NCBI GenBank assembly: GCA_015200345.1
Contig: CP054187.1
Coordinates: forward strand, 3,456,470-3,520,469
DNA: 64,000 bases
Reading direction: 5' to 3'
Source: Planctomycetia bacterium
Lineage (GTDB): Bacteria; Planctomycetota; Phycisphaerae; UBA1845; UTPLA1
Shown here: positions 1-64,000 of the stretch, one piece after another
How positions within the stretch are numbered: the first letter of the stretch is position 1
Layout of the letters: each line of letters begins with the position of its first letter
Position numbers and translations under genes: made by a program
Notes under the pieces: generated by a model
Database searches by the model: none
What the model was told of the DNA's origin: nothing
Seen by the model: only the letters and a program-made list of their open reading frames with translations

Positions 1-4
1 GGCC

Positions 5-409
5 GTGCGGCGCGAGGCGCGCACGATCAAGACCGGTTCGATCGGAAAGATCCGCTCGCGGCGGCGCGTCCTCGCTTGGATCGGTCGCGTCGGCGCGCCG
101 CTGGCGGTCGCGGCGGCGATTGTGATCGCCGTCTGGTGGCCCCGGGACGTCGGCGGACCGTTGGATGCGCCGAACGGCGCTTCGCCTTCGGGCGGCACGG
201 TCGCGAAAGGTCCGGAACCGGCGCTGCGCCCGCGCACAGTGCTCGTTTCGCTCGAAACACCGGAGCCGATCGGAGTGGTGACCTTCACGTTTGACGAGGC
301 CAGACGCGATCCGAAATCGCCGCCCGAGCCGCAGGGCTGGGCGGGTATCGCAGCCGATCGCGACGGGGCTGCCGCGAGTGACTACGTCGTGGACCCGTTC
401 CTTTACTAG
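5..409 (+). CDS. hypothetical single-pass membrane protein, possibly 5'-truncated
   Basis: The reading frame is open from the window edge and the first usable codon is GTG at 5, so the true start may lie upstream. It has a basic N-terminus, one clear membrane segment at about residues 32-46 (LAVAAAIVIAVWW), then a Pro/Ala/Gly-rich tail of about 85 residues presumably outside the cytoplasm. No enzyme motif is visible. The stop lies 31 bases before the next gene, whose product is an exported STN-domain protein, so the two are probably co-transcribed. The layout would suit the C-terminal half of an anti-sigma or FecR-like regulator, but nothing in the visible part proves it. I do not recognise the family. 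Confidence 0.5.
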   Translation: MRREARTIKTGSIGKIRSRRRVLAWIGRVGAPLAVAAAIVIAVWWPRDVGGPLDAPNGASPSGGTVAKGPEPALRPRTVLVSLETPEPIGVVTFTFDEARRDPKSPPEPQGWAGIAADRDGAAASDYVVDPFLY

Positions 410-440
410 CCGGCGGTTCTGCGTGGTACGAGGTGACGTG

Positions 441-1583
441 ATGCAAAACACGAAAACATGGACGTGGTTGTGCGCGGCCTTGCTCGGGCTGGCGGTGATC
501 AGCCGAAGCGGCGCGGCCCAGGCCGATGGTCCGGACGTGGCGCAGCTGCTGGATCAAAAGGTCGAAAGCCTGACCATGAGCGGCATGGAGTTGCCGGCCG
601 CGCTGGCCGATCTGGGCAAACAGGTCGGCGTCACGATCGTGCTCGATGACGAGTCGGCCGAAATGCTGCCGTGGGGCAAGCAAACAAAACTGGCCGACGT
701 GACGATTACCAATGCATCGCTGCGCGAGGCATTGCCGAAGATTCTCGGCGCGTTGGGCATGACGTACGAAGTGCGCGAACAATCGGTGGTCGTGGTGGCG
801 ACCGATCCGCTGCGGCGGTTGGCGCGGCGGGCGACGTGGGAGGAACTGAAACTGCTGCGCCGAATGAGTGAGACGGCCTATTCGCCGGCGGCGTTCGGTG
901 AGTTCAAGCTGCAATATCGCATCACGTCGAAGGTGGACGCGCCCAAGATGCTGCTGGAGCAGATGGAAAAGTCGGGCCAGGGCTCGGTCGCGCAGGTGCT
1001 GGAGACGGCCACGGGCGCGCTGCGCTGGGGCTGGACGCCGGAAGACGATCACATCGTGATCCGCACGGGGCAGGCGCAGATCGCCGGCAAGCTGTCGCGC
1101 CGGGTGACGGCGCGCTACACCGGCCAGCCGCTATCGCAGATTCTGGTGGACCTGGGCGACAAGGCCGGCGTGATGTTCAAGCTGGAGCCGGGCCTTCTGT
1201 TGAAGCTGCCGCCGTCGGTGAGTAGCTATACGCTTGTCTTACAATCGACGTCGATTCGGGCGGCGCTGGAGCTGATGGCTGCCGAGACAGGGCTGAAGTA
1301 CGAGATTCACGCCGATGCGGTCTCGATCGGCGTCGGCGAAGCCGCCGCCGGATCAGGTCCGGCCACCGGCGGCGCGACGCGCTCGGGCAGCAGTCCGATC
1401 GCCGCGAAGGTCAGCATCCCGGCGAAGGAAGGCGGCGTGTCGTATGAGATCTTCCTGCGTGAAGACGAACTGCCGGCCGAGTTCCTCGAACATCGCGAGC
1501 AGCTCAAGCAGCAGTACATTCAGAAGCTGATGGCCGAACTGGCCCCCGACCCGCGCATCCGAACGGGAGAGGAACAGAAGTAG
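441..1583 (+). CDS. exported protein with two secretin/TonB short N-terminal (STN)-like domains
   Basis: The protein has 380 residues. The ATG at 441 is chosen because it begins a good signal peptide (residues 1-28, ending SGAAQA) and follows a GAGGTG ribosome site 6 bases upstream; the frame is open further upstream without such support. Residues about 35-120 and 215-300 each show the STN pattern, an amphipathic helix such as ELPAALADLGKQVGV followed by short strands and ending EVREQSVVVV. In secretins and TonB-dependent receptors STN domains sit in the periplasm and bind partner proteins. Here no secretin or beta-barrel domain follows; the C-terminus is short and charged. It may be a periplasmic adaptor or part of a signalling pair with the upstream membrane protein. 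The specific role is unknown. Confidence 0.7.
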   Translation: MQNTKTWTWLCAALLGLAVISRSGAAQADGPDVAQLLDQKVESLTMSGMELPAALADLGKQVGVTIVLDDESAEMLPWGKQTKLADVTITNASLREALPKILGALGMTYEVREQSVVVVATDPLRRLARRATWEELKLLRRMSETAYSPAAFGEFKLQYRITSKVDAPKMLLEQMEKSGQGSVAQVLETATGALRWGWTPEDDHIVIRTGQAQIAGKLSRRVTARYTGQPLSQILVDLGDKAGVMFKLEPGLLLKLPPSVSSYTLVLQSTSIRAALELMAAETGLKYEIHADAVSIGVGEAAAGSGPATGGATRSGSSPIAAKVSIPAKEGGVSYEIFLREDELPAEFLEHREQLKQQYIQKLMAELAPDPRIRTGEEQK

Positions 1584-1661
1584 TCGCCATGTTCGGCAGT
1601 CGGTCTGCCCGAACCATGCAGCGTCGCGGGCAGCGACTCGGTGTGCGTCGCTGGGGCGGCC

Positions 1662-1690
1662 TTGAATCGCCTGCCTATTCCCCCTATAAA
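1662..1690 (+). promoter_or_regulatory. sigma70-type promoter for the tRNA(CAT) gene
   Basis: TTGAAT (1662-1667) and TATAAA (1685-1690) are separated by 17 bases and end 14 bases before the tRNA gene. Spacing and position fit a housekeeping sigma promoter. It is inferred from sequence only. Confidence 0.6.
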
Positions 1691-1704
1691 TTACCGCTCG
1701 AAAC

Positions 1705-1777
1705 AGCGGCGTAGCTCAGTTGGCAGAGCAAGGGATTCATAAGCCCTGGGTCGCCGGTTCAAGTCCGGCCGCCGCTA
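1705..1777 (+). tRNA. tRNA-Met (anticodon CAT)
   Basis: A complete cloverleaf can be drawn. The acceptor stem is AGCGGCG/CGCCGCT and the D arm is GCTC/GAGC. The 7-base anticodon loop TTCATAA has anticodon CAT, and the T arm is GCCGG-TTCAAGT-CCGGC. The CCA end is not encoded. The acceptor has an A-U first pair and the anticodon stem lacks three G-C pairs next to the loop, so it does not look like the initiator. Elongator Met is favoured, but a lysidine-modified tRNA-Ile2 also carries CAT and cannot be excluded without identity-element analysis. Confidence 0.9.
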
Positions 1778-1892
1778 ATTCCTCTTGTCCATCCGATACA
1801 GACTCGCGTCTTGACACGCGTGCTGTTGCGCGAGTCGGGTCTTCGGACCCGGCCTGCGGTAGTTGCCAGACCCCAATTGCATCCCGCGCTTG

Positions 1893-2345
1893 TCAAACCG
1901 CGATCCGCGCCTTGATCGGATTGCAAACGCGCTCCCAGTCTTCGCGAAGCAGTTTGACGGCCTCGGTGTGCGTGCCGGCCTGCATCACGAGGTACGTGTC
2001 CGATGCCAGGCGCTCGTCCATCACGGTCTTCAGGTTGAAAAGTCGTCCGACAGGCGGCTCGGCGCCGATCTCGCAATCGGGACAGACAATTCGCATTTCC
2101 TCCTCGGTCGCCAGTTCAACGCGCGGTTCGCCCAGCGCGCGGGCGGCGCGGTCCAGATCAAGTCGATCGCATGCCGCGATCACGCACATCGCGAAACCCT
2201 TTTCGCCCTTGACCAGCACCGGCTTGGCGACGAATCGACCGGGGACGTGCTCCGCGGCGGCTAACTCCTGTGACGTGAAGGCGGTTCGATGGGTCTTCTT
2301 CTCAAACGGGATCTTTTCGTTTCGCAGTAGTGTTTCGAGTTCCAT
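1893..2345 (-). CDS. YbaK/EbsC-type aminoacyl-tRNA deacylase-like protein
   Basis: This 150-residue protein starts at the ATG at 2345 (MELETLLRNEK); an in-frame extension to 2450 adds only low-complexity residues and is disfavoured. It shows the YbaK/ProX fold signature. The region after the first helix carries VAKPVLVKG, with the lysine expected to bind the 3' end of tRNA, and the C-terminal half has the family pattern GAEPPVG, then FNLKTVMDERL and VMQAGTHTEAV. Family members hydrolyse mischarged tRNAs (Cys-tRNA-Pro or Ala-tRNA-Pro) in trans. The substrate here cannot be told from sequence. It stands alone, convergent with the tRNA at 1705 and divergent from the next operon. Confidence 0.8.
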   Translation of the reverse strand: MELETLLRNEKIPFEKKTHRTAFTSQELAAAEHVPGRFVAKPVLVKGEKGFAMCVIAACDRLDLDRAARALGEPRVELATEEEMRIVCPDCEIGAEPPVGRLFNLKTVMDERLASDTYLVMQAGTHTEAVKLLREDWERVCNPIKARIAV

Positions 2346-3083
2346 GGTCCGGGCCTCCCAGGTGGCGCGCGGCCGAGCGGTGCGCAGCGGCTCGCACGGG
2401 CCGACTGCGATCCCGGTCTTGCCTCTTGAAATTGGCAGTTTGTGTGCCACGCGTTGCCCCCACCACGAACGCGCGCAATCGACGGGGATACGACAGGAAA
2501 CTGACTCCGGCCTGGCGAAGTTTCATCGGTTCCAGGGCCAATAGGACTCTGCATGCGTAGAAAGTCGCAGGCGTAGCGTGTATTCATGCCATGTCCGACG
2601 GGAAATACCGTATGCCGCCGCCGGGGAGGCCGGTCTCCATAAAGGGTTCGCTGCGCGCCCAGGCGTTTTCCGCGCATTCCTGCACGCGAGAAAAAGCGGA
2701 CGCGAACGCACGAACGGATGCTCGTGAACTGCGCGATCGGTCGATCGACTGCATCAGGAGAGCGGTGCGTCGTGCTCTTTCACATGCCTGCGGGGTTAGC
2801 TGACGGGCTGGGCCTTGAAAGTGGCCTGGAGCCGACCGACTCCTTCGCCCCGGCCGCGACGCTTGATAGCAAGGCGGCGGTGGGTTCCCCGCTCCCCGGC
2901 GTCAACCGGGGATTCGGCTCCGACAACAGGGGAATGGTAGCCGACTTTCGGCGGCGGTCAAAGGCGAGTCGGGACGAGCGGGCGGGTCGCAAGCAGATTG
3001 GTTATAGTGTGCGTTTTGCCCTGGCGCATTCGGTCGTAGCGGTACCGCGATTGGAATCGGCGCCGTGGGCGACAGGAAAAAAT
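2346..3083. other. 738-base intergenic region between divergent genes
   Basis: This gap separates the YbaK-like gene (minus) from the thioesterase operon (plus). An open frame continuous with the thioesterase runs back to 2718 but encodes low-complexity sequence with no homology that I recognise. TATAGT at 3003-3008 could be a -10 element for the downstream operon, but no matching -35 is visible. I see no RNA gene or convincing protein here. Confidence 0.4.
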
Positions 3084-3548
3084 ATGTCGTCGCAATCCAG
3101 CGATTCAACGTGCATCTCCACGACGCACCTCGTGAAGAGCGAGGACCTGAACCACCACCAGACGCTCTATGCCGGCCGGTGCGTCGAGTGGTGCGTGCAA
3201 ATGGCCTACATTGCGGCGGAGAACTGCTTCGATGAGGCGCGGCCGGTCGTGTTCATGTCGATCCGCAGCTTGTCGATGCGAACGCCGGCGCGGCTGGGGG
3301 AGATTCTGCGATTCGAAGGGCGGGTCGATTACATCGGGGAATCCACCATCGGCATCAAGGTCGATGCGTGGAAGCTGCAACCCAAGGACGACCCCAAACC
3401 GGTTGCCACAGGGACGTTTCTCTTTTGCACGGTCGATGAGCAGGGGCGGGCCGTGGCACATGGTCTGCCGGCGCTGGCGGGCGCATCGCCGGCGTCGCAG
3501 CGCCGCTGGAAGCAGGACGACCTCGCGGTGGGTCGCTCGCCGGCATGA
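3084..3548 (+). CDS. hotdog-fold acyl-CoA thioesterase
   Basis: The protein has 154 residues. ATG 3084 follows AGGAAA at a 5-base distance and fits the N-terminus of the family. The sequence has the BFIT/BACH-type hotdog signature: HLVKSEDLNHHQTLYAGRCV, where the Asn-His pair and following loop lie at the usual active-site position, then an inner beta-sheet (FEGRVDYIG, TGTFLFCTVD). Such enzymes hydrolyse acyl-CoA to the free acid and CoA in the cytoplasm. Chain-length preference is not predictable. Its stop overlaps the mnmE start in the ATGA quartet, so it is translationally coupled to tRNA modification genes; the functional link, if any, is unclear. Confidence 0.75.
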   Translation: MSSQSSDSTCISTTHLVKSEDLNHHQTLYAGRCVEWCVQMAYIAAENCFDEARPVVFMSIRSLSMRTPARLGEILRFEGRVDYIGESTIGIKVDAWKLQPKDDPKPVATGTFLFCTVDEQGRAVAHGLPALAGASPASQRRWKQDDLAVGRSPA

Positions 3549-4927
3549 ATCCGGATGATACAATTGTAGCGATTAGCTCGGCGGCGGGGGCGGCTGCGCG
3601 GGGGATCGTGCGCGTGTCGGGGCCGGCGGCGATGGCGATTGCGTCGAACGTATTTGAGGCTGACGATGCAGCCGCAGCCGGGTCAGGCGGCGCGTCGCCA
3701 TCCGGAGCGAGCGATTGCGTGGAGGGCTTCGTACGCGTCGGGCGGTTTCGGCTGCCGGGGTTTGCGCTCGTGTTTCGCGCGCCGCGCAGCTACACCGGTC
3801 AGGATGTTGTGGAGCTTCATTTTCTCGGCGCGCCGGTGCTTCTGGGCTGGGTGGTCGAGGCTTGCATCGCCGCCGGGGCGCGGCGAGCCGAGCCGGGGGA
3901 GTTCACCCTGCGCGCGGTCCTCGCCGGGCGCATGGATCTTTCGCAGGCACACGGTGTGGCGGGCATGATTGCAGCGCGGTCGGACATGCAATTGCGCGCG
4001 GCCGAGCGACTGCTTCACGGAGAGCTGTCGCGCGTGGCGGGAGCGGCGCGCGAGCGGTTGGCGGATTTGCTTTCGTTGGTGGAAGGCGCGCTGGATTTCG
4101 CGGAAGAGCCGATCGAGTTCATTACACCGGGGCAATTGCGTGATGGGTTGATGGAAGTGCGTAAGGCCCTCGCGGCGACAACGGCAGCCGGTGTTCGCGC
4201 CGAGCGCTGGGAGCAATTGCCGCGTGTCGTATTGGCAGGTCATCCGAATGCGGGGAAGTCGAGTTTGCTGAATCGCCTGACCGGCCTGGACCGCGCGATT
4301 TGCGCGCCCGTGGCGGGAACGACCCGCGATGTGCTTTCCGCGCCGCTGCAACTGGGGGAGATGGAATGCCTGCTGATTGACGTGGCCGGAGTAGTGGAAG
4401 CGGTTGATGCGCTGGACGCGCAAGCACAGCGAGCCGCGCGCGATGCCCTCGCGTCGGCCGACCTCGTGGTATGGGTGGTGGATGTTGCCGAGAGCGATCC
4501 GACGCGACGCGTGGAGCCGCCGGCTTTCGACGTCCCAATCCTTCTCGTTGGAAACAAGTGCGATCTGCTGGGGTCGGGGCGCGCGGCAGGGGTGAGCGAG
4601 TACGAACTACTCGTCAGCGCGGCGACGGGCGCCGGAGTGGATGCGTTGAAGTCGGCGCTGGCGGCGCGGCTGCGAGCCCGCGAGTCGGCGGTGAGCGACG
4701 CGGCGATCGCGCTGATGTCGGAGCATCGGGCGGCGCTGGACGCGGCGCTGGAGTCGCTGGATCGCGCGATCAAGCTGGCGTTGTCGTCTGGCGAAACGCT
4801 ATCCGACGCGGACCTCGTCGCGGCGGAATTGCGAACTGCGGCGGAGGAATTGGGTGTGCTGGCGGGCCAGGAAGACACGGAAGAATTGCTCGGACGGATT
4901 TTTTCGCGATTCTGCGTGGGAAAATGA
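3545..4927 (+). CDS. mnmE: tRNA modification GTPase MnmE (TrmE)
   Basis: The protein has 460 residues, the usual length. It begins NPDDTIVAISSAAGAAARGIVRVSG, the N-terminal tetrahydrofolate-binding domain. The embedded G domain has G1 GHPNAGKSS, G2 GTTRD, G3 DVAG (usually DTAG) and G4 NKCD. The C-terminus is the diagnostic FCVGK, whose cysteine acts in catalysis. With MnmG it makes the 5-carboxymethylaminomethyl group on U34 of tRNAs reading two-codon boxes. It starts inside the thioesterase stop and its own stop overlaps the HAD gene start, so the three genes form a tightly coupled operon. MnmG is not in the window. Confidence 0.95.
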   Translation: MNPDDTIVAISSAAGAAARGIVRVSGPAAMAIASNVFEADDAAAAGSGGASPSGASDCVEGFVRVGRFRLPGFALVFRAPRSYTGQDVVELHFLGAPVLLGWVVEACIAAGARRAEPGEFTLRAVLAGRMDLSQAHGVAGMIAARSDMQLRAAERLLHGELSRVAGAARERLADLLSLVEGALDFAEEPIEFITPGQLRDGLMEVRKALAATTAAGVRAERWEQLPRVVLAGHPNAGKSSLLNRLTGLDRAICAPVAGTTRDVLSAPLQLGEMECLLIDVAGVVEAVDALDAQAQRAARDALASADLVVWVVDVAESDPTRRVEPPAFDVPILLVGNKCDLLGSGRAAGVSEYELLVSAATGAGVDALKSALAARLRARESAVSDAAIALMSEHRAALDAALESLDRAIKLALSSGETLSDADLVAAELRTAAEELGVLAGQEDTEELLGRIFSRFCVGK

Positions 4928-5628
4928 GAACGGGAGCGGGCATGGAATTGGACGGCGTCTTTCTTGACATGTACGGAACCCTGACGGCGGGCGATCGTCA
5001 GGCGGTGGAGGCGACGTGCGAGCATCTTGTGCGGGATTTTCGGCTGGCCATCTCGGCACACGAGTTGAGCATCACATGGGGCGAGCGATTTTTTCACGCG
5101 CTGGACTTCTGCAATGGCGACGCTTTCCTGACGCTCTTCGACGTGGAGCGCCGCACGCTGCGCGAGACGATGGCCGCACTCGGTGTCACCATGGACCCGA
5201 CGCCCTATGCCGAGATGCTGCGGCGCTACTGGAGCGATCCGCCGCTTCAGCCCGAGGCGATCGCGTTTCTGCAAACGTGTTCGCTCCCGGTGTGCCTCGT
5301 TTCGAACGCCGACCGGGTCGACATCGACGCGGTGATTGAACGGCACGCGCTCAAGCTGGAGCGTGTGGTGACGTCCGAGGACGCCCGCAGCTACAAACCC
5401 GATCGCGCCATTTTCGACCAGGCGCTGGCCCAGACCGGCTGGCGGCGCGAGCGCGTGATTCACGTCGGCGACAGCCTGCACAGCGATGTCGGCGGGGCCA
5501 TGGTCGCCGGCCTCCGCAGCGGCTGGGTCAATCGTGCGCACCGCATCCATGACATCGGCACGCACACGCCGGACCACGAGTTCGGTGATTTGCTGGAATT
5601 CCTCCGCTGGCTTGATCAAGGCGCCTGA
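4924..5628 (+). CDS. HAD-superfamily hydrolase, DxYGT subtype
   Basis: The ORF gives 234 residues from ATG 4924 (overlapping the mnmE stop) or 228 from ATG 4942. All four HAD motifs are present: I, FLDMYGTLT with nucleophile Asp; II, SNADR; III, the lysine of SYKPDRAIF; IV, HVGDSLHSDVGGA. The second motif-I aspartate, the general acid of HAD phosphatases, is tyrosine, as in 2-haloacid dehalogenases. A helical cap lies between motifs I and II. It is probably a cytoplasmic hydrolase of unknown substrate; the DxY motif argues against assuming a phosphatase. The gene overlaps the convergent TPR glycosyltransferase gene by 13 bases at the 3' ends. Confidence 0.8.
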   Translation: MRTGAGMELDGVFLDMYGTLTAGDRQAVEATCEHLVRDFRLAISAHELSITWGERFFHALDFCNGDAFLTLFDVERRTLRETMAALGVTMDPTPYAEMLRRYWSDPPLQPEAIAFLQTCSLPVCLVSNADRVDIDAVIERHALKLERVVTSEDARSYKPDRAIFDQALAQTGWRRERVIHVGDSLHSDVGGAMVAGLRSGWVNRAHRIHDIGTHTPDHEFGDLLEFLRWLDQGA

Positions 5629-7718
5629 TCGGCGGGAGCGCTGGCGGGCATCGACGCGGCCGCGTTCAGCGCCGCCTGCGCGCGAGCCAGGGCCTGTTGC
5701 GCCGGGACCAGCTCGGGCCGGATCCGCAACGTCGCCTCGTAATGCGGGATTGCATCCTTCCAGCGGCCCAGGCGTGCCAGTGTATTGGCATAATTGAAAT
5801 GCACGCTCGCCTCGTCGGGCGCGAGCGCCAGCGCCCGCTCGTAGTAGGGGATGGATGCCTCGATCCGGTCGGTGAACGATAGCGCGTTGGCCAGACCGTT
5901 CAGCACGCGGAGCGATTCCCCGGCGTAGAAAAGATTGCGCCGATAGAGCGGAATCGCCTCGGCCGGCTCGTTCACCTTTACCAGCAAATCGGCCAGTTGC
6001 CGCAGGGCGTCGGCGTGTTCCGGGCGAATGCGCAGCGTCTCGCGATAGTGATGGATGGCCGCGTCGATGTTTCGCTGCTCGTCGTAGATGCAGGCGAGAT
6101 AGAAGTGCGCTTCGCTGTGCGAGTTGTCCAGCTCCAGCGCCCGGCGGAAGGCGGCCGCCGCCTCATCGAGCCGGCCGAGCTTGGTAAGAAGGACGCCCTT
6201 GACGGTATTCGCTTCGGGATACTTCGGGTCGAGCTTTACGGCCTGTTCGGCATGCGTGAGTGCTTCGTCGTATCGCTTCAGGGCGTTGAGCACCTGGGCC
6301 ATGCCATAGTGCCCGGCGACAAAGCGGGGGTCTTTCTCCAGCGCGCCGCGATACAGCGCGATCGCTTCGTCGTGGCGTTCTTGACGAAGCAGGACCGCAC
6401 CCAGGGCGAGATGTGCGCGAGGATTCGCCGGTTCGATTTCAAGCGTGCTGCGCCAGAGCCGCTCGGCGGTGGCGTAGTCCCGATTGCGGGCAATCGTGCG
6501 ACCGCCCAGCGCCAGCAGGGCGATTCCCACGAGTCCAATCGCAAAGCTCGGAGCAAGTCGCGCCGCCGCCGACCGGGTCGCGGCCCACTTGCTTAACGCC
6601 TCATGCGTGCCCAGAACAGCCAGCGCGCAAAGCGGCGCGAGGGCAAGGTACATGCGGTGCTCAAAGGCCGGGTCGACGATGGGCACGAAGCTCGACGTGG
6701 GCGAGAGAATGATGAAGAAACTCGCGGCGATCAGGCCGATCGGCGGGTGACGGCGGAGCAGGGCGATTGTGCCGGCCAGCAGCATCGCGACGGCGCACAT
6801 CTGCGGCACCCAGTCGGTCCAGGTGCGCGCGATCGGCCAGGCGTAGTCGATGCAGAGGTGCAGCGGAAATATGGACAATTGAAGATATTTGAGGAGGACG
6901 CCGAACTGGGTGCGGGCATAATCAACGGGTGAGAGGCCTTGCAGCCCGAAGCCGACGGTGTTGGAGCGCGGGCCTCCAGCGATGAGCGCAAAGAGGATCA
7001 ACCACGTCGCCGCGATGCCGAGATGGGTCAGCCCGCGCCGCGCGAGGGTTTGTCGAATTCCTCCGCTCAAGAGCACGACGTCATACCAGAAGATGACGAA
7101 CGGTGCCGTGACCATGACCTCCTTGCAGCCCATGCCCAGAGCCGAACAGATCACCGCGCCGGCCGACCAGGGGAGCGGCCGCGGCGAAGCGGCGGCGCGG
7201 ACGACGCAATAAAGCGTCGCAAGGTAGAACAAACTCACCATGCACTCGACGCGCTGGATGACATAGGTCACGGATTCGGTTTGCAGCGGATGGACCACCC
7301 AGAGCAGGGCGGTCACGACTGCCAGCGCCGTCGCGGAGCGTTCAAACCGCTCTCGAAATCGCTCCGCGAGCAGCGTGCGCCGGACGACGCCGAACAGCAG
7401 CAATCCGGAGGCGAGGTGAATCAACACGTTGAAGAGGTGATACCCGCGGACGTCCAGCCCGCCCAGCGCGTAGTTGATCGCCAGCGTGTAGGCAACGACC
7501 GGACGACCGGAGACGGTCGACTGGTAGGGGGCCGACACCGCCTCGCGCAGCGGCCACAGGGATCGAATATAGACGTTCTCCGTGATCGAGTACTGATCGT
7601 CAAAAACGAACGGACCATTCAGGCTGTTGGCATAGACGCCCGCGCCGGCGAGGGCGATCAGCAGCCCGGCCTGCCACGGGGCGATGCGGGTTGCGAGGGT
7701 AGGGCCGTGCGGCGACAT
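5616..7718 (-). CDS. GT-C-type membrane glycosyltransferase with C-terminal TPR domain (TMTC-like)
   Basis: The protein has 700 residues. The first 400 or so hold about ten membrane segments with the GT-C hallmark acidic pair early on (GPFVFDDQYSITEN near residue 37), as in protein O-mannosyltransferases and TMTC proteins. Residues from about 430 form at least seven TPR units, recognised by the repeating A-x-x-x-Y/L-x-x-A-L pattern (RHDEAIALYRGALEKDP, RYDEALTHAEQAVKLDP, RLDEAAAAFRRALELD). The likely role is transfer of a lipid-linked sugar to proteins or glycans at the outer face of the inner membrane. It is the last gene of the minus-strand envelope operon, 14 bases after the Gfo/Idh gene. 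Donor and acceptor are unknown. Confidence 0.8.
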   Translation of the reverse strand: MSPHGPTLATRIAPWQAGLLIALAGAGVYANSLNGPFVFDDQYSITENVYIRSLWPLREAVSAPYQSTVSGRPVVAYTLAINYALGGLDVRGYHLFNVLIHLASGLLLFGVVRRTLLAERFRERFERSATALAVVTALLWVVHPLQTESVTYVIQRVECMVSLFYLATLYCVVRAAASPRPLPWSAGAVICSALGMGCKEVMVTAPFVIFWYDVVLLSGGIRQTLARRGLTHLGIAATWLILFALIAGGPRSNTVGFGLQGLSPVDYARTQFGVLLKYLQLSIFPLHLCIDYAWPIARTWTDWVPQMCAVAMLLAGTIALLRRHPPIGLIAASFFIILSPTSSFVPIVDPAFEHRMYLALAPLCALAVLGTHEALSKWAATRSAAARLAPSFAIGLVGIALLALGGRTIARNRDYATAERLWRSTLEIEPANPRAHLALGAVLLRQERHDEAIALYRGALEKDPRFVAGHYGMAQVLNALKRYDEALTHAEQAVKLDPKYPEANTVKGVLLTKLGRLDEAAAAFRRALELDNSHSEAHFYLACIYDEQRNIDAAIHHYRETLRIRPEHADALRQLADLLVKVNEPAEAIPLYRRNLFYAGESLRVLNGLANALSFTDRIEASIPYYERALALAPDEASVHFNYANTLARLGRWKDAIPHYEATLRIRPELVPAQQALARAQAALNAAASMPASAPADQAP

Positions 7719-7732
7719 GGTGCCCCCTGGGC

Positions 7733-8743
7733 TTACGCGCCCCAGCGATGCGCGCCGAGGGCGGCGACGATGTCGGAGGCGAGCCGGACCGCGGCGGCGC
7801 CGTCCTCCGCGGTGACGGGGGGCGGCTTGCCGGTTGCGACGCTTTCGAGGAATGCTTCCAGCTCGGCGCGGAGCGGCTCCACGTCGTCCACGAGCAGCGG
7901 CTCGACCTTCACCAGTTGGCCGAAATCGACGTTGGCCATGTCAGCAAGATTCTCAAACTTTCCGTCGCGCGCCATGGCGAGGATGTCGAGATTCGCGTCG
8001 CGCGTGATGGCGATGCCGGTCTTGCGCTGATAATCAAGCGAGAGGTAGGCCGTCTCGCTGAAGACGCGGATGCGCCGATCGGTCTTCAAGGCCAGGCGCG
8101 AGGCGACGAGATTGGCCACGGCCCCGTTCTCAAACACGACGCGGGCGTTGGCCACGTCTTCGTGGCGCGAAAGCACGTTCACGCCGACGGCATCCAGCCG
8201 GGCCACCGGCGACTTGACCAAATTCAGCACAATGTCGATATCGTGAATCATCATATCGGACACGACGCCGATGTCGGCCGAGCGAAATCGAAACGGACTG
8301 ATGCGCTGGGTCTCGATGTACTTGGGCGAGATCTGCAGCCGTTGCATGGCCCGCACGACCGGATTGAACCGCTCGGTATGACCCACGGAAAGCAGCGCGC
8401 CCGTCTCCCGTGCAATCGCCAGCATCCGATCCGCCTCTTCGACGTTCGGCGCCAGCGGTTTCTCGACGAGCACGGCCACCCCGCGGCGCATCAGCGGTTC
8501 GGCCACCGCGAGATGATGGATCGTGGGCACCGCGACCGTCACGGCGCGAACGTCGGCCGGCAACTCATCGATGGAAGTCATCGCGCGGCATTGGAAGTCC
8601 TTTGCGCAATCGCGTGCCCGCTCGGCATTCGCATCGACGACGGCGATCAACTGCGCGGAAGGCAACTCGCCATAGAGCCGTGCGTGGTGCCGGCCCATGT
8701 GGCCCACGCCGACCACGGCGACGGGAATCGGTTGATGGCTCAC
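7733..8743 (-). CDS. Gfo/Idh/MocA-family NAD(P)-dependent oxidoreductase
   Basis: This 336-residue protein starts at GTG 8743. It has an N-terminal Rossmann fold (VAVVGVGHMGRHHARLY), the family EKP motif (VLVEKPLAPNVEEAD) with the catalytic lysine, and a C-terminal alpha/beta dimer domain with MIHDIDIVL, carrying Asp and His at the substrate site. The start overlaps the lpxA stop by four bases (GTGA), so it is coupled to lipid A synthesis. In bacteria with amide-linked lipid A, a Gfo/Idh enzyme (GnnA) encoded beside lpxA oxidises UDP-GlcNAc at C3. That role is an attractive inference here, not proved. A generic sugar dehydrogenase for glycan synthesis is the alternative. Confidence 0.8.
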   Translation of the reverse strand: MSHQPIPVAVVGVGHMGRHHARLYGELPSAQLIAVVDANAERARDCAKDFQCRAMTSIDELPADVRAVTVAVPTIHHLAVAEPLMRRGVAVLVEKPLAPNVEEADRMLAIARETGALLSVGHTERFNPVVRAMQRLQISPKYIETQRISPFRFRSADIGVVSDMMIHDIDIVLNLVKSPVARLDAVGVNVLSRHEDVANARVVFENGAVANLVASRLALKTDRRIRVFSETAYLSLDYQRKTGIAITRDANLDILAMARDGKFENLADMANVDFGQLVKVEPLLVDDVEPLRAELEAFLESVATGKPPPVTAEDGAAAVRLASDIVAALGAHRWGA

Positions 8744-9660
8744 GAGCGCCGGCCTCCGCCGTAGAACTGCGGCACCGCGCCCTGGTCGCGGCGGAGGGAT
8801 TCCAGATAACGTCCGTGAACGCCCTGGAAGATGGATCGCTTGAGGAAGTTGATCAGGTACTGGCCGTGGTAATCGAGCTTGCCGTTGGTCTCACACTCCC
8901 GAATGCGCCGGGCAAGGCTGATCGTTGCCTTGTCATCCTTGATGAACGGCATGATGCGATACAGCGAGCGCAATCCGAAAACGGCGGCGGCCTGATTCTT
9001 GCGGGGGAACAACTTCTTGCACAGGTCGCGGAGCTGCTGGATCGTGCTCTCGTCGAATCCCCAGCGCCCCAGTCCCTTGATGTTCACGCCCTGCACGTTG
9101 CCCTCGAAGCCGAAGATCATGTAGGGCGGTGTGTCGATCGTGCAGCGGGCCATGCCGGTGATGAAACTGTATTGCCCAATGGTCACAAATTGCTGAACGC
9201 CGACCAGGCCGGAGACGGTCACGTGATCCTCGATGTGAACGTGCCCGGCGATCTGCACCTGGTTCGACAGAATGCAGTGATTGCCCACGCGCACGTCGTG
9301 CGCGATGTGCGAGCCGACCTGGAACTGATTGTGGTTGCCGATTTCGGTGAGACCGCCAGCGACTTCCGTTCCCGTGTGCGCCGTGACGCCTTCGCGGAAG
9401 ATGTTGTCGTCGCCGATGACCAGGCGCGTCGGCGTGCCGGTGTACTTCAGATCCTGCGGGGCCGCGCCGATCACGCAGCCGGGGTAGAAGAGGTTTCGCT
9501 CACCGATGTGAGTGTTGCCGAGAATGGTGACGTTCGCGATCAGGCGCGAACCGGCCCCGATGCGCACATCCGGACCCACATAGCAGCCCGGCCCGATCTC
9601 AACCTCGTCGGCGATCTGCGCCTGGGGAGCGACGGTGGCAGTCGGGGAAATCCTCGGCAT
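8740..9660 (-). CDS. lpxA: acyl-[ACP]-UDP-sugar O/N-acyltransferase LpxA
   Basis: The protein has 306 residues, about 40 longer than E. coli LpxA; the extra length lies in the C-terminal helical region. The left-handed beta-helix hexapeptide repeats are obvious from residue 5 to about 190. The catalytic histidine is in SHIAHD (His121, E. coli His125) and His140 in IAGHV matches E. coli His144. The residue matching E. coli His160 is Gln156 (GVQQF). The C-terminal GVNIKGLGRWGF motif is typical. It transfers a 3-hydroxyacyl group from ACP to UDP-GlcNAc (or its 3-amino analogue), the first step of lipid A synthesis. Neighbours lpxD, lpxC-fabZ and ompH support the call. Confidence 0.9.
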   Translation of the reverse strand: MPRISPTATVAPQAQIADEVEIGPGCYVGPDVRIGAGSRLIANVTILGNTHIGERNLFYPGCVIGAAPQDLKYTGTPTRLVIGDDNIFREGVTAHTGTEVAGGLTEIGNHNQFQVGSHIAHDVRVGNHCILSNQVQIAGHVHIEDHVTVSGLVGVQQFVTIGQYSFITGMARCTIDTPPYMIFGFEGNVQGVNIKGLGRWGFDESTIQQLRDLCKKLFPRKNQAAAVFGLRSLYRIMPFIKDDKATISLARRIRECETNGKLDYHGQYLINFLKRSIFQGVHGRYLESLRRDQGAVPQFYGGGRRS

Positions 9661-9776
9661 TCACCACAATCCGCAGTGGCGGCAGCTCCGCGCCGCCATT
9701 GAGCCTTCCACGCGTTCGACGCCGCTTCCACTTCGGCGTCCGCCTTGCCAGTTTGACAACCGCGCGGCGGTGGGGG

Positions 9777-11087
9777 TTAGGCCCCCTCCGCATCCACCAT
9801 CATAAACTTTATTTCCGCTTCCGCCACCACCGTGTCCAGAACCATTGCCCAGGCCCGAACATGGCCGGTCCGGGCCTTCACCCGGATATTCTGCACGTGC
9901 AAAACGAGCTGATCTCCCGGAAGGACCGGCTTGCGGAATTTCACATGGTCCATGGATAGCAGGACCGCCACTTTTCCCGTGTGCTCCAGCTTCTGGGAAA
10001 GCAGAATTCCCGCCAGCTGGGCCATCGCCTCAAGGATCAACACCCCCGGCATGATCGGCTGGGCCGGGTAATGACCCTGAAAGAACGGCTCGTTGATCGT
10101 GACGTTCTTAATCCCCACCGCCCGGCGGTCTTCGTCCAGTTCGACCACCCGGTCAATCAGAAGGAACGGGTAGCGGTGGGGGAGGATTCGCCGAAGGGCG
10201 AGCGAGTCGTAAACCGCTTGCGCGCCGAGCAGGGCGGTGCGCTCCTGCGTCTTGATGGCCGCCAGGAGCTTGCGGACCAATTCATGGTTGAGCGAGTGCC
10301 CGCTCTTGCGAGCGATGATCCGGCCGCGGATCGGCCTCCCGGCGAGGTACAAGTCGCCGATGAGATCGAGAATCTTGTGCCGCACGCACTCGTCGGGGTA
10401 ACGGAAGGCGTTTCCAATGACGCCGTCGTTCCCGATGACCACGACATCCTGATACGTGAGATGCTTTCCGAGTCCGGCGGCTTGGAATTGTTTCGCTTCT
10501 TCTTCGGTGAGGAACGTCCGTGCCGGTGCGACATCATGAAGAAACGATTCCGCCGACAAGCGGAGCGCGTAGATTTGCCGGGGAATCGGCCCGCCAGGAC
10601 CGTAATCGAGGTCGTAGATGATGTTCAGGTCGTCGGTGTCAGTCGGGACAGCGATCAACTCGGCATCGCCTTCTGCGACGCGCACGGTCTCGCGTATCAC
10701 AAGCGGCTTCTGCTCGACGCCCAGTTCCGCGATGCCGGCCTGGTGAATGGCATCGACGAAAATATTGGAACTGCCGTCGCCGCCGGGCAGCTCGCCGCCG
10801 CTGATCTCGATTTCGAGGTTGTCGATGCCCAGCCCATGCAGCGCGGCCATGCAATGCTCGACCGTTTCGACCGTCAACGTGCCATTGCGGATGCTGGTGC
10901 GGCGGGCGCGTTTGGTGACGTTATCGACGTGGGCCTTGATTCGGGCCGGGACCGGCGCATCAACGCGGACAAAGGTGATGCCCGAATCGGCCATCGCCGG
11001 CTTGAAGCGCACGACCACCTCTTCCCCTGTGAACAGGCCCCGGCCGCTGATTTCAGTCGGGTTTTGGATGGTCTGCTGCGGCTTCAA
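9777..11087 (-). CDS. lpxC-fabZ: LpxC-FabZ fusion: UDP-3-O-acyl-GlcNAc deacetylase / 3-hydroxyacyl-ACP dehydratase
   Basis: This 436-residue fusion starts at TTG 11087, inside lpxD. Residues 1-280 are LpxC, with zinc ligands His78 (TVEHCMAAL), His237 and Asp241 (CVRHKILDLIGD) and catalytic His264 (KSGHSLNHEL). Residues about 295-436 are FabZ, with ILPHRYPFLLIDR, then FFQGHYP, IMPGVLILEAMAQ with the catalytic His and Glu. LpxC commits UDP-acyl-GlcNAc to lipid A, while FabZ draws the same 3-hydroxyacyl-ACP pool into fatty acids, so the fusion ties the branch point together. Similar fusions are known in Bacteroidetes and Planctomycetes. The 35-base overlap with lpxD implies translational coupling. 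A 116-base gap without clear features separates it from lpxA. Confidence 0.95.
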   Translation of the reverse strand: MKPQQTIQNPTEISGRGLFTGEEVVVRFKPAMADSGITFVRVDAPVPARIKAHVDNVTKRARRTSIRNGTLTVETVEHCMAALHGLGIDNLEIEISGGELPGGDGSSNIFVDAIHQAGIAELGVEQKPLVIRETVRVAEGDAELIAVPTDTDDLNIIYDLDYGPGGPIPRQIYALRLSAESFLHDVAPARTFLTEEEAKQFQAAGLGKHLTYQDVVVIGNDGVIGNAFRYPDECVRHKILDLIGDLYLAGRPIRGRIIARKSGHSLNHELVRKLLAAIKTQERTALLGAQAVYDSLALRRILPHRYPFLLIDRVVELDEDRRAVGIKNVTINEPFFQGHYPAQPIMPGVLILEAMAQLAGILLSQKLEHTGKVAVLLSMDHVKFRKPVLPGDQLVLHVQNIRVKARTGHVRAWAMVLDTVVAEAEIKFMMVDAEGA

Positions 11088-12120
11088 GGTCGCGGACTCG
11101 CTTCGTTAACTCGGCGACTTGCTCGAACAACTCCGGCAGCTTGCGAACGCGCGCCATCTCGCGAAACGCGATCGATCGGTCCTGGGCCGGCGACCCGACG
11201 ACCGTCTGCCCATCCGGCACGTCGCTCATGATACCACTTTTCGCCGCGATGCGAACCTCGTTTCCGATCTTCAACCCGTGGGCGATTCCGACCTGCCCGC
11301 CCATCGCCACGCCCGCGCCGACCTGCACGCTGCCGGAGATCCCCGTCTGCGCCGCGATGACGCACAACGGGCCGATCTGCACGCTGTGCGCCACCTGCAC
11401 GAGGTTGTCGATCTTGGTTCCGCGGCCGATGCGCGTCGTGCCGAGTTTGCCCCGGTCGACGCACACGCCCGCGCCCAGCTCCACCTCGTCCTCGATGATC
11501 ACCGTGCCCAGGTGCGGCAGCTTGTGGTGCTTTCCCTGGCGATATACGTAGCCGAACCCATCGGCGCCGATCACCGAGCCGGCGTGAATCACCACGTCGT
11601 TGCCGATCGTGCAGCGATCGTACACAACAACCCGATCGAACAACGTCGTGCCCGATCCGATCACCACGCCGTGGCCGATGCTGACCCCTTCGTGAATGAT
11701 CGACCCGTCGCCGATTTGCGCGTCGCCGTGAATGACCGCTAGCGCACCGACGCGCACATCACGCCCGAGGCGCGCGGAAGGATCGACCACCGCCGTAGGG
11801 TGTATACCCGGTTCGGGCGGCAGTGGTGGCACGAAAAAGTGCGCCAGCACCTTCGTCATGGCGAACTCGGGATCGTCCACGAACACGGCCCGCGGCTCGC
11901 CGGGCATCAGCTTTTCGGTGCAGAGAATCGCCGCCGCCTGCGACGTCGCCGCTTCCGCCGCGTGCCGGGATTCGGTTACCCAGGTGATGGAGTCTGGCCC
12001 GGCCTCATGCGCCGCGGCGACAGCGCGCAGCACCACGCCGCCGCGCGAAGCATCGGCCAGTCGGCCATCGCAGAGGCTCGCAAGGTCCGCCACGGTCAGG
12101 CTGGTGCGGTGCGCAGGCAT
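11053..12120 (-). CDS. lpxD: UDP-3-O-(3-hydroxyacyl)glucosamine N-acyltransferase LpxD
   Basis: The protein has 355 residues, the usual length. The N-terminal domain (residues 1-100, beginning LTVADLASLCDGRL) binds uridine. The left-handed beta-helix of hexapeptide repeats spans about 105-310, and a C-terminal helix follows. Diagnostic segments are GADGFGYVYRQGKHHKLPH and the catalytic region VQVAHSVQIG with the conserved histidine. It adds the second 3-hydroxyacyl chain, to the 2-amino group of UDP-acyl-glucosamine, in the cytoplasm. The start lies three bases after the ompH stop and the 3' end overlaps the lpxC-fabZ start. The order ompH-lpxD-lpxC/fabZ-lpxA matches a standard outer-membrane biogenesis cluster. 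Confidence 0.93.
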   Translation of the reverse strand: MPAHRTSLTVADLASLCDGRLADASRGGVVLRAVAAAHEAGPDSITWVTESRHAAEAATSQAAAILCTEKLMPGEPRAVFVDDPEFAMTKVLAHFFVPPLPPEPGIHPTAVVDPSARLGRDVRVGALAVIHGDAQIGDGSIIHEGVSIGHGVVIGSGTTLFDRVVVYDRCTIGNDVVIHAGSVIGADGFGYVYRQGKHHKLPHLGTVIIEDEVELGAGVCVDRGKLGTTRIGRGTKIDNLVQVAHSVQIGPLCVIAAQTGISGSVQVGAGVAMGGQVGIAHGLKIGNEVRIAAKSGIMSDVPDGQTVVGSPAQDRSIAFREMARVRKLPELFEQVAELTKRVRDLEAAADHPKPD

Positions 12121-12123
12121 GGA

Positions 12124-12840
12124 TCAGCGCTTGGGCGACTCGTTCCTGTCGCCGGACCCGGACCCGCCGCCGAACGTCGGGCCGGTAGCGCTTCCGAGCT
12201 TCGGGCGTGCCGGGTCGTTTCGATACTCGGCGTTCATTTTGGCAATCACGGCGTCGGTGATGTCCAGTTCTTCGGAGTTGTACACCACGACGCGATCCTG
12301 AATGATTCGGCGGATCGCTTGAACGCTCTGTTCCTGGATCTCGTCCGGCCGGAATGCCGTCCGTTGCAGGACGAGGTCCATCCCGCGCTCCCTGGCCACG
12401 GCCGCCGCCATTTCGCAGGCCTTTTCATAGACCTTGATGGTCCAGGTGTAGCGATCCTGTTCAATTTCCTGTTCGGCGACCTTCAGCCAGACGTTCGCGT
12501 CGATGTTCGCGCGGACCAGCTCGGTTCGACGCGCTTCGTAGTCCGGCGTGCCGGGCTTGAAGGCGTTCAGCGCCGTCTGCTTGTCCTCGATGCGCCGGCG
12601 CCGTTCGGCGGCCTCCTTGGCGTAGTCATCCGTCTTTTTTTTGATCTGATCGTTCAAGTCCAGAATCTGCTGGCACTCGTTGAAAATGCGGATCAGATCG
12701 ATCACGCCTGCGCGCGTGGCCGGGCCGCCGGATGCGGCGGGGGGGACGCTGCTCGCCGGCTGCCCCTGCCCTTGCGCGAGGCCGACCGCGCAGAGCACGA
12801 CCGGCGCCAAAGCAATCAGGATCAACGTTGCACGTTTCAC
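12124..12840 (-). CDS. OmpH/Skp-family periplasmic chaperone
   Basis: The protein has 238 residues and starts at GTG 12840, with AAGGAG 8 bases upstream. The signal peptide (residues 1-22) is followed by a short Pro/Ser linker, then the OmpH domain beginning GVIDLIRIFNECQQ and a long charged coiled coil (DDYAKEAAERRRRIEDK) that would form the tentacles of the trimeric chaperone. The C-terminal strand region has LDITDAVIAKMNAEY, the usual ending of OmpH, with an added Gly/Ser/Pro-rich tail of about 30 residues. Skp holds unfolded outer-membrane proteins in the periplasm. Position directly before lpxD is the classical context. Confidence 0.87.
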   Translation of the reverse strand: MKRATLILIALAPVVLCAVGLAQGQGQPASSVPPAASGGPATRAGVIDLIRIFNECQQILDLNDQIKKKTDDYAKEAAERRRRIEDKQTALNAFKPGTPDYEARRTELVRANIDANVWLKVAEQEIEQDRYTWTIKVYEKACEMAAAVARERGMDLVLQRTAFRPDEIQEQSVQAIRRIIQDRVVVYNSEELDITDAVIAKMNAEYRNDPARPKLGSATGPTFGGGSGSGDRNESPKR

Positions 12841-12927
12841 GGGATGGACTCCTTCTGATCGCCGGCGGCCGGACCGCGCGACGTCGGGTTGATCGGGCCG
12901 GAACAGCGCCGAGGCGCCGCCGGTTCG

Positions 12928-14094
12928 TTACTTCACTTTACAGACAATCGTCTTGCTCTTCTGGTCTTCCACGTCCAGGCTGAACCCCTCGAACGTCAAC
13001 TCAATCAGGTGCTCGGTCAACGCCTCGGCCGTCATGTTGCTTTGAACCGTGTACTTCACCTGGCCTTTGGCGCCGTCCTTCACCACTTCCTCCACGCCGG
13101 GGATGCCCTCCAGCGCCTTCTTGATGGCGATACTCTGCTTCACGTCGGCCACGCCCGAAACGTCGATGATTACATCGCCCACGCCGCCGGCCGTGCCGCG
13201 CGTCCACGATTCCAGCAGGTCATACACGCTCGCATCGGCCAGCTTCTGGCCCGTCTTTTCCAGCGTCTGCCGACCGCCGATCGGCCCGGCCACACGCGAG
13301 CCGCCGCGCACGCCGGTCATCGTGTTCGAAAAAATCGCGTCGCCCGTCTCGGTCCAGAAGCCCTGGATCGTCACGTCGGACTCCCACATGTTCAACTCAA
13401 TCCCCGCGGCGGTCGTTTTCTGTGGTCCGCTCGCACGCGATGTGCCTTTGATATAAACCTGCGCGCCGTAGCTGGACGCAATCGCCTTCAACGCCTCGGT
13501 GTTGTCCTCCATCGCCGCCGCCTCGGCCTTCTTGCGATCAATCTCTTTCATCTGACCGGGGTTTACCAGCTTGAAGCCCAGTTGCAGCAACTTGCGCTCG
13601 ATGGCCGTGCCGAGAATGCTGTCACGCTGCACGATCTCGCGGCTCGGCTCCTCGCGCGTCAGGTCGTGAATGATCTCGGTGAAGATGACCATGATCTTCG
13701 GCCGGCCGAGTTGCTTGAGAATAATCGCCACCTCCGCCCAGGTCGCATCGATCAGTTTCTTGCTGACCTTCGCCTCGACCTCGACGGTGACGACTCCGTT
13801 GGCGCTGGTCTCGCCAAGGACTTTGTAGTCCTTCACCAACCCGGCTGCACGCGACAGGACGACGTCAAACTCCAGCGCGAAGTCCTTCGTCTGCGACTTG
13901 CTGGCGATCTCCTGCTGCCCGCCCTGTTCGATGGCTTTGCGAAGCGCATCTTTCAGCGCGCCGTCCTTGCTGATGCCCTGACCTTTGACTTTGACGATCA
14001 CGATGTCGTCATCGGCCCGGGCCGCAGCGGGGACCGCCAGTGCAAGGCAGAAAGTCCATAGCGTTGCGATTACGGCGATACGGTTCATGTTCAA
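12928..14094 (-). CDS. exported protein with FlgT/LPP20-like N-terminal domain
   Basis: The ORF encodes 388 residues with a signal peptide (cleavage after AAARA, about residue 27). The next 110 residues follow the FlgT N-terminal pattern: VKVKGQG, DGALKDALRKAIEQGGQQEI, then LSRAAGLVKDYKVL and VVTVEVEAKVSK. A middle segment (MVIFTEIIHDL...) resembles the nucleotide-binding-protein-like domain seen in TolB-N/FlgT-type periplasmic proteins. The C-terminal 90 residues contain two BON/SHS2-like stretches (IKKALEGIPGVEEVV). FlgT belongs to the flagellar H-ring, but no flagellar gene is nearby. Its place as first gene of the ompH-lpx operon suggests an envelope assembly role. The start codon could also be ATG 14088. 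Confidence 0.65.
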   Translation of the reverse strand: MNMNRIAVIATLWTFCLALAVPAAARADDDIVIVKVKGQGISKDGALKDALRKAIEQGGQQEIASKSQTKDFALEFDVVLSRAAGLVKDYKVLGETSANGVVTVEVEAKVSKKLIDATWAEVAIILKQLGRPKIMVIFTEIIHDLTREEPSREIVQRDSILGTAIERKLLQLGFKLVNPGQMKEIDRKKAEAAAMEDNTEALKAIASSYGAQVYIKGTSRASGPQKTTAAGIELNMWESDVTIQGFWTETGDAIFSNTMTGVRGGSRVAGPIGGRQTLEKTGQKLADASVYDLLESWTRGTAGGVGDVIIDVSGVADVKQSIAIKKALEGIPGVEEVVKDGAKGQVKYTVQSNMTAEALTEHLIELTFEGFSLDVEDQKSKTIVCKVK

Positions 14095-14219
14095 CGTCTC
14101 CTATTGCTTGGGCGGCGCCGAACCTGCGGGCGGGGGATCTTTCCGTTCGCGCCAGCCGCGATTGTCCGTTTGACGGCTCGGCGGGTCAAGCCGCAGCAGG
14201 AGTACGCGCCACGTGTGTT

Positions 14220-14247
14220 TTGTAGTCGTTCCCAATTTGGTTAGAAT
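14220..14247 (+). promoter_or_regulatory. candidate sigma70 promoter for frr
   Basis: TTGTAG (14220-14225) and TAGAAT (14242-14247) lie 16 bases apart and end 51 bases before the frr start, in the divergent gap between frr and the FlgT-like gene. The match is moderate. Confidence 0.4.
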
Positions 14248-14298
14248 GCCGCGCACATCCGAACTTAGACACCCTTTGACCCGAGGAAGTCAAGTAAC

Positions 14299-14868
14299 AT
14301 GCCCTGGGACGAAATCGAACTCGAAGCCGACGACGCCATGGACAAGGCGGTCAAGTTTCTCAAGCAGGAATTCCGCGGTGTGCGCACCGGCCGGGCCTCG
14401 CCTGGGCTGGTCGATCATGTGAAGGTGAAGGTCGCCTCGTATGGCGGCGCGCCGATGGATTTGAAATCACTGGCCACCGTCACGACGCCTGACGCCTCGA
14501 TGATTCTCATCAAGCCGTTTGATCCGGCGACGCTGAAGGACATCGAGCGTGCCATTCAGGAGGCACAGATCGGCATCAACCCGCAGAGCGACGGCAAGGT
14601 CATCCGTCTGCCGGTGCCGGCGCTGTCGGGCGAGCGGCGGCAGCAGATCTCCGGACAGATTAAAAAGATGGCCGAGGCGCAGAAGGTGGCGCTGCGGAAT
14701 GTGCGGCGCGATGCAATTCAGAAGATCGACGCCGAGAAGAAAGCCGGCGACCTGCCGGAGGATGAAGCGAAGCGCGGCCAGGAAGAAATAGACAAGATGA
14801 CGAAGAAGTACGAGGCCCAGATCGACGAGGCCCTGGCGGCGAAGACGAAGGAAGTCATGGAAGGATGA
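14299..14868 (+). CDS. frr: ribosome recycling factor
   Basis: The protein has 189 residues, the standard length of about 185. It shows the full RRF pattern: KAVKFLKQEFRGVRTGRASP near the N-terminus, VKVASYGGAPMDLKSLATV in the hairpin domain, and the long C-terminal helix RNVRRDAIQKIDAEKKAG ending in EIDKMTKKYEAQIDEAL. With EF-G it splits the post-termination 70S ribosome. ATG 14299 follows a GAGGA ribosome site. The gene is followed after 73 bases by upp; the usual partner pyrH is not in the window. Confidence 0.95.
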   Translation: MPWDEIELEADDAMDKAVKFLKQEFRGVRTGRASPGLVDHVKVKVASYGGAPMDLKSLATVTTPDASMILIKPFDPATLKDIERAIQEAQIGINPQSDGKVIRLPVPALSGERRQQISGQIKKMAEAQKVALRNVRRDAIQKIDAEKKAGDLPEDEAKRGQEEIDKMTKKYEAQIDEALAAKTKEVMEG

Positions 14869-14941
14869 GGCGGAGCATGGGCATCCCGCCCGCGCCGACT
14901 CCATGCGGGCCAGTCGTGCGCCGCGACCCTGTCCAGCGCGT

Positions 14942-15592
14942 ATGCCGAACACGATTGAACAACCTTTTCCCAACGTCTTCGTCATCCGTCACCCCGTGGT
15001 GCAGGAGCAGCTCACCGTCGCGCGCGATGCGAACACCGGCGTCGAGAAGTTCCGCCGGCTCACGGGCCAGATTGCCAGGCTGATGGCCTTCGAACTCACG
15101 CGCGACTATCCCACCGAACCGGTCGATGTGCAGACGCCGCTTGCGCCGTGCCGGGGCTGCAAGCTGGCCCGCGGCCTGACGCTCGTACCGATTCTTCGCG
15201 CGGGTCTGGGCATGGTCGAAGGCATCCTCGAATTGTTGCCGTCGGCGCGCGTCGGCCACCTCGGCATCTACCGCGACCACGACACGCTTCAGCCGATCAC
15301 GTATTACAACAAGCTGCCGCCGACCATCGCGCAGACCGATGTCATCGTGATCGACCCGATGCTCGCGACGGCCGGATCGCTGATCGCCGCGATCGAGGTC
15401 GTGAAGAAGACCGGCGTGGAGCGAATCAAGGTGCTGTGCCTCGTGGCCGCGCCCGAGGGCATTCGCGCCCTGATGGGCAAACACCCGACCGTGCAGGTCT
15501 ACACCGCCGCCATCGACGAGCGGCTGAATGAAAAGGGCTACATCGTGCCGGGCCTGGGCGATGCCGGCGACCGCCTTTTCGGCACGGCGTAA
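14942..15592 (+). CDS. upp: uracil phosphoribosyltransferase
   Basis: The protein has 216 residues from ATG 14942 (PNTIEQPFPNVFVIRHP); an in-frame extension to 14903 is disfavoured. Hallmarks are VPILRAGLGMVEGIL (the UPRT substrate loop), IDPMLATAGSLIAAI (PRPP-binding loop) and the C-terminal YIVPGLGDAGDRLFGT with the uracil-binding Gly-Asp. It makes UMP from uracil and PRPP for pyrimidine salvage. The prs gene that would supply PRPP is 11 kb away on the other strand. The protein matches the family over its whole length. Confidence 0.95.
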   Translation: MPNTIEQPFPNVFVIRHPVVQEQLTVARDANTGVEKFRRLTGQIARLMAFELTRDYPTEPVDVQTPLAPCRGCKLARGLTLVPILRAGLGMVEGILELLPSARVGHLGIYRDHDTLQPITYYNKLPPTIAQTDVIVIDPMLATAGSLIAAIEVVKKTGVERIKVLCLVAAPEGIRALMGKHPTVQVYTAAIDERLNEKGYIVPGLGDAGDRLFGTA

Positions 15593-15600
15593 GACCAACG

Positions 15601-15625
15601 AGCCGCGGGCTTCAGCCCGCGCGGC
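15601..15625. repeat. 25-bp dispersed palindrome, copy 1
   Basis: This site contains the palindrome GCGGGCTTCAGCCCGC. The whole 25-bp unit is identical, as reverse complement, to the copies at 31754-31778 and 46131-46155. It lies between the upp stop and the acyl-CoA synthetase start. Confidence 0.85.
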
Positions 15626-15651
15626 GCTTTGTTGATGGACCCCAGTGGAGT

Positions 15652-17133
15652 GTGAGCGTGATCGTCGATCGTTTTCTTGCCGCAGCAGACAAGGCATCGC
15701 GCGACGCCCGCGTGTCCGATCCGCTGCGCGCCATCAGCCACCGCGACCTGCTTCGGCTTGCCAACGTCATGCGCCGGCAGGTGCTTCGCCAAACAGACAA
15801 TCCTCACGTCGGCCTCTGCATGCCCTCGTGCGTCGCATTCGCCGGCACGTTTTACGGCATCCTCTGGGCCGGCCGTACCGTTGTCCCGCTGAACTTCCTG
15901 CTCGGCCCGACCGAGCTGGCCGCCGTGGTGGCCGATAGCGGGCTGGACACGATTTTTTCGATCCGGCATTTCGCCGAGCAGCTCGCCCCGCTGCCCGTGA
16001 AAAAGATATTTATAGAAGACCTGCCGCTGAAACGTGAGATGATTTTCGAGCGCCTTCGCATCAAGCCCTCGCCGCCGCGCGTCCGGCCTGACGATACGGC
16101 GATTCTGCTTTATACGTCCGGCACGTCGGGCGTTCCCAAGGGCGTCTGCCAGACCCACGCCAACCTGGTGCACAACGTCGAATCCTCCGTCGCCAAGGCC
16201 CGGCTCGAAGCGGGGCACCGCTTCCTTGGCGTGCTGCCGTTGTTTCACAGCTTCGGCATCACCGCCATGATGCTCGTCCCGACCTGGATCGGGGCCGACG
16301 TCCACTACCTGCCGCGCTTCACGCCGGCCGGCCTGTTCGACGCCATTCGTGAGCGGCGCAGCAGCGTCACCATGCTGATCGCCAGCATGTACGGCGCGAT
16401 GCTCAAGTCCAAGCGCGGCAAGGCCGAGGACCTCGCCAGCGTCACCTACGCCATCAGCGGGGGCGAGGCGCTGCCGCCGCAGGTACACGCCGAATTTCTC
16501 CAGCGCTTCAAGGTCGACGTGCTCCAGGGCTACGGCATGACCGAGGCCTCTCCCGTCGTCAGCCTCAACGTGCCGTGGGACCATCGCACCGGCACGGTGG
16601 GGCAAGCCATCCCCGGGCTGGACGTGCGCGCGGTTGATGACAAAAATACGGCACTCCCGGCCGGACGCGACGGCGAACTGTGGGTGCGCGGGCCCAGCGT
16701 CATGAAGGGGTATTACAAAAAGCCTGACGAAACCGCCGCCGCCATCACCCCCGACGGCTGGTACAAAACCGGCGACATGGGCAATCTCGACCCCGATGGA
16801 TTCATCACCATCACCGGGCGCAAAAAGGAAATGATCATCGTCGGCGGAGAGAATGTGTACCCGCGCGAGATCGAAAATGCGCTGGAACAGCACGCAGCCG
16901 TCGCGGAATCCGCAGTGATCGGCAGGCAGGACGCGTCGCGCGGCGAAGTCGTTGTGGCGTTTGTCACGCTCCGAGAGGGGGCGTCGGCTACCGAGACCGA
17001 ATTGCGTGAGCACTGCCGCGAGCGCTTGGCGGGCTACAAAGTCCCGCGCCAGGTGATCATTGCGCCCGACCTGCCGCGCGGCCCGACGGGCAAGATTCTC
17101 AAACGAAAGTTGAAGGAAACCCTGACTGCGTAG
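15652..17133 (+). CDS. AMP-forming acyl-CoA synthetase (long-chain fatty-acid-CoA ligase type)
   Basis: This 493-residue protein starts at GTG 15652. It has all adenylate-forming motifs: the P-loop YTSGTSGVPKGV (about residue 153), GYGMTEASP (A5), YKTGDMGNLDPDGFITITGR (A7/A8) and the catalytic lysine in PTGKILKRKL near the C-terminus. It activates a carboxylic acid as acyl-adenylate and transfers it to CoA. The sequence is nearest to medium/long-chain acyl-CoA synthetases rather than acetyl-CoA synthetase; the true acid is unknown. It lies downstream of upp with a palindromic repeat between, and is followed 20 bases later by a PilZ protein. Confidence 0.88.
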   Translation: MSVIVDRFLAAADKASRDARVSDPLRAISHRDLLRLANVMRRQVLRQTDNPHVGLCMPSCVAFAGTFYGILWAGRTVVPLNFLLGPTELAAVVADSGLDTIFSIRHFAEQLAPLPVKKIFIEDLPLKREMIFERLRIKPSPPRVRPDDTAILLYTSGTSGVPKGVCQTHANLVHNVESSVAKARLEAGHRFLGVLPLFHSFGITAMMLVPTWIGADVHYLPRFTPAGLFDAIRERRSSVTMLIASMYGAMLKSKRGKAEDLASVTYAISGGEALPPQVHAEFLQRFKVDVLQGYGMTEASPVVSLNVPWDHRTGTVGQAIPGLDVRAVDDKNTALPAGRDGELWVRGPSVMKGYYKKPDETAAAITPDGWYKTGDMGNLDPDGFITITGRKKEMIIVGGENVYPREIENALEQHAAVAESAVIGRQDASRGEVVVAFVTLREGASATETELREHCRERLAGYKVPRQVIIAPDLPRGPTGKILKRKLKETLTA

Positions 17134-17153
17134 GAAGCCTCGCCGGACGAGTT

Positions 17154-17654
17154 ATGGGCCGCTCCGTGCCGCTGCCAAGAGGTTTGATTCTGCTATTGGG
17201 CCGCGTTCTGCGCAAATCACCGGGGCGTAGTCCAGCCGACCGCCCGATCAGGCCGACAAATCTGTTGATGGCTACACTGATTCATAAGATCCGGTCGGAC
17301 CGCGCGATGGCGGAAGCGAATGCGGAACGCCGGGCGCACCGCCGCATGGCGTTGCGCCTGCCGGTCGAGTGTCGCCGCGAAGGGCAGGATGGCGAGTACG
17401 TCGTCCGCACGATCACGCAGGACATCTGCACCAGCGGTATCTACCTGGAATTGGACGAGCCCGGTTTTCGAAAGGGCGATCGGCTCTCGGTTGAACTGAC
17501 CATCCCGCCATCCGAGGGCGTCTCGTCGGACGCGGGTCTTGGAACATGCGAGGCCGAAGTTGTTCGCACAAACCGTGTGCGCCGAATCGGCGAATCATTC
17601 GATCGTTACGGCGTCGCGCTTCGATTCCTCGGTCCGCTGCGCATTTCTTATTGA
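17154..17654 (+). CDS. PilZ-domain protein (putative cyclic-di-GMP binder)
   Basis: The frame gives 166 residues from 17154; ATG 17268 (128 residues) is an equally possible start and no ribosome site decides. The PilZ domain has the RxxxR motif (RRAHRRMALRLPV) and the second motif as DICTSGIYLEL, matching D/NxSxxG, followed by a beta-barrel ending YGVALRFLG. PilZ proteins bind cyclic-di-GMP and act on motility, secretion or polysaccharide synthesis. Both binding motifs look intact. No fused output domain is present, so it would act through a partner. Confidence 0.8.
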   Translation: MGRSVPLPRGLILLLGRVLRKSPGRSPADRPIRPTNLLMATLIHKIRSDRAMAEANAERRAHRRMALRLPVECRREGQDGEYVVRTITQDICTSGIYLELDEPGFRKGDRLSVELTIPPSEGVSSDAGLGTCEAEVVRTNRVRRIGESFDRYGVALRFLGPLRISY

Positions 17655-17748
17655 TTGCCCGCCGCGCGCGGAAGTCTCTCCGGCTTTTCGAGTTGCGACC
17701 GTGAGAAAACGGGGTTCCTGCCGCGTTGACTGCCGCTCAATCGTCGGG

Positions 17749-19056
17749 TTACTCGACGCAATCCCGGCACCTTTCACACATGTTCACCGGCAGGTCCAAC
17801 GCCCGCGCCGCCGCCGGCGTCGATGGGACCACGTCCGCAAGCCGCATGCGCCCCGCGCCGGTGATCGGATTCGCGCCGACATTTCGCATCAGCGTCGTGT
17901 AGCTGTCCTGCCAGCCCATCGGGAACACACCGCTTTCCAGGGCAGCGCGGCGATACACCGCGTCGTTGTCCAGCATTTGGCCGGCCGATCGCGCCACGGC
18001 CATGACATCGCCCGCTTCGCCGGTGTGATCCAGGCCGAGCAGATGTCCCAACTCGTGCGAGGCGACGTTGGCGATGGCTTGCGCAACTTGCTCCAGCGAC
18101 GGCTGGAGAATCTCCCACTGGGCCAGCGTCTCGGTGAAGATGATCGCCTTCTGGTCGGGCACAAGATTGCCCACGTCGACGTTGTCCGCCAGCCCCAGGA
18201 AGTCGGCGCTGAAATTCCCAAAATACAACCGGGTGTGCGCAGCGGCCGGGGCCGGCTCGCCGAGGCTGCTGATGAGTGTCACGTCAAATTCAGCCAAATC
18301 GCGCCGCATATGTTCAACGACAAGTCGCGCCAGCGTTTCACTTTGTCCGGAGAATCGCCCCGAGATCGCCTCCGCCGAGAACGGGCGCATCACTTCCACC
18401 GGCTGGCTGGCAATCCGCACCTCGGCGCCGCCTGAAAAGTTGAGATACACAAGCTGATTGCGGGCCGGCGGAAGAAACTGGTTCGGCGCGCGACGCAGCC
18501 GGATCGTGTAGCGCCCAGAATCGTAGCGACCCTCGCTCGAAGCGAAGTACCGACCGTTGGACACGGCGATGCCCAGGTACAGATTCTCCGTGTCGCCGCG
18601 AAGCGAAAGTGACATGAACGGGTCGAGCATGCCGGCGTAATACGAGCGATCATCGTTCGCGTCGATCAGGTTCATGTCGGCGTCGAACAGCGCCGCGACG
18701 GTGTTGAGGCCGTTCTCGCCGAACACCTCCACGGTGACGCGGTCTCCGAGCAGCGCGGGCCCCAGCGCGAAGAAATCGACGTCGCCGGCGCCGTTGATCG
18801 CGCCTTCCACGAGGATCTCGCCTTCCGTCGGAAGCGTCGCGAACTGGGCCGTCGCGAACGAATTGTTGTCGTCGTCCCATTCAATCACCGGACTCACGAC
18901 CGGTGGGAACTCGCTCGGAAGGCTCGGCCGCTCATTCGGCGCGATCGCCGCGCTCGGGAGGACGGACACGTCGCAGCCAAAAAGAAAGGCGCAAATCGCA
19001 GCCAGGACGAAGACGGTTCGATCAAACCCGGATCGGAGGTTCCGGCGGACGTGCAT
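17749..19056 (-). CDS. lipoprotein zinc metalloprotease with PPC domain (matrixin-like)
   Basis: The protein has 435 residues. The lipoprotein signal has lipobox LFGC with Cys28. Residues about 60-190 form a bacterial pre-peptidase C-terminal (PPC) domain (GDVDFFALGP...VTVEVFGENG...YTIRLRR), placed here before the catalytic part. The protease domain (about 200-435) has HELGHLLGLDH (His334, Glu335, His338, His344) and a downstream methionine (GDVMAV) that would form the met-turn. The C-terminal residues contain a CxxCxxC cluster. It is predicted to act on proteins at the cell surface or periplasm. It is a single gene, convergent with the PilZ gene. Confidence 0.78.
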   Translation of the reverse strand: MHVRRNLRSGFDRTVFVLAAICAFLFGCDVSVLPSAAIAPNERPSLPSEFPPVVSPVIEWDDDNNSFATAQFATLPTEGEILVEGAINGAGDVDFFALGPALLGDRVTVEVFGENGLNTVAALFDADMNLIDANDDRSYYAGMLDPFMSLSLRGDTENLYLGIAVSNGRYFASSEGRYDSGRYTIRLRRAPNQFLPPARNQLVYLNFSGGAEVRIASQPVEVMRPFSAEAISGRFSGQSETLARLVVEHMRRDLAEFDVTLISSLGEPAPAAAHTRLYFGNFSADFLGLADNVDVGNLVPDQKAIIFTETLAQWEILQPSLEQVAQAIANVASHELGHLLGLDHTGEAGDVMAVARSAGQMLDNDAVYRRAALESGVFPMGWQDSYTTLMRNVGANPITGAGRMRLADVVPSTPAAARALDLPVNMCERCRDCVE

Positions 19057-19229
19057 TGCAGAGGCTCCTGCAACCGTTCCACCGGCTTACCTCCAGAGGG
19101 GCCAGCCGTTGGGGAGAATGTTCGGATTGAGTTGAGTAAAATCTTTAGAGGCAACGTACGATAGGCGCACGTTATCGGCGGCGAAGCACGAGGTGATTGT
19201 GAGCGAGGCGCAAGGGAAGACGGTTTTAT

Positions 19230-20141
19230 ATGGACCAGCCGCGGTCGCCGAAGAAATGGGCGTTTGATCGGTCCCGCCTGCTAGTCGTCGACGGCGATTA
19301 TCGGCGAGAATACCAGTCTCGCGCGGTGTCGGGCGAGGCGTTTGGCACGCGCGTGGAGTTGTTATCCGACGCCGCGAGCGCGTTTCTCGATGCCGGTGCA
19401 AGCGTGATCGTCACCCCGACGGATCACACCGTGCCGGTCGGGCAATCCGGTGGGACCGGCACCGACGCGGTCTTGTTCGCGCATCAATGCGCCGCGGCGC
19501 TTCGCGCCTGCATCGACCGCCATCCACGAAGCCACACGACGACCCTCGTGGGGGCGCTTGGCCCCACGATCGAATTATTGACCCTCGACGAAATTGACGA
19601 AGCAACCCTGCACCAGACTTATCGGGCGCAAGCCGACGCGCTGATCCGAGCGCGAGTCGATGCCATTCTTTGTCGCGGCTTCACCGAATTGCCCGCGCTC
19701 CTCGCGGCGATTCGAGCGGTGAAGCATGTCGCCGCCGATCTCCCCGTCATCGCAACCTTGTGCTTCGATTGCGGCCCGAATCAAACCGACACCGCGATGG
19801 GCGTCAGTGTGCCGCAGGCCTGTGAAGCCCTGGCAGGCCTTGGGCTTGCCGCGATCGGATTCGACGGCGGCCGCAGCCCCGATGCCGCGCCGGCCGTCCT
19901 GACAAAGTTCATCGAATTAACAGACTTGCCGTTATGGGTCACCGTCTCGCCGGGCCATCCGCAGTTGGATGAAGGCCGCCTGACATACAGCGACGGGCCG
20001 AAGGAATTTGCTGAACGATGCAAAGCGCTCGCACTGGCTGGGGCAACCTTTGTTGGCGGCAGCGCCGGCGCTACGGCGGAACACGTGGCTGCCTGGGCGT
20101 CCGCGATCAGTAGCGATAAACGCCTGAAAAAACGGTCCTGA
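19230..20141 (+). CDS. homocysteine S-methyltransferase-fold protein lacking zinc cysteines
   Basis: The protein has 303 residues. It follows the Hcy-binding barrel of BHMT/MmuM along its whole length: LLVVDGDYR, then ASVIVTPTDH (usually TNTF), VGALGPTIELL, CRGFTELPALLAAI and GVSVPQACEAL. True members use three cysteines for Zn and thiol activation. Here the segment expected to read G-x-N-C is IGFDGGRSPDAA and the usual GGCCG is GGSAG (FVGGSAGATAEHVAA), so all three ligands are absent. It is therefore unlikely to be a classical homocysteine methyltransferase. It may be a methyl-transfer relative with a different activation mode or a non-catalytic barrel. No methionine genes are adjacent. Confidence 0.7.
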   Translation: MDQPRSPKKWAFDRSRLLVVDGDYRREYQSRAVSGEAFGTRVELLSDAASAFLDAGASVIVTPTDHTVPVGQSGGTGTDAVLFAHQCAAALRACIDRHPRSHTTTLVGALGPTIELLTLDEIDEATLHQTYRAQADALIRARVDAILCRGFTELPALLAAIRAVKHVAADLPVIATLCFDCGPNQTDTAMGVSVPQACEALAGLGLAAIGFDGGRSPDAAPAVLTKFIELTDLPLWVTVSPGHPQLDEGRLTYSDGPKEFAERCKALALAGATFVGGSAGATAEHVAAWASAISSDKRLKKRS

Positions 20142-20168
20142 AACGGCATGACCCTTTGGACTGCTTGC

Positions 20169-20198
20169 TTGACCCTCGTTGCGCAAAGCCAGTATAAT
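20169..20198 (+). promoter_or_regulatory. strong sigma70-type promoter for the HEAT-repeat gene
   Basis: TTGACC (20169-20174) and a perfect TATAAT (20193-20198) are 18 bases apart. The inferred transcript would carry a leader of about 185 bases before ATG 20390. Confidence 0.65.
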
Positions 20199-20389
20199 GA
20201 AGTGTTTGAGTCGATTGCCGATCGGCGCGCGCCGGTCGGTTGCATGCCTTCCCCGGCGCCGAAGTGGGGTTCTCCGGGGATTTTCGCCTGCCGGACGTGT
20301 CTGCCGATACGGACAAAGTCTGCCTGCCCGACATGAGTCGGCCGTATACATCGACGCTGGGTGGGGCAAAGACCGCGGGAGGGTCTTTC

Positions 20390-22849
20390 ATGGTGATGCC
20401 GCAAAACACGTTGCAGTGCAAGCTGATGGCGGCGCTGATGGCTGCGATGGTCGCAGCAAGCGCCGCTCGCGCGACGGACGAAATGGTCGGCCAGGATGCC
20501 GAAGCGTGGACGATATGGCAATCCGCTCTGGATTCCGCCAGCCGCGAAGACCGCGAGACCGCGACGCGAAACTTCTCCCAGTTGCTCACGATGGGGTTGT
20601 CGGATCTGCGCCTCGCGCTGATGGCTGATCGCACCGGCTCGCTCGGATTGGAAAACTGGGCCAAAGAAGCGGGTGCCCCCGACCCGGTCAAACAACTGGT
20701 CGAGAAGATCACCTCCGGCCGTCGCCAGAAGGCACTCGCCGAGGACGGCTGGCACTTCGCCGCCATCGGCCGCTTCAAGTACGCCGATGCCAATTTCAAG
20801 GCACTGGACGAATCGAACCCCGACCCGGTCGCGCTGCTGGAATTGGCGCGCCGGAACCCCAATCGCCACGCCATTCTCATCAAGCTCATCAGCAATGCCG
20901 AGGTCGGCCCCAGCGCCAAACGCTTCCTGCAACTGCTTGATCTCGGCGAAGAAAAGCTGCGCATGGATGCCAGCGAGATCGTCGCGAACATCGGCAAGCT
21001 CGCCGGTCCCCCGCGCATGAGCTTCAACGCCACGAGCCGCCTGAAGGCCTCCGGTGAGTACGCGATCCCGCACTTGTTGCAGGCGCTTCAGGATTCGGGT
21101 CGCAAAGAATTGCACGCCGCGATCATTCAGGTCCTCCCGCAGATCGGCCGCGATGGGTTGAATCCGCTCTGCGCCGCCCTCGCAATGGCCGACAACGTCA
21201 CGCGACACCAGATCGTCTCGACGGTCGCCCAGATCGGCTACCGTCAGGCGCTGCCGTACCTGGCCAAGCTGACCTCCGATGAATCGGCGTCCGGCGAACT
21301 GCGTGCGGCCGCCAAGCAGGCGATGGTCACGCTCGGCGCGGGCGCCGCCGACACCGCCGCGCTCTTCTTCGAACTCGCCGAGAGTTACTACAACAACGCC
21401 GACTCGGTCAAGGCCGATCCGCGCAAGGACACCGCCAACGTCTGGTACCTCCGCGACGGCACGCTCAAACTCGTCGCCGTGCCGACTGCGATCTTCAACG
21501 ACATCATGGCAATGCGCTGTTGCGAAGAGGCCCTGCTGGCCAACTCCAATCTCGAAAATGCCACGGCACTTTGGCTCGCTGCCAACATCCGACGTGAGGC
21601 AAAACTCGGCCTCGATGTCGAAAGCGACAAACCCGATGAACTGGCCGCCAAAGACGGCACGCGGCCTGACGGCTATCCCCGCTCGATTTACTTCGCCCGC
21701 GCTGCCGGACCCAAGTATTGCCACATGGTCCTCGCCCGCGCGAACAAGGACCGTGATGTCGGCGTGGCCCTCGGCGCGATTGCCGCCCTGCGCGAAACAG
21801 CCGGCGAACCGAGCCTCGTCGGCGCGGAAGACATCAAGCAGCCGCTCATCGAGACGCTGGCCTTTCCCAATCGCCAGGTGCGCGTGAAAGCGGCACTGGC
21901 CATCGGTCAGGCACTACCGCGCACGCAGTTCGCCGGCGCGCACAACGTCGTGCCGGTGCTCGCCGAAGCGCTCTCGCAGGCCAATCGTCAGGCAGCACTG
22001 GTCGTCGATGGCGACTCCGCCTCGGGCAACAAGATTCAGGCTGTGCTCGCAGGCATGGGATACGACTGTGCACTGGGTGACACTCTCAACAGCGCACGCG
22101 AGACGGGCCGCAAGGCGAATCTGACGACGTTCGATCTCGTCATCCTCGCCAGTGACATGAGCGGGCCGGACGTGACCGCGGCCATCGGCGATCTGCGTCG
22201 CGAATTTCAGACCGCCGCCACGCCGATCCTCGTACTCGCGAAGGAAGGGGAGGCCACCAAGGCCAGCAGTGCCGCGCGACTGGCCCCCGGCGTCGAAGTC
22301 CTGTTGTACGACGCCCTCGGACTGGGCGACCCCAAGAAGATCTCCGAACACGTCGGCAACCGCATTGCCCGGGCATCCCAGGCGCTGGGCATGGCCCCGC
22401 TGTCAGCCGATCAATCGCTTTCGCTCGCGTTGCAGTCGGCCCGCGTGCTGCGTCTGATCGCCGAGAGCAATCTCAAGGTGCTGGATGTTTCCAAGGCCAC
22501 CGGCGCGCTGATCACAGCGATTCGTGGCAACTCCGAGCCGCTGCGCGTTGCCGCCGCACACGCCCTGGCCCTGCATCGCGCTGCCGATGCACAGGCCGCC
22601 ATCGCCGAAAATGCTCTCGATCCGCAACGCAGCCCGGGCGAGCGGATCGCTTCATTCAACAGCCTCGCCGAAAGCGCTCGCACCGGCGGCAATCTCCTCG
22701 GCACGAGCGAACTGGTCAATCGACTGATCGAATTCACAACGCAGGAGCAGGACCTGGTCCTCCGGGCCGCAGGATCACAGGCCCTCGGCGCGCTCGATCT
22801 GCCGTCGAACAAGGCCAGCGAAATCATCCGCGGTCAATACCGGGGTTAA
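20390..22849 (+). CDS. exported HEAT-repeat protein with embedded pseudo-receiver domain
   Basis: The ORF encodes 819 residues. ATG 20390 follows GGGAGGG and begins a signal peptide (KLMAALMAAMVAASAARA). Residues about 30-520 and 660-819 are alpha-helical with HEAT-type repeats (GEYAIPHLLQALQDSGRKEL, VRVKAALAIGQAL, LRVAAAHALALHRAADA). Residues about 533-655 have the fold pattern of a response-regulator receiver (ALVVDGDSASGNKIQAVLAG..., DLVILASDMSG, TPILVLAKEG). The phospho-acceptor Asp position reads Ala and the conserved Lys is lost. A receiver-like domain in an exported scaffold is unusual. It is presumably a protein-binding scaffold; the function is unknown. Confidence 0.75.
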   Translation: MVMPQNTLQCKLMAALMAAMVAASAARATDEMVGQDAEAWTIWQSALDSASREDRETATRNFSQLLTMGLSDLRLALMADRTGSLGLENWAKEAGAPDPVKQLVEKITSGRRQKALAEDGWHFAAIGRFKYADANFKALDESNPDPVALLELARRNPNRHAILIKLISNAEVGPSAKRFLQLLDLGEEKLRMDASEIVANIGKLAGPPRMSFNATSRLKASGEYAIPHLLQALQDSGRKELHAAIIQVLPQIGRDGLNPLCAALAMADNVTRHQIVSTVAQIGYRQALPYLAKLTSDESASGELRAAAKQAMVTLGAGAADTAALFFELAESYYNNADSVKADPRKDTANVWYLRDGTLKLVAVPTAIFNDIMAMRCCEEALLANSNLENATALWLAANIRREAKLGLDVESDKPDELAAKDGTRPDGYPRSIYFARAAGPKYCHMVLARANKDRDVGVALGAIAALRETAGEPSLVGAEDIKQPLIETLAFPNRQVRVKAALAIGQALPRTQFAGAHNVVPVLAEALSQANRQAALVVDGDSASGNKIQAVLAGMGYDCALGDTLNSARETGRKANLTTFDLVILASDMSGPDVTAAIGDLRREFQTAATPILVLAKEGEATKASSAARLAPGVEVLLYDALGLGDPKKISEHVGNRIARASQALGMAPLSADQSLSLALQSARVLRLIAESNLKVLDVSKATGALITAIRGNSEPLRVAAAHALALHRAADAQAAIAENALDPQRSPGERIASFNSLAESARTGGNLLGTSELVNRLIEFTTQEQDLVLRAAGSQALGALDLPSNKASEIIRGQYRG

Positions 22850-22970
22850 CTGCGAAACGTGAATCGCGAATCGCGACAGTCAACGCGGCGCGGCGTTTGC
22901 CCTTCGACTTGCGCCCTTTGATCTTCGCCATTCCCTCGTATCCCTTCCAGACGGCTTCTACAATCTCCAC

Positions 22971-24467
22971 ATGGCCTCCAAGCCCGTGAAGGACGATGCC
23001 GCGCAAGCCCTCCGCGCCCGGATTGCGCGCTTTCCAAAATCCCCCGGCGTGTACCTGATGAAAGATTCGCGCGGGCGGGTTTTGTACGTCGGCAAGGCCA
23101 AAGACCTGCGCTCGCGCGTCAGGTCGTATTTCCAGGATTCCGCCGATCTGCTCCGCACGCGCGGGCCGGAGATCGCCTCGATGATCGCCAAGGTCGTCGA
23201 CGTGGACTTCCTCGAAACCGACACCGAGGTGGACGCGCTGCTCCAGGAAAACCGCCTCATCAAGGACATCCAGCCGCAATACAACGAGCGCTTGCGCGAC
23301 GACAAAAGTTTCCCCTACATCGAGATCACCACGGGCGACGATTTTCCCGGCGTCTACGTCACGCGCCAGCCGCGCATCAAGGGCAGCAAGCTCTACGGCC
23401 CGTTCACCAACGCCGGCGATTTGCGCGACGCGGTCAACGCGCTCCAGAAGGTGTTTCGCTTTCGCAACTGCGAGCTGGACATCCGCGAAGACGACGAAAA
23501 ACGCCGATTCTTCCGCCCTTGCCTGCTGCATTCGATTCACCAATGCACCGCGCCCTGCGCCGATCGCATCAGCCGGGAGGATTACCGGCGCGACATCGAC
23601 CGGCTGAAACGCTTCATGGCCTCCAAGCGCAGCGTCGTGTTGCGGGAAATGGAGCAGGAGATGCAGGCTGCCGCGCAGGCCCTGAACTTCGAAGAAGCCG
23701 CACGAGTCCGCGATCGCATCAACGCGATCAAGAAGCTCGCGCTCTCCGGCGACGTGGCCGAGGACGTGCAGCCGGAGGTGTTCTACGTCGATCCGCGCGC
23801 CGGGCTGGAGCGGCTGGCGAAGGTGTTGGAATTGGAGGAAACGCCGCGCATCATCGAGGGAATCGACATCGCCAATTTACAGGGGGCCGAGTCCGTCGGG
23901 TCGCTGGTCTGCTTCATCGACGGCGTGCCCTTCAAGAGCGGCTATCGGCGGTTCGGCATCAAGACGGTCGAGGGGCAGGACGACTACGCCATGATCCGCG
24001 AAGTCGTGCGGCGGCGATATCGGCTGGCCGGCGAAGGCGAGGAGATGTTCCCCGAAATCATCATGATCGACGGGGGATTGGGCCAACTCCACGCGGCGAT
24101 GGAAGCCTGCGGTGAGATGTTTGTGAAGCCGCCGATGCTGGTGGCGCTGGCCAAGCGCGAGGAGGAGATTTACATCCAGGCGCGCCGTCGACCGATCAAG
24201 CTGCCCCGCAACGATCCGGCGCTGCGGCTGCTGCAACAGGTGCGCGACGAGGCGCATCGCTTCGCCCAGCATTACCATCACATTCTGCGCAGCAAACGGC
24301 AGTTTGATGAAGACATCCAGGCCGGCAAGCGCCCGCCGCGGCGGAAACCCGCTGCGCGGAGCCGCAAAAAAAAGGAACCGCTGGGCCGATCCGGTGATGG
24401 AGTGCCGGGTGCAGGCGACGCGCCGCTTCACCAGGACGACGTCCAATCTCATCCGTCGATGGAATGA
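22971..24467 (+). CDS. uvrC: UvrC-family excinuclease subunit, short form
   Basis: The protein has 498 residues against about 600 for the standard UvrC. The GIY-YIG nuclease domain is at the N-terminus (PGVYLMKDSRGRVLYVGKAK). The Cys-rich segment FFRPCLLHSIHQCTAPC is present and the UVR domain follows (EMQAAAQALNFEEAARVRD). The RNase-H-like nuclease region has EGIDIANLQG, MIDGGLGQL and RDEAHRFAQHYHH. The C-terminal tandem helix-hairpin-helix domain is missing; instead the protein ends in a basic, low-complexity tail (RKPAARSRKKK). It makes the dual incisions of nucleotide excision repair with UvrA and UvrB, neither of which is in the window. Confidence 0.88.
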   Translation: MASKPVKDDAAQALRARIARFPKSPGVYLMKDSRGRVLYVGKAKDLRSRVRSYFQDSADLLRTRGPEIASMIAKVVDVDFLETDTEVDALLQENRLIKDIQPQYNERLRDDKSFPYIEITTGDDFPGVYVTRQPRIKGSKLYGPFTNAGDLRDAVNALQKVFRFRNCELDIREDDEKRRFFRPCLLHSIHQCTAPCADRISREDYRRDIDRLKRFMASKRSVVLREMEQEMQAAAQALNFEEAARVRDRINAIKKLALSGDVAEDVQPEVFYVDPRAGLERLAKVLELEETPRIIEGIDIANLQGAESVGSLVCFIDGVPFKSGYRRFGIKTVEGQDDYAMIREVVRRRYRLAGEGEEMFPEIIMIDGGLGQLHAAMEACGEMFVKPPMLVALAKREEEIYIQARRRPIKLPRNDPALRLLQQVRDEAHRFAQHYHHILRSKRQFDEDIQAGKRPPRRKPAARSRKKKEPLGRSGDGVPGAGDAPLHQDDVQSHPSME

Positions 24468-24486
24468 GTACGCCGCGCGCGACAAA

Positions 24487-24516
24487 GAAGCCGACGGAGG
24501 GGGATCCGTCGGCTTC
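24487..24516. other. 12-bp-stem hairpin between convergent genes
   Basis: The arms GAAGCCGACGGA and TCCGTCGGCTTC are perfectly complementary around a 6-base loop. It sits just after uvrC and before the convergent protease gene. It has no T-tract, so it may be a weak or Rho-assisted bidirectional terminator. Confidence 0.45.
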
Positions 24517-24581
24517 GAGGAATTAACGATTCGTGCGGTCCGATGCTCCGTGCTGCACGGTGCGAGCAGCGTTCGTCGCGG

Positions 24582-26732
24582 CTATGGAATTGCCAGCAGC
24601 GCGGCGATGAATTCATCCACGTCGAGCTGCAAATCACCGTTGCCCAGATCAGCGCAGAGGCATTGATCCTCGGGAATCTGTGTTCCCAGCTTGCATCGCA
24701 CGAAGCCGGCGATGTCCAACGCGTTCAACACCGAATCGTTGTTGACATCGCCCTCCAGCGTGCAGCTTCCCCCCGGCGTCGTTGCCCCGTTGGGGCTGGA
24801 GAACGGCGTCTCCAGCCCGCTCCAGTTCCGCGCCCTGGCCCGGAAGGTGTAGGTCACGCCCGGCGTCAGCCCGGTCACCGTCGTGGTCGGCGAGGCCACC
24901 CAGACATTCGCCCCGCTGCCGGCCGCCGGCGTCATCTCAAAGAAAAATCCCGTGCTGATGAAGCCGATGTTGGTGAAGGTTCCGTCGGCGAAGACTTCGA
25001 TCGACGTGTCGGTGATCGTTCCGAAGCTTACAGAGACAGGTGTCTCAATGTGCGTCGGGCTGTTGATCGTCGACGAGTAACCAGTCAGGTTGTTCGGCAC
25101 GGCCTGATCCCGCGCTCGGACGCGGTAGTTGTAGAAGTTGTTGGGCACCAGCCCGTCGTCGATGTAAACGGTCGACGTCTGCCAGGGGCTGTCGGTCCCG
25201 CCGACGTCCGAACCGGTGGTAAAGTCGAACTGGTACTCGACCGGCGGGCTGGCCACGTCCGTCGCCGTCGTGGCCGTCATCGTGATTTCCGTGCTGCTCA
25301 ACGGCGCCGGCTCGGACGCCCAGGTCAGCGGATTGGGCGTCGGCGGCGTCACGTCCGCCGTGCTTGAGACAACCGTGAACGTAAGCGTGTAAAGCTGCGT
25401 CAGGCTCGAGGTGCTTCCTTCATAGATACGTATGTAAAAATTCCCCGGCGACCCGGTCAACTGCACTTCCGAGAGCGATTCTGCCGAACCGGCCGGCTGG
25501 CTGGCGCCCGTGGCGAGCACCGTCGTTCCGTCGGTGCCGATGATCTGAACGTTCAGGTTTTGAGCCGACAGGCTGTCCGTGATGTTCCCGCTGTTGCAGC
25601 TGCCGTCGCCCGCCTGCGTGCTCGAATCGTACGAAAAGCCCTGCGGCGTGACCGTCAGCGTCGAAATCTTCGCCGCGAAGCTCGTGGTGAATCGGTAATA
25701 GTCCTGCTCACCGTCGGCATCGATCGACAGGATCGAGGTGTTGGGAATCGTCGGCGGGGGAACGGCCCCGCGGCTCACCGGCACGCCGGCCGTGACCGAT
25801 CCGAGGTCCGTCGCCGTGGCTGCCGTGTTGTTCGGCTCGTCGTTGTCGCCATAAAACCGCTGCCCGGCACGCAGATCATCGTGCCGCGGGCCGTCGATGC
25901 TCGTGTTGATGATCGGCTCCATCAGGCGGCCGTTCGTGCCGCCCAGCAGCGGGCAGACGTGGGCGATGCCCAGGCCGTGCCCGTGTTCATGCATCACCAC
26001 GTCGCGCAGGAAGATGTTGGAACTTCCGGAACTGTTCCAGGATTCCGCCCGGTCCAGCACCATGTCGCCGCCGCCGGACGGAAAATTATTATAGGCAAGC
26101 GTATTACTAACGCCGTCGATGACTTTCATGCCGATGCGCACGTCGCCGCGCGTCGTGCCGTTGCCCGCGCTGCCCCATGCGGCGCCGTCGTCCCAGTCCA
26201 CGCCCGCCGCCGTCAGGCGCACATACGACGTGCCCGTCAGCGCCGCCCAGCGGTCAAAGCTCTGTTGAAATCGAGAAACCCAGGTGGCACGACCGCCCTG
26301 GCCTGCGAACAACGAGTCCATTCGCGCGAACAGCTCATTGGGGCCCGATCCTTCACCAATCCCGCTCGGGATCGTCACGCCGTCGGGAACAAAGCTCCAA
26401 GTCAGAACGATCGGGTCGCCCTGCGAACCCGGCCAGCGACCGACGAGGTTGTAGCGGAACTCGTCCGGGAAATTGAGCTGCTCCTGCACACGCTGAATGA
26501 TCTCCAGCGGTGTTCCCTCGGCGAAACACGCCGCAACCGGCCCACCGATACGCTCCGATGGTTTCCAGTTCTTTTCGTACCAGTCGAGACTGACGCGCGT
26601 GGAAGGATACCGCCCGTCTAGGATGCCCGGCTGGGCCGCGGACTCACCGGGGGAAATCGGTAAGCGGGCCAGCACAACAACCCCGGCGATCAAAGCAAGC
26701 AGGACGATCCCTGATCGAATGGTGGACGGCAT
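24582..26732 (-). CDS. large exported matrixin-like metalloprotease with fibronectin-type segments and dockerin-like C-terminus
   Basis: The protein has 716 residues. The signal peptide covers residues 1-35, with ribosome site GGAGGG 5 bases upstream of ATG 26732. The protease domain (about 60-300) has the zinc signature VMHEHGHGLGIAH (near residue 250) and the expected Asp/Asn-rich metzincin surroundings. A PPC-like beta domain follows (DADGEQDYYRFTTSF...). Two fibronectin-III-like segments come next (about 455-655: TPPTPNPLTWASEPAPL..., VTGLTPGVTYTFRARA). The last 57 residues form a dockerin-like module (GDVNNDSVLNALDIAGFV) with four cysteines. It is probably secreted or surface-bound. A second protein at 51757 shares this C-terminal module. 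Confidence 0.8.
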   Translation of the reverse strand: MPSTIRSGIVLLALIAGVVVLARLPISPGESAAQPGILDGRYPSTRVSLDWYEKNWKPSERIGGPVAACFAEGTPLEIIQRVQEQLNFPDEFRYNLVGRWPGSQGDPIVLTWSFVPDGVTIPSGIGEGSGPNELFARMDSLFAGQGGRATWVSRFQQSFDRWAALTGTSYVRLTAAGVDWDDGAAWGSAGNGTTRGDVRIGMKVIDGVSNTLAYNNFPSGGGDMVLDRAESWNSSGSSNIFLRDVVMHEHGHGLGIAHVCPLLGGTNGRLMEPIINTSIDGPRHDDLRAGQRFYGDNDEPNNTAATATDLGSVTAGVPVSRGAVPPPTIPNTSILSIDADGEQDYYRFTTSFAAKISTLTVTPQGFSYDSSTQAGDGSCNSGNITDSLSAQNLNVQIIGTDGTTVLATGASQPAGSAESLSEVQLTGSPGNFYIRIYEGSTSSLTQLYTLTFTVVSSTADVTPPTPNPLTWASEPAPLSSTEITMTATTATDVASPPVEYQFDFTTGSDVGGTDSPWQTSTVYIDDGLVPNNFYNYRVRARDQAVPNNLTGYSSTINSPTHIETPVSVSFGTITDTSIEVFADGTFTNIGFISTGFFFEMTPAAGSGANVWVASPTTTVTGLTPGVTYTFRARARNWSGLETPFSSPNGATTPGGSCTLEGDVNNDSVLNALDIAGFVRCKLGTQIPEDQCLCADLGNGDLQLDVDEFIAALLAIP

Positions 26733-26934
26733 GAAACCCTCCGGTGTTCAAATGGTTTCAACGGCGCAAGGAGTTGGGGTGTCGCCAGCGCTGATTCACG
26801 GCGGGCCGCGCCCGGTACAAATGTAATGATTGCCGGAAAAACCGCGGCGCGCGGACACACCACTCCTCTTGTCAATTATAGGCCCGCGGGGAGGGGGCGG
26901 GTCAACACCTGATGGTACGAAATCAAGGCGAATC

Positions 26935-27888
26935 TTAAAACTCAAACAGTTTTGAGACGCTGGATTGGGTGTGAATGTTTCTTATCGCACGGGCGAACAG
27001 CGGTGCGGCCGAAACCACCTTCACTTTACGCGACAGCGGCTCAAACCGGTACTCCAGCGTATCGGTGATAATCAATTGGCGAATCGGACTGGCATCGATC
27101 ACGGCTGCTGCCCCGTGCGTCATCACACCGTGGGCCACCGCGGCGTACACCGATTTGGCGCCCTCTTCGATGAGGCGCTTGGCGGTTGCCGCGAGCGTTC
27201 CGCCGGTGGTCGTGAAGTCGTCCACGATCAGTGCGTTCTTCCCGGCCACATGGCCAATAATCCGGTTTACGACGGCCTTCTCGCGATGGTCGCTGCGGGA
27301 CTTCTCGGCAATGACGGTCTTGGCGCCCAGGGCGCGCGAATAGCCATTTGCCATGGCGGTCGCGCCGACATCCGGCGCGACAACGACCCAATTGCGATCC
27401 ACCATCGTGCGGAAATACCCCGCGATCACCGGCAAGGCGTAGAGGTGATCCACGGGCACATGGAAAAAACCCTGTATCTGCGGGGCATGCAGGTCCATCG
27501 TCACGATGCGATCGACCCCCGCCGCCTCCAGGCAATCGGCCACAACCCGCGCCCGGATCGACACGCGCGGCTCGTCCTTCTTGTCGCCTTTGCCATATCC
27601 GAAAAACGGAATCACCGCGGTAACGGTGCGGGCGCTGGCGCGTTTCAGCGCGTCGATGTAGAACAGCAGCTCCACGAAGTGATCGTTGACCGGGTACGAG
27701 AGCGACTGCACGAAATAGACATCGCGCCCACGGACGTTCTCGCCGACGCGAACGAACGTATTGCCCTCGGAGAAATGCTTCGTAAACGTCTGCCCGGGGC
27801 GGATTCGCAACTGCTTGCCGATGGCCGCCGTGAACTGCTGACTCGCGGATCCGCCAAGTAAAAGTAACTTGAGTTTGCCTGCTGCCAT
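26935..27888 (-). CDS. prs: ribose-phosphate pyrophosphokinase
   Basis: The protein has 317 residues, the standard length. It has the N-terminal KLLLLGGSASQQF (family G-x-S/A), the flexible-loop region FFGYGKGDKKDEP, and MDLHAPQIQGFFHVPVDHL with metal-binding histidines. The PRPP-binding loop is LIVDDFTTTGGTLAATAK. It makes PRPP from ribose-5-phosphate and ATP for nucleotide, His and Trp synthesis. In the segment usually reading KRR the protein has EKSRSDHREK, a modest variation. The gene stands between a protease gene and a LacI regulator on the same strand and is separated from the latter by 72 bases. Confidence 0.95.
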   Translation of the reverse strand: MAAGKLKLLLLGGSASQQFTAAIGKQLRIRPGQTFTKHFSEGNTFVRVGENVRGRDVYFVQSLSYPVNDHFVELLFYIDALKRASARTVTAVIPFFGYGKGDKKDEPRVSIRARVVADCLEAAGVDRIVTMDLHAPQIQGFFHVPVDHLYALPVIAGYFRTMVDRNWVVVAPDVGATAMANGYSRALGAKTVIAEKSRSDHREKAVVNRIIGHVAGKNALIVDDFTTTGGTLAATAKRLIEEGAKSVYAAVAHGVMTHGAAAVIDASPIRQLIITDTLEYRFEPLSRKVKVVSAAPLFARAIRNIHTQSSVSKLFEF

Positions 27889-27960
27889 GAATCCGGCTTC
27901 CTGTTGAGGTTGACTCCGTGCGGTCGCTCGGCGACGCTGGGCGCGGTATCGGATCCGATT

Positions 27961-29067
27961 CTACTGTGAAGCGACGCGCGCGGTGGAATCACGCGTGATC
28001 AGCGTGGCCGGCAATCGAATGCGAATCGGTTCTCGCGGGTCGGCGTCCGGGTTCCGTCGAATCTCCTCAAAAAGCAGGTCCAGGGCCGTGGCCACCATCG
28101 CTTTGATGTCGATCCCGATCGTCGTCAGGGCGGGCCGGAAATACTGCGCCAATTGGATATCGTTGCAGCCCACGATGGACAGGTCCCGGGGCACTTCCCG
28201 GCCGATGCTGGCGGCCGCGACGACCGATGCCATGGCGATTTCGTCGTTGATGCAGATGATCCCGGTGGTCTGCGGAGCGCTGGTGAGCAGCTTCTGAAGC
28301 GAGGCAGCGCACAGGTTGGCATTGGCACAGGCTTCTTGTCGGACATTGGACGCCGAAATCCCGTGCTCCTTGAACGCGCGCTCGATCCCGCGCCGCCGAA
28401 GCTCGAACCAACTCGGTTCTTCCTCGGGATGCGGCCCGCCAAGGTAACCCAGGTGGCGATGGCCGAGGCCGATGAGGTGTGACGCGGCGATGTATGAAAA
28501 CCCCGCGATGTCCGGGCTGACTTCATGAAAGCGTGTCTGCTCCACGGCGCTGTGGATCAACACGGTCGGGGTGCCGGCTGTCACCGACGAGCTTTCACCG
28601 GCCGAGACACGATAAAACTCCTCCGGAGGTGCGATGACCACCGCCCCGGCGAGCTTGAAATTCCGCAGCGCCTGTCGGTAACTGCTGAACGACTGGCAAC
28701 TGATCACGCCGTATTTTCGCGCTTCGATCGCCTGGGAAACCTCATCAACCAGCTTCGCGAGGTAGTGGTGGCTGGAGATGAATTCCGCGAGCATCACAAT
28801 CGTGTTCAATTGCTCGCCGCGGAGGCTGCGTGCCATGAGATTCGGGACGTAGCCCATCTGTTCCGCCACGTCGCGGCAACGCCGCGCCGTTTCGGCTCCG
28901 ACCAGGTGCTCCTTGCCGGACAGCGCCCGCGAGACCGTCATCGCCGAGACCCCGACCCGCCGGGCCACGTCTCGCAAGGTTACGTTCTTGATCTTCCGCT
29001 CGGCCACGATTTTTGACTCATGTCTGTTTAGAAGGGCCGGGATCGCGTCATCCGGCAACGCCGACAA
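27961..29067 (-). CDS. LacI-family transcriptional regulator
   Basis: The frame gives 368 residues from TTG 29067; GTG 29007 (348 residues, VAERKIKNVTLRDVAR) would fit family length better. The helix-turn-helix is VTLRDVARRVGVSAMTVSRALSG, with the hinge helix VPNLMARSLRG after it. The periplasmic-binding-protein-like effector domain follows (LNTIVMLAEFISSHHYLAKL, ICINDEIAMASVVAAASIG, VPRDLSIVGCNDI). Such proteins bind palindromic operators and release them on sugar or nucleoside binding. The effector is unknown. A short palindrome lies at 29124-29134, in its own upstream region. No transport or sugar-catabolism operon is adjacent. Confidence 0.88.
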   Translation of the reverse strand: MSALPDDAIPALLNRHESKIVAERKIKNVTLRDVARRVGVSAMTVSRALSGKEHLVGAETARRCRDVAEQMGYVPNLMARSLRGEQLNTIVMLAEFISSHHYLAKLVDEVSQAIEARKYGVISCQSFSSYRQALRNFKLAGAVVIAPPEEFYRVSAGESSSVTAGTPTVLIHSAVEQTRFHEVSPDIAGFSYIAASHLIGLGHRHLGYLGGPHPEEEPSWFELRRRGIERAFKEHGISASNVRQEACANANLCAASLQKLLTSAPQTTGIICINDEIAMASVVAAASIGREVPRDLSIVGCNDIQLAQYFRPALTTIGIDIKAMVATALDLLFEEIRRNPDADPREPIRIRLPATLITRDSTARVASQ

Positions 29068-29123
29068 ACGCCAGCGCTCCGTGCATTCGTTCCCGCTCTG
29101 GTCGATCAGTTGTCCACCTTAGC

Positions 29124-29134
29124 ATAACTGTTAT
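29124..29134. promoter_or_regulatory. 11-bp palindrome upstream of the LacI-type gene (candidate operator)
   Basis: ATAAC-T-GTTAT is a perfect inverted repeat around a central base. It lies 57 bases from the annotated start of the regulator in a locally AT-rich stretch. Autoregulation is inferred only from position. Confidence 0.3.
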
Positions 29135-29303
29135 ATCAAGCCATTGCCAGTTTCTGTAACACCCGTATGTACCAGTTGAATAGGGTAGAGGTAACAACGC
29201 CGATAAAAACGATCGGAAATGAGGCGTCTTGGGGGGGAAGTTGCGGGAACTGCGATTGGATGCGATGGCCGGCTCGATGAGCAAGGCAAACGGAGCGGGC
29301 AAT

Positions 29304-29387
29304 TGCGGCCAAGAGGAGTCGAACCTCCACGAGCTTTCGCTCACTAGAACCTGAATCTAGCGCGTCTGCCAATTCCGCCATGGCCGC
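29304..29387 (-). tRNA. tRNA-Leu (anticodon CAG)
   Basis: Read on the minus strand, the gene has acceptor stem GCGGCCA/TGGCCGC. The anticodon arm is CTAGA-TTCAGGT-TCTAG with CAG in the loop, and a long class II variable arm GAGCGAAAGCTC follows. The T arm is GGAGG-TTCGACT-CCTCT. The length is 84 bases and CCA is not encoded. The class II arm and CAG anticodon fix it as leucine. Confidence 0.93.
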
Positions 29388-29847
29388 GGATTTCGGATTC
29401 CAGTCTGGGCCGGATGACCATTTCTGGAACGGGTCGGGAAGTGTACGGGGGGGATCAGCTTCTGGCAAGTCGAGACTTTGGGAACCCTGCGATCGGTTCA
29501 TTTTCTCCAAACGTCCGGCCATCGCGAGCCTATCCGAGCCGATCGGGCAGGGCCGGCGAAAATGCGCTTTCCCGACGGTCCAGACCCGCTATGATCCCAT
29601 AAGACGCTGGGAATGGCATTGCCGGACAATTGCGTGTAAATTGGTATTCCCGGTGACGGTTCGACCGATATGAGTGGAGCGGAGTAGCCCCTTCATGCGT
29701 CGGCCGCCGACACCGGCGACACACCGCGACGGCGACACTCGGCGGGGCAGTGAATCAGACAGTCGCGGAAAACGACGGCGTGATAGCACCCATGAGCATT
29801 GGAACCCACGCAAACGCCGCGATGGCGACGGGGACGAGTCTGTCCCA
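29388..29847. other. 460-base intergenic region before korA
   Basis: The korA frame remains open upstream to 29674, but the extension is Arg/Asp-rich low complexity unlike any KorA and is taken as non-coding. The stretch around 29600-29660 is AT-richer and could hold the korAB promoter, but no well-spaced -35/-10 pair stands out. Nothing else is visible. Confidence 0.35.
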
Positions 29848-31734
<1,887 letters not shown>

Positions 31735-31753
31735 GGCTTTGTGGAAGAACCGC

Positions 31754-31778
31754 GCCGCGCGGGCTGAAGCCCGCGGCT
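31754..31778. repeat. 25-bp dispersed palindrome, copy 2
   Basis: This unit is identical to the copy at 46131-46155 and is the reverse complement of that at 15601-15625. Its core is GCGGGCTGAAGCCCGC. It lies in the korA-korB spacer, 20 bases after the korA stop, where it could form a strong mRNA hairpin. Confidence 0.85.
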
Positions 31779-31795
31779 CATTGAGTTTTCGACGT

Positions 31796-31843
31796 TTTGA
31801 CGTCTCGATGGTTTGACGTCTCGATGGTTTGACGTCTCGATGG
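31796..31843. repeat. three tandem 16-bp direct repeats
   Basis: The unit TTTGACGTCTCGATGG occurs three times back to back (31796-31811, 31812-31827, 31828-31843), followed by a degenerate fourth start (TTCGACTTTTTGAC). It lies in the korA-korB spacer. Each unit holds the palindrome GACGTC. There are no spacers, so it is not a CRISPR array. Confidence 0.9.
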
Positions 31844-31884
31844 TTCGACTTTTTGACTTTTAGCGATAATCGCCGGAGAGAACG

Positions 31885-32904
31885 ATGACGACTGCCACGT
31901 TGCCTCAACTGACCCCCAAGGACTTTGCCAGCGATCAGGATGTGCGCTGGTGCCCAGGCTGCGGGGATTATTCCATTCTTGCGCAGGTCAAGAAGATCCT
32001 GCCTGAACTGCACATCCCCCGAGAGAAGATCGTCTTCGTCTCCGGCATCGGCTGCTCCAGCCGCTTTCCGTACTACGTCAACAGTTACGGCTTTCACTCG
32101 ATCCACGGCCGCGCTCCGGCCGTCGCGACCGGCGTGAAGCTGGCCAACCCGGACTTGAGCGTCTGGGTGGCGACGGGTGATGGCGACGGCCTCTCGATCG
32201 GCGGCAACCACCTCGTGCACGCCATTCGACGAAACGTGGACCTGAAGATTCTCCTGTTCAACAATCGAATCTACGGCCTGACCAAGGGGCAGTACTCCCC
32301 CACGTCGGAGCTGGGCAAGAAAACCAAGAGCACGCCGATGGGGTCGGTGGACAACCCGCTCTGTCCGCTCTCGGTGGCCATCGGTGCTGAAGCGACGTTT
32401 GTCGCGCGAACGATGGACGTGAACGTGAAGCACCTCGCCGATACGCTGCTCCGCGCCGGCAAGCACAAGGGCACGGCCTTCGTCGAGATCTACCAGAATT
32501 GCAACGTGTTCAACGACGGCGCGTTTGAGTACGCATCCGACCGCGACGTGAAAGAAGACAACACGCTCTACATCGAGCATGGCAAGCCGATGATCTTCGG
32601 CAAGAACCGCGACAAGGGCATTCGTTTCAAGAACATGGAGCCGGAGGTCGTGCAGCTCGGCGGCGACATCAAGGAGGACGATCTGATCTTCCACGACGAG
32701 AAGGCCCCCGAGCCGAGCCTTGCGTTCATGCTTAGCCGCATGCGCTATCCCGAGTTCCCCGAAGTCTTCGGCGTGCTCCGGAGCGTCGAGAAGCCGACGT
32801 TCGACGCCGCCGTGTATCACCAGATGCAGCAGGCCGAAGAGAAGATGGGCAGGGGCGATCTGGAGAAGCTGCTTAACAGCGGCGATACGTGGGTCGTGGA
32901 GTAA
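31885..32904 (+). CDS. korB: 2-oxoacid:ferredoxin oxidoreductase, beta subunit (KorB)
   Basis: The protein has 339 residues, with ribosome site GGAGAG before ATG 31885. The thiamine-diphosphate domain is clear: VRWCPGCGDYSIL, with the two cysteines that with a later one bind a [4Fe-4S] cluster, then GIGCSSRFPYYVNSYG and the metal-TPP motif GDGDGLSIGGNHLVHAIRRN...NNRIYGLTKGQ. The C-terminal domain is of normal size. It partners with the fused gamma-alpha protein upstream. The pair suggests low-potential ferredoxin chemistry in central metabolism, either in an oxidative or a reductive TCA direction. Confidence 0.93.
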   Translation: MTTATLPQLTPKDFASDQDVRWCPGCGDYSILAQVKKILPELHIPREKIVFVSGIGCSSRFPYYVNSYGFHSIHGRAPAVATGVKLANPDLSVWVATGDGDGLSIGGNHLVHAIRRNVDLKILLFNNRIYGLTKGQYSPTSELGKKTKSTPMGSVDNPLCPLSVAIGAEATFVARTMDVNVKHLADTLLRAGKHKGTAFVEIYQNCNVFNDGAFEYASDRDVKEDNTLYIEHGKPMIFGKNRDKGIRFKNMEPEVVQLGGDIKEDDLIFHDEKAPEPSLAFMLSRMRYPEFPEVFGVLRSVEKPTFDAAVYHQMQQAEEKMGRGDLEKLLNSGDTWVVE

Positions 32905-33255
32905 ACGGCGAATCGCCAATAATCGAAACGTCGAAACACGACTAGGCTGAAACCAAAGCCCCGGGCATGTGCCTGGGGCTTTTTGACTCTCTTGAATCCG
33001 CCGTCGTCGCAGGCCGTCAAGTGGATCGGCGACGGCACGTCATCTATACTGCCGATCTTGACGCGCAGGGATCCCCGCGGAAACCGTCAAGGCCCGTCCT
33101 TGCGCGTGAATGACGGCAGGTTGAGAAGAACACGTGTGGTCCCCGCTCCGGCGTTTGGGGTATGGATTAAGTCCGTTGATTCGTTCAATGAAGCGACGCG
33201 TTATGGTTGAATGCATCGCGCGAGCTTGCTCACAAACTGAACCAGGATTCTTTGC
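32905..33255 (+). other. 351-base intergenic region with terminator
   Basis: This gap holds the korB terminator (32955-32984) and then about 270 bases before the DegT-type aminotransferase. The segment 32923-32940 repeats the CGAAACGTCGAAAC wording seen in reverse in the korA-korB spacer. No gene or clear promoter is visible in the rest. Confidence 0.45.
32955..32984 (+). terminator. Rho-independent terminator after korB
   Basis: The stem AAGCCCCGGGC/GCCTGGGGCTT has 11 pairs including one G-U, a 4-base loop ATGT, and is followed by a run of five T. It lies 51 bases after the korB stop. Confidence 0.88.
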
Positions 33256-34401
33256 ATGACCCCGGTTGCCTCCGACGCTCCGCCAACCTGCCAACCCGTC
33301 CCGTTGCTGGACCTCAAGCTACAATACGCGACCATTCGCGATGAAGTCATGGCCGCCATCGAGGCCATCTGCGAATCCCAGCGCTTCATCGGCGGGCCGG
33401 AGGTTGTTGCGTGCGAGGAGGCCGTAGCGGCCTACAGCGGCTGCAAGGTCGGCGTCGGCATGAGCAGCGGCACCGATGCCTTGCTGTGCGGCATAATGGC
33501 GATGGGCATCGGCCCCGGCGACGAGGTCATCGTCCCGAGCTTCACCTTCTTTGCCACGGCCGGTTGCGTGAGCCGCCTCGGCGCGAGGCCGGTGTTCGTC
33601 GATATCGATGCGGCTACGTTCAACACGACGGCCGAACAGATCGAGCGGGCCATTACGCCGAAAACGAAGCTCATCATCCCCGTGCATCTGTACGGCCAGT
33701 GCGCCGACATGACAGGTATTCTCAAGGTCGCCAACCAGCGCGGAATCCCGGTGATGGAAGACGCGGCGCAGTCGATCGGCGCGAAGCATCACGGCAAGGC
33801 GGCGTGCAGCATGGGCAAGCTGGGCACGCTGTCGTTCTTTCCCAGCAAGAATCTCGGTGCGTTCGGCGACGCGGGCATGATCGTGACGAACGACCCGGCC
33901 CTGGGCGAGCGCTGCCGCATCTTCCGCGATCACGGAGCGCAGCCGAAATATTACCACAAGTGGGTGGGGGGGAACTTCCGGCTGGATGCGTTGCAGGCGG
34001 CGGTCGTGCGGATCAAGCTGAAGCATCTCGACGCGTGGTCGGCCCAGCGCGCGGCGAACGCGAAGCGGTACAACGCGCTCTTTGCCGGCAGCGTGGTGAA
34101 GACGCCGGTGATCGCGCCGGGCAACGACTCGATTTTCAACCAGTACGTCATTCGCGTGCCGAAGCGCGACGAATTGAAGAAACACCTCGAGGCGCATGGC
34201 ATCGGGACGGAAGTCTATTACCCCGTGCCTCTGCACATGCAGGAATGCTTCGCGTACCTCGGCGGCAAGGCCGGCGATCTGCCGGTCTGCGAGCAGGCGG
34301 CGCGCGAGGTGCTGGCGATTCCCATCTATCCCGAGTTGACGGTGTCGCAGCAGGAGCGCGTCGCGCGGACGATTCGCGCCTTCTACGGCGAGAGGGTCTG
34401 A
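33256..34401 (+). CDS. DegT/DnrJ/EryC1-family PLP aminotransferase
   Basis: The protein has 381 residues. The fold-type I aminotransferase signature is complete: SSGTDALLCGIMAMGIGPGDEVIVPSF, MEDAAQSIGAKHHGK (Asp binding the PLP nitrogen) and FFPSKNLGAFGDAG with PLP lysine Lys198. These enzymes aminate 3- or 4-keto nucleotide sugars. It is followed after 3 bases by a WecA/MraY-type sugar-phosphate transferase, so surface polysaccharide synthesis is the likely setting. Its closest functional types would be WbpE/GnnB-like 3-keto-sugar aminotransferases, which could pair with the Gfo/Idh dehydrogenase at 7733. That pairing is inference only. Confidence 0.87.
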   Translation: MTPVASDAPPTCQPVPLLDLKLQYATIRDEVMAAIEAICESQRFIGGPEVVACEEAVAAYSGCKVGVGMSSGTDALLCGIMAMGIGPGDEVIVPSFTFFATAGCVSRLGARPVFVDIDAATFNTTAEQIERAITPKTKLIIPVHLYGQCADMTGILKVANQRGIPVMEDAAQSIGAKHHGKAACSMGKLGTLSFFPSKNLGAFGDAGMIVTNDPALGERCRIFRDHGAQPKYYHKWVGGNFRLDALQAAVVRIKLKHLDAWSAQRAANAKRYNALFAGSVVKTPVIAPGNDSIFNQYVIRVPKRDELKKHLEAHGIGTEVYYPVPLHMQECFAYLGGKAGDLPVCEQAAREVLAIPIYPELTVSQQERVARTIRAFYGERV

Positions 34402-34404
34402 CCG

Positions 34405-35565
34405 TTGGCGTCGCCGGCGTGGATCGGTGCCGTTGATCTAGCCGCGGGTTCTCCGCTGATGAAGCATTTCGCGCCGCTGGCGGCGTCGTTCTTCGTTGCG
34501 CTCATCGCGACGCCGATTGTGCGGCGCGTGTCGGTGCGGTTGGAACTCTACGATCGGCCCGACGGGGGCCTGAAACCCCATCAACAGCCCATTCCCTACC
34601 TCGGCGGCGTGGCGATGTACCTGGGCTGGGCCGCGGCGATGATCGCGTCGGCCTGGCTGGGATTTCGCACGGCGGCGTCGCAGCCGACCACGTTGTGGGT
34701 CATGCTCGGCGGCACGGTGCTGATGCTGACCGGTCTGATTGACGACATTCGTCATCTTCGCCCGCGGACGCGACTGCTGGTGCAGGCCGCCGTGGCGGCG
34801 CTGCTCGTCTCCGGAGGCATCGGCGACGGCATCGCCGAGAAACTGATCGAACCGGTGCGCGAGTCTTTGCCGGTGTTCTGCACGGCGCGGCCTGTGCTCC
34901 TCGGCGCGAGCGGCCTCTTCTGCATGATCGCCATCGCCGGCGCGACGAACTCGACGAACCTGATCGACGGATTGGACGGCCTCTGCGGCGGCGTGCTGGC
35001 GATCGCGGCCTGCGGGCTGGCCTATCTCAACTGGCATTTGTCGAACGTGCCGGGCATCAATGCCGCAGACGACGCGCTTCGCACGACGTTGACGATGGGC
35101 TTGTTCGGCGCCTGCGCGGCATTTCTCATTTTCAATTTCAACCCCGCCCGGATCTTCATGGGCGACAGCGGTTCACTGCTGCTCGGCTACACCGTCGCCG
35201 TGGTCATGATTTCGTTCGCAGATCAGGCGTCGCCGCGCTGGTTCGCCTGCTCGCTGATGGTCTTTGCGTTTCCCATACTCGATACGGCGCTGGCCATCGG
35301 TCGGCGGGCGCTCAACGGGCGGCCGCTCTTCAAGGGGGATCGAAGCCATTTTTATGACCAGGTGCGCGACCGCGGGTTCAGCGTTCGGCAGACCGTGTTG
35401 CTTTGCTACGCGCTGGCGTTGGTGTTTGCGATCCTCGGAGGCGTCATGACGTGGTTGCGGCCCTCGTCGCTGGTATTCATTCTCGTCGCCGGACCGATCC
35501 TCGCCGGCGCACTCTGCTGGCGGTTTGGCATGTTGAAAGTGGACGATACTGCGGATCGCAAGTGA
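34405..35565 (+). CDS. WecA/MraY-family polyprenyl-phosphate sugar-1-phosphate transferase
   Basis: The ORF encodes 386 residues from TTG 34405; ATG 34459 (MKHFAPLAASF) is a plausible alternative giving 368. About ten membrane segments are visible. Family motifs are RPDGGLKPHQQPIPYLGGVAM at the N-terminus, LIDDIRHL (acidic pair for Mg), NLIDGLDGLCGG, RIFMGDSGSLLLGY and the C-terminal GDRSHFYDQ with the histidine that in WecA-type enzymes binds substrate. It transfers a HexNAc-1-phosphate from a UDP-sugar to undecaprenyl phosphate, starting a lipid-linked glycan. The lone His motif is nearer to WecA than to MraY. It is coupled to the upstream aminotransferase. Confidence 0.88.
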   Translation: MASPAWIGAVDLAAGSPLMKHFAPLAASFFVALIATPIVRRVSVRLELYDRPDGGLKPHQQPIPYLGGVAMYLGWAAAMIASAWLGFRTAASQPTTLWVMLGGTVLMLTGLIDDIRHLRPRTRLLVQAAVAALLVSGGIGDGIAEKLIEPVRESLPVFCTARPVLLGASGLFCMIAIAGATNSTNLIDGLDGLCGGVLAIAACGLAYLNWHLSNVPGINAADDALRTTLTMGLFGACAAFLIFNFNPARIFMGDSGSLLLGYTVAVVMISFADQASPRWFACSLMVFAFPILDTALAIGRRALNGRPLFKGDRSHFYDQVRDRGFSVRQTVLLCYALALVFAILGGVMTWLRPSSLVFILVAGPILAGALCWRFGMLKVDDTADRK

Positions 35566-35661
35566 ATTCGGCGTGCAACCGCCGCGCGGCGGCGTTATAA
35601 TCTCGCCATACCCGGGGCAGGGACGCCTCGGCCTACTCGACCCATCCCAAGGAGTCGCCGC

Positions 35662-36459
35662 GTGGTGGGGAACGTCACGACCGTTCGCCGCAAGCTGACG
35701 GAGAATCTCAAACGCGTGCGCGACCGCATCGCCGCCGCCTGTCAGCGCGCTCGCCGCGATCCTGCCGCCGTCAAAATCGTCGCCGTCACCAAGTACGTCG
35801 AGATGGAGGTCGTCCGCCAGGCGCTCGAACTCAATCTCGTCGATCTCGGCGAGAGCCGCGCCCAGCAGCTCGCTCAACGCGCCAGCATGATTCACGAGTA
35901 CATCGAGCGCAAGAACGTCCTCGCCAGCCGAAAGGAAGGCCCCGTCCCCCGGCCGCGCTGGCACATGGTCGGCCACCTCCAGCGGAACAAAGTCAAGCTC
36001 GTCGTGCCGTGGGCCGAGCTGATTCACAGCGTCGACAGCCTTCGCCTCGCGGAGGATCTGCATCAGCACGCTGCCCGCGTCGGCCGCACGATCGACATCT
36101 TGTTGCAGGTCAACACGAGCGGCGAGAAGAGCAAGTTCGGAATCGCCGTCGGCGCCGTGCCGCATCTCATCGAGCACCTCGTGGCGTGGCCGAATGTGCG
36201 GCTTTGCGGACTGATGACGATGGCCCCGGCTGAATGCACGCCCGCGGAGCTTCGCCTGTATTTCGAGCGGCTCCGCGACGTGTTCGAAGACCTGCGGGGA
36301 GACAAGCGACTCGTCCCGCATTTCCGCGAGTTGTCCATGGGCATGAGTGGCGATTACGAAACCGCCATTGAAGCCGGCGCGACCATCGTCCGGCTGGGCA
36401 GCACGTTGTTCGAGGGCCTGATGACGTTGAACGACATGCCTGAAGTGAGCGAGCGGTGA
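35662..36459 (+). CDS. YggS/PROSC-family pyridoxal-phosphate homeostasis protein
   Basis: The protein starts at GTG 35662 and has 265 residues. The alanine-racemase-like barrel has the PLP lysine in IVAVTKYVE, followed by the family blocks LVDLGESRAQQL, RWHMVGHLQRNKVK, VNTSGEKSKFGI, LCGLMTMAP and the C-terminal LSMGMSGDYETAIEAGATIVRLGSTLFEG. These proteins bind PLP and control its free level; they have no known enzymatic reaction. The insert of about 15 residues after the Gln-Arg stretch (EYIERKNVLASRKEG) is longer than usual. The stop overlaps the next small gene by four bases. Confidence 0.92.
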   Translation: MVGNVTTVRRKLTENLKRVRDRIAAACQRARRDPAAVKIVAVTKYVEMEVVRQALELNLVDLGESRAQQLAQRASMIHEYIERKNVLASRKEGPVPRPRWHMVGHLQRNKVKLVVPWAELIHSVDSLRLAEDLHQHAARVGRTIDILLQVNTSGEKSKFGIAVGAVPHLIEHLVAWPNVRLCGLMTMAPAECTPAELRLYFERLRDVFEDLRGDKRLVPHFRELSMGMSGDYETAIEAGATIVRLGSTLFEGLMTLNDMPEVSER

Positions 36460-36722
36460 ACGCGAGCAACCTGGACTTGTTCCACGTATGGCGAGTCGTC
36501 TTAAGCACCTTGTGCGGCGCGTATGCGACGGTGGTGACGGTGCGGTCTTTTTGGGGGTGGGTCGTGTACCTGTCGGGTTCGGATCGACGCACCAGCCTCA
36601 TGCGAAACTACGTGCTGGTGCAGCTCCTTCGCCTGCGTCCGGGCCGGTTTGCGAGCGAATTCGCACAAATCGGCGCGTGGTTCGCGGTCTTCGTCGGTCT
36701 GTTGTATCTTCACCGCTTCTAA
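36456..36722 (+). CDS. small hypothetical membrane protein
   Basis: This 88-residue protein starts at GTG 36456, overlapping the YggS-type stop (GTGA). There are two hydrophobic stretches, at about residues 12-38 (VWRVVLSTLCGAYATVV) and 70-84 (IGAWFAVFVGLLYL), joined by a basic loop. It resembles no family I can name, though its place after yggS is where YggT-like membrane proteins often sit. The tight overlap and lack of other frames make it a probable real gene. Confidence 0.6.
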   Translation: MNASNLDLFHVWRVVLSTLCGAYATVVTVRSFWGWVVYLSGSDRRTSLMRNYVLVQLLRLRPGRFASEFAQIGAWFAVFVGLLYLHRF

Positions 36723-36784
36723 CGGCGCATCGGCGCGGCTCGCATGGTAGCCGATCTCGTTGCGCGGTTTCGGATTAGCTCTTG

Positions 36785-38053
36785 ATGGACGCGCTCTTGT
36801 ACGTATGGATGGGTTTCACGGGGCTGACCTGCCTGGTCTGGGTCGGACGCCACGTCCAGCTCTCGATCGCGAGCCGGCGCTTGCCGCCGTTGCGATCGAC
36901 CATGTACCAGCCGGGGCGGAGCGACCTGCCTGCGGTGAGCTTTCTGGTCGCCGGGAAGGAAGAAGAAGCGAACATCGAGGCCTGCCTCACGTCGATGGTC
37001 GCGCAGGATTACCCGAATCTGCAAGTCATCGCCATCAATGATCGCAGCGTGGATCGAACCGGCGCGATCATGGACGGCCTCGCCGCGCGGCACGCGAATC
37101 TCACGGCGCTGCACGTCAAATCGCTCCCCGAAGGCTGGCTCGGAAAGAACAACGCCATGCGCACGGGGCTGGAGCATGCGACCGGCCGGTGGTTGTGCTT
37201 CACCGATGCCGACTGCGTGCAGGTCTCGCGGCGGTCGCTCCGCGTGGCGATGGAATATGCCCTGGAGCACAACGTGGAGTTTCTCTCGGTGCTGCCCGCG
37301 CACGAGACGCACGGCTTCTGGGAGCGCGTCATCCAGCCCGCGTGCAGCGGCATCATGATGATCTGGTTCAATCCGCTTCGCGTGAACAACCCCCGCCGGG
37401 CGACGGCCTACGCCAACGGCGCCTTCATGCTCATGACGCGCGAGTGCTACGATGCCCTCGGCGGGCACGACGCCGTCAAGGCCGAGTTCAACGAAGACAT
37501 GAAAATGGCACAACTTGCCAAGCGCGCCGGCCGCCGCTTGCGCGTTGTCTCGAATGACGATTTGTACACGGTCCGCATGTACCAGTCGCTGCGCCAGACG
37601 TGGAACGGCTGGAGCCGCATCTTTTTCGGTTGCTTCGGCACGCGGCCGCGGCTGACGGCGACGATGGCCCTGGTGATCGGGTTCAGCCTGTTGCCGTGGG
37701 CAGCCCTGGCGACGGGGACGCTGGCATGGGCGGTCGGCGGAAGCTGGCCGGGCTGGTCGATGTTGACCGGCGTGGCGGCGGCGTGCTGCACGATCAAGAC
37801 GACCGCCTTGATGCGATTCTATCGGTTGAACAAGACCTCGCCCTGGTACGGATTGCTGTACCCGCTGGGAGCCTTGGTCGGTCTGGGGGCGTTGATCAAC
37901 GCGATGGGGCGGCTGCGGCGCCAGTCCACGATCACCTGGCGCGGCACGATCTACGCAGCGGGGCAGGTCGACGCGGGACCAGGCGCTTCCGTCGCGACGC
38001 CACGACCGTCGTCACGATCCGGCGCTGAATTGCAGATGGCAAAAAGCGAGTAG
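36785..38053 (+). CDS. membrane glycosyltransferase family 2 protein (HpnB/CrtQ-like)
   Basis: The protein has 422 residues from ATG 36785. After an N-terminal membrane segment, the GT-A domain shows PAVSFLVAGKEEEANIEACL, INDRSVDRTG, FTDADCVQVS (the metal-binding DxD), GGHDAVKAEFNEDMKMA (ED acceptor base) and QTWNGWSR (QxxxW). Three or more C-terminal membrane segments follow. The pattern is that of processive or lipid-acceptor GT2 enzymes, including hopene-associated HpnB and carotenoid glycosyltransferases. Acceptor and sugar are unknown. It follows the polysaccharide-type genes at 33.2-35.6 kb on the same strand, which favours a role in envelope glycan or glycolipid synthesis. Confidence 0.83.
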   Translation: MDALLYVWMGFTGLTCLVWVGRHVQLSIASRRLPPLRSTMYQPGRSDLPAVSFLVAGKEEEANIEACLTSMVAQDYPNLQVIAINDRSVDRTGAIMDGLAARHANLTALHVKSLPEGWLGKNNAMRTGLEHATGRWLCFTDADCVQVSRRSLRVAMEYALEHNVEFLSVLPAHETHGFWERVIQPACSGIMMIWFNPLRVNNPRRATAYANGAFMLMTRECYDALGGHDAVKAEFNEDMKMAQLAKRAGRRLRVVSNDDLYTVRMYQSLRQTWNGWSRIFFGCFGTRPRLTATMALVIGFSLLPWAALATGTLAWAVGGSWPGWSMLTGVAAACCTIKTTALMRFYRLNKTSPWYGLLYPLGALVGLGALINAMGRLRRQSTITWRGTIYAAGQVDAGPGASVATPRPSSRSGAELQMAKSE

Positions 38054-38057
38054 TGGA

Positions 38058-38756
38058 TCAGCCCGGCTGGCTCATTTCGCGCAGCATCTCGATCACCCGC
38101 GTCGTAAGAAACTCATACACCGTGCGACCGCGCTGGACAACCGTCTCCGGATCCCACGGGCAGGGCTGGGCCCATCGCGCGTCGATCTCGATGAAGACCT
38201 GCCGCACGTCTTCGATCAGCGACTCGATCTTCAGCTCGGCCTGCCAGTTCGGCTGATCGGCACCCGGCAGCGGCGGCAAAACGAGCTTCAGCCCGACGGC
38301 GTGAACCGGTCGCCCGAGCGGACCGAGCCGATTGTCCAGCCGCAGGCAGCGCTGGCCCAGAAAGATCCGTCCGTCGTTTTCCTCGGTCTGGGCCGTCAGG
38401 CGGATCATCGCGCCGGTCGAAAGCATGATCCGCGGGTTGAACACCGTCCCGACGACGCCAAACGCCATCCGCAGATTGTCGAAATACACATCCAGCGTCG
38501 ACGTCGGGAAGAAATCCTCGAAGTTCACCGAATCCGTCGTGACCGTCAGCTTCAACTGGCTGCGCGGATCGCCCTCGGCCTGCGGTGAGGTCATCTGCCA
38601 GGCGTGTTCGGCGTATTCCTGCCGTCGCCAGTCGAACCCCTCGCTGCACTTGATCTGAAACTGCTGCTTGTGCTGCTTGTCCAGCGGCGCCGTCGGCGCG
38701 AAGCGCGCCCCGACGTGCAACCCGCGCGTCTTGATCGTCTCTTGGAGCAAAAACAT
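38058..38756 (-). CDS. conserved hypothetical protein, cytoplasmic
   Basis: This 232-residue protein has no signal peptide or membrane segment. It is rich in beta-strand-like stretches (SQLKLTVTTDSVNFEDFF, RIMLSTGAMIRLTAQTEE, PVHAVGLKLVLPPLPG) with a helical C-terminus (ARWAQPCPWDPETV, FLTTRVIEMLREM). No motif identifies a function. It ends five bases after the convergent GT2 gene stop and lies 82 bases downstream of the TM-TPR gene on its own strand, so it may be the last gene of that small envelope operon. I do not recognise the family. Confidence 0.65.
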   Translation of the reverse strand: MFLLQETIKTRGLHVGARFAPTAPLDKQHKQQFQIKCSEGFDWRRQEYAEHAWQMTSPQAEGDPRSQLKLTVTTDSVNFEDFFPTSTLDVYFDNLRMAFGVVGTVFNPRIMLSTGAMIRLTAQTEENDGRIFLGQRCLRLDNRLGPLGRPVHAVGLKLVLPPLPGADQPNWQAELKIESLIEDVRQVFIEIDARWAQPCPWDPETVVQRGRTVYEFLTTRVIEMLREMSQPG

Positions 38757-38838
38757 GATAAACTTTCCGATCGCGCCGGATGCGGCAAGGACGCTTGCGG
38801 CCCTTCACGCGGCAGCTGCCGCGAAACACCGCATGGTC

Positions 38839-39585
38839 CTACGGAGTCCCCGCCGGCTGCGTCGTCGGCGTCAGACTGACCGGCCGCTCCGACATCCCCG
38901 TGACGTTCAATGGATCGCCGGCCACCGGCGCGGTGGCGGGCATCGAAGCGGGTGGCGGCGGTGGCGCAAACACCACCGGTCGGCTCCATCCTTCCATCCC
39001 CTTCAGGCGATAGGCCGCCTGCTCGGCAAAGGGTGAATCCGCAAGACGCTTGTCGCTGCGAACCTTGTCATACCACTCCCGCGCGCCGGCGAAATCCCCC
39101 TGATTCTCCGCGATCACACCCAGGCCGATCATCGCGCTCCCAATGCCGGCGACGTCCAGCGCAGGCGAGGCCAGCGCCTTGGTGTACGCGTCGCGCGCCG
39201 TTTGAAGCATCGTGGGATCGGGTTTGGCCGATCCACCGGCCGCAGGGGGCGTCGGCAGCATGTAATGCGACAGCGCCGTCTCGGCGACTTTCAGCCAGGC
39301 CGCCGCGGTCAACGAGGCATCGTGACCGGCCGTGGCAATCTCTTCCAGCTTGCGGATCTGCATCAGCGGGTCGGAATCCGTCTGCGATTGTGCCAACGAG
39401 GCCCACGCATCCATGACGCGCGCCTTGCTGCTGTGGATGTACCAGTACGTCCCGCCGCCCAGCACCGCGACGCCAAGAACCGTCGCGATGATTGCGGGGA
39501 AGTTCCGGCGCACCTGCTCGGTGATCTGGTCGAGTTGCACGGACAATTCGTTCGTGCGCAATTCCTGTCTGCGTTCGGCTTTCAT
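38839..39585 (-). CDS. YfgM-like membrane-anchored TPR protein
   Basis: The ORF gives 248 residues from ATG 39585 (MKAERRQEL); the frame is open upstream but that part lies within the neighbouring gene. A charged cytoplasmic helix is followed by one membrane segment (about residues 30-48, AIIATVLGVAVLGGGTYWYI), then an outside domain with TPR-like helices (ASLAQSQTDSDPLMQIRKLEEIA, GSAMIGLGVIAENQGDFAGA) and a Pro/Ala-rich tail. The architecture matches YfgM, a periplasmic chaperone near SecYEG, but the sequence match is only by pattern. It is spaced four bases from the upstream lipoprotein gene, so the two are coupled. Confidence 0.68.
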   Translation of the reverse strand: MKAERRQELRTNELSVQLDQITEQVRRNFPAIIATVLGVAVLGGGTYWYIHSSKARVMDAWASLAQSQTDSDPLMQIRKLEEIATAGHDASLTAAAWLKVAETALSHYMLPTPPAAGGSAKPDPTMLQTARDAYTKALASPALDVAGIGSAMIGLGVIAENQGDFAGAREWYDKVRSDKRLADSPFAEQAAYRLKGMEGWSRPVVFAPPPPPASMPATAPVAGDPLNVTGMSERPVSLTPTTQPAGTP

Positions 39586-39589
39586 GGGG

Positions 39590-40048
39590 TCAGGGTTCCG
39601 ATCCGCCTCCTGGCGGTGAGTAGGTCTCCGATCGGATCGACGCCCACACCTGGGTGCTCTGTCCGAACGTCGAATATTTCGGCTCGATCCGAATCTCGCA
39701 CTTCTCCTCGCCCTTGCGATAGCGAAGCACGTAGATATTCCGCAATAACTTCTCGTCCGTCGCTTCCCATCCGTACGTCGGCATGTTCTGGGCGTAGTAA
39801 TTTCGCACCAACAACGTCGCGCTGCTGCCCTCGTACAGGTGCTTGACGTTCCGCCGGCCCGCCACCATGTTGTGCGTCGATTCACGCTCGTTCAGTTTGA
39901 AATCGCGCGGAACCGGCACATCCACCACGTACGGCTGCGCCCGCGACTCCAGGATGGTCGGCTTGGACGCATCCTTGGACGAGCAGCCCGGCTGCATCAG
40001 CAGGATCGATCCTCCCAACAGCACGATGGCAATGCGTGAGTGTTTCAT
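39590..40048 (-). CDS. small lipoprotein, conserved hypothetical
   Basis: This 152-residue protein starts at ATG 40048. The lipoprotein signal MKHSRIAIVLLGGSILLMQPGC has its lipobox cysteine at residue 22. The mature part has the pattern VPRDFKLNERESTHN...VKHLYEGSSATLLVRNYYAQNMPTYGW, then a strand-rich end (EEKCEIRIEPK). This looks like a small alpha/beta domain found in exported proteins, but no function can be assigned. The gene leads a minus-strand operon with the membrane TPR gene. Confidence 0.7.
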   Translation of the reverse strand: MKHSRIAIVLLGGSILLMQPGCSSKDASKPTILESRAQPYVVDVPVPRDFKLNERESTHNMVAGRRNVKHLYEGSSATLLVRNYYAQNMPTYGWEATDEKLLRNIYVLRYRKGEEKCEIRIEPKYSTFGQSTQVWASIRSETYSPPGGGSEP

Positions 40049-40204
40049 GAATCTTCGGATCGCCGGTCTTCGGATCGCCGCGCCGGCCGATCCGCCGCAC
40101 CGTCCGCAGATTCGCTTCACGGACCGGCGAAACATACAAGCCTAAGCGCGCTGCGGCGCGCTGTCAAACCGACGCGCCGAACCGCTTTGGTGCCCGATCC
40201 GACG

Positions 40205-42334
40205 CTACAAGCCCAGTTCTTTCGGCCAGTCACGCAATTCGCCGATCAGGCTGTGCGTCTGTTGCCGTTTTTGCAAGCGGGTTTTCAGTTCTTCGATGGC
40301 GTCCGCGTCGCCCGCCACGTCCGCCAGGCCGCGCAGCGCACGCAGCAGGAGAAACTCATACTCGGGCAATGACTGCTTGTTCATCAGATCACGCGATTTT
40401 TGGACCGCCTCGGCCAGCGCCGCGCGACCGCCGGACTTGTCTCCCAACGCGCCGAGCACTCGGCCCCATTCGGTAAGGTAGTGGATGTAGGGAATGGACT
40501 CCTGGTCCTTGTTCGCTTTGAAAAGCTTCCCCGCGTCCTCAAGGTAAAACTGCGCCCGATCGTTCTGGCCGTTTGCAGCCTGGGTCCTGCCCATGAGCAG
40601 CAGCGCCAGGGCATTGAGCGGCGAACCCTGGTAGCCTTCCCGGTCGGTCATGCGCAACGCTTCGTCACAAACCGCCTCCGCCTCGCGATGGTCCTTCATC
40701 TGAATCAGCGGGTTGACCTGCGCGAACAGAAGCATGATGACCGCGTTGTCCTTGTCGTCACGCTGGCTTTGCCGCGCCAGCTTCGTCGCCTCACGGAACA
40801 TCTCGACGGATTCCTTGTTCCTCCCGACCATTTCATACAACGTGCCCAAATCGGCCGGAGGAAGGACATCGCGATCGGTCGCCGGCTTTCCGGTACTCTT
40901 GGCAACCGCCTTCGCCGCATCGGTCAGCAGGGCGACGGCTTCGTCCGCGAGATGATTCTGCATGTAGGCCCGGATCGACGTCACGGTGTTGGACAGCGCG
41001 ATTCGCCGAGCGGAGTCGTCGTCGGCCCGCGCTATTTCCGCCAAAACCGTGTCGAACATCTTCTTCGCATCGTCGCGCCGGCCGACCCGCAGGTACGCCG
41101 CGCCGAGCCGCGCGCCCAGGCGGAACTTATCCAGCAGCGTCCGGTCTCCGCCTTTCCCCAGGTACTTTTCGTACAGCCTGATCGCCTCGTTGTACTCGCC
41201 CAGCTCCTCATGGGTTCGAGCCAGATTGCTGATCTCGGTAAATGTATAAGTGTGTTCCAGCCCCAGGTGCTTTTCGAATACCGCCAGCGCCTTCAGTCGA
41301 AGCGGCGTGACCGGCGCCGTCATCCCGATCCGATGATACAACCACGCCAGATTGCTGTAGGACTCGGCGGTGTCAGGAGATTCCGCGCCGGCCAGCGTCT
41401 CGCGAATCATCATGGCTCGAATCTTCCGGCCGATCGCCCCTTCCGGGTCGTTGTTGAACGCCAGCGCCGTCCCCAGATGATCCATCGCCCGGGCCGCGTC
41501 CAGCGTTTCGCCGTCTGTGATTTCGTGAATGCTCAACGCCCGGCGCAGGTCATTCATCGCGTCCTGCATCCGACCTTCGGTGATCCGCAACCAGCCGCGC
41601 CGCGTGAGGGCATCGGCCGTCTTCGGATGGTTCTTGCCGAAGGAACGCTCCAGGACGTCCATCAATCGGACAAACGTCTTTTCAGCCTGCTCCGCCCGCC
41701 CGCCCTCGGTCTGCGCCATCGCCTGGATGCGCAGCGCGTCCGAGTCGATCAATTCGTCATACTGCGAGCCGACGACCTTTTCGCGCAACTCCACCGCCAG
41801 CTTCGCTTTCTGCTCGGCTTTCCCGAAATCGCTCGCCTTGTACGCCGCCCAGGCCTCGCGCCGCGCCGCGTCGCCCTGGGCCAGCGTCGCGAGTTGTTCG
41901 GCCGTCACTTCCGCGTACCGTCCGTACAACCGCCGTGCGCCCGTCGCCGAGATGCTTAAAAAATGCGTCGGCCCCAGAAGCTTCCGTGCCGTCGTCATGG
42001 CCTCATCCGCCATTTTCTTGGCCGTTTCAACGTCGCCCTTCTCACACGCCGACGATGCATCCTCCAGCAGGGACTCGATCTTCCGAACCTGCTTCATTTG
42101 ATCCGCCGACAGATCCTTGCCGGTTTCCGGACTGCGGTAGATGCCGCCGATCGGCGGGTGCTCTCGTGCCGCGGCCAGGAACTCCTCGTGCGTGCGAAGG
42201 AACTTCGTCTCCACCGGCTCATCCGCCGGGGAACTCGTCGCGGTCGGCTCCTGGCCGATCACCGGTCGCGCCAAACCCGACGCACCCGCCGCCAGCGCCG
42301 CCAGAAACAAACTCATTTGTCCATATTTCGCCAT
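40205..42334 (-). CDS. exported TPR-repeat protein (paralogue A)
   Basis: The protein has 709 residues with a signal peptide (SLFLAALAAGASGLARP, cleavage near residue 28). After a THEEFLAAAREHPPIGG segment come many TPR units of the NPHP3/kinesin-light-chain type with about 42-residue spacing (SFGKNHPKTADALTRRGWL, GAESPDTAESYSNLAWLYHRIG, HLGLEHTYTFTEISNLARTHEELGEYNEAIRLYEKYL). It is probably a periplasmic or surface scaffold. It is a tandem paralogue of the next gene upstream, with 15 bases between them, sharing repeat order and motifs such as the HPKTA and HTYT segments. Confidence 0.78.
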   Translation of the reverse strand: MAKYGQMSLFLAALAAGASGLARPVIGQEPTATSSPADEPVETKFLRTHEEFLAAAREHPPIGGIYRSPETGKDLSADQMKQVRKIESLLEDASSACEKGDVETAKKMADEAMTTARKLLGPTHFLSISATGARRLYGRYAEVTAEQLATLAQGDAARREAWAAYKASDFGKAEQKAKLAVELREKVVGSQYDELIDSDALRIQAMAQTEGGRAEQAEKTFVRLMDVLERSFGKNHPKTADALTRRGWLRITEGRMQDAMNDLRRALSIHEITDGETLDAARAMDHLGTALAFNNDPEGAIGRKIRAMMIRETLAGAESPDTAESYSNLAWLYHRIGMTAPVTPLRLKALAVFEKHLGLEHTYTFTEISNLARTHEELGEYNEAIRLYEKYLGKGGDRTLLDKFRLGARLGAAYLRVGRRDDAKKMFDTVLAEIARADDDSARRIALSNTVTSIRAYMQNHLADEAVALLTDAAKAVAKSTGKPATDRDVLPPADLGTLYEMVGRNKESVEMFREATKLARQSQRDDKDNAVIMLLFAQVNPLIQMKDHREAEAVCDEALRMTDREGYQGSPLNALALLLMGRTQAANGQNDRAQFYLEDAGKLFKANKDQESIPYIHYLTEWGRVLGALGDKSGGRAALAEAVQKSRDLMNKQSLPEYEFLLLRALRGLADVAGDADAIEELKTRLQKRQQTHSLIGELRDWPKELGL

Positions 42335-42349
42335 CGATCCGTTTTCTCC

Positions 42350-44560
42350 CTACAGCGATTCCAGCCAGCCACGCTCCGCCGCGTTCAGCGCGTTCGCATC
42401 GCGCAACCGCTCCAGCAGCTTCCGCAGCTCCGTCCGAACCGCCTCGCGCCGGCTCGGCGTCAGATCCCCCAGCTCCAGCTGGTGCCACAACGCTTTCGCC
42501 AGGAACGCATCGCCGTACAGCGTCTTGTTCACCTTGTCCATCTCCCGCGCCGTCTCCACCGCCGCCGACAGCGTCGCCTCGGTCCGCGGCTTGTCCCCGA
42601 TCGCGTGATAGCACTTTGCCAGTTCCAGTTGGCACTCGATCTTTCCCAGCAAATCACGCTGGGACTCCACGAAGATCGACTCCGCGTCTTCCAGGGTAAA
42701 CTTCGCCAGGTCCAGCCGCTTCTGCCGGTTGTACACCCGGCCTGCCGCCAGCAGCGCATACGCCGAACCGGCCGAGCGAAACGCCAGGCGCGACTCACTG
42801 ATCTTCACCACCGCATCCGCCACCCGCTCCGCTTCCGAAAGCTGGCCCGCTTCGCACAGTGCTTCGGAATACGTGATCAACGCCGTCGCGGTCGCCGGTT
42901 CGCCCTTGCCGTGTACCTTTTCCGACAGTTCCACCGCACGGCGCATCACCTCGACCGCTTTGGCGGCCTGCCCCATGTCGATCAGCGTCTGGCCGTAGGT
43001 TTCCATTCGTCGGACCTGCGCCGAGGACAGCGCGCTCGTATCCTTCGCGTCGCGCTCGTACTGCAACGCGAACACCGGCAACGCCTCTTCCATCAGGCGA
43101 TGGCGCATCAGCTCGTTCGCGACGTTGTACAGCTCGTTCACCACCGCCGGCGCCGCCGTCGTCTTCAGCAGGTGCTTCGCCCGCTCCACCGCCTTCGCCG
43201 TGTACTTCCGCGCTGCGTCGAAATCGCCCTTGTTGAACAACACCGCCGCCAGCGCCGTGCACCGCGCCATCGCGTTGATGTCCACCACCTCGGGCTGCTG
43301 ATCGTCCCGCGCGATCTGCTCCTGGTACAGCGCCACCGCCCGGTCAAAGTTGCCCGCCGTCTCGTGCGCCCGCGCGAGATTGCCCAACTCCAGCTTCGTG
43401 TACGTGTGATCAGGCCCGACCGTCTCCAGCAGCGTCGCATACGCCTCCTCGCGCAGCCGCAGCGCGTCGTCCAGCATGTTCATCCGCGTGTACAACCACG
43501 CCAGGTTGCTTAGAGACACCGCTGTGTCACGTGCCTTGGGACCCAGCACCGTCTCCCGGATGATCAGGCTGTGCAGCTTCTTGTTCAGCGCGTCCTTCGC
43601 GTCGCCGTTCAGCGCGAACGCCGTCCCCAGATTGTCCAGCACCTCGCCGGCCTCGGCCGTGTCTCCGCTGGTCGATCGCAGGATGTACGCCGCGTCACGC
43701 AGCGTCTTGATGGCCTCTTCGGACTTGCCCTCGTGGATGTACATCCAGCCCAGCCGGTCCAGCGCGATCGCCGTCTTCGGGTGATTTCGCCCGTAGGTCT
43801 GTTCGAAGATCGCCACGGCCCGTTCGATGTTGCTTTTCGACTTGGCGAACAACTGCAATTCCAATTGCGCCGCGCCGAGCTGCCGCAGCGACTCGCCCAC
43901 CTCGGCGTGTTTCGGGCCGAGCAATTCCTCCCGTGAACGCAGCGCGCGCTCCATCAGCTTCTCCGCGTCGGCGAACAATCCCTTATCCGATGCCGTCTGC
44001 GCCGCCTCCGCCAGTTTGTCCGCCTCCATCATTTTCTTCTGGCCGTCCGGCGGCAAGCGCGCAAAGTCATCCATCGACCGCTGAAACACCCGGCTGGCCG
44101 TTGTCAAGTAGTGATCCGCGCCCAAAACCTTCTGATACGTGTCGAACGCCTTGGACGCCGTCGCCGCCGCCGTCTTGTAATCCCCGCTCTTGCGCTGCGC
44201 CCGTGCCTCGGTCATCAGCTCCTCGCCCCGCGCCACCGCCTTGCGACCGTCCAGCTTCAAAGGGGCGCCATCCGGCGCGCGAAGAACGGTCGAAACGGTG
44301 AACTCCTTCCGCGCGGCCGCGAGGTACTTCTCATGCGTCATGACGCCGGCAGGTGCGGAAGTCGCCATCGTTGCTGCGGCGGGCGTGTCACTCGATTCGC
44401 CGGTTTGAGCGCGGGCCGGTGGCAGAACAGTCAGAACGACGATCGCCAAGGCCCGGGCGAAGGTCGCCGATGCGGACCGCGCCCGGACCACCGCCGACAG
44501 TGAACGCGATGAACAGGCGGACGGACCGTGCGATCTAACAGAAAGCAAGAATGCGTTCAT
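42350..44560 (-). CDS. exported TPR-repeat protein (paralogue B)
   Basis: The ORF gives 736 residues from ATG 44560 (NAFLLSVRSHGP); an upstream extension to 44677 runs through the terminator of the preceding gene and is rejected. A long basic N-terminal region precedes a hydrophobic segment (FARALAIVVLTVLPPARAQ), a plausible signal peptide. The body starts with THEKYLAAARKEFTVSTV and shows the same ordered TPR units as paralogue A (TYGRNHPKTAIALDRLGWM, VLGPKARDTAVSLSNLAWLYTRM, TVGPDHTYTKLELGNLARAHETAGNFDRAVALYQEQI). The two genes form one operon. Possible roles are scaffolding or peptide binding outside the cytoplasm; no catalytic domain is seen. Confidence 0.75.
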   Translation of the reverse strand: MNAFLLSVRSHGPSACSSRSLSAVVRARSASATFARALAIVVLTVLPPARAQTGESSDTPAAATMATSAPAGVMTHEKYLAAARKEFTVSTVLRAPDGAPLKLDGRKAVARGEELMTEARAQRKSGDYKTAAATASKAFDTYQKVLGADHYLTTASRVFQRSMDDFARLPPDGQKKMMEADKLAEAAQTASDKGLFADAEKLMERALRSREELLGPKHAEVGESLRQLGAAQLELQLFAKSKSNIERAVAIFEQTYGRNHPKTAIALDRLGWMYIHEGKSEEAIKTLRDAAYILRSTSGDTAEAGEVLDNLGTAFALNGDAKDALNKKLHSLIIRETVLGPKARDTAVSLSNLAWLYTRMNMLDDALRLREEAYATLLETVGPDHTYTKLELGNLARAHETAGNFDRAVALYQEQIARDDQQPEVVDINAMARCTALAAVLFNKGDFDAARKYTAKAVERAKHLLKTTAAPAVVNELYNVANELMRHRLMEEALPVFALQYERDAKDTSALSSAQVRRMETYGQTLIDMGQAAKAVEVMRRAVELSEKVHGKGEPATATALITYSEALCEAGQLSEAERVADAVVKISESRLAFRSAGSAYALLAAGRVYNRQKRLDLAKFTLEDAESIFVESQRDLLGKIECQLELAKCYHAIGDKPRTEATLSAAVETAREMDKVNKTLYGDAFLAKALWHQLELGDLTPSRREAVRTELRKLLERLRDANALNAAERGWLESL

Positions 44561-44627
44561 GGAAGAATTACCCGTTTGGAGCCACTCTGACGAATCGGCC
44601 CGTTGTCGCCGGCGCGTCGGGCGGGCC

Positions 44628-44666
44628 AAAAAAAATGCCGCAAGCACGGTATCGTACTTGCGGCAT
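44628..44666 (-). terminator. Rho-independent terminator of the PEP-CTERM gene
   Basis: On the minus strand ATGCCGCAAGTACGATACC pairs with a 3' arm ending CTTGCGGCAT, giving a 10-bp uninterrupted base section, and is followed by a run of eight T. It lies 71 bases after the PEP-CTERM stop and before the TPR paralogue B gene. Confidence 0.9.
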
Positions 44667-44737
44667 GATAGGTTCACAATCTCGGCGATTCGAGCGACCG
44701 TTTCGGGCGGCTCGACATCGTTCGACCCGGTCGGGTC

Positions 44738-45436
44738 TTAGCGGCGGCGGCGAATGAGGCCGATCGCGCCCAAGCCCATCAGGGCGAGCGTCGTCGGCTC
44801 GGGAACGCCGCTGATAACGACGTTGTCGACGCGGTTGGTGCCGGTGTTGCCAACTGTACCGCCGGTAGCGGACACCGTCGTAGTGTTCACATGGCGGATG
44901 CAGATCTCGCTTTGATTGTCGAGGGCGGTGACGCTGCTTAGGTCCACGGAGAAGGTGTCCAAACCCGTGCCTGATCCGCTTGACCATGACGGTGAGCTGT
45001 TCGCACGCACAACATAAGGGCTGCCGAATGTCGAATATGTGCCACCGTTGACATTGTACCGAAGCTCAAAGTCGCGCGGTCCGGTATTGCTGCTCACCTG
45101 ATCCCATTGGACAGTGATGCCGCTGTATCCAACCGTTGAAGTGCAGAACTGCCAGTAGTCGCCAGGTGCCCATTCGTTCGCGCTGTATGAATCAGAGGAT
45201 CCGTTGCCGGTGGGCGTCGTCCAATCCGTGGCGGCAGAGGCATGCGCGCCGCTGGCTCCCGATGTGGCAGCGAAGATTCCGCTATCGGCGGCGTGCGGGC
45301 CGTTGGTGGCCGAGTTCGCGACATCAGCCGGCGTCACAACCTGAAAGCCCCACTCCGCCAGCGGCGGGAACGCGTTGGCGACCGTTGCGGTGGCGAGCAT
45401 GGCGACGACTGCGAGAATTGAGACACGCTTCAACAT
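44738..45436 (-). CDS. PEP-CTERM sorting-domain protein
   Basis: The protein has 232 residues. Its ATG at 45436 has a strong AGGAGG ribosome site at an 8-base distance. The signal peptide (VSILAVVAMLATATVANA) is followed by a beta-rich domain of about 180 residues with Ser/Thr/Gly-rich sequence. The C-terminus is a standard PEP-CTERM anchor: GVPEPTTLALMGLGAIGLIRRRR, i.e. VPEP motif, membrane helix and Arg cluster. Exosortase would cleave it for export to the surface; no exosortase gene is in the window. The mature domain resembles exported proteins with a jelly-roll fold, but no substrate is implied. Confidence 0.9.
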   Translation of the reverse strand: MLKRVSILAVVAMLATATVANAFPPLAEWGFQVVTPADVANSATNGPHAADSGIFAATSGASGAHASAATDWTTPTGNGSSDSYSANEWAPGDYWQFCTSTVGYSGITVQWDQVSSNTGPRDFELRYNVNGGTYSTFGSPYVVRANSSPSWSSGSGTGLDTFSVDLSSVTALDNQSEICIRHVNTTTVSATGGTVGNTGTNRVDNVVISGVPEPTTLALMGLGAIGLIRRRR

Positions 45437-45751
45437 GATTCCGACTCCTCCTGGTTAACCCAGCTCCAGATTTTTCGTCCCGGCACGACCGCCTCTCCGG
45501 GCGATCGCGCCGCATCGTTCACTTGAAGGGGGATGCTTCCTTCCCCTGATGCTTGAACGTCAGAATACGCGAAACGGCCTTTAATTTCAAGCGTTTAGGG
45601 CCGCCGGAGTGTTCAAAATGCGCCAAGGTTTTGTAAGCAGTTCCGCAGGTCGTTCATGACGGGTGAAAATTCACTCGTTTTCGGTGCGACGGCTACGGTG
45701 ATGAGTCACGTGCCCGCCGCAGGATGGCGTAATCTATTGTCTTTAAAGAAT
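45437..45751. other. 315-base intergenic region with the PEP-CTERM promoter
   Basis: This gap lies between the PEP-CTERM start (minus) and the coaB stop (also minus). It is AT-richer than its surroundings. Apart from the promoter at 45562-45590 I see no feature; no terminator for the coaB operon is evident. Confidence 0.5.
45562..45590 (-). promoter_or_regulatory. sigma70-type promoter for the PEP-CTERM gene
   Basis: On the minus strand TTGAAA (45590-45585) and TATTCT (45567-45562) are 17 bases apart. The leader to ATG 45436 would be about 120 bases. Confidence 0.6.
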
Positions 45752-46540
45752 TTATGTGCGTTTCGCTGGCGAGCTTGACCACAGTCGCTCCAGGAGCAGG
45801 ACGATCTGTAGAGCATGTGACGATTTTGAGGCCGTTCGGGCGGGCATCCAGCAGCCGTCCGCCGTGAGGAGTTGGATCGTGCTTCGGTCCGTGGCGACGG
45901 CGGCGGGGGAGTTCAGCACGATGGCGTCAAAGTGCTTGGCGCGTAGTTTTTCGGCGGCCTTGGCGCGGCCGTCGTGGTCTTCGAGTGCGAATCCGACGGT
46001 GACGCGGTGCGGTCCACTGCGGCGGGACTTGAGCCGGCCGAGGGTGGCGGCGATGTCGGGATTCAGCACCAGATCCAGGGAGAAATCCGGTTGGGCAGAA
46101 ACGGGTACTAGGTTCTCGCTGGTTTTGGTGGCCGCGCGGGCTGAAGCCCGCGGCTCTTTTTGAGAAGCCCGCGGCTCTTTTTGAGAAGCCCGCGGCTCTT
46201 TCCCGCTTATTAGCTCTTTCGGCAGTTTGCGAGACGAGCGCTTTCGCGGGCGCCAGTCGGACACGGCGGCGGCGAAGACGGCGGCGTCGGCGGTGGCGAA
46301 GGCGCGGCGCGCGGCGGCGAGCATTTCCATCGCGCTGGTGACGCGAACGAGTCGCACGTTCGGGGGAGCGGGTAGATCCACGGGACCGGCGATGAGCGTG
46401 ACGGCGTGCCCGCGCTTTGCGGCGGCGGCGGCGATGGCGAAGCCCATCTTGCCCGTTGAGGCATTGGAGAGGTATCGCACGGGGTCGAGGTACTCGCGCG
46501 TCGGGCCGGCGGTGATGAGGATCTTCATGCGGCGGGTCAT
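45752..46540 (-). CDS. coaB: phosphopantothenate-cysteine ligase CoaB domain protein with repeat-derived insertion
   Basis: The ORF gives 262 residues from ATG 46540, overlapping the coaC stop (ATGA); ATG 46528 is also possible. The CoaB Rossmann domain shows MKILITAGPTREYLDPVRYLSNASTGKMG, FAAAVSDWRP and the LNPDIAATL segment. It joins cysteine to 4'-phosphopantothenate with CTP in coenzyme A synthesis. Residues about 110-150, between the lysines after SDWRP and LVLNPDI, hold the sequence KEPRASQ twice plus KEPRASARAA. These are encoded by a dispersed palindrome and its tandem derivatives. The frame is preserved, so the enzyme is probably active with an extra surface loop. In most bacteria coaB is fused to coaC. 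Confidence 0.85.
   Translation of the reverse strand: MTRRMKILITAGPTREYLDPVRYLSNASTGKMGFAIAAAAAKRGHAVTLIAGPVDLPAPPNVRLVRVTSAMEMLAAARRAFATADAAVFAAAVSDWRPRKRSSRKLPKELISGKEPRASQKEPRASQKEPRASARAATKTSENLVPVSAQPDFSLDLVLNPDIAATLGRLKSRRSGPHRVTVGFALEDHDGRAKAAEKLRAKHFDAIVLNSPAAVATDRSTIQLLTADGCWMPARTASKSSHALQIVLLLERLWSSSPAKRT
46131..46155. repeat. 25-bp dispersed palindrome, copy 3, inside coaB
   Basis: This unit is identical to 31754-31778 and is the reverse complement of 15601-15625. Here it is translated (on the minus strand) as part of an EPRASARAA segment of CoaB. Confidence 0.88.
46146..46208. repeat. 21-bp tandem repeats derived from the palindrome, inside coaB
   Basis: The unit GCCCGCGGCTCTTTTTGAGAA starts at 46146, 46167 and 46188; the third copy diverges after CTCTTT. 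The length is seven codons, so copy number can change without shifting the coaB frame. It encodes the repeated residues KEPRASQ. Confidence 0.9.
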
Positions 46541-47199
46541 CGGCGGGAGCGCGGCGGTTTGCGTTGGAGCAGGGCCGTGGCTTCGAGAAGAATCGCGTCC
46601 GGTTCGGCCATGCGTCCCGTGCCGACTGTGCGACAGGCGAGCCAGCCGGAGGTCGGCGGTACGAAGCGGTAGCCGTGCCTCTTCAGCGCGGCGACGTTTT
46701 CCTGAACGATCGGATTTTCCCACATGCGCGTGTTCGCGGCCGGTGCGAGCAACACGGGGCAATCGGCCGACATGATCATGGTGCTGATCAGATCGTCGGC
46801 GATGCCGTGTGCGATCTTGCCAAGCATGTTGGCGGTGGCCGGCGCGACGATGAACAGGTCGGCGGCTTCGGTGAGGCGCAAGTGCTGGGGGTCGTGATAG
46901 TCGGCCTCGCCCCAGAGCGTGGTGAAGACCCGGCGCGCGGTGAGCGCCTGAAAGGTGAGCGGGGAGATGAATTTCTGGGCGGCGTCGGACATGGCGACGC
47001 TGACGCCGCAGCCGCGCTGCACGAGGGCCGAGACGAGGTAGGCGATTTTGTAGGCGGCGATGCCGCCGCAGACGCCGACAACGATTTCGTAGCCGGTCAG
47101 CGGCGGGTCTTCGCGCGATGCGGCGGCGCCCAGTGCGGCGGGCGGCGCAGGGGCGAGGCCGGTGGCCGGCGGGGTTGAACTAGGCGTCTTGTTCGCCAC
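46537..47199 (-). CDS. coaC: phosphopantothenoylcysteine decarboxylase CoaC (flavoprotein)
   Basis: The protein has 220 residues and starts at GTG 47199. The flavoprotein fold is clear: VVGVCGGIAAYKIAYLVSAL at the FMN phosphate site, VAPATANMLGKIAHGIADDL, then the substrate motif PxxNxxMW as APAANTRMWENP (usually APAMN), and the C-terminal redox-cysteine segment GWLACRTVGTGRM. It decarboxylates 4'-phosphopantothenoylcysteine, giving phosphopantetheine. In E. coli this domain is fused to CoaB; here the two are separate but translationally coupled by a four-base overlap. It overlaps rpoZ by 20 bases. Confidence 0.9.
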   Translation of the reverse strand: MANKTPSSTPPATGLAPAPPAALGAAASREDPPLTGYEIVVGVCGGIAAYKIAYLVSALVQRGCGVSVAMSDAAQKFISPLTFQALTARRVFTTLWGEADYHDPQHLRLTEAADLFIVAPATANMLGKIAHGIADDLISTMIMSADCPVLLAPAANTRMWENPIVQENVAALKRHGYRFVPPTSGWLACRTVGTGRMAEPDAILLEATALLQRKPPRSRR

Positions 47200-47401
47200 G
47201 GTTGTTCTCGGGTTCGGAGTAGGCGATCTTGCCTTCGATGATCTCGCGGATGGCGATTTCCATCGGGGTCATGCGGCCCGGCTCAACGAGCGGGCGCGCG
47301 CCCATCATGAGCTGCTTCCAGCGCTTCTGGATGAGCGCGGTCAGGCGGAAGCGGCCACCGACCTTGTTGATGATGTCCTCGTTCTTCAGGTCCTGAATCA
47401 T
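47180..47401 (-). CDS. rpoZ: RNA polymerase omega subunit
   Basis: The protein has 73 residues. It carries the omega signature: a first helix (IINKVGGRFRLTALIQKRWKQL, in place of the usual RYxLV..ARRARQL), then MGARPLVEP and MEIAIREIIEGKIAY. It helps fold and hold the beta-prime subunit. The sequence is short and divergent, but the position between gmk and coaC is the classical one, which makes the call firm. Confidence 0.87.
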   Translation of the reverse strand: MIQDLKNEDIINKVGGRFRLTALIQKRWKQLMMGARPLVEPGRMTPMEIAIREIIEGKIAYSEPENNRGEQDA

Positions 47402-47414
47402 GGTGCGGTTCCTT

Positions 47415-48020
47415 TCAAGCGATCGCAGGTTGATTTCGCGCCGGGCGCGACAGGATCAGGTCGCGCACCGATTGTACCGTTTTTTCGAGATCGTCGTTGA
47501 CGACAAAGTGATCGTAGCAGCCCGATTCGTTGGCGAAGCGAATCTCGCCGTCGGCCTTGGCCAGCCGTTCGCGGATGACCTCGGCGGGATCGGTGTTGCG
47601 TCCGACGATGCGCTGCTTCTGGGCTTCGGGCGTGGGGGGCAGCAGGAAGATGGCGACGGCGTCGGGCATCTTTCGGCGGACCTGGATGCAGCCCTGGATG
47701 TCGATTTCGAGAATGATGGAGCGGCCCTCGCGGACGGCCTGCTGCACGGCCCGCAGCGGCGTGCCGTAATGATGGCCGTAGACTTGTGCGGTTTCGAGAA
47801 GCTCTCCGGCTTGTTCCATGCGGGCGAATTCATCTGGGGTGACGTAGTGGTAGTCTCGTGAGTTCTGTTCGCCCGGGCGCGGCTTGCGCGTCGTGACCGA
47901 GACGCTGAACTCGGCCGGGAGCAGTTCGCAGAGGCGGCGGCAGATCGTGGATTTGCCGACGCCGCTGGGGCCGCTGATGACGATGACGCGACCGGTGGAT
48001 GGTTTGGTATTGGTGTCCAT
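47415..48020 (-). CDS. gmk: guanylate kinase
   Basis: The protein has 201 residues, standard length. The P-loop is VISGPSGVGKST. The GMP-binding region has SVTTRKPRPGEQNSRDYHYVT and EFARMEQAGELLETAQVYGHHYGTP, the DIQG segment reads LEIDIQGCIQVR, and the lid has RIVGRNTDP. It phosphorylates GMP to GDP. It lies between yicC and rpoZ in the usual order. Confidence 0.96.
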   Translation of the reverse strand: MDTNTKPSTGRVIVISGPSGVGKSTICRRLCELLPAEFSVSVTTRKPRPGEQNSRDYHYVTPDEFARMEQAGELLETAQVYGHHYGTPLRAVQQAVREGRSIILEIDIQGCIQVRRKMPDAVAIFLLPPTPEAQKQRIVGRNTDPAEVIRERLAKADGEIRFANESGCYDHFVVNDDLEKTVQSVRDLILSRPARNQPAIA

Positions 48021-48043
48021 GCTACCCGAGCTCGAGAGGGATT

Positions 48044-48925
48044 CTAAGCGACGTTCTGAACCTGTTCCTTCATGCGATCGATGGCGGCTTTGATTTCAAC
48101 GACGTGTCGCGAAATGGCGGCGTCGGCGGCCTTGCTGCCGATGGTGTTGGCTTCGCGGAGCATTTCCTGGGCGAGGAAATCGAGGCGTCGGCCGGCCTCC
48201 TGGCCGGAGCGGCAGATTTCGGCGAACTGATCGAGGTGGCTGGCGAGCCGGGCGATTTCCTCGTTGATGTCGCATCGCTCGGCGAAGATGGCGACCTCGC
48301 GGAGGATGGCGTCCTTTTCCAGCTCGATGCTGGTGCCGGCAACCAGTTGCTGCACACGGGCGAGGAGGCGCTTGTGATACTCCTCGACGACGCCGGGAGC
48401 GCGGGATTGAATTTCGGCCAGCCGCGAGCGGATCTCGGTGCATTGGGCGGTGAGGTCCTTCAGCAGGGCCTCGCCTTCGACGGCGCGCATTTTGAGCAAT
48501 TTGTCGATCGCCTCGTCGACGACCTTCGCGGCGGCGGCGAAACGGGCTTCGAGCACCGCTTCATCGGGTTCGGCGGATTCGCAGACGCCGGGCAGTTCCA
48601 GAAGGGAGGCGAGATCGATGCGTGCGCAGCCGAACTTGGCGGCGAGGGGGGCAAGCCGCTCGGCGACGCGTTCGAGGGCGGCCTGATTGATCTGGCTGTC
48701 GGCGGCGCCGTTCTCATCGCGGACGCGCAGGTTGAAGACGATGCTGCCGCGGCCCAGGCGCGTGCGGAGCTGCTTGTCGAACTCGGCTTCGTAGCGCTGG
48801 AGCGATTCGGGCAGGCGCAGGGAGGATTTGTAGTAGCGGTTGTTGACGCTGCGGATCTCCGTCCGGTAGCTCACGCCGTCGACGTGGGCCTGTGCAGCGC
48901 CGAAACCGGTCATGCTGGAAAGCAT
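48044..48925 (-). CDS. yicC: YicC-family endoribonuclease
   Basis: The protein has 293 residues. It starts with the invariant MLSSMTGFGAA and shows EIRSVNNRYYKSSLRLPESL in the N-terminal domain. The C-terminal DUF1732-type region has AGTSIELEKDAILREVAIFAERCDINEEIARLASH and GRRLDFLAQEMLREANTIGSKA. E. coli YicC is a hexameric endoribonuclease acting on small RNAs. It starts the coupled group yicC-gmk-rpoZ-coaC-coaB. The 151-base gap upstream of it (48926-49076) shows no clear gene. Confidence 0.93.
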   Translation of the reverse strand: MLSSMTGFGAAQAHVDGVSYRTEIRSVNNRYYKSSLRLPESLQRYEAEFDKQLRTRLGRGSIVFNLRVRDENGAADSQINQAALERVAERLAPLAAKFGCARIDLASLLELPGVCESAEPDEAVLEARFAAAAKVVDEAIDKLLKMRAVEGEALLKDLTAQCTEIRSRLAEIQSRAPGVVEEYHKRLLARVQQLVAGTSIELEKDAILREVAIFAERCDINEEIARLASHLDQFAEICRSGQEAGRRLDFLAQEMLREANTIGSKAADAAISRHVVEIKAAIDRMKEQVQNVA

Positions 48926-49076
48926 CTACAAATGTCTCCTTGGTCGCGGGACGATGGAGTCGATTCGGCTGAAACGAACCCGCTCCCTTGCGGTCGCGGC
49001 TCGGAAAAACGGGACGCGGCTCGGAAACAACAAGGCGCGGCGATGAATCCTGCTCGCGTCTCGGAGAATCACGGGA

Positions 49077-49613
49077 TCAGTCCGGCTTCGACTCGCCCGC
49101 GGGCGGCGTCGATTGCGCCGGCGGCTGCGCGTTGCCCGGAGGCGTCGCCGGCTGCGCCGCACCGCTGGAACCCGTCGCGGGCGTCGTTTCAGCCGAATTC
49201 CTAGGCGGTTGATTCACGAGCGGGGCCGAACTGCGCGTTGACTGCACGTCGATCGGCGTGGCCGCGGTATTGGGCGCAGCGCCGCCGGTCGTCAGCGGAG
49301 CGTCGGTCGACGCGGGCGGCGGGGCGGCCGGAGCGGCCGTGGCCGGTGTGACCGCGCGTTCAAACACGAACACGGCCGTGATGGACAGAATGATGAAGAC
49401 GCCGGCGAGTCCGACGGTGACCCACGTGAGGAAGTCACCGGTCTTGGTGCCGAAGGCGGTGTGTCCACCGACGCCGCCGAACGCACCGGAGAGACCCGAA
49501 CCGCGGTTTTTCTGAAGCAGGATCAGCCCCATCAGCAGCAGGGAGACCAGCACGATAAAGAAGGTCAGAATGACCTGTCCGAACGTCGCAATGAGAAACG
49601 TACCGGGGAACAT
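49077..49613 (-). CDS. secG: SecG-type preprotein translocase subunit with long C-terminal tail
   Basis: The protein has 178 residues, whereas typical SecG has 75-110. The SecG core (residues 1-90) has two membrane segments (VILTFFIVLVSLLLMGLILL and LTWVTVGLAGVFIILSITAV) and the loop LQKNRGSGLSGAFGG between them, the family hallmark. Residues about 90-178 are an Ala/Pro/Thr/Ser-rich low-complexity extension. SecG aids SecA-driven export through SecYEG. It lies four bases after tpiA on the same strand, a common pairing. Confidence 0.9.
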   Translation of the reverse strand: MFPGTFLIATFGQVILTFFIVLVSLLLMGLILLQKNRGSGLSGAFGGVGGHTAFGTKTGDFLTWVTVGLAGVFIILSITAVFVFERAVTPATAAPAAPPPASTDAPLTTGGAAPNTAATPIDVQSTRSSAPLVNQPPRNSAETTPATGSSGAAQPATPPGNAQPPAQSTPPAGESKPD

Positions 49614-49616
49614 GAT

Positions 49617-50423
49617 TCAGTGTGATCCTTTCACTCGGAGCGCGGCGTCGATGATCGCGTGGAAATCGGCCGACTTGAGACTCGCCCCACCGACCAGCGC
49701 GCCATCAACGTCGGGGCACTTCATCAAACTGGCGGCGTTATCAGGCTTTACGCTGCCGCCGTATTGTATGCGAATTCCGTCCGCAACGCGCGGCCCGCAC
49801 AAACGGGCCAATTCACGGCGGATATGGGCGTGGGCCTCCTGGGCCTGCTCGGGGGTGGCGTTCCGTCCGGTGCCGATGGCCCAGACCGGTTCGTAGGCGA
49901 TGACGATGCCGGCGGCGGCGTCGCCTGTCAGCCCGGCTAACCCGCCCTCGAGCTGACGCGTCAGCACCTTTTCGGTGACCGCGGCATCCCGCTCGGCCAG
50001 CGTTTCTCCAACGCAAAGGATCGGGGTCAGTCCGGCAGCGAGGACAGCCTTGCACTTGGCGTTGATCATGGCGTCGGTTTCGCCGTGGATATGGCCGGTG
50101 GCGTCCTTCGGTCCGATGGTGTGTCGGCGTTCGCTGTGGCCGAGGATGACGTAGATCGCGCCGGTTTCGCGGATCATATCGGGGGAGATTTCGCCGGTGA
50201 ACGCGCCGGATTTTTCGTGCCAGCAGTTCTGGGCGCCCAGCTTGATCGGTGAATCGGCGATTGCCTTGGCCATGGGAAAGAGATAGACCGCCGCCGGGCA
50301 GATGGCGATGTCGATGGCGGGGCTGCCGCTGATGCGCGCGCGAAGGTCGGCGACCAGCGCGCGGGCTGCGGCGAGGTCAAGGTTCATTTTCCAGTTGCCG
50401 GCGACAAAGGGTCTTCGGGCCAC
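49617..50423 (-). CDS. tpiA: triosephosphate isomerase
   Basis: The protein starts at GTG 50423 and has 268 residues. Active-site motifs are intact: FVAGNWKMNL (Asn, Lys), YVILGHSERR (His) and IAYEPVWAIGTGRNATPEQAQ (Glu, loop 6). It interconverts dihydroxyacetone phosphate and glyceraldehyde 3-phosphate. It sits between pheA (4 bases upstream) and secG (3 bases downstream), so the three are probably one transcript. All family residues are present. Confidence 0.96.
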   Translation of the reverse strand: MARRPFVAGNWKMNLDLAAARALVADLRARISGSPAIDIAICPAAVYLFPMAKAIADSPIKLGAQNCWHEKSGAFTGEISPDMIRETGAIYVILGHSERRHTIGPKDATGHIHGETDAMINAKCKAVLAAGLTPILCVGETLAERDAAVTEKVLTRQLEGGLAGLTGDAAAGIVIAYEPVWAIGTGRNATPEQAQEAHAHIRRELARLCGPRVADGIRIQYGGSVKPDNAASLMKCPDVDGALVGGASLKSADFHAIIDAALRVKGSH

Positions 50424-50427
50424 GCTG

Positions 50428-51507
50428 TTACTCCGTCATGATTTCGGTGGATTTGGGGTACGAGCCGAGCACGCGTAAGACGGCGCAGTGCGTGCGCGCG
50501 GTTTCAACGGCCGACTTGATCGGCTCCTCGTCCGCGTGGCCGTCGATGTCCGCGAAGAAGCAGTATTGAGATTCTCCGCTCGCATGCGGCCGCGAGGTAA
50601 TCATGGTCATGTTGATGCCGGCCTTCTGGAAGACGAGCAAGACGTTGACCAGCGCGCCGGCGTGATGAGCGGTGATGAAGAACAAACTGGTGCGATCGTT
50701 GCCGGTGGGGCGGGAGCCGTCGCCGCCGAGGACGAGGAATCGCGTCGCGTTGTTGGGGTTGTCCTGGATGTTCGGCGCGAGGATCTTCAGACTGTAAAGC
50801 TTGGCGGCCAGGGCGCTGCCGATGGCGGCGGCATGGGGTTGCTGGGCGGCCATTTCGGCGGCCTTGCTGGTGCTGGGCGCGGGCGAGATTTTCCTCGAGA
50901 GGCCGGTCTCGCTTAGCCATCGTTGGCACTGTGAGAACGCCTCGGGTTTGGAATAGACGACGGTGATTTCATCCTGTCGGCAGTTGGCGAGGAGGTGGTG
51001 ACGGATCGCGCGCGTCATCTCGCTGCAAACGCGGACATCGTAGTTTGTGAAGGCGTCGAGGGTGTCAAGCACCGCGCCGCCGGTGGAGTTCTCCACGGGC
51101 ACGACGCCGTAATCGAGGCGCCCGTTGGCGACGTCCTCCACGACGCCGCGAATGTCGACGCGCAACTCGTACTCGACCGATGAGCCGAACCGACCCAGGG
51201 CGGCTTCGTGAGAGAACGAACCGGCCGGTCCGAGGCAACCGACGCGCGGGGCGCGCTGCAAGGCAAACGATGCGGACATGAGTTCCTTGTAGATGGTCGT
51301 CAGTGCTGTGCGGGACAGCGGCCCTTTGGAAAGGGCCGTGACGCGCTGGAGCACTTCGCGTTCACGTTCGGGAGCAAAGACGCCGACGCCGGTGCCGCGC
51401 TTCACGCGGCCGATCTCGACTGCGATCGCGGCGCGTTCGTTGAGCAGCGTGACGAGTTGCTCGTCCAGCGCATCAATGCGTCGTCGCAGTTCATCGAGCG
51501 TGGCCAT
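50428..51507 (-). CDS. pheA: bifunctional chorismate mutase / prephenate dehydratase
   Basis: The protein has 359 residues from ATG 51507 (ATLDELRRRIDALDEQLV); an extension to 51549 has no support. Residues 1-85 are an AroQ chorismate mutase (Arg and Lys in LRRRIDALDEQL and VGRVKRG). Residues about 95-270 are the prephenate dehydratase (CLGPAGSFSHEAAL, VPVENSTGGAV, and NATRFLVLG with the catalytic Thr-Arg-Phe). Residues about 280-359 are the regulatory ACT domain, with TSRPHASGESQYCFFADIDGH in place of the usual ESRP. It makes phenylpyruvate for phenylalanine; feedback inhibition through ACT is expected. Confidence 0.94.
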   Translation of the reverse strand: MATLDELRRRIDALDEQLVTLLNERAAIAVEIGRVKRGTGVGVFAPEREREVLQRVTALSKGPLSRTALTTIYKELMSASFALQRAPRVGCLGPAGSFSHEAALGRFGSSVEYELRVDIRGVVEDVANGRLDYGVVPVENSTGGAVLDTLDAFTNYDVRVCSEMTRAIRHHLLANCRQDEITVVYSKPEAFSQCQRWLSETGLSRKISPAPSTSKAAEMAAQQPHAAAIGSALAAKLYSLKILAPNIQDNPNNATRFLVLGGDGSRPTGNDRTSLFFITAHHAGALVNVLLVFQKAGINMTMITSRPHASGESQYCFFADIDGHADEEPIKSAVETARTHCAVLRVLGSYPKSTEIMTE

Positions 51508-51647
51508 CCCACTCTCCCGCGGAGATCGACTCTGGACAATCGCGAGCAAAGCCCCGTAGTAGAAAGCGCCGGAGCGAGGATGTCAAAAATGACACTTGGG
51601 CGATTTGATTCCGGCCGCTTGCCTGGAGGCCGGACACGATGGCGGGG

Positions 51648-51676
51648 TTGAGCGGGGGCGACCCTGGCGTTAGAAT
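51648..51676 (+). promoter_or_regulatory. sigma70-type promoter for the dockerin-type exported protein
   Basis: TTGAGC (51648-51653) and TAGAAT (51671-51676) are 17 bases apart, 80 bases before ATG 51757. Confidence 0.5.
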
Positions 51677-51756
51677 GGATAAAATACGGGGTGGTTCGAT
51701 CAAGGCGGATTTCAAGTTGCTGTCCAGCCGCAATGGCAGAACGGAGGAATGAAAGA

Positions 51757-53109
51757 ATGACACCATTCAGTAAAGCCATTTTCAAAGGATTGGCGGTGTG
51801 TGCGTGGTTCGCCGGAAGCGTGGAGGCCGCGGGTCCCGACGTCGTGTTGAGCGATAGCACGTCGCTAAGCAGTTACGGGCCGATCGGCGGAATCCGTGCT
51901 TACTCGATCGGATCCAATACATGCAATATTGGCAATCAGAACCTGTTGTGGACGAACAATAATACGCCGGGCCTGGCGATGAACGCCTATCGCCTGCATG
52001 ACGGCGTTCTGAAGCAAATCGGAATGTCGTGGGTGAAGACGGCCTGTTGCGCCGCAGCAAGCAACGGATGCAACCTGTCCTGCAACAACGTGGCAGGCTC
52101 GCAACTGGGCGCGGGATGTTTGGACGTTTACTCCTCCGGCTGGAACGCGGGCCAGGGTCGCCTGGCGCGGCGTTCGGGAATCAACGCCTACACCGGAAGC
52201 TTTGCGAACGCCGACGGCGCGACGGGCGACGCGATCTTCAAGCGCTTGCAGATTCTGCAAAGCGATCTGGACCCGGCGAATTACCCGGGGGCGTTATTTT
52301 TCTTCGAAGGCGTGTACGCCGCCACGGATGATGCGACGTGGCAGAACTGGCTGAACAACGCTTCGTACAAGCGCGTGACGTTCAACGCATCGTACGTGCC
52401 GACCTATCAGGGCAGCATGTTTCAATACAAAGCGGGCATTCATGCGTGGAAGGACCACGGTCTGGGCCCCAACACGCCCGATCCGGCTGTGACGATTACG
52501 AATGTCGATATTCCAGCGGAGGGCCGGCTGATCCTGGGCCACAAGGTCACCGATCTGGGCGGCGGGCAGTGGCGTTATGACTACGCCCTGTACAACCTCA
52601 ACTCCGACAAGTCCGCCGGCGAGGTCACGGTCGCCGGTCCGCCGGGCGTGACGTACTCAAACGTCGGATTTCACGACGTAACCTATCACTCGGGCGAGAT
52701 TTACGACAACACGGACTGGCTGTCGGCGTCGGGTCCGGGCGGTGTCACGTGGCAAAGCCCGCAAACCCACGCCCAGAATCCCAACTCCAACGCCCTGCGC
52801 TGGGGCACGATGTACAACTACTGGTTCACCGCGAACACGCCGCCGCGAAACGGTTCACTGCAAATCGGCCTGTTCAAGCCGCATACGCCGCAATCGGTGA
52901 GCGTCACGACGTTGGTGCCGGGCTGCTACCTCGACGGCGACTTGAACGGTGACGGCAGCGTCAACGGCGCCGACGTGCAGGACTATGTGAATTGCGCCCT
53001 GGTCCCCGGCTTGCCGGCGGCGGCATGCTTCTGCGCCGATCTCGATGAGAACGACGTCGTGAACGATCTGGACACGACCGCGTTCGTCGCCGCGCTGCTG
53101 AACGGCTGA
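51757..53109 (+). CDS. exported protein with dockerin-like C-terminal module
   Basis: The protein has 450 residues from ATG 51757 (TPFSKAIFKGLAVCAWFAGSVEA, a signal peptide); a frame extension to 51691 is not supported. The mature part is a beta-rich domain of about 370 residues, with cysteines near its start (TACCAAASNGCNLSCN) and conserved-looking WNAGQGRLARRSGINAYTG and DLGGGQWRYDYALYNLN stretches. I do not recognise it as an enzyme family. The last 60 residues are a dockerin-like module with an EF-hand type loop (DGDLNGDGSVNGADVQDYVN) and four cysteines, like that of the protease at 24582. It is probably secreted or surface-attached. Confidence 0.75.
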   Translation: MTPFSKAIFKGLAVCAWFAGSVEAAGPDVVLSDSTSLSSYGPIGGIRAYSIGSNTCNIGNQNLLWTNNNTPGLAMNAYRLHDGVLKQIGMSWVKTACCAAASNGCNLSCNNVAGSQLGAGCLDVYSSGWNAGQGRLARRSGINAYTGSFANADGATGDAIFKRLQILQSDLDPANYPGALFFFEGVYAATDDATWQNWLNNASYKRVTFNASYVPTYQGSMFQYKAGIHAWKDHGLGPNTPDPAVTITNVDIPAEGRLILGHKVTDLGGGQWRYDYALYNLNSDKSAGEVTVAGPPGVTYSNVGFHDVTYHSGEIYDNTDWLSASGPGGVTWQSPQTHAQNPNSNALRWGTMYNYWFTANTPPRNGSLQIGLFKPHTPQSVSVTTLVPGCYLDGDLNGDGSVNGADVQDYVNCALVPGLPAAACFCADLDENDVVNDLDTTAFVAALLNG

Positions 53110-53189
53110 TTCGTTGCAGTGAGCGTCCGTATCGCATAGCCTGTCGCGCGCCCATCCGGCGTCCTGTCCGCCGGTTGCACGGCGCATTC

Positions 53190-54383
53190 ATGAAAATTGC
53201 CTATTTTGATTGCTTCAGCGGGGCGAGCGGGGACATGATCCTCGGTGCGCTGCTGGCGGCGGGTGTTTCGGAAACGGAGCTTCGCGCGCGGCTCGGAAAA
53301 CTCGGCGTCGGCGGCTACGAACTGGACATCCGCGCCGTCCGCAAGCAGGGATTCGCCGCGACCAAAGTCGATGTTCACGTGGTCGAGCAGGCGAGCCACC
53401 GGCATCTGCACCAGATCACCAGGATCATCAACGATTCCGGCTTGACCGCAGTGGTCAAGGCTCGAACGATTCGCATCTTCACGCGGCTGGCCGAAGCCGA
53501 GGCCACCGTTCACGGCTCGACGATCGAGAAAGTCCATTTTCACGAAGTGGGCGCGGTCGATGCCATCGTGGATGTCGTCGGCGCGGTCATCGGCCTGGAA
53601 CTGCTCGGCGTTCAGCGCATCGTGTGTTCGCCGATTCCCGTCGGATCGGGGGCGGTGAAGTGCCATCATGGTGTCATGCCCGTGCCCGCGCCGGCGACGG
53701 CCGAACTGCTTCGCGGCGTGCCGCTGGCGGCTTGCGACGAACCGGGCGAGCTGACGACGCCTACCGGGGCCGCGATTCTCACGACCCTCGCGGATGCCTT
53801 CGGTCCCGTTCCCGACGTGACGATTCAGTCGATCGGCTATGGCGCGGGGACGCGCGACGGCCAGACGCGCCCCAACCTGCTGCGCTTACTCGTCGGTGAG
53901 TCCGGCGGTGCCGCAGCCGACGCCGAACGCGTCGACGAGATCGTCGTGTTGGAGACCAACTTGGACGACGCGACGGGTCAACAGGTCGGTCATGCGCTGG
54001 ACGCGCTGTTTGCGGCTGGGGCGGTGGACGTGTTCACCACAGCGATCCACATGAAGAAGAACCGGCCTGGCGTGTTGCTGACGGTGCTGGCGCCGGTGGA
54101 TCGCGTCTTTGCCTGCGAAGAGGTGCTTTTCACCCACACGCCGACCTTCGGCATTCGCCGCCACACCTGCACCCGCACCAAGCTGGAGCGGCGGATCGAA
54201 ACGGTGGACACCAAGTACGGCCCCGTTCCCGTCAAGGTCGGCATGTGGGCCGGCCGCGTGCTGACCGTTACGCCGGAGCACGACGACTGCGTTCACTTGG
54301 CGGCCAAGTGCGGGGTCTTGCTCCGTGACATATACTTCGCGGCGCAGCAGGCGGGCCGTGCCCGGTACGGCCTGGACACGTGA
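53190..54383 (+). CDS. larC: nickel-pincer cofactor biosynthesis protein LarC
   Basis: The protein has 397 residues from ATG 53190 (MKIAYFDCFSGASGDM, the family start). Further blocks are EKVHFHEVGAVDAIVDVVG (metal-ligand His and Asp), VGSGAVKCHHGVMPVPAPAT, ELTTPTGAAIL, and the C-terminal half with ETNLDDATGQQVGHALDALF and MKKNRPGVLLTVLA. LarC inserts nickel into the pincer nucleotide used by lactate racemase and relatives. It is a single continuous gene here, whereas some bacteria split it by a programmed frameshift. LarB, LarE and LarA are not in the window. Confidence 0.92.
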   Translation: MKIAYFDCFSGASGDMILGALLAAGVSETELRARLGKLGVGGYELDIRAVRKQGFAATKVDVHVVEQASHRHLHQITRIINDSGLTAVVKARTIRIFTRLAEAEATVHGSTIEKVHFHEVGAVDAIVDVVGAVIGLELLGVQRIVCSPIPVGSGAVKCHHGVMPVPAPATAELLRGVPLAACDEPGELTTPTGAAILTTLADAFGPVPDVTIQSIGYGAGTRDGQTRPNLLRLLVGESGGAAADAERVDEIVVLETNLDDATGQQVGHALDALFAAGAVDVFTTAIHMKKNRPGVLLTVLAPVDRVFACEEVLFTHTPTFGIRRHTCTRTKLERRIETVDTKYGPVPVKVGMWAGRVLTVTPEHDDCVHLAAKCGVLLRDIYFAAQQAGRARYGLDT

Positions 54384-54410
54384 CTCCCGATCGCCGATCG
54401 AGGATGCGAC

Positions 54411-55118
54411 ATGAACACACTGGCGGCGTTCGTCGAACCTCCCAGTCTTCAACAATGGATGCTCATCGGCCTGCTTGGCGCGGCGCTGCTGGTGATAGTG
54501 GTGCAAAGCCGTCGCCGGAAGGAGCCGGGTCCGGGGCGGCCGTCGGCGCTGGAGCGCGCGGAGGCGGCGCTGGATCAGGCCGCAGTGCGCGGAACGAACA
54601 AGATGTCTCGCGGATCGGTTGCGTCACGCGATGGCGATCCTTCGCAGCAGTTACAAAAGGATTTTGAGCAGCTTCTGATGGAGCTGGAGCACCTCTCGGA
54701 ACGCATCACGGTGCAGGTCGAGGAGGAGTTCGGGCGTTTGCAGGGGCTGATGACCGAGGCCGATCGGCGCATTTCGGCGCTGCGCGTGCTGATCGAGGCG
54801 AGCCGGCAGCTGCGCGAACCCGCGCGCGGAGATGCCTCGAATGTGTCACCGAGTTTGTCCGCGCCGGCGCATGCGCCATCGCCGACTTCGTATTCCGCGT
54901 CACGATCCGAGGTGTCCGCCGCGGCGCCGCCGATGACGAGTTCGCCGGCGCCGGTCGTCCCCGCGCCGCTGGACGGCGGGCTGGAGAGCGACCCGCGCTT
55001 CGCGCCGATCTTTCAGTTGGCCGATGCCGGCTTCGCCCCGCGCGACATCGCGCAGAAGCTCGGCGAAAGCGTCGGCACGGTCGAGCTGGTGTTGAACCTG
55101 CGTAATCCGTCGCGCTGA
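54411..55118 (+). CDS. membrane-anchored coiled-coil protein with C-terminal helix-turn-helix-like domain
   Basis: The protein has 235 residues. One membrane segment lies at the N-terminus (LIGLLGAALLVIVVQ). A coiled coil of about 60 residues (QLLMELEHLSERITVQVEEEFGRLQGLM) is followed by a Ser/Pro/Ala-rich linker. The last 40 residues have the pattern FQLADAGFAPRDIAQKLGESVGTVELVLNLR, a short helix-turn-helix like that of DUF6115 proteins, where it may be a protein-binding rather than DNA-binding unit. The function is not known. It follows larC by 27 bases and is convergent with the next gene. Confidence 0.68.
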   Translation: MNTLAAFVEPPSLQQWMLIGLLGAALLVIVVQSRRRKEPGPGRPSALERAEAALDQAAVRGTNKMSRGSVASRDGDPSQQLQKDFEQLLMELEHLSERITVQVEEEFGRLQGLMTEADRRISALRVLIEASRQLREPARGDASNVSPSLSAPAHAPSPTSYSASRSEVSAAAPPMTSSPAPVVPAPLDGGLESDPRFAPIFQLADAGFAPRDIAQKLGESVGTVELVLNLRNPSR

Positions 55119-55122
55119 TCCG

Positions 55123-56142
55123 TCACCTGAACAACATGTCCCGCGCCCGCTGGGGGGAGACGCCTTTCTGTCTCCGGGCGTAAGCCGTCGCGGCGCTGTC
55201 GAGAAATCCGTCGTCCAGTTTTCCGGAATCCAGCGCGGACAGAATGCCCTCGATGAGATACGCCTCGGGCACGATCGGCTCGCGCGCGAACAGCACGGGG
55301 TACAGTCCGTGATGGACGCAGGCGGCGTGAAGTTGCAGCGCGCTGTGCGACGCCGCGAAAAAGACGCCTGTAGGAATAGGCGCGTCGGTCCGCAGCGCCG
55401 CGAACAGATCGACCGGCTCCTCGGCCACGGCGTTGCGACCGAGATACCCGACGACGACCGGCGGCCGGTCCAGTACCGGACCCTCGCGGTCGAGCGTGAG
55501 GCGCGTCGAGCGCCGGCCCATCGCCTGTTGCACGCACGCCTGCATGGCGGTCAGCGTGGCATCGGGTGCGTAGGCGATGCCCAGAACAAAAACATCGAAC
55601 GGCTGCTTCACGCCGCGCGCCTGCCACGCTGCGTCTGGACGCACCGTGGATCGCAGCAAGACCGAATCGACGACGCCTTCCGCGGCGGGCGCTGCGCGGT
55701 CTGCTTGATCCGCAATCACCTGAAGCTGGAATTCCTGGACGCGCCGCCAGCCGGGCAGGCGGGACAGATAGGTCGCGAATCCGTACATCGCGCCCCAGCG
55801 CAGGTCCGACCGGAGATCGAATGCCGGTCGCAGCGCTTGGCTGCGCTTGCTCGGGCCGGCCAGTGCGACATGAACGACGACCAGCAGGCGCCGGTCGCGC
55901 TGGATCTCATCCACCAACATGCGTTCGAACGTTTCGGCACGGCGCTGGGTGGCTTGCTCGGTCGGGGGCCGCACCGGTGCAGCGCTTATGCTAAGCGGTG
56001 GCTGGGAGGTCGGTGCGGCGTGACGTGCGGACGTATGGTACGAGTAACCGCCGACGAGCGCCGCCAGCGCAGCGACAACCGCCGCGACGCCGCCGATTCT
56101 CCACCCCGGCCCTCGTCGTTTGGTCCACAGCAGGGAAGCCAT
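55123..56142 (-). CDS. membrane-anchored hypothetical protein
   Basis: This 339-residue protein has an N-terminal membrane anchor (IGGVAAVVAALAALVGGYSY) and then an outside domain of about 290 residues. The latter has alternating strand and helix stretches (DRRLLVVVHVALAGPSKRS, FDVFVLGIAYAPDATLTAMQ, PPVVVGYLGRNAVAEEPVD, YPVLFAREPIVPEAYLIEGI). That pattern could fit an alpha/beta fold, but no active-site motif is recognised. It lies nine bases downstream of the metallophosphoesterase-like gene on the same strand, so the two probably work together. Confidence 0.6.
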   Translation of the reverse strand: MASLLWTKRRGPGWRIGGVAAVVAALAALVGGYSYHTSARHAAPTSQPPLSISAAPVRPPTEQATQRRAETFERMLVDEIQRDRRLLVVVHVALAGPSKRSQALRPAFDLRSDLRWGAMYGFATYLSRLPGWRRVQEFQLQVIADQADRAAPAAEGVVDSVLLRSTVRPDAAWQARGVKQPFDVFVLGIAYAPDATLTAMQACVQQAMGRRSTRLTLDREGPVLDRPPVVVGYLGRNAVAEEPVDLFAALRTDAPIPTGVFFAASHSALQLHAACVHHGLYPVLFAREPIVPEAYLIEGILSALDSGKLDDGFLDSAATAYARRQKGVSPQRARDMLFR

Positions 56143-56151
56143 GTTTCACGG

Positions 56152-57954
56152 TCAGTTCGGCGCCGAAGCCAAGGTGACGTTGAAAGTGGTCAACCGGCAG
56201 AGCGGGTCTTCGAGAAAATGCACCTGCACGGCGTGCGGCCCGGGGCTGACGCGGCGAAGTTGAAGCACCAGTGGGATCGGCGTGGTCTTGCCCGGCTCCA
56301 GCGTCAGCGGAAGGCGCGGCACCGCCTTGCGATCGGGGTGCAGCTCGCCGCCGTTCACGCGGATGATCGGCCAGCAGGTGATCGTCGACTTGGCCCGATT
56401 GGTCAGGTTGAGCGTGACTTTTTCGGGGCAAGCGAAATAGCTCAATCCGAACTGGGTCGATTTGGGAGAGAAGGACCACTCGCGCGGCCCCTCGAATGCC
56501 ACGTCAATCGGCAGGGCCGGCGGCACGTCGTCCGCGTGGTTGGATGCCAGCAGGCGCACGGCGCTCTTGTCCGGCACATCGACGGCCACGTTGCAGGCCC
56601 AGTGGTCGCCGGCATCGAGTGCTTGCAGAATTCGGCCCGGCTCGACGGTCGGCTTGGCGTCGTTTTTCTTGGCCACGCGGAGCCAGACGCACACGTTGTC
56701 AAACCCCTGGTTCAGCGCGTTCTGGATGGTGACCCCGACGCGTTGCGCCGAACCGTCGTTGGGCGCGTCGAAAAAGGTGCGCAGCCGCCCGCTGGGGATG
56801 GAGTGTTGCAGTTTTTCCGTGGCGTTGTCGTCGGGATAGATGAAGGCAAGTTGATCGCCGCGGACTTCGATGACGCGGTAATGGCTGATGCCGGTTGCTC
56901 GATCGCGCAGCGATGTGCTGGACTGGTGCGTGCGAACGAAATGGAGATTGGGCACGCCCTTGAGCCGGTCGGCGAACTCCTTGAAATCCCAATCGGTCGA
57001 CCCGCCGGTCAGGAACAGGCGAATCTTGTACTCCTCGACGAAGGTTTCGAGATTGCCGTTGGCTCGCCAGATGTCCAATAGCGCCAGCTCGTCGCTGTTG
57101 GTGCAGAGGAAGTTCAGCTTCTTGTTCTTGTTGCGGCGCAGATCGTTCTCGATCCATTGCAACTGCGAAAAATCCTGATCGATCGGACTGCCGGGGTGGT
57201 CCAGCAGCAACAGGCCGTGATACGCGCCGTAGTCGATCGTGCCGATCGGACGGCTGGCGACGTATTGCATGAAACTGTCCTGGTGGTCGTGCTGGCCGCA
57301 GAGCATGAAGACCGGGGCGTTGAATTGCTGAAAGTAAGCCAGCACGGCGTGCCAACTGGTTGCATCGTCGCGAGCGCGGGCCCACTCGGTGTAATCGCCG
57401 GTGGCGATGATGAACTCCGGTGCGAGGAGATTGACTTCGCGCGGGAGCGCGTCGTCAAAGGCGGGAGCCGTGAGGTCGCCAATGTTCATGTTTGACAGAT
57501 GAACAAAGCGAAACTCCGTCTTGAATGTGTCCACGACTTTGACGCTGCGCCGGGAGTAGAAGTTTCCGCCCGGTGCGGCCAGCTCAAGGTCGTACAGCCC
57601 CGGCGTCGCGTCGGCGGGCACCAACAGCACCATGCTGCAATACTCGTCGTTGTAGGAGGGCGGCGTCGTGGCTTTGAGCGGGACGCGAACGGTCGGCTCA
57701 ATCGCGTGGCGAAGCAGGAATCGCACGTCGCCATGCACCTGTGGCCCGCGCTGCATGACGAAATAAAACGTTTCTCCAGGTGTGATGAAGATGGGTCGTC
57801 CTTGCGAAGGCTCACGAATGACCGTATCCGCGACGGACGGGGCGGGGGTCGATTGGATCGGGGCGGCGGCACGGGGCGGCTCGTCCGCAATGGAATTTCC
57901 GAAGGCCATCATGGCACCCGTCCACGTCAAGGCGATGATTTTACATGGGCTCAT
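56152..57954 (-). CDS. exported metallophosphoesterase-fold protein with eroded metal motifs
   Basis: The protein has 600 residues from ATG 57954 (SPCKIIALTWTGAMMAFGNSIA, a signal peptide); the upstream extension is not supported. An N-terminal beta domain (FYFVMQRGPQVHGDVRF...) precedes a calcineurin-like region: FVHLSNMNIGDL where D-x-H is expected, IIATGDYTEW for GDxxD, and FMLCGQHDHQD for GNH(E/D). Two metal ligands in the first motif are Asn, and the Asn of GNH is Gln, so catalysis is doubtful. The C-terminal 250 residues are beta-rich. The function is perhaps binding rather than hydrolysis. A purine-rich stretch with long A runs precedes the start. Confidence 0.68.
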   Translation of the reverse strand: MSPCKIIALTWTGAMMAFGNSIADEPPRAAAPIQSTPAPSVADTVIREPSQGRPIFITPGETFYFVMQRGPQVHGDVRFLLRHAIEPTVRVPLKATTPPSYNDEYCSMVLLVPADATPGLYDLELAAPGGNFYSRRSVKVVDTFKTEFRFVHLSNMNIGDLTAPAFDDALPREVNLLAPEFIIATGDYTEWARARDDATSWHAVLAYFQQFNAPVFMLCGQHDHQDSFMQYVASRPIGTIDYGAYHGLLLLDHPGSPIDQDFSQLQWIENDLRRNKNKKLNFLCTNSDELALLDIWRANGNLETFVEEYKIRLFLTGGSTDWDFKEFADRLKGVPNLHFVRTHQSSTSLRDRATGISHYRVIEVRGDQLAFIYPDDNATEKLQHSIPSGRLRTFFDAPNDGSAQRVGVTIQNALNQGFDNVCVWLRVAKKNDAKPTVEPGRILQALDAGDHWACNVAVDVPDKSAVRLLASNHADDVPPALPIDVAFEGPREWSFSPKSTQFGLSYFACPEKVTLNLTNRAKSTITCWPIIRVNGGELHPDRKAVPRLPLTLEPGKTTPIPLVLQLRRVSPGPHAVQVHFLEDPLCRLTTFNVTLASAPN

Positions 57955-57991
57955 TTTTTTTCCCTTTTTTTGGAAAGGGCCTGCATTTTCG

Positions 57992-58019
57992 TTGTTAACC
58001 CAACCTAGGCGGGTATCAT
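57992..58019 (+). promoter_or_regulatory. candidate promoter for the hydroxyacid dehydrogenase-like gene
   Basis: TTGTTA (57992-57997) and TATCAT (58014-58019) are 16 bases apart in the divergent gap, 93 bases before ATG 58113. Confidence 0.35.
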
Positions 58020-58112
58020 AAATCGAACGGCGGCAAAGGGCTAATCTTATTCCGCAGCCTTTCGATTGCAGGGCGTTTGGTGTCACTCCCCATGTCGTTC
58101 GGAGGAACGGAC

Positions 58113-59078
58113 ATGTCGGGCAGTAAGCAGTTTCACGTCGTTGTTGCCGAGCCGTTCGACTCGAAGGCTCTCTCGCGCCTGGAGGAAATCGCCCGGGTCA
58201 CGGTTCTGGAGGATTCCGCGCCCGAAACGCTTGTCAATGCCATGGCCGACGCCGACGCGTTATGTGTCCGCAGCAAGGCCCACGTCACCGCGCGCGTGAT
58301 CAACGCCGGCAACCGCCTCAAAGTCATCGCCCGCGCCAGCCCCACCGTGGATCACATCGACCTCCGCGCCGCCAGTCGCAGGAACATCCACGTCGTCTAT
58401 GCGCCCCACGTGGCCGTCACCTCCACGGCGGAGTTTACACTGGGCCTCATGCTAGCGTTGCACCGCCGCATTCCGTTTCTCGATCGCGCCGTGCGCGACG
58501 GCGAGTTTGAATCGCTGCGTGTGCCCGCCGGGCGCGAGCTGGCTCACATGACGCTCGGCCTGCTGGGCCTGGACCCAGTCGCGCAGCGCCTGGGCCGCAT
58601 GGTCACCGCCGCCTTCGAGATGCCCGTCATCTACCACGACCCGGCCGGGGCGAAGCCGACGGATTTCACCGGCCGCGCCGTGAGCCTCGACGAACTGTTC
58701 GCCGAGAGCGACGTCTTGAGTCTGCACCTGGGGTTGTCTTCAACCACGCGGGGCATCATCAATATTCAATCGCTGGCCAAGCTCAAGTCCACTGCGCTGT
58801 TGGTAAACACAGCGCGCGGTCCATTGGTCGACAGCGCCGCCCTGGCGCAGGCGCTGCGGCGCAAGATGATCGGCGGCGCGGCGCTGGATGTGTTCGATCT
58901 GGAGCCGTTGCCGGCTGACCATCCGCTGCGCCGCGTGCCCAACTGCATCCTCACCCCGCACGTCGCCGGAGCGACACTCGACGCCAGCAGCGAGCGCTTC
59001 ACCGTCGCGGATGATGTTGTGCGCGTGCTGCTGGGTCAGCCGCCGGTGTATCCCGTCGCGCTGCCGGCCGACGTGTGA
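58113..59078 (+). CDS. D-2-hydroxyacid dehydrogenase-fold protein with eroded glycine motif
   Basis: The protein has 321 residues. ATG 58113 has GGAGGA 6 bases upstream; other in-frame starts at 58077 and 58092 lack this. It resembles 3-phosphoglycerate dehydrogenase over the full length: ARASPTVDHIDLRAA, HVAVTSTAEFTLGLMLALHRR, NTARGPLVD (Arg235), DVFDLEPLPADHPL (Glu264) and TPHVAGAT (His283), so the catalytic Arg-Glu-His triad is intact. The NAD motif, normally GLGRIG, is GLDPVA (residues 152-157) and keeps only the first glycine. No C-terminal ACT domain is present. NAD binding may be altered; the substrate is unknown. Confidence 0.8.
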   Translation: MSGSKQFHVVVAEPFDSKALSRLEEIARVTVLEDSAPETLVNAMADADALCVRSKAHVTARVINAGNRLKVIARASPTVDHIDLRAASRRNIHVVYAPHVAVTSTAEFTLGLMLALHRRIPFLDRAVRDGEFESLRVPAGRELAHMTLGLLGLDPVAQRLGRMVTAAFEMPVIYHDPAGAKPTDFTGRAVSLDELFAESDVLSLHLGLSSTTRGIINIQSLAKLKSTALLVNTARGPLVDSAALAQALRRKMIGGAALDVFDLEPLPADHPLRRVPNCILTPHVAGATLDASSERFTVADDVVRVLLGQPPVYPVALPADV

Positions 59079-59092
59079 GTGCCATCGCGAAC

Positions 59093-59127
59093 TCACCCTC
59101 TTCCTGCCAGAGAGAGCCGGGGTGAGG
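59093..59127. repeat. intergenic inverted repeat
   Basis: CTCACCC at 59093-59099 pairs with GGGTGAG at 59121-59127 around an internal, partly complementary loop. It lies 14 bases after the dehydrogenase-like stop. It may be a dispersed intergenic palindrome; there is no T-tract. The rest of the 280-base gap up to the first cassette holds only the cassette leader. Confidence 0.4.
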
Positions 59128-59279
59128 GACATACGGTTGGCAGCATCTTTGATAGGGCTATTGTGGCAAGCCGGGTCAAGCCGCGGCATCGGTTGGCGAT
59201 GGCGATATCGTTTGTCGTTTTGGTGACGCGAGTGTCAACAATGCAGCCAAACAATGAGGAAACTTGCCGTGGTTTTAAA

Positions 59280-59443
59280 TTGACACCGGACGGGGGGTAG
59301 AACCGTCGCTCGGGGTGATGGAGCCGATAGGCGAATGTCATACTGAAAGGAGCATGACATGAGACGAGCGAGGTGGACGATGCTGGCGGTGGCGGGGCTG
59401 GTGCTGATGGGTTCGGACGGCGCGGTGCGGAGCGATTGCCCGC
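59280..59443 (+). repeat. cassette 1, conserved 5' block (promoter-like region, leader, signal peptide)
   Basis: This block is nearly the same as 61573-61742. It begins with TTGACA (59280-59285), then a spacer of 12 bases containing six consecutive G (59292-59297), then TAGAAC (59298-59303). A shared leader with the ribosome site AAAGGAG (59346-59352) and the first 28 codons of the small gene follow. The similarity ends within the codons after SDCP. The spacer in this copy is too short for a normal sigma70 promoter. Confidence 0.85.
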
Positions 59444-59673
59444 AGAGTGGTGCCTGGAATTGTGTCCCGCTGTCGAATCCGATGTGCATCTGGGCTGTGG
59501 AAATGGGAACGACCTGCGAGCTTGGCAATTTGGCAAGTTGCGGCTGTGTCAGCGGGTCTTGTACATCCGACGAGCAGCATGTTCCACAGTATGCTGGGTA
59601 CGAATTACTCTTATACAGGATGAGACCTGCGGGGTGTTGTAAGGACATTAGTTGGGGATATTGTTTTCAGTAG
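59359..59673 (+). CDS. small exported cysteine-rich protein, cassette 1
   Basis: This 104-residue protein has a signal peptide (RRARWTMLAVAGLVLMGSDGAVRS) nearly identical to that encoded in cassette 2. The mature part has about ten cysteines and ends RPAGCCKDISWGYCFQ. The closing motif RPAGCC-x-DISWG-x-C is also found in the cassette 2 protein, although the middle parts differ. An ATG at 59354 gives only a two-codon frame (ATGACATGA) overlapping the region before the true start. No family is recognised; cysteine spacing suggests a disulphide-stabilised secreted peptide. It is the first gene of a two-gene cassette. Confidence 0.72.
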   Translation: MRRARWTMLAVAGLVLMGSDGAVRSDCPQSGAWNCVPLSNPMCIWAVEMGTTCELGNLASCGCVSGSCTSDEQHVPQYAGYELLLYRMRPAGCCKDISWGYCFQ

Positions 59674-59810
59674 GATATCAGACCGTGTTTTCGGCGATAT
59701 CGATGCGTGGCACTTGACGGAAGCACGAATTGCGGGCCAGGCAGCTCATGCAGTTTTCAGGATTTCGGAATCGTGAATATGGAAGCGTGGTTCACTGAAC
59801 TGGGTCCACA

Positions 59811-61526
59811 ATGTTGCTGGGAGGCTCAATATTCGACCCTATGAGCATGCTTGATCCTATTGGTTACTGGGTGCTTGCTGGAGTCATGATTTGTTGTGGT
59901 GAGGCTCCGCGCGATGAGAGTTCGCTTCCGGAGGCACTTCGCCGAGCGTTTGAATCGCGAAATGCGCCGCGTACAGGGTGTTTCCAGTATCTCGTTCAAG
60001 AGCACTTCCCCCCGCATGCGCCTCGAAGCACTCGATTTGTTCAGCGGTTCGCGGGAGATAATATCTACATTTGCAACCTGGGTGACGAGGAGGGGATTGT
60101 ACTGCGCCAGCCCGATGGAACGCCTCTGCTGGGCGTTCGCAATGCATGTTTGCCGACGGAGATGGTGGTCGATCGAAACCAGGGCAGAACATATGTCCAC
60201 ATGGGGTCTTATGCGCACGCCGGCGCATACGAGTGGAATGGGTTTGAGCCATTTGTTGACGTGCGAACAATCGGGCTTCATTGGGCGCCAGCTCAAATGA
60301 AGCTTGTGGAAGAGTTATTGAACGCATTCCGCAAGCCGGACGTGACATTCAGGAGTCGGAAGCTTGAGACGTGCTTAATTGAAGTCATCATGACGTCGAC
60401 TCGCCGAGGTTCAGGCAACACGTTTGAGATGCGGTGGACAATCAATCCCCAACAAGGGTATGGAGTCACTCGCATTGAATCATGTGAGATTGATCAGGCT
60501 GGGCAAAAGCAGTTCATTTGCGAGATGAATGCGACTCACGTCGAGGTCGATTCGCATTGGTGGCCACGGGTCGTGGAGACTTCGTGCAAGACGTCTGGTT
60601 ATCGACATCGAATTGAGATCATGGAAATGGAGTTCGACCGGCCGGACCATCCGAGCGTTATTAACATCGATCAGTTAGGGCTGCCGCCAGGTACGCCGAT
60701 TATTGCGCCCAAGTTCTTTCCGGGCCAAGCGGCTTATTACGTTGGCGATGACCGAATCGTCGACGAGGATGAATGGAATCGAATTCGCGATGCCTTCGAT
60801 AAGTCTCCATTCGAAAAATGGCTCGGCATTCAGAGCGCAAAAGGCACGGGTGCCTACCCTTCCTGGTGGGAGGACGCGTCTGGCCGATTCGGGCTGGAGG
60901 GCGTCGAGCACAAGCCGGATGCGTGGGAGGCGTATGTTCGGCGGTGGATTCTTAAGCGGACTGATTCGCGTGGGCAATCACTGGCGGAGCCGCTCACGGA
61001 GAAGCAGAAGACGGCGGCGTGGGCGGTGCTGGCGGATTGCAGGAAGCGGGCGCATCCGATCGTGGAGAAGCGCGCGGCGGAGCTGGCCGAGGCGCGGAAG
61101 CGGCTTCGCGAGAATCGCCAGGTGATCGAAGAGCTTCGGTCGCAGTCCAAGGCGAGTGTATCGAACAACGGGAAGCAGGGCGTGGGCGGGACAGCGGCCA
61201 ATCCTGCGGCCGGGGGGGCAAGCGAATCGGCCGGTGGCGGCCCGAAGCCGACTGCACGAGAAGATGAGCGGCTGGCGCAGGCGATGCAGGCGTCGGAGCG
61301 GTGGCTGGCGGCGGCGAAGGAGTTGGAGAAGCCCGACGGCCGGCTGGCGGAGATATTTGAGGAGTTGAAGCGCCGATTGGATGGATTGCTGACCAGCGTG
61401 CAGCGCAGCGATGCGAACGTGCTGCCGCCGCCGGCAGTCAAACCACAGTCGATGCGCGACGGCCGACCAGTGCCGCTTCCGCAGCGCGATCCGCGTCGGG
61501 CGCCGCCGGCCGCGCCGCGGCCGTGA
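59811..61526 (+). CDS. large exported cassette protein, copy 1 (variable N-terminus, constant C-terminus)
   Basis: The frame gives 571 residues from 59811; ATG 59841 or 59847 would start just before the hydrophobic signal-like segment (YWVLAGVMICCGEA). The N-terminal 345 residues are alpha/beta with landmarks shared by copy 2 at low identity: RFAGDNIYICNLGDEEGIVL, NACLP, GSYAH, DVRT, QQGYG, HWWP, EFDRPDHP and LGLPPGTP. From DASGRFGLEGVEHKPDAWEA on, the sequence is identical to copy 2: a helical domain, a coiled coil (RAAELAEARKRLRENRQVIE), and a Gly/Ala/Pro-rich end. The base composition of the 5' half is AT-richer than most of the window. No function is recognised; it is probably periplasmic or surface-bound. 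Confidence 0.75.
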   Translation: MLLGGSIFDPMSMLDPIGYWVLAGVMICCGEAPRDESSLPEALRRAFESRNAPRTGCFQYLVQEHFPPHAPRSTRFVQRFAGDNIYICNLGDEEGIVLRQPDGTPLLGVRNACLPTEMVVDRNQGRTYVHMGSYAHAGAYEWNGFEPFVDVRTIGLHWAPAQMKLVEELLNAFRKPDVTFRSRKLETCLIEVIMTSTRRGSGNTFEMRWTINPQQGYGVTRIESCEIDQAGQKQFICEMNATHVEVDSHWWPRVVETSCKTSGYRHRIEIMEMEFDRPDHPSVINIDQLGLPPGTPIIAPKFFPGQAAYYVGDDRIVDEDEWNRIRDAFDKSPFEKWLGIQSAKGTGAYPSWWEDASGRFGLEGVEHKPDAWEAYVRRWILKRTDSRGQSLAEPLTEKQKTAAWAVLADCRKRAHPIVEKRAAELAEARKRLRENRQVIEELRSQSKASVSNNGKQGVGGTAANPAAGGASESAGGGPKPTAREDERLAQAMQASERWLAAAKELEKPDGRLAEIFEELKRRLDGLLTSVQRSDANVLPPPAVKPQSMRDGRPVPLPQRDPRRAPPAAPRP

Positions 61527-61530
61527 CGCA
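60873..61530 (+). repeat. constant 3' block of cassette 1 (658 bp)
   Basis: By eye this aligns without gaps to 63259-63916, with about four base differences, all silent in the encoded protein. It starts at the codons for DASGRFG and ends just after the stop codon. Flanking sequence on both sides is unrelated or strongly diverged, so the edges are sharp. Confidence 0.93.
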
Positions 61531-61572
61531 GGAGACCGTAACAAACAATTAAGGAGGGCTTGAGCCGAAAAT

Positions 61573-61742
61573 TTGACACCAGGCCGGGGGGGGGGGTAGA
61601 ACCGTCGCTCGGGGTGATGGAGCCGATAGGCGATTGTCATTCTGAAAGGAGCATGGCATGAGACGAGCGAGGTGGACGATGCTGGCGGCGGCGGGGCTGG
61701 TGCTGATGGGTTCGGACGGCGCGGTGCGGAGCGACTGCCCGC
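61573..61742 (+). repeat. cassette 2, conserved 5' block with G11 tract
   Basis: This is the counterpart of 59280-59443. TTGACA (61573-61578) and TAGAAC (61597-61602) are here 18 bases apart, because the G-tract is eleven long (61586-61596) and a few other bases differ. This spacing would suit a sigma70 promoter, unlike copy 1. The leader, ribosome site and signal-peptide codons follow as in copy 1. Confidence 0.82.
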
Positions 61743-62201
61743 CGGCGGAACAGGTTGTAATCGTTGGTCAAGACCGTTCGGTGCAGGGCTTGCTGGATCG
61801 TTAATCAAGGCTGCACGCTGCCTCCGGGGGGTTGGTGGGATGAATGTCTATGGGATACTATTTATGGACAAGCTTGCCAACAAAACTCGACCCCTCCATG
61901 CGGGTGTGTAAAAATGGCTTGTACTGGATTCACGTGGACTGCTGCAAATGCCGGGCAATTCGTTACTTCTTGGGGGAATCGCCCTGCAGGGTGCTGCAAT
62001 GACATATCGTGGGGATGGTGTCATGTTGAGATGGAGCGTCTTTGCGGCACAATGCTTCCCTGTTTGACCCTCATCGGACACACGCCCTATTTCTGCACAC
62101 CCAACAATCCATGCCATTTGTCCGAAGACGACCCGCAACCGATTTACCGCGTAGGTACCTGGCTCTTGGACGGTCAGTCATGCTGTTTTGACTCGCAGTG
62201 A
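61658..62201 (+). pseudogene. small cysteine-rich gene of cassette 2, frameshifted
   Basis: ATG 61658 opens the same signal peptide as in cassette 1, but that frame stops at 61802-61804 after 48 codons. The cysteine-rich body lies in the next frame, open from 61761 to the stop at 62199-62201, and ends its core with RPAGCCNDISWGWCH, the same motif as cassette 1, then continues about 58 more residues with further cysteines. A one-base shift between about 61745 and 61775 would join signal and body. This could be a true broken gene, a slippage-controlled one or a sequencing error. The body frame itself has only a TTG start and no signal peptide. Confidence 0.7.
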
Positions 62202-62214
62202 GCAGGTGAGCAAG

Positions 62215-63912
62215 ATGGTTCCGGTATCGATACGGTTAACGTCCGCCGCGATAGTTCTACTTGCACATTCTCAATCGCGGGCGAATGACATACCGCGCGC
62301 GCTACAAAAGGCGTGTGAAATGCGAACAAAACCGCACACGGGGCTTCTTCATTATCGACTTGAGACGCGATACGTGAGCGGGAACGTCCAAATAGAACGG
62401 ATTCAAGCGAGGCTTGCGGGTGACAATATCGAGTTGACCGAACTCGGCGATGACGACGGGATCGTATTATATGACAAAAGACTAACACCCTTTGGAGTGC
62501 AAAACGCGTGTTTGCCGAAACGCACCATAATTGACCGAACAGGAGAGCATCCGCTTGCCTGGATACATTGGGGCAGCTATGAGCATGTTGCGACAGCCAA
62601 GCTCGACCTGGGAGTGCTCTTCGTCGATCCCAGAACTTTTGGAGTCTATTTTAAACCATTTCCGAACAAGTCGTGCAGTCAAATTCTTGCCGAATTTTTT
62701 GTGCCATCGGCCGAGGGTGAATACACCGAAACGCGAAGAGACGGTTTAGTTGTATTGAATCGAGAACTGGAAGATCCGACCGGCCAGTCGTCGTGCACGC
62801 TTCGTTCAGAGCAGGTCTTTGACCCCGATCGGGGTTACGGCATTCTCTCCATGTCAATCGAACAACGCTGCACGCAACAGGCACCGGTACCGATGATGCG
62901 TGCCACCGGTGAGTACGGGCAGATCGACGGTTATTGGTGGCCGGTTCATTTTGAAAGTGAGAATCTTCGCACCGGCTATCGGTTTGTGTATCAGTTGGAG
63001 CACGCCGAGTTTGATCGGCCGGAGCATCCAAAGTCGATTGGGCCCGACGACCTCGGCATGCCGCCGGGCGCGCCTGTTTACCACCCGGACTATGTTGACA
63101 AGCCCGGCGAGTCGCCCGCTCGCTACCTCGGCGGGGGCAAAGTGGTCTCAAAATCGGAGTGGGAACAGATCAAATCAGACTACGACGTTCACGCTGTTCA
63201 AGAATGGATTCGTGCGTGCTTGGCCAAAGGTAGTGGCCAATTTCCAACTTGGTGGGATGACGCGTCTGGCCGATTCGGGCTGGAAGGGGTCGAGCACAAG
63301 CCGGATGCGTGGGAGGCGTATGTTCGGCGGTGGATTCTTAAGCGGACTGATTCGCGTGGGCAATCACTGGCGGAGCCGCTCACGGAGAAGCAGAAGACGG
63401 CGGCGTGGGCGGTGCTGGCGGATTGCAGGAAGCGGGCGCATCCGATTGTGGAGAAGCGCGCGGCGGAGCTGGCCGAGGCGCGGAAGCGGCTTCGCGAGAA
63501 TCGCCAGGTGATCGAAGAGCTTCGGTCGCAGTCCAAGGCGAGTGTATCGAACAACGGGAAGCAGGGCGTGGGCGGGACAGCGGCCAATCCTGCGGCCGGG
63601 GGGGCAAGCGAATCGGCCGGTGGCGGCCCGAAGCCGACTGCACGAGAAGATGAGCGGCTGGCGCAGGCGATGCAGGCGTCGGAGCGGTGGCTGGCGGCGG
63701 CGAAGGAGTTGGAGAAGCCCGACGGCCGGCTGGCGGAGATATTTGAGGAGTTGAAGCGCCGATTGGATGGATTGCTGACCAGCGTGCAGCGCAGCGATGC
63801 GAACGTGCTGCCGCCGCCGGCAGTCAAACCACAGTCGATGCGCGACGGCCGACCAGTGCCGCTGCCGCAGCGCGATCCGCGTCGGGCGCCGCCGGCCGCG
63901 CCGCGGCCGTGA
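62215..63912 (+). CDS. large exported cassette protein, copy 2 (variable N-terminus, constant C-terminus)
   Basis: This 565-residue protein starts at ATG 62215, 13 bases after the small gene's stop; a signal peptide follows (VSIRLTSAAIVLLAHSQSRA). The N-terminal 345 residues share landmarks with copy 1 (RLAGDNIELTELGDDDGIVL, NACLP, GSYEH, DPRT, DRGYG, YWWP, EFDRPEHP, LGMPPGAP) but are otherwise diverged. The last 219 or so residues are identical to copy 1. The 5' half has a lower GC content than neighbouring housekeeping genes. This is the second unit of a tandem cassette; the window ends 88 bases later, so more units may follow. Confidence 0.77.
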   Translation: MVPVSIRLTSAAIVLLAHSQSRANDIPRALQKACEMRTKPHTGLLHYRLETRYVSGNVQIERIQARLAGDNIELTELGDDDGIVLYDKRLTPFGVQNACLPKRTIIDRTGEHPLAWIHWGSYEHVATAKLDLGVLFVDPRTFGVYFKPFPNKSCSQILAEFFVPSAEGEYTETRRDGLVVLNRELEDPTGQSSCTLRSEQVFDPDRGYGILSMSIEQRCTQQAPVPMMRATGEYGQIDGYWWPVHFESENLRTGYRFVYQLEHAEFDRPEHPKSIGPDDLGMPPGAPVYHPDYVDKPGESPARYLGGGKVVSKSEWEQIKSDYDVHAVQEWIRACLAKGSGQFPTWWDDASGRFGLEGVEHKPDAWEAYVRRWILKRTDSRGQSLAEPLTEKQKTAAWAVLADCRKRAHPIVEKRAAELAEARKRLRENRQVIEELRSQSKASVSNNGKQGVGGTAANPAAGGASESAGGGPKPTAREDERLAQAMQASERWLAAAKELEKPDGRLAEIFEELKRRLDGLLTSVQRSDANVLPPPAVKPQSMRDGRPVPLPQRDPRRAPPAAPRP

Positions 63913-63916
63913 CGCA
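63259..63916 (+). repeat. constant 3' block of cassette 2 (658 bp)
   Basis: This is the partner of 60873-61530, offset by 2386 bases. Sequence after 63916 differs from that after 61530. Confidence 0.93.
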
Positions 63917-63976
63917 AAACGTTGACGGCGCGGCTGCACAGCCGGGGCGTGTCGCCCTAGAACCGGTTTCAAAATT

Positions 63977-63998
63977 CCTCTCCCCCTTGGGGGAGGGG
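63977..63998. repeat. palindromic hairpin at the window edge
   Basis: CCTCTCCCCC and GGGGGAGGGG pair around a two-base loop (one G-U pair). It looks like a dispersed intergenic palindrome. The sequence is cut by the window end soon after. Confidence 0.5.
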
Positions 63999-64000
63999 TT

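Follow-up and report, generated by a model that had tools for sequence, protein, structure and literature searches.

A multicopy two-gene operon family with slippage-prone 5' repeats, predicted to be phase variable, in an order of Planctomycetota

Analysis of a 64-kb stretch of planctomycete DNA, hereafter the window, and of other genomes of the same order revealed a multicopy family of two-gene operons whose expression, in our judgement, is likely to switch stochastically as slipped-strand events alter a simple sequence repeat (SSR) in the 5' region. Environmental Planctomycetota probably switch genes for secreted proteins randomly between on and off states, as is known for the surface proteins of some pathogens. 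In the two units of the window, A and B, and in many of the other homopolymer-bearing members, the repeat occupies the stretch from the -35 to the -10 element, where its length would set the promoter spacing, as in porA of Neisseria. Repeat length would change within a clone, the spacing would control transcription, and the products would serve, on the cell surface or beyond it, as a bet-hedging trait that perhaps counters phage, predators or competitors. With somewhat less assurance, we also favour a broader reading for the order, namely a multi-locus phase-variable repertoire of secreted Cys-rich proteins, with many kinds of repeat in one regulatory region and with repeat-bearing 5' blocks and 3' ends spread by recombination. 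If true, such a repertoire would be without precedent in the phylum.

The tandem units and their promoters

Two tandem two-gene units are present at positions 59280-63916 of the window (Table 1), as an earlier note on this DNA had proposed, and the common 5' block that it described was found in both, the copies being 96.7% identical over 152 bp. The 3' blocks are 99.25% identical across 667 bp, and the DNA between the 5' and 3' blocks is diverged. In plan, each unit forms a full operon that has a promoter and a start of its own. The possibility that the array continues past the window was rejected, as GAPDH and unrelated genes come downstream of unit B; since, in addition, no third near-identical copy was found in the whole genome (a single 3.88-Mb contig), the locus holds a pair and not a longer array.

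Table 1. Features of the two tandem units (positions in the window)
Feature	Position	Strand	Basis
-35 element TTGACA, unit A	59280..59285	+	sequence
Unit A	59292-61530	+	
Constant 5' block, copy A (leader and small-gene signal peptide)	59292..59443	+	
G6 tract in promoter spacer, unit A; spacer 12 nt	59292..59297	+	
-10-like element TAGAAC, unit A	59298..59303	+	sequence
Small gene A, 104-aa Cys-rich protein with signal peptide	59359..59673	+	ORF
Large gene A, exported; predicted LolA/LolB-fold N-terminal domain and helical C-terminal domain	59811..61526	+	
Constant 3' block, copy A (C-terminal 220 aa)	60864..61530	+	
-35 element TTGACA, unit B	61573..61578	+	sequence
G11 tract in promoter spacer, unit B; spacer 18 nt	61586..61596	+	
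Unit B	61591-63916	+	
Constant 5' block, copy B	61591..61742	+	
-10-like element TAGAAC, unit B	61597..61602	+	sequence
Small gene B, frame of the signal peptide (48 codons; stop at 61802)	61658..61804	+	
Small gene B, Cys-rich body, other frame	61764..62201	+	
Large gene B, domain plan as in large gene A	62215..63912	+	
Constant 3' block, copy B	63250..63916	+	

The 5' block starts at a G run that has 6 nt in unit A (G6) but 11 nt in unit B (G11), the latter being the sole homopolymer of at least 9 nt in the window. The promoters of both units, inferred from consensus, differ from each other by 5 Gs and 6 nt of spacing in blocks otherwise 97% identical. Their -10 element, TAGAAC, is weak, and a generic sigma-70 scan called neither of them, because the spacer of 12 nt falls outside its 16-18 range and TAGAAC fails its last-base rule. 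In porA of Neisseria meningitidis, a poly-G tract between -35 and -10 shifts the spacing around a 17-nt optimum according to its length (PMC7864442), and a passage of PMC5084427 cites van der Ende 1995 for the phase variation of this promoter. When the same spacing rule is applied to the two units, A, with a spacer of 12 nt, far under the optimum, is predicted to be OFF, and B, with 18 nt, close to the optimum, is predicted to be ON or nearly ON.

The encoded proteins and their family

A Cys-rich small gene had been claimed for each unit, which is the case in A; in B, the gene is frameshifted as assembled, with the frame of the Cys-rich body closed upstream by a TAA at 61758. No slippery heptamer for programmed frameshifting was apparent by eye in small gene B, and the break may correspond to a frameshift, a pseudogene or an assembly or sequencing error; perhaps only the large protein of unit B is therefore functional. 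Across the family, a Cys-rich ORF was found directly upstream and on the same strand in 51 of the 67 large genes sampled, versus 2/67 in antisense, so the two-gene plan is a conserved arrangement and probably an operon. A hydrophobic segment is nearly always present in these upstream ORFs, and the signal peptide and many cysteines of the small protein suggest a disulfide-bonded exported product.

The structure model of the large protein of unit A (mean pLDDT 61, rising to about 70-86 over much of the N-terminal domain) showed an N-terminal half-barrel of LolA/LolB type, matching 9tp6_A in Foldseek (E 3e-9) and 9tp6_B by VIA (Z 12.6 over residues 37-291), followed by a helical C-terminal part. 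The sequence profile of the large protein also matches 9tp6 (E 0.001), and on the model the N-terminal domain is assigned to the LolA/LolB superfamily fold. Among curated profiles, Pfam LolA_like reached only E 0.26 for the large protein of unit B, under the cut-off, and none of 25 members matched LolA; the family as a whole gave no coherent Pfam family match, and the proteins of units A and B gave nothing above the cut-off in Pfam, NCBIfam or PADLOC. The fold of the LolA/LolB carriers of periplasmic lipids and lipoproteins is common to residues about 37-291; unlike these carriers, the large protein has about 570 aa, an extra helical C-terminal domain and a Cys-rich partner, and was found in one order only. 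This C-terminal helical domain (profile positions about 340-460) also recurs in most of the order's genomes, either by itself or as part of other proteins.

Four more paralogous loci of the large protein, full or broken, were found in its own genome, and relatives were present in 13 of 61 genomes searched. A profile search of the order gave about 75 members of nearly full length, and single genomes had as many as 14 matches; none was found at E 1e-40 in 391 other planctomycete genomes, a coarse search in which only four candidates per genome were scored. In the contigs of named genomes, a first scan detected no locus and a second scan detected seven; the named relatives are MAGs of Planctomycetota (CP054190 H1_PLA3, JALHJL Phycisphaerales, CAADGL PLA1, and JAUWXH).

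As the family is exported, multicopy and variable, it could serve a surface-borne or secreted trait subject to fluctuating selection, for instance by phage, predators or competitors, a reading that we hold tentatively. A more specific function, compatible with the switch mechanism, would be competition or kin discrimination by secreted toxin/partner modules, in which case switching would vary which cells are armed. The small, Cys-rich, exported, diverse and multicopy genes with a co-encoded exported partner would fit such modules; however, no toxin, defence or immunity family was matched and the model of the small protein was unusable (pLDDT 39), and we regard this function as rather unlikely.

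Diverged centres between recombined ends

The contrast between the two parts of the large proteins was borne out by their comparison: residues 351-571 are 98-100% identical between A and B, whereas residues 1-350 are only 21-36% identical (32, 21, and 36% in three consecutive segments). In the same three segments, the third paralogue, an unlinked unit, showed 35, 22, and 35% identity to A and 35, 16, and 46% to B, and thus the N-terminal parts of A and B are no closer to each other than either is to the third paralogue. These identities mark the centres of A and B as old paralogues. Since simple duplication cannot give diverged centres together with near-identical C-termini, the ends have been homogenised by recombination or gene conversion.

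Signs of recombination were also found in other genomes. Contig 56 of genome G058 (locus L103) carries an array of three tandem units bearing TCCCT x8 repeats, whose 5' block, up to and including the repeat, is almost identical across units (96% over 276 bp), and two of the three are 99.7% identical overall (3.2 kb). In the sister species G001, the syntenic site between the dehydrogenase and GAPDH genes (contig 1:1498500-1503000, L222) contains only 99-bp and 43-bp remnants of the 3' part of the large gene, from which it follows that units are gained and lost.

The mosaic structure of A and B, the common 5' block of the G058 array and the 3'-block remnant in the sister species are all in line with the idea, raised in the earlier note, of an antigenic or recognition system that diversifies by recombination; homologous exchange at the 5' and 3' blocks would then replace one cassette centre by another. 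That the ends recombine is upheld by these data, but diversification as such appears unlikely to us: just two units are present here, both of them complete operons under separate promoters, neither silent donor cassettes nor a single expression site was seen, and one orthologous pair at another locus is under purifying selection, with a dN/dS of about 0.2 (about 0.19 for the small gene and 0.23 for the large one), which would speak against hypervariable centres. The whole points to recombination as a secondary process of concerted evolution, the main process being the switching of expression via slippery repeats.

Repeats across the family and comparison with known systems

Non-trinucleotide SSRs were detected in the 750-bp upstream zone of 32 of 68 family units, versus 1.2 expected from control DNA (459 kb, taken from twenty 20-kb stretches and the remainder of the window), and in zones of the same size inside the large gene in 2/68. 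This corresponds to an about 26-fold enrichment 5' of family units, a figure that is no strict probability, as the 68 units are a sample and some are of common ancestry. Three further units (L023, L030, and L035) carry an SSR outside the fixed 750-bp zone, and about half of the units have no detectable SSR. The repeats comprise poly-G, the commonest type, poly-C, poly-A and poly-T, (AC)14.5, TCCCT x4-16, octamers x3-9.5 and a nonamer x3, and the type changes between members within the same region; a common TCCCT block ranges from 4.4 to 16 copies depending on the locus. Because one repeat type is replaced by another in the same region, what is selected would be the instability itself and not a binding site. 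The genomes compared are one per species, and their MAG assemblies may err in homopolymers; the five-G difference between A and B and several of the 5- to 9-mer arrays are unlikely to be errors.

Homopolymers of at least 7 nt between TTGA and TAnnnT were present in 12/33 cases in sense orientation, 1/33 in antisense and 1/88 in the control. The spacers range from 12 to 20 nt across units, around the 17-nt optimum, and in some units the SSR is located elsewhere, in the 5' leader or just within the first reading frame. In the genome of the window, each of the six family loci has either a G run within a TTGACA...TA promoter or an octamer in 9.5 copies. The latter, TCTCACCG x9.5, belongs to the third paralogue (L007/L042, contig 1302055-1304087, minus strand), in which it appears to follow the likely ATG of the small gene, preceded by RBS-like sequence, and to lie inside the reading frame. 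A repeat so placed is the classical translational on/off arrangement.

The pattern TTGAC-N(2-14)-G7-TA gave about 60 matches in 114 genomes of the order, whereas the reversed pattern gave about 12; in the genome of the window the counts were 5 and 0, respectively. Of these five matches, three are at family loci and the other two upstream of two Cys-rich lipoprotein genes. This genome contains only 13 distinct G runs of at least 9 nt, four of which lie in a TTGA...polyG...TA context before exported-protein genes: one at this locus, one at a family locus (784 kb), one at a Cys-rich lipoprotein gene (2970 kb) and one at a further gene (1388 kb).

Outside the family, the genes at L192 (contig about 1297957, minus strand) and L193 (2970484, plus strand) are related-looking Cys-rich lipoprotein genes with TTGAC-polyG-TA promoters of 16- and 17-nt spacer, respectively. 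Promoter-like G runs also precede exported-protein genes at L194/L045 (G13, contig 280754-280766, 281 kb, 22-nt spacer) and L195/L057 (G10, contig 1388572-1388581), which are possibly further phase-variable loci. In other genomes of the order (L162, L178, and L182 among the loci), TTGAC-polyG-TA is also found before unrelated small Cys-rich exported proteins, and the recurrence of this motif suggests a wider switched gene set beyond the two-gene family.

The G runs could instead be a fixed regulatory element, either a regulator binding site or the spacer of a special sigma factor. The predominance of poly-G would agree with this, and so would the orthologues L008 and L026, which hold a spacer of 19 nt in both cases while the tract sequence differs. 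Against it, the region that holds the G run has C, A, T, AC or repeats of 5 to 9 nt instead in other members, and a binding site is unlikely to tolerate the difference in G number and spacing between the promoters of A and B; we consider a fixed element quite improbable. Weaker still is the reading of the units as ordinary paralogues in tandem, whose conserved C-terminal domain would have undergone gene conversion, with the repeats as mutational noise in relaxed intergenic DNA. The conservation of the C-terminus throughout the large-protein family and the broken reading frames of several members would lend themselves to this reading, but not the concentration of repeats at one place or the almost exclusively sense orientation of the spacer homopolymers.

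SSR phase variation is known mainly from host-associated bacteria. Long SSRs were correlated with dependence on a eukaryotic host in a 2014 survey (PMC4060949), and according to a 2025 review the known distribution of SSR phase variation may just reflect a database bias to pathogens and commensals (PMC11868660). A repeat-switched family of secreted proteins in an order of Planctomycetota would, if true, extend this phenomenon to a new phylum and open to direct test the selective forces behind random switching away from animal hosts; the finding also gives a handle on an uncharacterised, order-specific protein family. Our literature search returned no report of phase variation in Planctomycetes, the one mention of "phase-variable" in a planctomycete paper concerning microscopy, and neither the large/small protein family, nor its order-wide extent, nor the exchange of repeat types was found in it. 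The switch mechanism is thus already known, and the protein family, its extent over the order, the exchange of repeat types in one region and the presence in Planctomycetota appear to be new.

Among described systems, the antigenic variation of pilin and VlsE resembles A and B in its constant flanks, variable centre and homogenised ends. However, systems of the pilE/vlsE type have one expression site plus silent cassettes, whereas each unit here has its own promoter. A close parallel to A and B is found in porA (and opc) of Neisseria meningitidis, with a poly-G tract in the -35/-10 spacer; in A and B the tract lengths differ between the copies. While porA is a single porin gene, many SSR types are spread here over a multicopy operon family of Planctomycetota, whose switching is predicted from sequence.
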